Origin: Conidiobolus coronatus NRRL 28638
Lineage: Eukaryota > Entomophthoromycota > Entomophthoromycetes > Entomophthorales > Conidiobolaceae
Direction of reading: 5' to 3'
DNA: 29,141 nt
Assembly: GCA_001566745.1 (NCBI GenBank)
Contig: KQ964439.1
Span: 2,947-32,087, forward strand
The translations under genes and the position numbers were made by a program. Of the stretch, positions 1-29,141 are shown in pieces (the stretch's first letter is position 1; each line of letters starts with the position of its first letter). The notes under the pieces are model-generated. The model was not told the origin of the DNA and did not search any database. It saw only the letters and a program-made list of their open reading frames with translations.

Positions 1-849
1 GCCTTACTCAATCCGGTCATCTTGTTACCTCAATTCGTTGTAAATCAACTGTAAATAAAAATTTAAACAAATTTAATGGATTAGATGTTAATTTAATTTT
101 AGAAGGATAAGCCCAAGAAGAAGTGGGTAATTCACAAGAAGCAAGATATTCCTATTAAATTATTACAAGATGTTCCTTTCTTAGGAAGAGCTGGTAATTT
201 TAATTTGTATAAATTTATTATTTTTTTACTAATAATATTTTTAATTTATAGGTGATTCTGTTAAAGTTAAACGTAAAAATTTTAAATTTTAATATTAAGT
301 TAATTTTATATTAATTAATAATTTTTAGCTGGTTATATGAGAAACGTATTATATAGCAATAAAATGGCTATTTATATTCCTAGAGAGCATAAACAAATTT
401 CCAAAAAAGAATTGGCTAAGCAACCTCAAACCACTCAAACTTCTCAAGTAACTCCCTTACACACGATTAAATTATTTTTATTAACATTTAATTTTTAGGC
501 TAAGGTTATGGGCCACACTTACTCCAGTTACCTCAAATTAGCCCGTCTCGAACGTGAACTCAACCGTGTCCACGAACTTTCCTTCATCAGATCCACTATC
601 ACTTTAGGAGAACCTGAAATTTACGGAAGTGTCAGTATTGAAGATATTTTAAATGAATTAAGACAAAACCATAAGCTTAACATTGAAAAAGATACATGCA
701 CTTGGGAAAAGGTTAAAAAGGTTGGAATTTATAGCTTTAAGATTGATTTAGGAAACTTAGGAGCTTATAGCTTAAAGGTTAACGTTAAGCCTGAACAATT
801 ACCCCCCATGCCCGAAGTTGGTGGACCTGAAGTCAATGCTCAACTCTAA
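1..849 (+). CDS. Mitochondrial ribosomal protein bL9m (5'-partial, five exons visible)
   Basis: Structural protein of the mitochondrial large ribosomal subunit, bL9 family (yeast MRPL50 type). Exons read as <1-50, 103-193, 252-272, 329-447 and 499-849; introns of 52, 58, 56 and 51 nt all have GT...AG ends and the phases agree. The joined protein shows the L9 N-terminal signature: a hydrophobic strand (KLLQDVPFLGRAG), then DSVKVKPGYMRNVLYSNKMA, the rRNA-binding loop of the family. A Lys/Gln-rich linker and helix follow, then the C-terminal domain (GEPEIYGSVSIEDILNEL ... VKKVGIYSFKIDLGNLGAYS). The first exon encodes a basic stretch that fits a mitochondrial targeting peptide, but no start Met lies inside the window, so the gene is cut by the window edge. 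The 21-nt exon at 252-272 is unusually short, but it supplies the expected VKVKP junction. The family call is firm; the exact end of exon 3 is slightly less sure. Confidence 0.9.
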
Positions 850-1572
850 CTGCTAAGCTAAAGTAATTTACTCCTTCTAGATCGTTTAACTTTAATTATA
901 GAAGTGAAGAAGGGTTAATTTTAATTAAACTATTATTTAAATTAATTATTTTTATTTTTTTATTATTATATTATTTAGCTATGAATTTATTTAAAGAAAT
1001 TAAATCAAAGAGTGAGATTATAGTTCTTGAAAAATATTATATATTAATTATTAAACCCAAATTGAGTCTTTAATTCGCTAAATTTGAAATAGCTATCATA
1101 GAAATTATCAAAAATTATTTGCTATAATATTGATTATTATAGCTTTTGATTTAATATATATTTAATATTGCTCAATAATAGAACAGATTAAATATATATC
1201 TATTAAAAATACTTTGAATATAAGCGTACTTAACGTTATTATAACTCTAATATAAATTATTAATATATTACAATGGTATTTATTAATTTTTGACTATAAT
1301 AATTGTTGTTTTATACATTAGATTTATAAGTTAATAAATGTGATCAGATTTGTAGTAAGATTATTTTAATTTATATTTCAATTTTATGTAGACTTTTGTA
1401 ATTCATGATGAATTAATACTAAATATTTTTAGAAATTTATAAGCGCGCTATTCATATATAAAGCTCTATATATTATTTAGAAATTTAATATGACAAAATA
1501 TAAAATTATAACAATAATTAAATTATTTATTTTAAAATAGTTAGGATAATAAAGAAAGAGAAGTTATAGTTA
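850..1572. other. AT-rich intergenic region between two converging genes
   Basis: This lies between the 3' end of bL9m (+) and the 3' end of precursor gene A (-). It should hold both 3' UTRs. I see no gene. A 30-codon ATG frame at 981-1073 is about what chance gives at this base composition. The conserved 3' element of gene A lies at 1523-1539. Confidence 0.6.
1523..1539 (-). terminator. Conserved 3' element / poly(A) signal of gene A
   Basis: On the minus strand this reads TATTTTAAAATAAATAA, which contains AATAAA and starts 33 nt after the stop codon. The same 17-mer lies at the same place behind genes B (2660-2676) and C (3965-3981). The repetition and the AATAAA core suggest a cleavage/polyadenylation signal kept during duplication. 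The role is inferred. Confidence 0.5.
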
Positions 1573-2199
1573 TTAATTAACACTCAAGTTAGAAATAGTA
1601 ATTGGACCTTTGGCCCCATTACCCAATCCACTGCCATTTGGACCAACACCAGTAATAGCAATACCATTAGGTGTAAAGTTATTTACTGTATTATGATGAT
1701 TAATAATCACATTATCCTCTTCTCCATGTAAATGTCTAATTGGCTCTATAGGTAAAATTACATCTTCACCTAGAACATGTCCTCCTCTATTCCTTCTAGC
1801 TGCAAGGTCAAATTCGTCAGCTAGTAAGAGTTCTTCCTCCAATCTAAGTTCAAATTCTTCACTTAAAACTCCTGTGGGCATATCTTCAACAACGACTACT
1901 TCGGGGTGACGGTCTTCAACTATAACCCTTTCAGGAACTTCATCAACTTTGCGAATTGTTTCTGTATCGGTTTCAGTAATAGTAATGTGCTCGTTGGTAT
2001 TTTGACGTCTTGTTAACGCACTTCTGTCATTAAGGCCAGGCCATCCGGTTCCAAAGCGATGAGCGCTATCTAAATTGGCAAACCTACCGAATGCTTCATT
2101 TACTCCGACTCTGTTGTTTCCAGCATCCATAATAGGAATGTTGCTAGCGAGGATTGAAGCTACAAAGGTGTAGATTAGAGCTAATTGGGTTGAAGTCAT
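1573..2199 (-). CDS. Secreted Kex2-type precursor, gene A (core cassette lost)
   Basis: 208 residues, no introns, start ATG at 2199. It has a signal peptide (about residues 1-19, MTSTQLALIYTFVASILAS) followed by the mature N-terminus NIPIMDAGNNRVGVNEAF, shared with gene B. A dibasic site LTRRQ lies at residues 62-66 and a second (ARRN) at 134-137. Between the WPG motif (residues 53-55) and the first RR only eight residues remain, so the roughly 50-residue cassette found in genes B, C and D is missing here. After RR comes an acidic region (EHITITETDTETI, then Val/Glu-rich repeats) and the family C-terminus NNFTPNGIAITGVGPNGSG ... ISNLSVN with NFT, NGS and NLS glycosylation sequons. There are no cysteines. 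It is the last gene of a five-gene unidirectional array. Function unknown; a secreted wall or peptide precursor is inferred. Confidence 0.85.
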   Translation of the reverse strand: MTSTQLALIYTFVASILASNIPIMDAGNNRVGVNEAFGRFANLDSAHRFGTGWPGLNDRSALTRRQNTNEHITITETDTETIRKVDEVPERVIVEDRHPEVVVVEDMPTGVLSEEFELRLEEELLLADEFDLAARRNRGGHVLGEDVILPIEPIRHLHGEEDNVIINHHNTVNNFTPNGIAITGVGPNGSGLGNGAKGPITISNLSVN

Positions 2200-2274
2200 T
2201 GTACTTAATAGATTAATTAGACAGTTTAATTTATAATTTAAAGTGTAAAATGACTTATAATAGTGAATTTAAGT

Positions 2275-2334
2275 GGTTTTTATATTGAATTTAAGTAATT
2301 ATTTGTAACAAAATTAACTGTATATCAATCAATT
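2275..2334 (-). promoter_or_regulatory. Shared promoter module of gene A (TATA plus upstream element)
   Basis: On the minus strand a TATA-like TATAAAAACC (2275-2284) lies 76 nt before the start codon. An upstream element AATTGATTGATA (2323-2334) lies 38 nt further out. The same pair, with 35-38 nt spacing, precedes genes B and C. The upstream element is flanked by TTGTAACAAA (2303-2312), also present before gene B. Confidence 0.6.
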
Positions 2335-2659
2335 GTTCCTTATAAAATTTGAATTACTTAATTGGAAAATTTGTGTATGAAGATCAAAATTCCATAAAGT
2401 TCTAAGATATTTAATAATTATACGATATGATCGAATTATAACACTTAAGGCTTATTTGAATAAATAATATTCAATATCAGAATATTAGTATGAATTTTAT
2501 CAATTTTATAATAGAAGCTGTTTAATATAATTCATGAACATAAATATCAATAATTTTTTTTAAATTTTTGAATAAAAATTTATTGAGTTAACTAAATCAT
2601 TTTACTTATAAAGCTCTATATTAATTATCAATTATTTAAACAGGTATAAAAGCTATTAT

Positions 2660-2676
2660 TTATTTATTTTAAAATA
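2660..2676 (-). terminator. Conserved 3' element / poly(A) signal of gene B
   Basis: Same 17-mer as behind genes A and C, starting 32 nt after the stop codon of gene B. On the minus strand it contains AATAAA. Confidence 0.5.
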
Positions 2677-2708
2677 TTTTAGTAAAAAATAAGAAAAAGG
2701 TAAATTAA

Positions 2709-3329
2709 TTAATTAACACTCAAGTTAGTAATAGTAATAGGGCCAGCTGCTTCACCACCCAAACCACTACCATCTGGACCAACACCAGTAATAGCAATAC
2801 CGTTAGGAACAAAATTATTAACAGTATTTACATGATTAGCAAAGAAATTATCCTCATCATCAAGGAAACCTCCAAATTTATGTCTAGGTAAAGCCACATC
2901 CTCTACTAATACTTCCTCTGCTAATACTCCTTGGGGGGCAGCAACCCTAGCGTTTTCTCTAATAGTTTCAGTTTCAGTTTCGGTAAATCTAATATGTTCG
3001 TTTTGACGTCTTGCTAGACTACTACCACCACTGGTAACACCGCCGGCAGTGTTAATGGATTCACCGTTACGACCAAAGTTACCGTTGAAATGAGGATTAT
3101 TGACCACATGTTGGGTTAATGTTATAACAGGATTATTTTGGGAAATTCCGCTGTCACGACGGACGAAGGGACCTGCGGCAGCACCGGGCCATCTGGCTCC
3201 AAAGCTACCAAATCTGTCGAATGCTTCGTTTACTTGAACTCTGTTATTTCCAACATCCATAATAGGAATGTTACTAGCGAGGATTGAAGCTACAAAAGAG
3301 CAGATTAAAGTTAATTGAGCTGAAGTCAT
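2709..3329 (-). CDS. Secreted Kex2-type precursor, gene B (one core cassette)
   Basis: 206 residues, no introns, start ATG at 3329. Layout: signal peptide (about 1-19); N-terminal segment IPIMDVGNNRVQVNEAF; dibasic site FVRRD (RR at 57-58); a 48-residue cassette (59-106) starting DSGISQNNPVITLTQ and ending AGGVTSGGSSLA; a second dibasic site LARRQ (RR at 107-108); an acidic stretch (FTETETETI); then the family C-terminus NNFVPNGIAITGVGPDGSG ... TNLSVN. Kex2-like proteases cut after RR, so the cassette would be released as a linear peptide; the Gln after the second site could cyclise. The mature part has no cysteine. It is about 60% identical to gene A outside the cassette by eye. No known family recognised. 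Confidence 0.87.
   Translation of the reverse strand: MTSAQLTLICSFVASILASNIPIMDVGNNRVQVNEAFDRFGSFGARWPGAAAGPFVRRDSGISQNNPVITLTQHVVNNPHFNGNFGRNGESINTAGGVTSGGSSLARRQNEHIRFTETETETIRENARVAAPQGVLAEEVLVEDVALPRHKFGGFLDDEDNFFANHVNTVNNFVPNGIAITGVGPDGSGLGGEAAGPITITNLSVN
3006..3155 (-). repeat. Core cassette of gene B (48 residues plus RR)
   Basis: This encodes residues 59-108. Key positions: D-S-G-I-S-Q-N-N-P at the start, N-G-x-F/L-G-x-N-G-E-S-I-N-x-A-G-G-V in the second half, then L-A-R-R. It is homologous to both cassettes in gene C and the one in gene D. Confidence 0.8.
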
Positions 3330-3404
3330 TTTGATATTAATTAGTTATTTGATATAGTTTATAATTAAAATCTAAATAAATACTCGATATTACTGCCAAA
3401 ATTT

Positions 3405-3462
3405 GAGTTTTTATAATGTAGGGTACTTTACTTGTAACAAATTAATTGAATATCAATCAATT
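3405..3462 (-). promoter_or_regulatory. Shared promoter module of gene B
   Basis: On the minus strand TATAAAAACTC (3405-3415) lies 76 nt before the start codon and AATTGATTGATA (3451-3462) lies 35 nt further out. Spacing and sequence match the modules of genes A and C. TTGTAACAAA (3432-3441) sits between them as at gene A. Confidence 0.6.
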
Positions 3463-3964
3463 AATTTTATAGTTGGCAAAACTGTAGATCGTTTTAGTAT
3501 TTAAAATTCAATTGTATTCAGTTATTAAATAGTTAAGTAATAAATGAACAAGATTAACTATAACTTTACCGTTAAGTACAAAAATAGAGCTGTAGTTTTA
3601 CTAACTAAAATTATTTGGGAATATAATTCATAAAAACTCTATTTTTTTGATAAATTTAAATTTTAATATGAAGTTTTAACAATTATATTAATATAATTGA
3701 ATTATAGTATTTACATTTTAAAATGAATAAAAACTATATAATATTATAATATTAATATTGAATTCTATCAATTTAAGCAAATAATGGTGATTACTTAATA
3801 TATTTCATAATATATAAATTTATAATATTTTAGTTTAACTTAGTCAAAGTATTTTTTTAAAATAAAATAATATTAAATTATCTGAAATCTTGAATATATA
3901 AAATTATTTATAACAATATTATTAATTTATCAACATTATATAATTATATTTAAAAGTGAATTAA

Positions 3965-3981
3965 TTATTTATTTTAAAATA
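3965..3981 (-). terminator. Conserved 3' element / poly(A) signal of gene C
   Basis: Third copy of the 17-mer, starting 38 nt after the stop codon of gene C. AATAAA is present on the minus strand. Confidence 0.5.
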
Positions 3982-4019
3982 GTTTAGTTAATAAAGGGTG
4001 GTAGAGAGCCATATAGTGA

Positions 4020-5042
4020 TTAATTAACAACATTGTTAGTTATTCTAACGGAATCTATAGCATCATGACCTACAAAACCATGACCTAAAGCACCACGGCT
4101 TATACCACTACCATTTGGACCAACTCCAGTAATAGCAATACCATTAGGTGTAAAGTTATTTACCGCGTTAATATTATTAGTAAAGAAATTCTCCTCTTGA
4201 TTAGGAATGTGCTCAACAGGTAATCCAAACTCTTCGCCTAAAACGTGACCTCCTCTATGTCTTCTAGCTTCAGCATCGAATTCTTCATCCAACAATGCAC
4301 TATGAGCTAATTCTTCAGCAAGTAGGTGGTCATCTAACCTTTCAAGTTCAAATTCTTCAGATAAAACTCCAGTACGTCTAGGTTCAACAAGTTCTTCAGC
4401 TATTAATGGACGATGAACATGCTCTTCAACTAATACTGGACGGTGAACATGCTCTTCAACTAAAACCCTCTCAGGAACTTCTTCAACTTTGTGAATTGTT
4501 TCGGTATCGGTTTCGGTGACAGTGATATGCTCGGTTTGACGTCTTGCCAAAGTTTTACCAGAACCAGCGACACCACCTGCTTCGTTAATAGATTGACCAT
4601 TCTGTCCCAAAGCTCCATTAATAAATGGATGGTTTAAAAATTGCTGAGTAGTATCTACAACGGGGTTATTTTGACTAATACCACTGCCTCCTTGACGTCT
4701 AGCCAATGTGCTACCACTGCTGCCAACACCTCCAGCTTTGTTGATGGATTCACCGTTACGTCCAAGATCACCGTTGAACTGAGGAGTACTGGAAACTTTT
4801 TGGGCGAGTGTTAAGAGGGGATTATTTTGGGAAATACCACTGTCACGGCGGGCGAAGGGACCTGCAGCACCAACACCAGCACCTCTAGCAGCACCAACGC
4901 CGGGCCAGTTAGCTGCAAAGCTGTTAAGATCGTTAAAGCTCTCCATGTTACCGAAGTTAAATCCTTCGAAAGTAGGGATGCTATTAGCTAAAATAGAAGC
5001 TACAAAAGTGCAGATAAGAGCCAATTGAGTTGATGAAGTCAT
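4020..5042 (-). CDS. Secreted Kex2-type precursor, gene C (two core cassettes)
   Basis: 340 residues, no introns, start ATG at 5042; the longest member. Signal peptide about 1-20 (TQLALICTFVASILA). Dibasic sites: FARRD (RR 65-66), LARRQ (115-116), LARRQ (167-168), PRRT (222-223) and ARRH (260-261). Cassette 1 is residues 67-114 (48 aa, DSGISQNNPLLTLAQ ...) and cassette 2 is 117-166 (50 aa, QGGSGISQNNPVVDTTQ ...). They are followed by the acidic region with two perfect ten-residue repeats VLVEEHVHRP (193-212, the first residue of the second pair differing only in context), then a Glu/Leu-rich part and the C-terminus NNFTPNGIAITGVGPNGSG. The last 30 residues (HGFVGHDAIDSVRITNNVVN) differ from A and B. 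The two cassettes show that the unit can multiply inside one precursor, the hallmark of Kex2-processed repeat proteins. Function unknown. Confidence 0.88.
   Translation of the reverse strand: MTSSTQLALICTFVASILANSIPTFEGFNFGNMESFNDLNSFAANWPGVGAARGAGVGAAGPFARRDSGISQNNPLLTLAQKVSSTPQFNGDLGRNGESINKAGGVGSSGSTLARRQGGSGISQNNPVVDTTQQFLNHPFINGALGQNGQSINEAGGVAGSGKTLARRQTEHITVTETDTETIHKVEEVPERVLVEEHVHRPVLVEEHVHRPLIAEELVEPRRTGVLSEEFELERLDDHLLAEELAHSALLDEEFDAEARRHRGGHVLGEEFGLPVEHIPNQEENFFTNNINAVNNFTPNGIAITGVGPNGSGISRGALGHGFVGHDAIDSVRITNNVVN
4411..4470 (-). repeat. 30-bp tandem repeat coding VLVEEHVHRP twice
   Basis: Two adjacent 30-bp units, 4411-4440 and 4441-4470. They share the first 22 bases with one mismatch and code the same acidic/His motif. 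This is an in-frame minisatellite in the linker of gene C. Confidence 0.75.
4539..4844 (-). repeat. Two tandem core cassettes of gene C
   Basis: Unit 1 is 4695-4844 (150 bp, residues 67-116) and unit 2 is 4539-4694 (156 bp, residues 117-168). Both carry G-I-S-Q-N-N-P, N-G-x-L-G-x-N-G-[EQ]-S-I-N-x-A-G-G-V and T-L-A-R-R. Unit 2 has two extra residues after RR. Confidence 0.85.
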
Positions 5043-5553
5043 TTTTGTTTGTTGATAAGTTAATTAATTTAATTAATTAGTTGTTAAGTTTATAATTTAG
5101 AGTCTAAATTGATATCTTATAATAGTGAATTGATAGTGGTTTTTATAAGGTGTACATTTTTACTTGATACAATGAAATTGTATATCAATCAATTATTCCT
5201 CAAAGAATTCGAATTTTATAAAAAATTTGATAATTTGGTAACTTGTGTGATAATCGAGTGACAAGTTTTAATTACCGGAAGTTTTTTCCTATACAATGGT
5301 TATCAATCATTATTTACTAACGTTTTAATTTGAATTTTGTCGTATAGTAATTTTTTATACTAGCTAATATTATTATTTGATAGATTAATTTAATTATAGG
5401 TTTAGTTTAGTGTGTATGTTATTCAAAAATTAAAGGTGTATGTTAATTTGGTTAATTAAATTGATTAGACAAGATATACTATTGCTCTATATAATTATTT
5501 ATTAATTTTTAAAGCCTTTTCTAGATAGAGGGTAATTGGCTAACTGGGGTATA
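5043..5553. other. Intergenic region between genes D and C
   Basis: This holds the promoter module of gene C (5138-5194) and a second, weaker upstream element TATCAATCAT at 5301-5310. No gene is seen. Confidence 0.55.
5138..5194 (-). promoter_or_regulatory. Shared promoter module of gene C
   Basis: TATAAAAACC on the minus strand (5138-5147) lies 96 nt before the start and AATTGATTGATA (5183-5194) is 35 nt further out. The block between start codon and TATA (TTCACTATTATAAG) is nearly the same as in gene A. Confidence 0.6.
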
Positions 5554-6174
5554 TTAAGCACTAGGTGGATTAGTGACAGGCGCGCTATTTTCTCCTGATT
5601 CTGATATTTCATGGCCTAAAACAAATTGCTCTAGAATATTATCTCTTTTCTCTGTGTCTTTAGCATCATCAATTAACAAATGAGGTTTGTGTTCCTTAAT
5701 GTGTCGCTCCCTAATTTCTTTCTCCATTTTCTCCGCAATTCTCAAAGCCTTCTCCCTAGCTTCTATAAACTGTGGGGTCTCTTTCCCTGTCATAGTTTCC
5801 TTAATATCTTCAGTGAAAACTTCTCCATTGGGGCCTGTTTCAGTGAATTTCTTCTCAGCTGTTTGTCTCCTACTCAATCTAGCGTTAACACCATTTTGAA
5901 CTCCGCCTGCATTGTTCATTCCACCTGTAACAGCTCCTAAGCCGCCATTAATAAAGGGATGGTTGTTAACCTTAAAATTTTGGGTGATAACAGGGTTATT
6001 TTGGTTAATGTCATCTCTTCGAACAATAAAGGTAGGGTTACCGCCCCAACCCCAGCCGAGTCCATTGTTTTGTACGTTTACATCGTTGTTACCAACCTTC
6101 ATAATTGGCATTTCATTGGCGAGGGCTAGAGTTAATAAATTGATTAAGATTACGTTTAATTTTGTAGAAATCAT
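5554..6174 (-). CDS. Secreted Kex2-type precursor, gene D (cassette kept, different C-terminus)
   Basis: 206 residues, no introns, start ATG at 6174. Signal peptide about 1-19 (NVILINLLTLALA), then EMPIMKVGNNDVNVQNN, matching the N-terminal motif of A and B. A Trp/Gly-rich piece (LGWGWGG) precedes IVRRD (RR 52-53). The cassette, residues 54-101 (48 aa), starts DDINQNNPVITQNFKVNNHP and contains FINGGLG and NNAGGV before LSRRQ (RR 102-103). After that the protein departs from A-C: TETGPNGEVFTEDIKETMTG, then a charged, probably helical stretch (residues 135-165) and TEKRDN (KR 176-177). The conserved C-terminal motif of A-C is absent. No cysteines. So the cassette and signal are kept while the carrier differs, which marks the cassette as the part under selection. 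No known family recognised. Confidence 0.85.
   Translation of the reverse strand: MISTKLNVILINLLTLALANEMPIMKVGNNDVNVQNNGLGWGWGGNPTFIVRRDDINQNNPVITQNFKVNNHPFINGGLGAVTGGMNNAGGVQNGVNARLSRRQTAEKKFTETGPNGEVFTEDIKETMTGKETPQFIEAREKALRIAEKMEKEIRERHIKEHKPHLLIDDAKDTEKRDNILEQFVLGHEISESGENSAPVTNPPSA
5866..6015 (-). repeat. Core cassette of gene D (48 residues plus RR)
   Basis: This encodes residues 54-103. It shares I-[SN]-Q-N-N-P-V-I-T, H-P-F-I-N-G-x-L-G and N-x-A-G-G-V with the cassettes of B and C and has the same 48-residue length. Confidence 0.75.
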
Positions 6175-6478
6175 TATTGATGTATATTGAGCAGTCTAAT
6201 GTATAGCTTAATATGATATTCATGAATACCAACTAGTATTTATAATGATTTGGATAATTATATTTGAAACTTGAATTATCTAGAGCTTATGAATATTTTA
6301 CAAAATTTACACTTTAAAACTTGCAACAAATTTCGAAAAACGTTCATAATAACTTCAGTGTAATAAAAGCACTTAAACAGTAATTAATCATTCAATAGTA
6401 AAAAATCTCAAGTTTTAAACATACCAAGCTTCATAAAACATATTATAATTATATAAATATAGGTTTATTTAATTAGAT
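6175..6478. other. Intergenic region between genes E and D
   Basis: A TATA-like TATAAATAC on the minus strand (6236-6244) lies 62 nt before the start codon of gene D. The AATTGATTGATA element of genes A-C is not present here. Confidence 0.45.
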
Positions 6479-6952
6479 TTAAATATCTTCCGCATCAATA
6501 AAAACTTTTCCATCACTAAAAGATTCGGTTTCTTCAGCATTCATATTTACACTAACACTACCGGGAGTACTCCACCAATCAAACTCATTAATTGCATTGG
6601 TTACAGCGTCTCTGCTCATCTTTTCAATCTCTTTGGGACCTACCATTCCCTGATCATTTTCAATTTTAGCTAGAGAATCAGCAATTGCGTTTGCTTTTTG
6701 CGCTTCTGCCAAGAAATTGGGTACCTCTAATGAGCTAGGGGCTTTTGCAGGGGTTGCTGGAGTTGCTGGAGCATTTACGTGGGAATTTGTAGCAGGGTGT
6801 GGTGTGATAGCTGAACTTACGCTGAATTGGCCATCTTTCATTGCATTTACAGCTTTTATCCTATTTGTGCGATCAAAAACTGGTAATTGTCTTCGTATAA
6901 CCATTGATTGAATACTGACTACTAATAATAAAGTACAAGTAATTAATTTCAT
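6479..6952 (-). CDS. Small secreted protein with early dibasic site, gene E
   Basis: 157 residues, no introns, start ATG at 6952. Signal peptide about 1-16 (KLITCTLLLVVSIQS), then the short propeptide MVIRR (RR at 20-21), then QLPVFDRTNRIKAVNAM. This start resembles the N-termini of A, B and D (PxxD..N...VN.A pattern), so E may be a remote relative. The middle is an Ala/Pro/Thr-rich linker (about 52-72, ATPATPAKAP), followed by a helical region (about 76-122) and an acidic tail containing DWW. The only cysteine lies in the signal peptide. A TATA-like TATAAAAGAC lies at 7021-7030 on the minus strand, 69 nt upstream. No known family recognised. It heads the five-gene array. Confidence 0.75.
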   Translation of the reverse strand: MKLITCTLLLVVSIQSMVIRRQLPVFDRTNRIKAVNAMKDGQFSVSSAITPHPATNSHVNAPATPATPAKAPSSLEVPNFLAEAQKANAIADSLAKIENDQGMVGPKEIEKMSRDAVTNAINEFDWWSTPGSVSVNMNAEETESFSDGKVFIDAEDI

Positions 6953-7529
6953 ATTTTTAATAAATAATATAAATAATATAGATAAATAGATAAATAATGG
7001 TAACTATATCACTAGCATTTGTCTTTTATATTAGTTTAAATTCTCCGTCTTAATAAATTTTTTATAAAGGGGATTTACAATAAAATTTCTGAATTAAGCA
7101 CTTGAAACTAATATTCCAATTAGTATAATTTATTATTCATTTTTATGAATTAATAATAAAAGAAGATTACATAATACTCAAGTATATATACTATTATATA
7201 TTGCGAGACTCCATTAAGCTAATGTAATTTTATTCAAAATTTTTAAGCTCAATTTGAAAAAACTTTGATTATTATACTAATAAATTGTGTTAAAATACTG
7301 ATAATAAAAGTTGATAGTATGTATATAAACATAATAATTTCACCTTTTCTACTAATTATACTAGCTAATGACACTAATGACTCCTTTATATTGGAATTAT
7401 TAGATCGAATTATAAGTTTTTAATCTTTTCTGTTAAGCATGTCATATACACAATAGAACATGGACGATATAATGAATTTTGTCGAAATATTCCAATAAAT
7501 ATAATTCAAAAACTTTGATTTGGTCTAAT

Positions 7530-7589
7530 AAAATTTTGAACATTTCATAAAAATTATAGTCAAGTTAACTGGAATCACTTATATATATG
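7530..7589 (+). repeat. Dispersed repeat, copy 5 (3'-end fragment)
   Basis: It starts AAAATTTTGAAC and contains TCAAGTTAACTGGAATCA, matching the 3' part of the clearer copies at 24.7, 27.7, 28.7 and 10.6 kb. Only about 60 bp can be aligned by eye. Confidence 0.45.
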
Positions 7590-8890
7590 TCGGCTTTACT
7601 AAAAAATATAACTGCAAACAACAAATAGCATAGTACAATATATTAATCATTTGAAACTGATGTTATTTTTCAACTTATTTAAAAACTACGCGCTGATTCT
7701 AACCTATATACGCAATACTATTTTAGATCTTAAAAGTATAAATAACATAAAATGATTTAAATTGTTAAAATATAATTTATTATTTAATGAAATTTGAGTT
7801 AAATGTATTATAATATAATTTTATAAAACTTGTATATTTAATAGCTATTGATATAGTTATTTATATTTAGATTCACCAAGTTTATTCTCTTATAAGCAAA
7901 ATTAACTCACTATTTCAAACTTCAAAATAAATTTTACAATAAATCTAGGACTTTTTAAAGTAATATGATTTCGTCACTAGCTATTTAATTCTATTGGAAC
8001 AAGATAGTCCTATTTGCTGAGTATTGTTAAATAATGATGAATCCAGCTCTGTTATAACGAGTATTATCCGTGTTTTAGTTAAAGAGGCTCATTAAGGATT
8101 TATTACTCTAATAATTATTATAATAAGAGCTGCCTGAAACTTGTTTTTAAAGTTAAGATTTGCTAAAGATCAACAGCGTGTATGATGTTCAGCAGTATTT
8201 ATATAAAAATCTTTAAGTCATTTCTCTTGTGAATATTTTGATATCAATATCATAATATTATAACTTGACTATATACTCACTTTCAGCTCACTATATACGC
8301 TATAAATTTTAAGAATATCACATTTTTCTGAAATTTTTTATTGTTATGTATAAGGGGGTAAACTTTATTTTAGCCCTAAATAAAGTAAATATTGCATAAT
8401 AATTAATTATGAAATCACACTACTTTGATGAATCTGTCATTTCAAAATAAGGCTAATGAAAAAATAATTTGGAAAAAGTTGTTAAAACAAAAGTGATGAA
8501 TATATTCGAGTAAATAAGTATGCTTGGCCACACTACGGCGCAGGCACATTAACTAGAGGCAAATTGCACTAGGAACTCTAAATTAACTCAAATTGTATTA
8601 ACTGGACCCTTAAAATCAATCCACTGCAGCACAGTGTGGATAAAATTCAATAATTAAATCATCTCCTTACCTATTCACTAATTAATTATTCTGACGCAAG
8701 TTTGACTTATTGGTCTTTGAATAATATTCACCCCAATAAGATTTCATTTTTGAATTTCGCCTTTTATAGCTTGCTAATTTTTATTTTATTTTTCTACTTC
8801 CTTATAAAAATTGACAGATTAAAGTTCAGAGGGGTTTAATTGGATGTTGTAGTGGTGTGTTAATTTGAAATAAAAATTTATAATCCCATA

Positions 8891-8913
8891 AAATAAGGGA
8901 AAATTCCTTATTT
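8891..8913. promoter_or_regulatory. Perfect inverted repeat before the DinB-fold gene
   Basis: AAATAAGG (8891-8898) and CCTTATTT (8906-8913) are separated by 7 nt and end 83 nt before the start codon. It could be a protein-binding site or a 5' UTR hairpin. In AT-rich DNA chance is not excluded. Confidence 0.35.
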
Positions 8914-8996
8914 TTATAGCACCCTTGTTTAAGTTCTCAGTTAATATTAAATATTTTTTCCTTATTTCTCTCAACATAAATAATATACACTTAAAT

Positions 8997-9759
8997 ATGG
9001 CTAATTTGATACAGTTTAATAATCAATGGAACTCGGATGAGAGTGATGGTAATTGTAGTATGATGGACGAGACACACCAGGTATTATTCAACTCAACGGT
9101 TGGTGTTCTAGAGCAGGCTATAAGGCTATTAAACTCTATTGAGGACGACAGGTATTATACCAAGGTGTCTACCTTTGTCCCCGGAAGTACCATTGGAAAG
9201 CACATTCGTCATAGTTTAGAACACTTTGACGCTTTAATTTCTGGTTTTGAAGACCTTATTACTGAAAGTCAATTCCATGATAATTGGGTAGTTCAATACG
9301 ATACAAGAGTTAGAGATGTAATACCCCAACTAAACTTTAGTTATTATTTTTAACTAACTTTTAAATAATAGAAATTAGTTGAAACGAATATAGAAGCTGC
9401 TATACATAGGTTTTCCTGGGTTATAGATAATTTAAAACCTATGATGAATTATGTTAACCACCCAGTTCAAGTACTCTCTCTAATAGACCCAAATCACCCA
9501 GAAGAACTTAATACACCCTCTACGTTTGGTAGAGAGTTGTGGTTTAGTGCCCACCACACAAGTAAGCTAATTTGTAAATCGCAACTTATATAGTTAACTA
9601 ATGCGCAATTTTTTAGTCCACCACTACGCTTTAATAAAAGTTATTCTAATTGAAAATGGCCTCCCTTTTGAGAAAGAGTTAGGATTTGCACCAACAACGC
9701 TTCAGCGTCAAAAGTTAAGCTCCAGTGAAAATAGTACAGGCAGCTCACCGTCAAACTAG
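8997..9759 (+). CDS. DinB-fold (DinB/YfiT-like) putative metalloenzyme, three exons
   Basis: Exons 8997-9317, 9372-9561 and 9617-9759 give 217 residues; the introns are 54 and 55 nt with GT...AG ends and consistent phases. The start is the ATG at 8997, since the open frame further upstream has no ATG. The protein has the DinB layout: helix 1 with THQVLFNSTVGVLEQAIRLL, then GSTIGKHIRHSLEHFDAL (residues 63-80), YDTRVRDKLVETN at the exon 1/2 join, and FSAHHTIHHYALIK (165-178) near the C-terminus. His72/76 and the His168/169/172/173 cluster are candidates for the metal site. It ends soon after LGFAPTTLQ, a typical end for this group. The family is a four-helix bundle with mostly unproven reactions, often thiol-dependent transferases in bacteria. 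Substrate here unknown. Confidence 0.85.
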
Positions 9760-10119
9760 TCGCGCCCCATTCTTCATTTGTAACAATAGATTATTTTATA
9801 TATAGTATATCTTAAACTTGTCAATTTTTATCAGATTTTACTAAATAAAACAGAAAAAATTAAATATAAAAGCCAACTGTAATTGGAGTTAACTTAATTT
9901 GGAATGACTTAATTGCAGAATTTAAGTCATATGGTGATAATTAATAAATTAATTATAATAAGAGAGAGGTTAAATTTATTTTGGAGTAATTATACTATAT
10001 TTGACTAGGTTGAATAGCTAATTGTTTTCATTCTTAGCCAGAATTTTAACTTATCTAGCTAAATTATAATCACATAACATGTGTTTTATTTTATTGAATT
10101 ATTTTCTTATTTTTATTAG

Positions 10120-10214
10120 TTACAACTGTGTTCAAGTCTATGAAATCAAAACTGCTACGAAATATCCCTCACCCACAGATAAACTATTATGATTGGTCAA
10201 TACCTGTAGTTTAG
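10120..10214 (+). pseudogene. Possible orphan exon or gene remnant
   Basis: After a plausible acceptor (TTTTTATTAG, ending at 10119) a frame runs for 30 codons to a TAG: TTVFKSMKSKLLRNIPHPQ ... DWSIPVV. It is locally richer in G+C than its surroundings. No upstream exon could be joined, so this may be a decayed gene fragment or chance. Confidence 0.25.
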
Positions 10215-10330
10215 CCATTACATCATTTTATAAAACAATTGCAATGTAATAATGACTCAAATATTTAAAGAGAAATAGAATAGTTAAAGAGATACTTTAT
10301 CATATTAAAGTATATAAAAACTTTTATTTA

Positions 10331-10674
10331 AATTGAGGAAAATTTAAAGTGTAATTATTATGAAAAGATATCTAGGGTCATCAAATTTATATGCAAGATC
10401 CAGTAAAACTGACAAAAAATTTTAATAATATTATGTAACGCAATAAATTTTTAATTACTATTTGTCTACTTAACGCGTCAATTATCTCATAAGTATCTGA
10501 TTTTTATGAACTTATGTCGGGCCTAACGGACAAGAATTAAAAACTTTCTGCGTTACATAATAGTTATAAGCACTAATATCTTGCTTACATCAAATTAATA
10601 TTCAGAATTAAGCTCATACAAACTTGAGATAAGTTAACTTGAATTATTCATATCATAGTATTTAACTATATTAG
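10331..10674 (+). repeat. Dispersed repeat, copy 4, interrupted by a foldback element
   Basis: The left part (TTGAGGAAAATTT ... AAAACTGACAAAAAATTTTAATA) and the right part (GTTATAAGCACTAATATCTTGC ... AAGCTCATACAAACTTG ... AAGTTAACTTGAATTATTCATAT) align in order with copy 2 (28605-28897, opposite strand). The match breaks exactly where the 132-bp inverted-repeat element sits. Confidence 0.65.
10430..10561. mobile_element. 132-bp foldback (MITE-like) element
   Basis: The 27-bp arms 10430-10456 and 10535-10561 are inverted repeats with 24 of 27 matches; the outer 13 bases (ATTATGTAACGCA and its complement) match but for one inner position. CATAAGT/ACTTATG in the interior extends the hairpin. 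It has no coding capacity. It lies inside copy 4 of the dispersed repeat, whose copy 2 represents the empty site. A MITE is the natural reading; target-site duplication is not clear. Confidence 0.65.
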
Positions 10675-13600
10675 CTAATAGTTTAGACTTTAAATAATAA
10701 TTAATAGCAAAACTTTTAACTAATAGCAATAAATTCATAAAATACAAAGTATAAATTGTTGTACAATTCAAATTATATCACTGTTTGAGCGTTGAAAGCC
10801 ATAAAAGTGCAAAATAATAAGAATTTGACATTTAAACTTAGATCGAAATAGTATTATTTATTAGGGTATAAATATTTATAATCTGAATAATATTTTGTAA
10901 TTTTAAAAACCACTAATATATATTAATTTTAACTATATGCAACTTTAATGATTTTCATGTTATTTAATATTCAATTAAACTGATTGAATGCTAGTATTTT
11001 TAATAAAAATAATTTATATTAATATTTGAATTTTTATTAATATTTTATTTTCAAATATTTCTTTGAAAGTAGAAATATGAGAAATATATTTAATAATAAA
11101 CTAATAAATTGAAATATTATTAAATCTTTAAATTTTTAATATATACTTTAAATATTGGAGATATGGGAGTTTAAATAATATATATCATTCATTTTATTAG
11201 CAAGCTATTTAAATTGATATTATAAACTTTATAAACATTTAAAAACTGCTGCTATAATATCATATTTCGACAATTCTCTATCAAATGTTTAAAATGTAAC
11301 ATAATGGCATATATTTTCGAATAATAGCTTTTAAAATTACATAATGAAATATTTTATAATAAAACAGAATTTAATTGTATGAAATATAAAAACAAATATT
11401 GATTTTTCTTGAGTTTATGAATGTATTTGCTAATGTTTAACTATTTCATAAAAACTTTATCAAGAATGCTCTTTATATTCATTATGTTTCAAATATCTAT
11501 TAATTATGGTTTTACATTATTACATTTATTAGCTTGGAGTATGTATAAACCTCTTATTCATGATTAAATAATACCATAAATACAAATTATTTTATCTGAA
11601 TTATTAAACTAATCGCCTTAATAACTAACTGTAACTACCATAAAGTTTAATTTCTTATTGTTAATCCTTAATCATTGCACTTTTGAACAAATAGTATATA
11701 AAAAGGTTTCAATATACAGAGTTAATGAGAAGACCTACTAGGCACCTATCTGTTACCGCAATGATAATCATGCTCTTCCAATTGTTTATTTAATTAATGC
11801 TATAACTATCATTTCTTAACTCCTGCCAAAGTTAAAGTTAAAGTAAGTTATTATTCATTTACGATAGCTTTGACTCTGATTAGCTAGTTTTTATTACCTC
11901 GACTACAATATATTTTATCCAAGTTTGAATATTTGGCTGTGAGAACAATAGCAATAAGTTATGATTTAAGGGTTAAGCTATTTATAATAGTAACCAATTT
12001 ATAACAGTCATCCAATAAATTGATATAAATGATGTGTATTAAGTAGTCTAGTAGAATTTAAACTTTTTAATAATAAACAATAAATTCAATATAAAAACTA
12101 TGATTTAATTAAATATTATACTTATATAAATTTTCAATTTATTATATTATTACAGCTATGTTTATTAGCTGAGAAATAATTGGCTATTTTATAGAATAAA
12201 GAGGTTTATTATTACTAATAAATATAATTAAATTATTTATATAGATTATCCTACTATAAAAGTACTATCTTATACGATTGTGACGTGTATAGCTATAATA
12301 TATATAATTCATACTGAAAATATATATTACAAAATACCAAGTTAATTAATTAATAAAACAAAGAATAGATATATAAATATATTTGCCTTTATAGAAACTA
12401 TAAATAGTAGCGTCTAGAAGATCTATGAATTTTTTAAAATAATTTATATCTTGTTTAAACGCCCATTGACTCAAAGCTTTTCACTATATATTATATTGTA
12501 ATATTAAGACCATATTATAATTTATGCTAATAAAGATGACTATAAGTATGATAAGATTATAATAAAAATTTTATCAGATAATCTTAAAGCATATCAATTA
12601 AACTAGTAACTATAAAGTTTATAAGCAGTTATGTTAATGGCGATAAGCATTATATGTATCTTAACAAGATTATTTTTCTCAGTTTATAATTGTCATTGAT
12701 AAATTAGATTCACGTTACTAACTCTTATATTTCAAATAAACATGTAATAAGCTTGATCAAAGAACAAAATTTTTTTTGAAATTTTACAAATCTTAATAGG
12801 TAGCGAATTTTTATGAATATTACTAGTTATACTCTATTAAACACACTTACTAAGTTTGGTAATCTCTAGTTATCTAATGCTTTTCTCTGTGTAATTTTTT
12901 GCGTAAGCTAGCGCAGCTTAAAATAGCTATTCTTTATATTTGAAAATCATATGATTTCTACATCTTGAGCAGTAATATTTTATTAATAGATAAAAACTTT
13001 TCTTATCTAAACTTCGCGTTACAATCATACACTATCCATTTTATACTATTTTGAATATAAAAAATGATCTTTTCTTAAATAACAGTATTATAATATAAGG
13101 GACCTATCAAACTTAATTCAAATTGACAGCTATATTTTATATAGCATGTCTAGCTCCTAAATTTTATATTGTTTGTAATATGCGAGTTTTTGGTTAAATA
13201 GAATTATGTCCCACATATAGTTTGAATACAAATTGCCACTCTAAGGTTCCATCCGATTCTATTTTATGCAGTGTAAGCAGAAATCAAGAATAAATATTCT
13301 ATTCGGTTTCTTCTATAAAAGAATATATTGAGAAATCGATAATGATGATATCTTGTTTAGAACCTACATACTTCAATAATACCACCGCTTTAGCTTGTAA
13401 AAAAACATCCGATTGAAAACAGCGTTTTATAAAAAAAATTTTGAGTAACAACATTCAACTAATAAGCTTAAACTCACATCGCCAATTTACATTTGCAAAA
13501 CGCTTTGTACTGTTTTTTCAAATTCTCAACTAATACTTAGTAACGCTAATTTCCTTTTATATTCAATTTATTATAATATATGCAAAAATGCTTTTATATA

Positions 13601-14527
13601 GAAATAAAAGATTAATATTCTATAATACAAAAATAGATCTAGGTATTATTAAATAATTCTTCACAAATCAACAATAAACCTCGATATATAATGTTTACTT
13701 TGAATTAATCTAAGCCGCAGCTGCGTATAGCATATTTTTTCAATTGATTAAGTTCCTTTTCAACAGAATAATACAAATTTTGAGTGCATATTGCACGGGT
13801 ATATCTGGTAATCCATTATTAATTTTTTTCACTTTATCTGATTATAATCCACTAAATTATTTTTTTTATACTAAACACAGCAAGTAGTGATAAATTTCCT
13901 TAATTGTATAAATACAAATGATATCTTATCTTTAAACCACTTATATTTAAACGTTATTGTTGTTTGTTATTTTCTATTGTTTACATTATCAAAAAACTCT
14001 TTTTATTATAAGATTTTTAGATTAAACGTGGAACATATAGAATATTTTAATTTTGATTATTCACTTTACAATGATAAGGTAAAGTGAACACTTGAAAGTG
14101 AATGTTTTGATTGAGGATACGAGTGTATGTAATAAAACTTGAATTTTCCCATTGATGCCAGGTAGCGATGATGCCATAATCGCTATTATAAGTTTTGATA
14201 TTATAGCTAGATATTTTTTAAATTATATAGAACCAATATAATAATGTCATTACTGGGTATACTCAGTTATATGTTAAAAGCTAATAGATTAACTATTTGA
14301 AAATTACGGATTTTAGTAAGTATATTACTATAAAAGGGAATATTTTATTTGCTGCATATAAATTGCATATTTTAAAATTATTACTTTTAAAATATAAAAA
14401 TGTTAATGTAGTGTATTGTATTTTCATTTATTCATAGAGTTGATAAAGTAAAAATAGATTGGTTTGCTAAAATAGCAATTATTTCATACCTTTAATATAA
14501 ATAAGCATGCAAATGTTTCAAATATCA

Positions 14528-14653
14528 NNNNNNNNNNNNNNNNNNNNNNNNNNNNNNNNNNNNNNNNNNNNNNNNNNNNNNNNNNNNNNNNNNNNNNNNN
14601 NNNNNNNNNNNNNNNNNNNNNNNNNNNNNNNNNNNNNNNNNNNNNNNNNNNNN
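14528..14653. other. Assembly gap (126 N)
   Basis: A run of 126 N inside the gene desert. The true length and content are unknown, and a repeat too long for short reads is a likely cause. Confidence 0.99.
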
Positions 14654-16595
14654 AATCTATTCACATAAAACTTTTAAAATTTTCAAATATTCTATATTGT
14701 CTATTAAATGAAAGTCGCTTTAATTAATAGATAAAAATATATCTGGGCAATAATGACTCATCAACAGATCTCCATTATTATCAAACTTAAAAGAAACATT
14801 GGATATTGGACTAAATTAGGCAGTTTATACTTATCCCTAGTTAACCATTCGCTAGTAATTCACGTTTATATGACTAACGGTAAAATGTATATTACTATTA
14901 ATAATAGGGCCATTAGTAATACCGTGACAAATTAGCCTATATTGGATGGCTGGTTATATTTGAATATTACTGTATATACTGTTTAATTATACTAAATAAA
15001 TTAACTCGCTATTCAGCGCCAAATTCTGTGATATTTTAAGAAAATAAAGCCAATAAAAATGACTTTTAGCATACTCCGTCTATTTTTACACAAATATAAT
15101 TAAACTAACTATAAATGCCAAATTAAAGTCAAATTGTATTAGTAATCAACTTCTAACATTTAACTATCAGTCAATCTTAATTTAGATAATAATAATAATT
15201 ATTGTTATATTTTCCTTATTTACGCTAGCCAAATGTAATATAAATAATAATTATGATTAAAATTTACTGTTTTAACAGAAGAATAGACTGATTTTGTTTT
15301 GCTTACTAATGAAAAAGTGAATGATTCACCCGTTTAGTACATCTTTATTATTAAAGCATCTTTACGTCAGCTTTAATTGCTTTAAAATTTCTTGAAAATG
15401 ACTCAATTATGAATCTATAACAAGCTAAACATCAATATAAAACGCTTAATTATTAAAAATGCTAATGAAATATAATTAATTACACGTCATCTTTATATAT
15501 AAACATAGTCGGACTACTTGGACCGACAGAGCTATTTAAATTAATAATTGTAATATATAGCTTGGTATATCGATTGATTGGTTCAAATAAATTGGTAAAA
15601 TTTACAACCGGAATAATTTTATCTAATTTCTTATTGTGGGTAAATTATGTAATTTTAATTTGTCCATTTTTTAGTATTTCAGGATCTAATGTTTTAATGA
15701 ATCGAGATTCCGTAAAAATCATTTTAAAAATAGTAGATGCTTACACGTTTCTTTGCCTCCTCTAAATATTTCTAGCTCCTTTATATATAAGATTGATTAT
15801 TAATGATTTATAATCCTGCATTAGGTGCTGACAGCGTCGGATAGAAAACATTTTTCGTATCAAATAAGCTGAGCAATATTAAAAATGATTTCATTGATGT
15901 TGATAAAAACATTGGAATTTTATATTGATGGTGATAATAATACCAGTTAATAATAAATAAGGTAATTTTATCAAAAGTTGAACTCTTGTTAAATTAAAAT
16001 TGATAAAGTAGAATGCTCACGCTATCACTTTTTATAATTGTTATTTTGCATGGTCACTCACTATGAAGTCAAGCTGTTCAAGTGATTTTAGTGTACAGTA
16101 TGATAAAAATCATATGCACTTTTGGTTTGATAACAATTAGTTTGATTCAATGAATTGATTTCAGTCAACAATTTACACTTGACAACTAGTCATCATAAAT
16201 TAAGTAATTGTTAGAGCTTAAAGAGTTTTAAAACTGACGAATATTGAATTGTGGCCAAATTCACACCCTTTAATTAGTTTTATGCATTTGTTGACAAAAA
16301 GGAATTTAGGACATTGATAAATTGGAGTAATTTAATTGGCTGAAAGGGGAGCTTATGAATTTAAGGACATTAAAAAGTTAATTGTTGATTACTAATAGAT
16401 CCCTCAGAGTGAAATAATAATTTCCCAATTAATACCTATGAAAATCTCATGAATCAAATTTATAAGGGAATTTAAAAAACAATATAAGGACATCTGACTC
16501 CAACAATTTTATTTGGTTAATGCATAAAATCCTCATATATTAGGATCTATCTTTTATCTCTTTTCTTTTCTTAACTTATTTGACTTCCCCTCGTC

Positions 16596-17204
16596 ATGTA
16601 TAATCCTTTCGAGTCTTTTGCTATGGACCCTTTCCTAAGTCAAATTAACTATAACCAAGATATGCAATCCTTTGAAGAAGATAGCTGGACGCAAGCTAGA
16701 TTCTTTGATATCCAAGCTGAGCCCGGCTTCTCCACTGCTAATCAAAATCTCACTAATTTTGCTCATCAAACATTTGCTCCTACTTCAAGCTCTGTCCCTA
16801 GTCTTGTTAGCACTCCCTTCCCTACTACTCCTTCCTTCACTCAAGAATCTCATAACCTCCCCTCTGAGCTCTCTAACCCTAAGAGTCCCGGTTCAGATGA
16901 TACTCAAAACGACGATAAGCCCCCTACCAAAACTCGTCGAGTAATCAAGGTTGAAGATCTTAGTGAAGAACAAAAGGCAGAATTAGAAGAAGATAAGCGC
17001 AAGCGTAATACTCTAGCAAGTGCTCGTTTCCGTCTTAAGAAGAAGGAAAAGGAACAAACCTTAGAGAAAACTGCTAAAGAAATGACAGAGAAGGCTGAAG
17101 CCCTTCAAACTCGTGTAAATGAACTAGAGAAGCAAGTTAAGTGGTTAACAGGACTTCTATTGCAAAAAGATCCCGAAACTATTTCTCTTCCTCCTACTTC
17201 ATAA
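16596..17204 (+). CDS. bZIP transcription factor, CYS3/MetR type
   Basis: 202 residues, single exon, ATG at 16596. The N-terminal 110 residues are low-complexity (Ser/Thr/Pro/Phe/Gln), as expected of an activation region, and include NPKSPGSDD. The basic region is residues 134-153 (KRKRNTLASARFRLKKKEKE), with the N-T-x-A-S-A-R-F-R core typical of Neurospora CYS-3, Aspergillus MetR and fission yeast Zip1. The leucine zipper follows directly with heptad residues L156, M163, L170, L177 and L184, and the end KWLTGLLL is also typical of that group. Such factors act in the nucleus and switch on sulfur assimilation genes when methionine/cysteine is low. The sulfur role is known for the family and inferred here. 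It stands alone, with long non-coding flanks on both sides that may hold complex regulation. Confidence 0.88.
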   Translation: MYNPFESFAMDPFLSQINYNQDMQSFEEDSWTQARFFDIQAEPGFSTANQNLTNFAHQTFAPTSSSVPSLVSTPFPTTPSFTQESHNLPSELSNPKSPGSDDTQNDDKPPTKTRRVIKVEDLSEEQKAELEEDKRKRNTLASARFRLKKKEKEQTLEKTAKEMTEKAEALQTRVNELEKQVKWLTGLLLQKDPETISLPPTS

Positions 17205-18954
17205 TTATTTTTTTCATGGCTTTTTACCAAGGCTTCTAGCAAGTTCGCATAATTGTACCTGATCCCCCTATCTTCATACTAACTATTGGTCCTCCCCACT
17301 CTAAAGATGCTAAATACAATTATATCATACTCTCGTTATCTTTATGGTTAAAGGAGTAAGATATGATTAAAGTTAGTTAATAATTCGTAATATAAATAAA
17401 CGGTTAAACAGTGTTGTATGGTGCGCTTTTTATCTCTTTTTACTTCTGTTAGTAATAATAGATGGGTTTATAATAGATATCATAATAGTAATTTGTAGTA
17501 GTTTAAGAAATTGCTTAATCTATTATTCAGAGCCAGAGCACATTAAGATCTAAAGAATTATCTCATTGCACTCATTATCGTCAATCTGAGATATATTTAT
17601 TCTTGTTTCAATATCTATTTTTAGCCCTTATTTTTAGTTCATTGCTTATATTGTTCTTCTTGCACATGACACAGATTTACTTATGATTTTTAATGGCTTA
17701 GCAAGTGTTTAAAGTTAATCAATTTATTTAAAATTGCCTAATAAGGATAAGTAAACTTTTAATACCAGTATCGATTCATATCTTTCTTGTCATATTAATT
17801 ATTACTGCTATACGCTGTCAATCAATATTTGTTAGATTATACAACTTAGTTCATATGGCGCATACTCAGTTCAACTACTAGAATCTTGCTGCTTAACTCT
17901 TAAGTTTTAACTCAAATTTTAGATTACTAATCATAAATTATTTAGGGGGTTATGATTGGTTGAACTTAAAGATTAGCTATTAATTTGAAACATTTTCCAC
18001 ACTTGTTCAATCACAGGCTTGCTTGACCGATAATTTCCGCATTATAAATTTGAGTTAGTTTATGGTATAAAAATGAAAATGATTTAATATTGTGTAGTGG
18101 GGCGTTGGACCAATCATAATTCTGGGCTTGTATTATTTAATACATACATACATTATTGAATTATTATTCTATCACTTGACTGGGTTGGGTGTGTGAGGGG
18201 GGCGACTGTTTATCAGCATTCTAATCAGTAATTTTACTGTTTTAGCGATATAAGGCTTTGTAGGGGTAAATTAATTAAATTCTTATTATTTAATTTTCCC
18301 TTATCAAATATTTTATTGATCTTTATCGATAAAATATACGGCTTAAAAATGAAATTAACCAAAAATTGAGATGAAGGGATTTAATAACTTCCAGATCCTC
18401 AACTCATACATATAAGCTATGTGTATGTTCATAATTAAGCTTTAATTAATTGTATTATGGAAAAATACTAAGCCAGTTTTTCTATTTTTCCAAAATACGA
18501 TATTTAATACCTTTGTGCCGAGTTGCTAGCTTAGTTATGCTTTGCACTTTCACTCAAGGTTTATAAGGCTTTGCAAATTTAAATTGAGTGTATATTATAT
18601 CTTGATTTAAAAAAGAGTTTTGAAGTATCAAGCATATAACTTCATATATTTTGCAAATGATTTGATTTGTGATAGTTAAGGAGTTTATTTATGCTAATAC
18701 ACAAATTATTTTTACTAATCAGACTAATATATAATAACTGCAAACTCTGAGATTTTCGACTCTTGTTTTAACAGCGATTATATGCTCTCAAACCCTATTT
18801 TATTCATTAAATAGTTGTTTAACAAACATTGATTACATCTTCAAATTAATGAATAAATCCCATAATTTAAATATACTCGAATAGCTTATTTTAAATAAAA
18901 ATATTCACATCAAATCAAAAAATAAATTAATTTGCATCCATCACACATAATTTA
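17205..18954. other. 1.75-kb intergenic region
   Basis: This follows the bZIP stop and precedes the orphan gene at 18955. CCAAT motifs occur at about 18110 and, inverted, at about 17955. A G-rich patch lies at about 18184-18210. No coding region or RNA gene was recognised. Confidence 0.5.
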
Positions 18955-19614
18955 ATGAGCTCAATTAAACAATATTTAAATAGTAAAAATTTGAAAAAAT
19001 TGAATCATATTATACTAAAATGTAGTCATCCCGATTACTTTAAATTAATCAATAATAGTAACCTTAACCTAAATAGTATTCAATCTAAAAATCATGAGTT
19101 TTTAGTTAAATGGAATTGCTTTACTCAAGAATTTGATTTATTAAACCAATTATTATCATCAACGAATAGATGCAAAGACGATAAACCTTCAAAGTTTGAA
19201 CTGATTAAACTATACTCTGAGACCAATGTTATTGACTTTGATTTTTACCTAAAATCAAACACTATAGTAAATAGCGATGTTAACATCATCGAAACTAGTA
19301 TTGAATTAAAATTAAACAATGAGCTTAAAAAAGTTTATACATATTTAAATAGAGATCAAAAAATCAATGCATTGCAGTTGAATTATTTAAAATTGATTGG
19401 CGATCACTTGGTAGAGTTAAATATTCAAGAAGCTTCTCCAATATCAAATGAAATCAATAAGCAGTACGAATCAAATATTGAAAACTCTTTAAAGTTAAAG
19501 AATAGGACTCCTAATAATGGTCGTCAAAATAATATTAGGCAACAATATTTAAAAGGATTAAAATCACATTTATTAAGCAATAAAAATAATAATATAAGCG
19601 GGATTAAATCTTAA
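18955..19614 (+). CDS. Orphan Asn/Lys-rich protein of unknown function
   Basis: 219 residues, one exon, ATG at 18955. I do not recognise the family. The protein is rich in Asn, Lys, Leu, Ser and Ile and looks mainly helical and soluble, with no signal peptide or membrane segment. The middle (about 118-155, LNNELKKVYTYLNRDQKINALQ ... YLKLIGDHLVELNI) has the hydrophobic spacing of a helical bundle or coiled coil. The C-terminal 45 residues are basic and low-complexity (RTPNNGRQNNIRQQYLKGLK ... NKNNN) and could bind nucleic acid. It converges on SPT16, with only 40 bp between the two stop codons, so the transcripts almost surely overlap. The length, the ATG and the regular codon use support a real gene. 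Confidence 0.7.
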   Translation: MSSIKQYLNSKNLKKLNHIILKCSHPDYFKLINNSNLNLNSIQSKNHEFLVKWNCFTQEFDLLNQLLSSTNRCKDDKPSKFELIKLYSETNVIDFDFYLKSNTIVNSDVNIIETSIELKLNNELKKVYTYLNRDQKINALQLNYLKLIGDHLVELNIQEASPISNEINKQYESNIENSLKLKNRTPNNGRQNNIRQQYLKGLKSHLLSNKNNNISGIKS

Positions 19615-19654
19615 TGATTGTGGTATGTAAATTCGTTCTAATATGCAAGAAAAC

Positions 19655-23127
<3,473 letters not shown>

Positions 23128-24174
23128 TATATTTTTTAACTAAGAAAGAGAGAAAGCAATATCAATAAAAATAATCAAACTTATTAAATGTTAAGGTTAT
23201 TACTCTTTTATATTATTTTTTTATACAAGGGGAATGACGCAAATTAATAATCAAATTAAATTAATGCTTATATTGGCGAATTGTAGACTAAAAATTATGG
23301 GAATTGTATATCCAAATTTACTATATTATAAAATTTGTTTTACAAGCTACTCTTACATTAGATATGCTAATACTATATTATTAGCAAATTTCAAAAATAA
23401 TTTTTCACTATAAGCTTAAATTTGCTAATCAATAAATCTTATTAAATGATTTATTAAAATCTAATTTTTATAGAAATTTTAATTATCCTAAAAAATTTAA
23501 ATTATTTTTATTTAAATACTAAAATTTTATATTGTTGACTAAATACTTAATATTGCTCTAACTATACACATTTTGCAAGGAACGAGATTATAAGCTACTA
23601 TATATTGAGAATTAGCTAAGAAAATGTATATAATTAATATAATAAATGATTTTAATATTTTTTATTTGATATACTGCAAGATTAATTCATCTTTAATAAG
23701 TTAAAAATCTTGTAACATAGCTGAATAGCGAGTATAAAGCACTATAATTGAATAGAAAAAAATACAAAAGTATTAATTTTGCTATTATATAGATCATTTA
23801 CCTTTTAAAAGGCATCTATTGTTACATAAATCTTTACCCTCTTAAATTTAAATAATAATAAGTTTACTAATTAAAAGATATACAAGAAATATTATATTAA
23901 ACTATTTTCTTTTTAATAGCTCTGTTTAGATCTTCAATATATATTTATTTTTTGAGATAATTCAAATATAAATTTAAACATTACTTTATTATAACACGAT
24001 AGTATACCTGGCTGCAATTTATGATTGTGTACTAATTATATATAGTAGATTTTTATATTTAGTAGCTTTAGTGTGTATAAACTAATGCTCTAACAATAGT
24101 TTTTAAATCCTGTTAATTAGTATAGCTAATTAAAATATTAATTCAGCATTCAATATTTCCATTACATAAACATA
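23128..24174. other. 1-kb AT-rich intergenic region
   Basis: This lies between the start of SPT16 (-) and the 3' end of the coiled-coil gene (-). It should contain the SPT16 promoter. A weak inverted repeat (TGTAACATAG at 23711-23720 against CTATTGTTACA at 23817-23827) resembles the ends of the foldback element at 10430-10561 in sequence and spacing, but the match is short. No gene is seen. Confidence 0.5.
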
Positions 24175-25009
24175 TTACATATATTTTTGTATAGTTTTGG
24201 AAAAATTCTCCACCTCCTCTTCAAACGAACTTCTAACCTTTTCAAAAGCTTCTCTCTCACACCTATAAAAATTATTGATATATATACCTATAAAAATTAA
24301 TTTTTTACTCTAAATGCTCTATATCGATTAAGTTGATATTGAATTCTTGATCATCTTCCACACTTGAGCTACTGTTTTCATTTTTCAAATCTTTATCTAA
24401 AATCCTTATTAGCAAGGATGCTTTAAATGGTATCAAATATTAACTCAATTGCTTAATGGAAATTTCGATAGCTTTTACTTCTTCCAAAATCCTTTCTAAT
24501 AAATTAGCTAAATAATTTTAACTCAAATATTTAATAATAACAATGTTTTAAATCACTTTTCTCTTTAATGTTTTGCTTTCCGTTATTTTTCAAATCTTCG
24601 AGCTTTAAATGTAAGCATTTTAACTTTGAATTGAACAGTTTTCTATATGAACTTTCATGAGTAATTTTACATATGAAAGATTATGGTTAACTTGGTTCAG
24701 ATTTTGCATGAGCTCAGTTCAAAATTTTAATTTTTTTATAATCGAGTTTTCATCGTGTATAGTCATTATTTAATAGAGAATTGATGGTATCATCATATTA
24801 AAATACTAAATTATCAACTTTAAGTGATAAAAATTACTCTTTAATAAGCTTTAAGCAGGTAGAAATCATAAATATTGTAAATTTTCCATGTAAAATTTTT
24901 TGGATAAATATTCCCCGTTTTAACCAAAACCGCTCATATTGAATAATTTGCTCTGTGTTTACCTGTACTGCTTTTGACTATAGGATTTTATTTCTTGGTA
25001 GCTATCCAT
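24175..25009 (-). CDS. Small coiled-coil protein, five short exons
   Basis: Exons on the minus strand: 25009-24963, 24642-24557, 24507-24445, 24396-24309 and 24262-24175. Introns are 320, 49, 48 and 46 nt, all GT...AG, and every phase agrees, giving 123 residues. The protein starts MDSYQEIKSYSQKQYRKLF, continues with NSKLKCLHLKLEDLKNNGK, then TNLLERILEEVKAIEISIKQL, an acidic Ser-rich link (ENSSSSVEDDQEF) and ends CEREAFEKVRSSFEEEVENF ... QKYM. Heptad-like hydrophobic spacing predicts two coiled-coil segments. Small helical subunits of kinetochore, BLOC-1-type or other scaffold complexes look like this, but I cannot assign a family. Five joined frames with normal intron sizes make chance very unlikely. 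Intron 1 is six times longer than all other introns in the window and is filled by a dispersed repeat. A TATA-like TATATAAAACAC lies at 25041-25052 (minus strand). Confidence 0.75.
24650..24955 (-). repeat. Dispersed repeat, copy 1, filling intron 1
   Basis: Read on the minus strand it runs from GCAAATTATTCAATATG through GGTTAAAACGGGGAA and TAAAATTTTGAACTGAGC to AAGTTAACCATAATC and the splice acceptor. It aligns along its whole length with copy 3 (27599-27850, plus strand) and copy 2 (28605-28897, minus strand). It occupies nearly all of the 320-nt intron 24643-24962. Confidence 0.75.
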
Positions 25010-25386
25010 TTTGGTTTTAAATAGTTTAGTAATGATTATAGTGTTTTATATACGCGAATTTTAGCATTTATTAAATGTAAATGATATTGAATAGCAATTT
25101 TCGACTCGTAATTGATTATTTATCAAGTTATTAACTACATCTCTCTCACTATTCACTCAAGATATATATAAGGTTAATAACTATTCCTTTGTTAAAATTG
25201 TATTAGTTTGATACTATAAATTATTATTTTATAACATTTACTTCAGATTTTTAAGATTATAAATATAATAGGTTAGAGAGAAGATTAAATATAATTAGCT
25301 ACTTTTATTAAATTTTATTAATAATACAGAAAGTTTTATCGTTGAATTAATATTCGTTATATTAATATAAGTATAAATAAAACTAA
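25010..25386. other. Short intergenic region between two minus-strand genes
   Basis: This contains the probable promoter of the coiled-coil gene (TATA-like at 25041-25052) and the 3' UTR of the zinc transporter. Nothing else is seen. Confidence 0.5.
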
Positions 25387-26572
25387 TTAATTTAATATAC
25401 ACTTAATGCTACCTTCGCTACTTGAGTCTGTTATTGTTATACTTGGTTCTCTACTGGACTGAACCTCTTCAGGCTGGATAGTTACTTCATTAACCCCAAA
25501 TTTGTTAAGTACACATTTTACTTTGCTACAAATTTCCATATAATCTGCACCTTTTTGAATTGAAATATGAGCTGAAGCAACAATTTTGTCATCGCTCAAC
25601 TGCCAAATGTGCAATTCGTGGGCTCCCAGTATCTCAGGTATTTTTTCTAACTCTTCATTGATCTTTGTTATAGGGACATGAACTGGACTACTCTGTAATA
25701 GAATTTGCGAAGTTCTTTTAATTAAAGGGACAGTAAGCTTAACAATTAGCAAGGTTATTAGGATTGATATTATGGGGTCGAATAAATACTTTTCCTTAAA
25801 GTCAGCTAGCCAAATGATCAATGATACTATTATCACTCCAATACTCGTAAGTGCGTCACCAAGTACGTGTAAATAAACTGCGTGCATATTAGTCGATACG
25901 ATTTTTTTAGCTTGAAAATTGGTGTTTGAATCGTTGTTTGATGACTGGATAACATCTTTTTCATTGATATCGATATGTTTATTATCAATACCAGCTTCAA
26001 TGTCATCATCGTTACGATTATGAGAGTGATCGTGGCCATGACTGTGAGAATGGCAGTGATCGTGGCCTCCAAACAAAAACATTCCAAAAACATTAACAAA
26101 TAGACCTAAGCTACCAACAATTAAAATTAGCTGAGGATGTTCAATTTCTATAATAAAGTTGTTAATAAAAAGCAATACAATTTTTAAAAAAAATACCTAT
26201 TGGAGTGAAGAATCTCTGGATTGCTTCTATAAAAATAGTAAAGCTTACTCCTAGTAGCAATACTCCATTGACTAGTCCTCCAAGGATTTCAGCTCTTTGA
26301 TAGCCATACGTATATCTAGGATCATAGTCTTTCTTATTGCTCAACTATAAAAAAGAAGTTAGTAAAATGCATTGATAAATTCTAATAGTTTAAGTTACTT
26401 TAACAGCGTATAAAGCAATTGCCAAACTTATCACATCGTTTAGCATATGAAATGAGTCTGCTATTAAAGCAATAGAGTTAACTAAATACCCTATTACTAA
26501 CTCAGCAATCATTAAAGTTAAGCTTAATCCTAACTGAATCGCTAATTTTGTTGACTTTGACAACTTAAACAT
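25387..26572 (-). CDS. Vacuolar zinc transporter, CDF family (Zrc1/Cot1 type), three exons
   Basis: Cation diffusion facilitator that moves Zn2+ (or Co2+) from the cytosol into a vacuole or other compartment in exchange for H+. Exons on the minus strand: 26572-26399, 26344-26197 and 26147-25387; introns are 54 and 49 nt; the joined protein has 360 residues. Six membrane segments are expected. The first metal-site pair is H42xxxD46 in the signature DSFHMLNDVISL; the second is H201xxxD205 in HAVYLHVLGDALTS. RYTYGYQRAEILGGLVNGVLL and QLILIVGSLGLFVNVFGMFL are typical of this fungal group. Between segments 4 and 5 lies a His-rich loop (136-150, HDHCHSHSHGHDHSH), which binds or senses zinc. The cytosolic C-terminal domain contains GAHELHIWQLSDDKIVASAH. 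It is somewhat shorter than yeast Zrc1 (about 440 residues). Location and metal are inferred from the family. Confidence 0.92.
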
Positions 26573-27939
26573 TATCTAATAGTATAAATATAATCCAATA
26601 TAGTAATTAAATCACAATGATAATATTTTATTTTCTTCGTTATAGAGTATTTATATAAAGTTTAATTACTGCAATAATTTTTTTAATAAAATGCAATTAA
26701 GATTTAGTTTAATTGCATTAAATTACCAATTTATTACAAAAATCCAAATGGCCTAAACCCCTTTTAAAATTCTAATTTATTTTTTGTTTATATTTATTCT
26801 TACTCATTATTAAATTAAAATGAAAACATAGTAAAGGATAATATTATTTATATACTAGTTAATATTATTATATAAAACCAATATTAAGTGTTAGAATGTG
26901 CTTATAATATAAAATTAGAATTGACTCAGATTGAGCTCATTATGCTAATTTCTTATCGTTTTAATTTTAGATCAATTAAGCGCATTATCGCTGAGTTATT
27001 AATAAAAATACACATTTAATATTATGTAAAAGTTATAATTTGTTCTGTTTATAGCATGACACTTGGCTTTAAGCTATAGAAGTTAGTTTATTATAAAATT
27101 CGTACAATAAGTGACCTAAGCTATGTTGAACATATAGTAGAATGATTTGTTTTAATTTACATAGTACTTGTTAATAATATATATCTATAACAATTTAACA
27201 ATTTTATATATGGATATTTGCTAGCATCATCTTATAAGCTAGTTTACATCTTTATAGCGCTATAATTAATATCAGTAAATGGTAATACTTGATATTTAAT
27301 TAAACTATGTTTTCAAAAATAAAGAATTTTTAATATTTTAGATAAAAGTTATGCGCATACAAAAGTATATTCACTTTAATAAGCCTTTATCCCTATTCGA
27401 TTTTTTATGCATAGCTCTAATGAGCTCACCAGTTATGCCAATTTTAGATTTATTCATGTCTTAATTGGTATATATTTTATATCAAATTGCTCAATAAACT
27501 AATCATTGATTATACAAGCCTTGGAATAACATAAAGATGTTTATAAACCAATTTTTTGAGTGTGGTGGAAAGCTTTCAAATAGCGGTTTAGCTATAATGC
27601 AAATATATTCAGTATAAGATTGATTCTGGTTGAAACGAGGAAAATTTGCAGTATTTTTAATTTTTGATTGCTTAAAACTTATTAAAAAGCATCTTCTATT
27701 AGTTAGAGTTGATAATATAATATTTTAATAAAATATTATCATTAATCCTCTATTGAATAGTAACTATATACTATGAAAACTCAGTTATAAAAAATTTAAA
27801 TTTTGAACTGAACTCATACAAAATTTGAATCTAGCCAGAATTACTGATATAATTATAATTGAAAATGATCTGCTTTATTTGTAATGTGGTTATTTAAAAT
27901 GTTTAATCTATAATATTATTTTGAAATATATACTAATAA
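26573..27939. other. AT-rich intergenic region with a repeat copy
   Basis: It begins with the promoter of the zinc transporter (-). An ATG frame at 27537-27611 (MFINQFFECGGKLSNSGLA ...) followed by a GTATAAG donor could be a first exon of the gene at 27940-28239, but the phases could not be joined directly. The dispersed-repeat copy 3 lies at 27599-27850. Confidence 0.45.
27599..27850 (+). repeat. Dispersed repeat, copy 3
   Basis: It starts GCAAATATATTCAGTATAAG, then GGTTGAAACGAGGAAAATTT, and has TTAAATTTTGAACTGAACTC near its end. It is the closest match to copy 1 and lies in opposite orientation. It sits upstream of, and in the same sense as, the two exons at 27940-28239. Confidence 0.7.
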
Positions 27940-28239
27940 ATATATTTATTTGGCAAATGTTCTAAAAATACAAAATTACCAAAAATTGATAGATTATGTG
28001 ATAATTTTATTAAAATTGTTAAAATATATCTTATATTATTCACGCTGCCAGAATGTATAGATCCAAGTAAGATTAGGTAATATATGTAAGTAAAGTTTTA
28101 ATCTACTTATTTTTCAGCTCCAGTATTAGATGCTAAACGCAAAAAATTTAACTATGTAGATAGTATATTAAGTTTTGCAAAATTTATTGATGATACAGCA
28201 TATAATTTAGTGCAAGATAACCTAAATAATATTAATTAG
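27940..28239 (+). CDS. Unrecognised gene, last two exons (5' end not resolved)
   Basis: An open frame from 27940 (the true acceptor may be the AG at 27991-27992) runs to a GTAAGA donor at 28067. A 51-nt intron (28067-28117, ending TTTTTCAG) follows, and the last exon 28118-28239 ends at TAG. The joined sequence reads KLPKIDRLCDNFIKIVKIYL, then ILFTLPECIDPTPVLDAKRK and KFNYVDSILSFAKFIDDTAY ending in NLNNIN. Eighty-two codons without a stop across a canonical intron are unlikely by chance in DNA this AT-rich. It looks like a helical, partly hydrophobic protein; no family recognised. No start codon lies in the frame, so at least one exon is upstream, possibly beyond repeat copy 3. Confidence 0.5.
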
Positions 28240-29141
28240 CACTTTACTTTGATTAAATACATATTTTGATATATGAAAATATTTGGCTCTCTTCAATAAG
28301 ATTTGGCTTCAATATAGGCCATGACTAAGCTAACATCTTAATTAATAGTTAGCAGCCCAAGACTTATGCATCAAAAGTAAAAAATATATGCTATTTAATC
28401 GCACATTAATAGAGTTGAATAAGTTAAAAAGAATTAAATTATTTCAATGTTGTGATATTGATTTTTATAACGTAACAACAATACTGAATATAGCTCGTTT
28501 AAAAATCATTTAACAATATATTTTTAAATAATTAAATTGTAGATATTTTGTCTTAACAAGTAACGCAAATAATTATATATATTCGTAGAATTTAAAGCAT
28601 GAATCTAAATATAACATCATGGTAATATGAGAAGTTCTAGTTAATTTGATTTAGTTTTGTATGAGCCCAGTTCAAAATTTTAACCTTAGTATAAGCAAGT
28701 TATTAGCATTTATAACAGCTATTTAAAAGATATTAGCTTATAATACCATATTAAAACACTGTTTTGTCAGCTTTAACTAACAAAAGAGATTTTTTAGACG
28801 ATTTAAACATATAAAAAAATAAATATTGTAGATTTGATCTAAAAAAATTTTAGACAAATTTTCCTCGTTTTTAACTAAATTGAAATGTTATATTCGCTAA
28901 TAAAGTAAGGAATAAATTATAAATAATTTTAATAAATATTTAGCTAAGTTAATTATTAAATTATTTTTCAATCACTTAGAAGCTTAATAAAATTAGATGT
29001 ATATTCAATCAATAATTTATAGGCTTTTAATACCAATTAAAGTTGAAATTACTGGATTTTATTATAAAAACTTGTAGAATTTTTACTCTTTTGTTAAAGT
29101 TATCTACTTAATAGCTCTAAAAATTAAAATAAATTATAAAT
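28240..29141. other. AT-rich end region with a repeat copy
   Basis: This contains the 3' UTR of the preceding gene and copy 2 of the dispersed repeat (28605-28897). No other gene or RNA is recognised up to the window end. Confidence 0.5.
28605..28897 (-). repeat. Dispersed repeat, copy 2
   Basis: On the minus strand it runs from GCGAATATAACATTTC and GTTAAAAACGAGGAAAATTT through AAAATTTTGAACTGGGCTC to AAATTAACTAGAACTTCTC and TTATATTTAG. It aligns with copies 1 and 3 and supplies the uninterrupted form of the region split in copy 4. Confidence 0.7.

Follow-up and report, generated by a model that had tools for sequence, protein, structure and literature searches.

Four tandem genes of Conidiobolus coronatus encode putative Kex2-type precursors with a peptide cassette shared with a mushroom

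Introduction

Kex-type precursors are widespread among fungi, and their functions have been described as largely unknown (PMC9769878). Many of the KEP types are reported to be lineage-specific and a few to be common to several phyla, and 2,560 of 7,878 Kex-type precursors were listed without a homologue (PMC7329392). The formal KEP definition, as given in PMC6339444, is based on cleavage sites that enclose three or more repeats similar to one another, and the pipeline described there also asks for a signal peptide, the absence of a membrane span, and a minimum of four pieces upon cleavage at KR/RR. According to PMC2515848, Kex2 sites separate ten repeats in Rep1 of Ustilago and seven in Ece1 of Candida, and a terminal fragment is longer in both. 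Here, a gene cluster of C. coronatus NRRL 28638 is compared with these systems; "the window" denotes the whole stretch of 29,141 nucleotides that was analysed.

A family of four paralogues

Genes A to D lie between positions 1573 and 6174 on the minus strand, and each consists of one open frame from ATG to stop. Gene A (1573..2199) encodes 208 amino acids, with RR at residues 64 and 135 and without a cassette. Gene B (2709..3329; 206 amino acids) contains one cassette, gene C (4020..5042; 340 amino acids) two cassettes and five RR sites, and gene D (5554..6174; 206 amino acids) a single cassette of divergent sequence. At its C-terminus, D is unlike A, B, and C. The four genes are true paralogues. 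An array of five genes had originally been predicted, and four same-strand, single-frame members of it were retained. The fifth, gene E (6479..6952, minus strand), adjoins the others and encodes 157 amino acids, which include a leader resembling a signal peptide and a single RRQ, but its kinship is not demonstrable, because neither BLASTP with D nor a profile of A to D and their orthologues gave anything credible. Therefore, the family has four members at this locus, not five.

The signal peptides of the original prediction correspond to hydrophobic leaders in all four proteins, which are signal-like as judged by hydropathy, with a hydrophobic 9-mer near the N-terminus that has a mean value of 2.3-2.7. 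By the same measure, no membrane span was apparent, every 19-mer past residue 25 being at or below 1.1. A conserved Asn/Gly-rich C-terminal segment is common to A, B, and C; it follows the last RR in A (residues 137-208; 1576..1791, minus strand) and in C (residues 262-340; 4023..4259, minus strand), and the RRQ site in B (residues 109-206; 2712..3005, minus strand). A profile comparison of this segment with the cassette, as copies of one unit, yielded no match. Queries with C, D, and one of the mushroom proteins described below (P0009) matched this locus only in the searched part of the assembly. Elsewhere in the genome, one Spt16 exon was closest to chains of Komagataella and S. pombe; together with a low GC content and CTAAC-like introns, this would suit an early-branching ascomycete, but also a basidiomycete or a member of another phylum, and a ribosomal L3 match gave no further indication.

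The cassette and known precursor classes

On the minus strand, the cassettes are located at 3006..3155 in B (residues 59-108), at 4695..4844 and 4539..4694 in C (cassette 1, residues 67-116, and cassette 2, residues 117-168), and at 5866..6015 in D (residues 54-103). All of them are Asn/Gly-rich, lack Cys, and are flanked by RR on both sides. The presence of a Cys-free cassette in B, in D, and twice in C is thus as predicted, and its length is corrected to 50-52 residues including RR, or 48-50 without it. The two cassettes of C are 60% identical, and the cassette of D shares 42-54% of its residues with the eight others that were compared.

The cassette motif had been put forward as unfamiliar, and it has no credible link to a described family in Pfam, NCBIfam, or, by sequence, the PDB. 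The Pfam and PDB sequence searches returned weak rows at chance level, e.g., D to NES_C_h with E 0.13 and A1 to Mn superoxide dismutase with E 0.24. NCBIfam gave no match, and three cassette strings used as literature queries matched no paper. In addition, 8 and 52 pattern-matching stretches in viral contigs and 33 in prokaryote genomes were inspected as candidate relatives, none of which was confirmed. DUF3328 (UstYa), a mark of ustiloxin-type RiPP clusters, was not found by Pfam in 14 ORFs of the window, in which 51 stop-to-stop ORFs of at least 60 amino acids were listed.

The signal-like leader and, in B, C, and D, the cassettes between RR sites recall those of KEPs. However, none of the four proteins has more than two cassettes, compared with the at least three repeats of the KEP definition, and the cassette is longer than the class of 9-24 residues that is commonest in Dikarya. 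Cutting at KR/RR would give six pieces from C, four from D, and three each from A and B. The best reading is that A to D work like Kex2-processed precursors yet miss the published three-repeat rule, and surveys built on that rule (PMC6339444) should overlook all four genes. Of the Kex2-processed repeat design originally proposed, the signal-like leaders and the dibasic borders have stood, a place in the formally defined KEP class is not supported, and cleavage by Kex2 is presumed. A to D represent a new family, and their precursor layout is one already known from fungi.

Dibasic borders and their conservation in a second fungus

The number of RR sites exceeds the expectation from shuffling in C (5 versus 1.07, p = 0.0018), and it is not in excess in A (p = 0.25), B (p = 0.15), or D (p = 0.076). 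Their position is the stronger argument. Orthologues of A, B, and C (P0005, P0003, and P0002) were found in a second fungus from a JGI metagenome, on contigs listed at 37,896 bp each, and all five of the RR sites that bound cassettes in B and C are kept there (two of B in P0003, three of C in P0002). The fixed context that had been claimed, hydrophobic-x-R-R-[DQ], holds at the cassette-bounding sites and fails at residue 135 of A (RR-N) and at residues 222 (RR-T) and 260 (RR-H) of C.

The 12 RR/KR sites of A to D and those of the orthologues were scored with the published Kex2 matrix (Table 1 of PMC2515848). In each of the proteins with a cassette (B, C, D, P0003, and P0002), the border preceding the first cassette is the top site (2.69-3.09). 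The lowest of the 12 scores (1.56) belongs to EPRR at residue 222 of C, a site that is absent from the orthologue. The right-hand cassette borders score 2.23 and thus no better than other sites of the same proteins (2.19-2.39).

P0005 is, like A, devoid of a cassette, and P0003 is 78% identical to B. For D, a fragment of 121 amino acids (P0008) on a contig of 1,047 bp matches the last 121 residues with 79% identity. Orthologous cassettes are 82-92% identical, with their RR borders kept, the values being 82% for B (with P0003), 90% for cassette 1 of C, and 92% for cassette 2. In C, the flanking parts are less conserved than both cassettes (N-terminal segment 64%, C-terminal segment 65%), and in B the cassette is not the best kept part, because the N-terminal segment reaches 87% and the C-terminal segment 73%. 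The dN/dS values were 0.19/0.76 for the B-C1 cassette comparison and 0.23/0.68, 0.29/0.83, and 0.28/0.87 for whole proteins, so that the cassette is only little lower.

The two cassettes of C differ considerably from one another and are each kept at 90-92% in the orthologue, which indicates distinct jobs rather than bulk material. This bears on the reading that the fragments, released by the same cutting step, are structural peptides that assemble on the cell wall or on aerial cells. In PMC2515848, such a role is reported for Rep1 and put forward for Ece1, and the Asn/Gly-rich composition would fit it. However, apart from the individual conservation of the C cassettes, it has to contend with at most two cassettes per precursor versus the ten repeats given for Rep1 (PMC2515848), and with cassettes that are hydrophilic (mean Kyte-Doolittle values -0.53 to -0.77), so that we consider it unlikely. 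Fibre formation as in Rep1, which had been offered as a possibility in the original prediction, is not supported for the latter reason, and this extends to water-repellent fibres. Where Rep1-like repellents have many repeats, A to D have zero to two hydrophilic cassettes, and the likeness to Rep1 and Ece1 is one of precursor layout.

The cassette occurs in Panaeolus papilionaceus

A profile search of fungal proteomes with the cassette had been proposed. Outside the second fungus, the matches listed contained no other holders of the cassette than two proteins of a mushroom, Panaeolus papilionaceus, namely BJ165DRAFT_1408129 and BJ165DRAFT_1501280 (P0009 and P0010). The first was matched with E = 1.7e-9 by a profile not containing that protein, and the second was found with a profile that included the first. 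The Panaeolus cassettes are 46-58% identical to those described here, P0009 and the cassette of B sharing 58%. Like B and D, both proteins combine a hydrophobic, signal-like leader with one cassette, which is preceded by Arg and extends to RKR. In contrast to A to D, the left border is monobasic (a single Arg), there is never a second cassette, the C-terminal part contains Cys, and the remainder is unlike that of A to D; both are annotated as hypothetical only. The similarity is confined to the one cassette and stops near the basic borders. With the cassette retained in C. coronatus and in a mushroom and the remainder of the proteins being different, the search for the working part can be restricted to one defined peptide, which can be synthesised and tested.

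Processing enzymes and the proposed pathway

A profile search of the genome yielded Peptidase_S10 matches in three stretches on one contig (C16). The last of them has a hydrophobic span and an acidic tail, and its best PDB match is yeast Kex1 (1ac5, E = 2.1e-5), followed by plant carboxypeptidase II (E = 1.6e-4); a predicted Kex1-like carboxypeptidase gene is thus present. Six queries, comprising P_proprotein, Peptidase_S8, yeast Kex2, and motif patterns, did not retrieve a kexin, a result that is uninformative as it refers to the searched part of the assembly. The Peptidase_S8 search revealed only three proteinase-K-like genes on another contig (C50), and the Peptidase_S10 matches are the sole check that exon-split genes can be found in this way.

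It could be argued that A to D are ordinary secreted proteins with incidental cleavage, in which the cassette would be one section of a protein that stays whole, with RR marking linkers. This would accommodate the RR counts of A, B, and D, the failure to find a kexin in the searched part of the assembly, and the ordinary scores of the right-hand borders. It is harder to reconcile with the retention of all five cassette-bounding RR sites of B and C, with a Panaeolus similarity that ends near basic borders, and with the putative Kex1-like gene, and we regard it as rather improbable. A to D are probably precursors that are cut, with release of the cassette from those that contain one.

In the course of events that we infer, from secretion to function, A to D form a small tandem family whose products would be secreted as prepro-proteins, with the signal peptide being removed first. 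In the Golgi, a kexin would then cleave after RR, and the arginines exposed in this way would be trimmed by a Kex1-like carboxypeptidase. The product would be a hydrophilic, Cys-free peptide of 48-50 residues, of which B and D would each yield one and C two different versions, and the conserved Asn/Gly-rich C-terminal fragment of A, B, and C would be released along with it. Fragments that start with Gln may turn pyroglutamyl. The cassette peptide would be the working product. Our first guess, with odds somewhat short of even, is that its targets are other cells in the surroundings, whether of the same kind or of competitors, and that it does not serve as a coat protein. More tentatively, the cassette might represent a novel peptide that is secreted by fungi to act on other cells and that has been either retained in distantly related lineages or transferred horizontally between them. 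One lineage would have multiplied it into a cluster, in which three genes bear a cis element of their own, so that several variants are released together.

An upstream element common to A, B, and C

The 19-bp element AATTGATTGATATNCARTT is located upstream of A (2316..2334), B (3444..3462), and C (5176..5194), in each case on the minus strand, and precedes a TATAAAAA by 31, 28, and 28 nt, respectively. Within it lies TGATTGAT, which we take to be homeodomain-like.

This motif and the Kex-type layout would be in line with a mating or quorum peptide of the lineage, akin to a pheromone and released by the same cutting step. Ascomycete alpha-pheromone precursors, to which the genes had been likened, are also secreted precursors with dibasic sites. 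However, the likeness does not extend further, since A to D contain no short repeated peptide, the STE13 signature XA/XP follows none of the 12 RR/KR sites, and the 48-50 residues of the cassette are far above the 9-24 residues given for alpha pheromones (PMC6339444). Moreover, the other holder of the cassette is a basidiomycete, and the mating pheromones of basidiomycetes are described as being of the a type only (PMC6339444). A pheromone-like role is considered very unlikely.

In the searchable genome, the 19-bp element has three copies with at most one mismatch, all of them at A, B, and C, compared with zero for the reversed control.

Predicted precursors in the tandem array

Genes A (1573-2199), B (2709-3329), C (4020-5042) and D (5554-6174) lie head to tail on the minus strand, each as one single open frame of 206-340 codons. 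The cassette genes among them are read as encoding predicted precursors of secreted 48-50 residue peptides. In the alignment, A, B and C have in common a leader and an N-terminal segment, followed by an acidic middle and a C-terminal end rich in Asn and Gly, whereas D shares with them the leader region, the cassette and the RRQ junction, and has a C-terminal part of its own. Gene E (6479-6952, minus strand) adjoins them and contains a leader and one RRQ, but has no detectable similarity to A-D, as compared with D and with the family profile. The predicted array of five genes is therefore a family of four, A-D, to which E is no demonstrable relative. The acidic middle of C contains a 30-nt tandem duplication (VEEHVHRP, 4386-4445), and its orthologue has a similar double copy.

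The original prediction of a cysteine-free cassette in B, C (twice) and D was borne out by alignment and composition: A contains no copy, B one, C two and D one, and cysteine is absent. I-x-Q-N-N-P, P-x-x-N-G-x-x-G and N-x-A-G-G-V are common to all seven cassettes of the locus and the orthologues, which end with L-x-R-R and have mean hydropathies of -0.53 to -0.77. The motif had been called unfamiliar, and no credible match of the cassette proteins to a described family was found in Pfam, NCBIfam or the PDB. SGISQNNP, SQNNPV and ISQNNP were not found in the literature searched by text, and QNNP and AGGV were likewise absent from the main text of two papers on Kex2-processed repeat proteins (KEPs; PMC9769878, PMC7329392). 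The cassette proteins are a new family within a known kind of precursor.

Orthologues and distant relatives

A search with gene C against about 5.8 billion proteins (E up to 10) yielded six matches among 8,000 scored candidates, three from the window and three from JGI metagenome contigs. The latter are all listed at 37,896 bp and thus probably derive from one contig of a second fungus. The tree pairs A with P0005 (96/95) and C with P0002 (100/98), and groups both pairs (99/99); it does not settle the fork at B and P0003, and D is a long branch. B and P0003 are 78% identical, compared to 66% or less with the other proteins. The duplications therefore seem to be older than the divergence of the two fungi. 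As the cassette is present in B, C and D, and A falls with C in the tree, the simplest history is that A lost its cassette; its orthologue likewise lacks one.

A profile of seven full proteins had nine matches among 8,000 candidates: four window proteins, four JGI proteins and one protein of the mushroom Panaeolus papilionaceus (P0009; E 1.7e-9). A cassette-centred profile including the latter had five matches, two of them from Panaeolus, the second being P0010. The proposed profile search thus revealed relatives beyond the source fungus among the 8,000 candidates. Candidates, capped at 8,000, were proteins within a length range that share exact five-residue words, so further cassette holders may exist. 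Contamination is an unlikely source of the Panaeolus matches, because both proteins are listed with a longest contig of 1,076,257 bp. A hydrophobic leader and a single cassette are present in both, beyond which the sequence comparison showed no convincing similarity. With P0009 as query, the searchable sequence of the source genome matched only at the four cassettes of the A-D locus. A distribution of the cassette across phyla is likely.

Predicted processing

The precursors are read as working like Kex2-processed ones, with cutting being predicted. RR and KR sites were scored with a published Kex2 matrix (PMC2515848). In each of B, C, D and the two orthologues with cassettes, the border before the first cassette scores highest (2.69-3.09). 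At 2.23, the borders behind cassettes do not exceed the other RR/KR sites. The lowest of the 12 sites in A-D, at residue 222 of C (1.56), is not conserved in the orthologue. RR frequency alone is weak evidence, because shuffles were exceeded only in C (p 0.0018; A 0.25, B 0.15, D 0.076). Gln is the first residue of cassette 2 of C and of the fragments that follow the last cassettes; pyroglutamyl peptides derived from precursors of this kind have been detected in a mushroom (PMC9769878). A gene for a Kex1-like carboxypeptidase is present on contig C16 of the source genome. Kexin had no match in the searchable part of that genome, which does not imply its absence. Outside the window, the flanking sequence on both sides is N throughout (9,912 of 10,000 bases of L009 and 2,946 of 3,100 of L008); L021, L022 and L026 are N in part, and L014, L015 and L023 are complete. 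Three neighboring genes for proteinase-K-like subtilases lie on another contig (G000:C50:137525-145631, L014-L016).

The predicted Kex2-processed repeat design stands as a Kex2-type reading of the precursors, but not as membership of the KEPs, for which the published definition has three or more similar repeats, in contrast to the zero to two cassettes of A-D. An identity of A-D as alpha-pheromone precursors was rejected, and a Rep1-like nature of their proteins is not supported.

Constraint on the cassette and the upstream regions

In C, identity to the orthologue is 90% and 92% for the two cassettes, compared to 64% for the N segment and 65% for the C segment. The B cassette, at 82%, is less conserved than its N segment (87%) and more so than its C segment (73%). 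The dN/dS of the B cassette versus the first C cassette is 0.19/0.76, little lower than the whole-protein values (A-B 0.23/0.68, A-C 0.29/0.83, B-C 0.28/0.87); for the remaining five cassette pairs dS was above 1.6 or not computable. Therefore, the cassette is under purifying selection, but constraint specific to the cassette is evident in C alone. As both cassette variants of C are conserved as well as hydrophilic, and a distant fungus has the cassette by itself after a leader, a first guess is that the peptide acts extracellularly on other cells.

AATTGATTGATATNCARTT is present upstream of A, B and C, not of D, at a distance of about 115-134 nt from the start codon and 28-31 nt ahead of a TATAAAAA. 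It occurs three times in the window at up to two mismatches (shuffle mean 0.08), and exactly the same three occurrences were found in the searchable genome at up to one mismatch (reversed control 0). This sharing shows constraint only in part, because gene duplicates inherit their upstream sequence from a common ancestor.

Genomic surroundings

The source assembly comprises 17.5 Mb in 186 contigs; its contig C22 has 199,977 bases, and the protein database places the proteins of the window on a contig of 224,007. The GC content of the window is low (0.20-0.42 per kb), and a gene-poor stretch of about 6 kb (10001-16000) has 20-25% GC and includes 126 N. An ORF at 508-849 has a ribosomal protein L9 C-terminal domain and is probably an exon for a mitochondrial ribosomal protein, and a 219-aa ORF at 18955-19614 had no Pfam matches. 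Further along are genes for a cation-efflux transporter (zinc-type), a bZIP protein and Spt16, which identify the window as fungal. The Spt16 gene (20200-23140, minus strand) contains several short introns, judged by eye at about 40-60 nt, with CTAAC-like branch sites and TAG ends.
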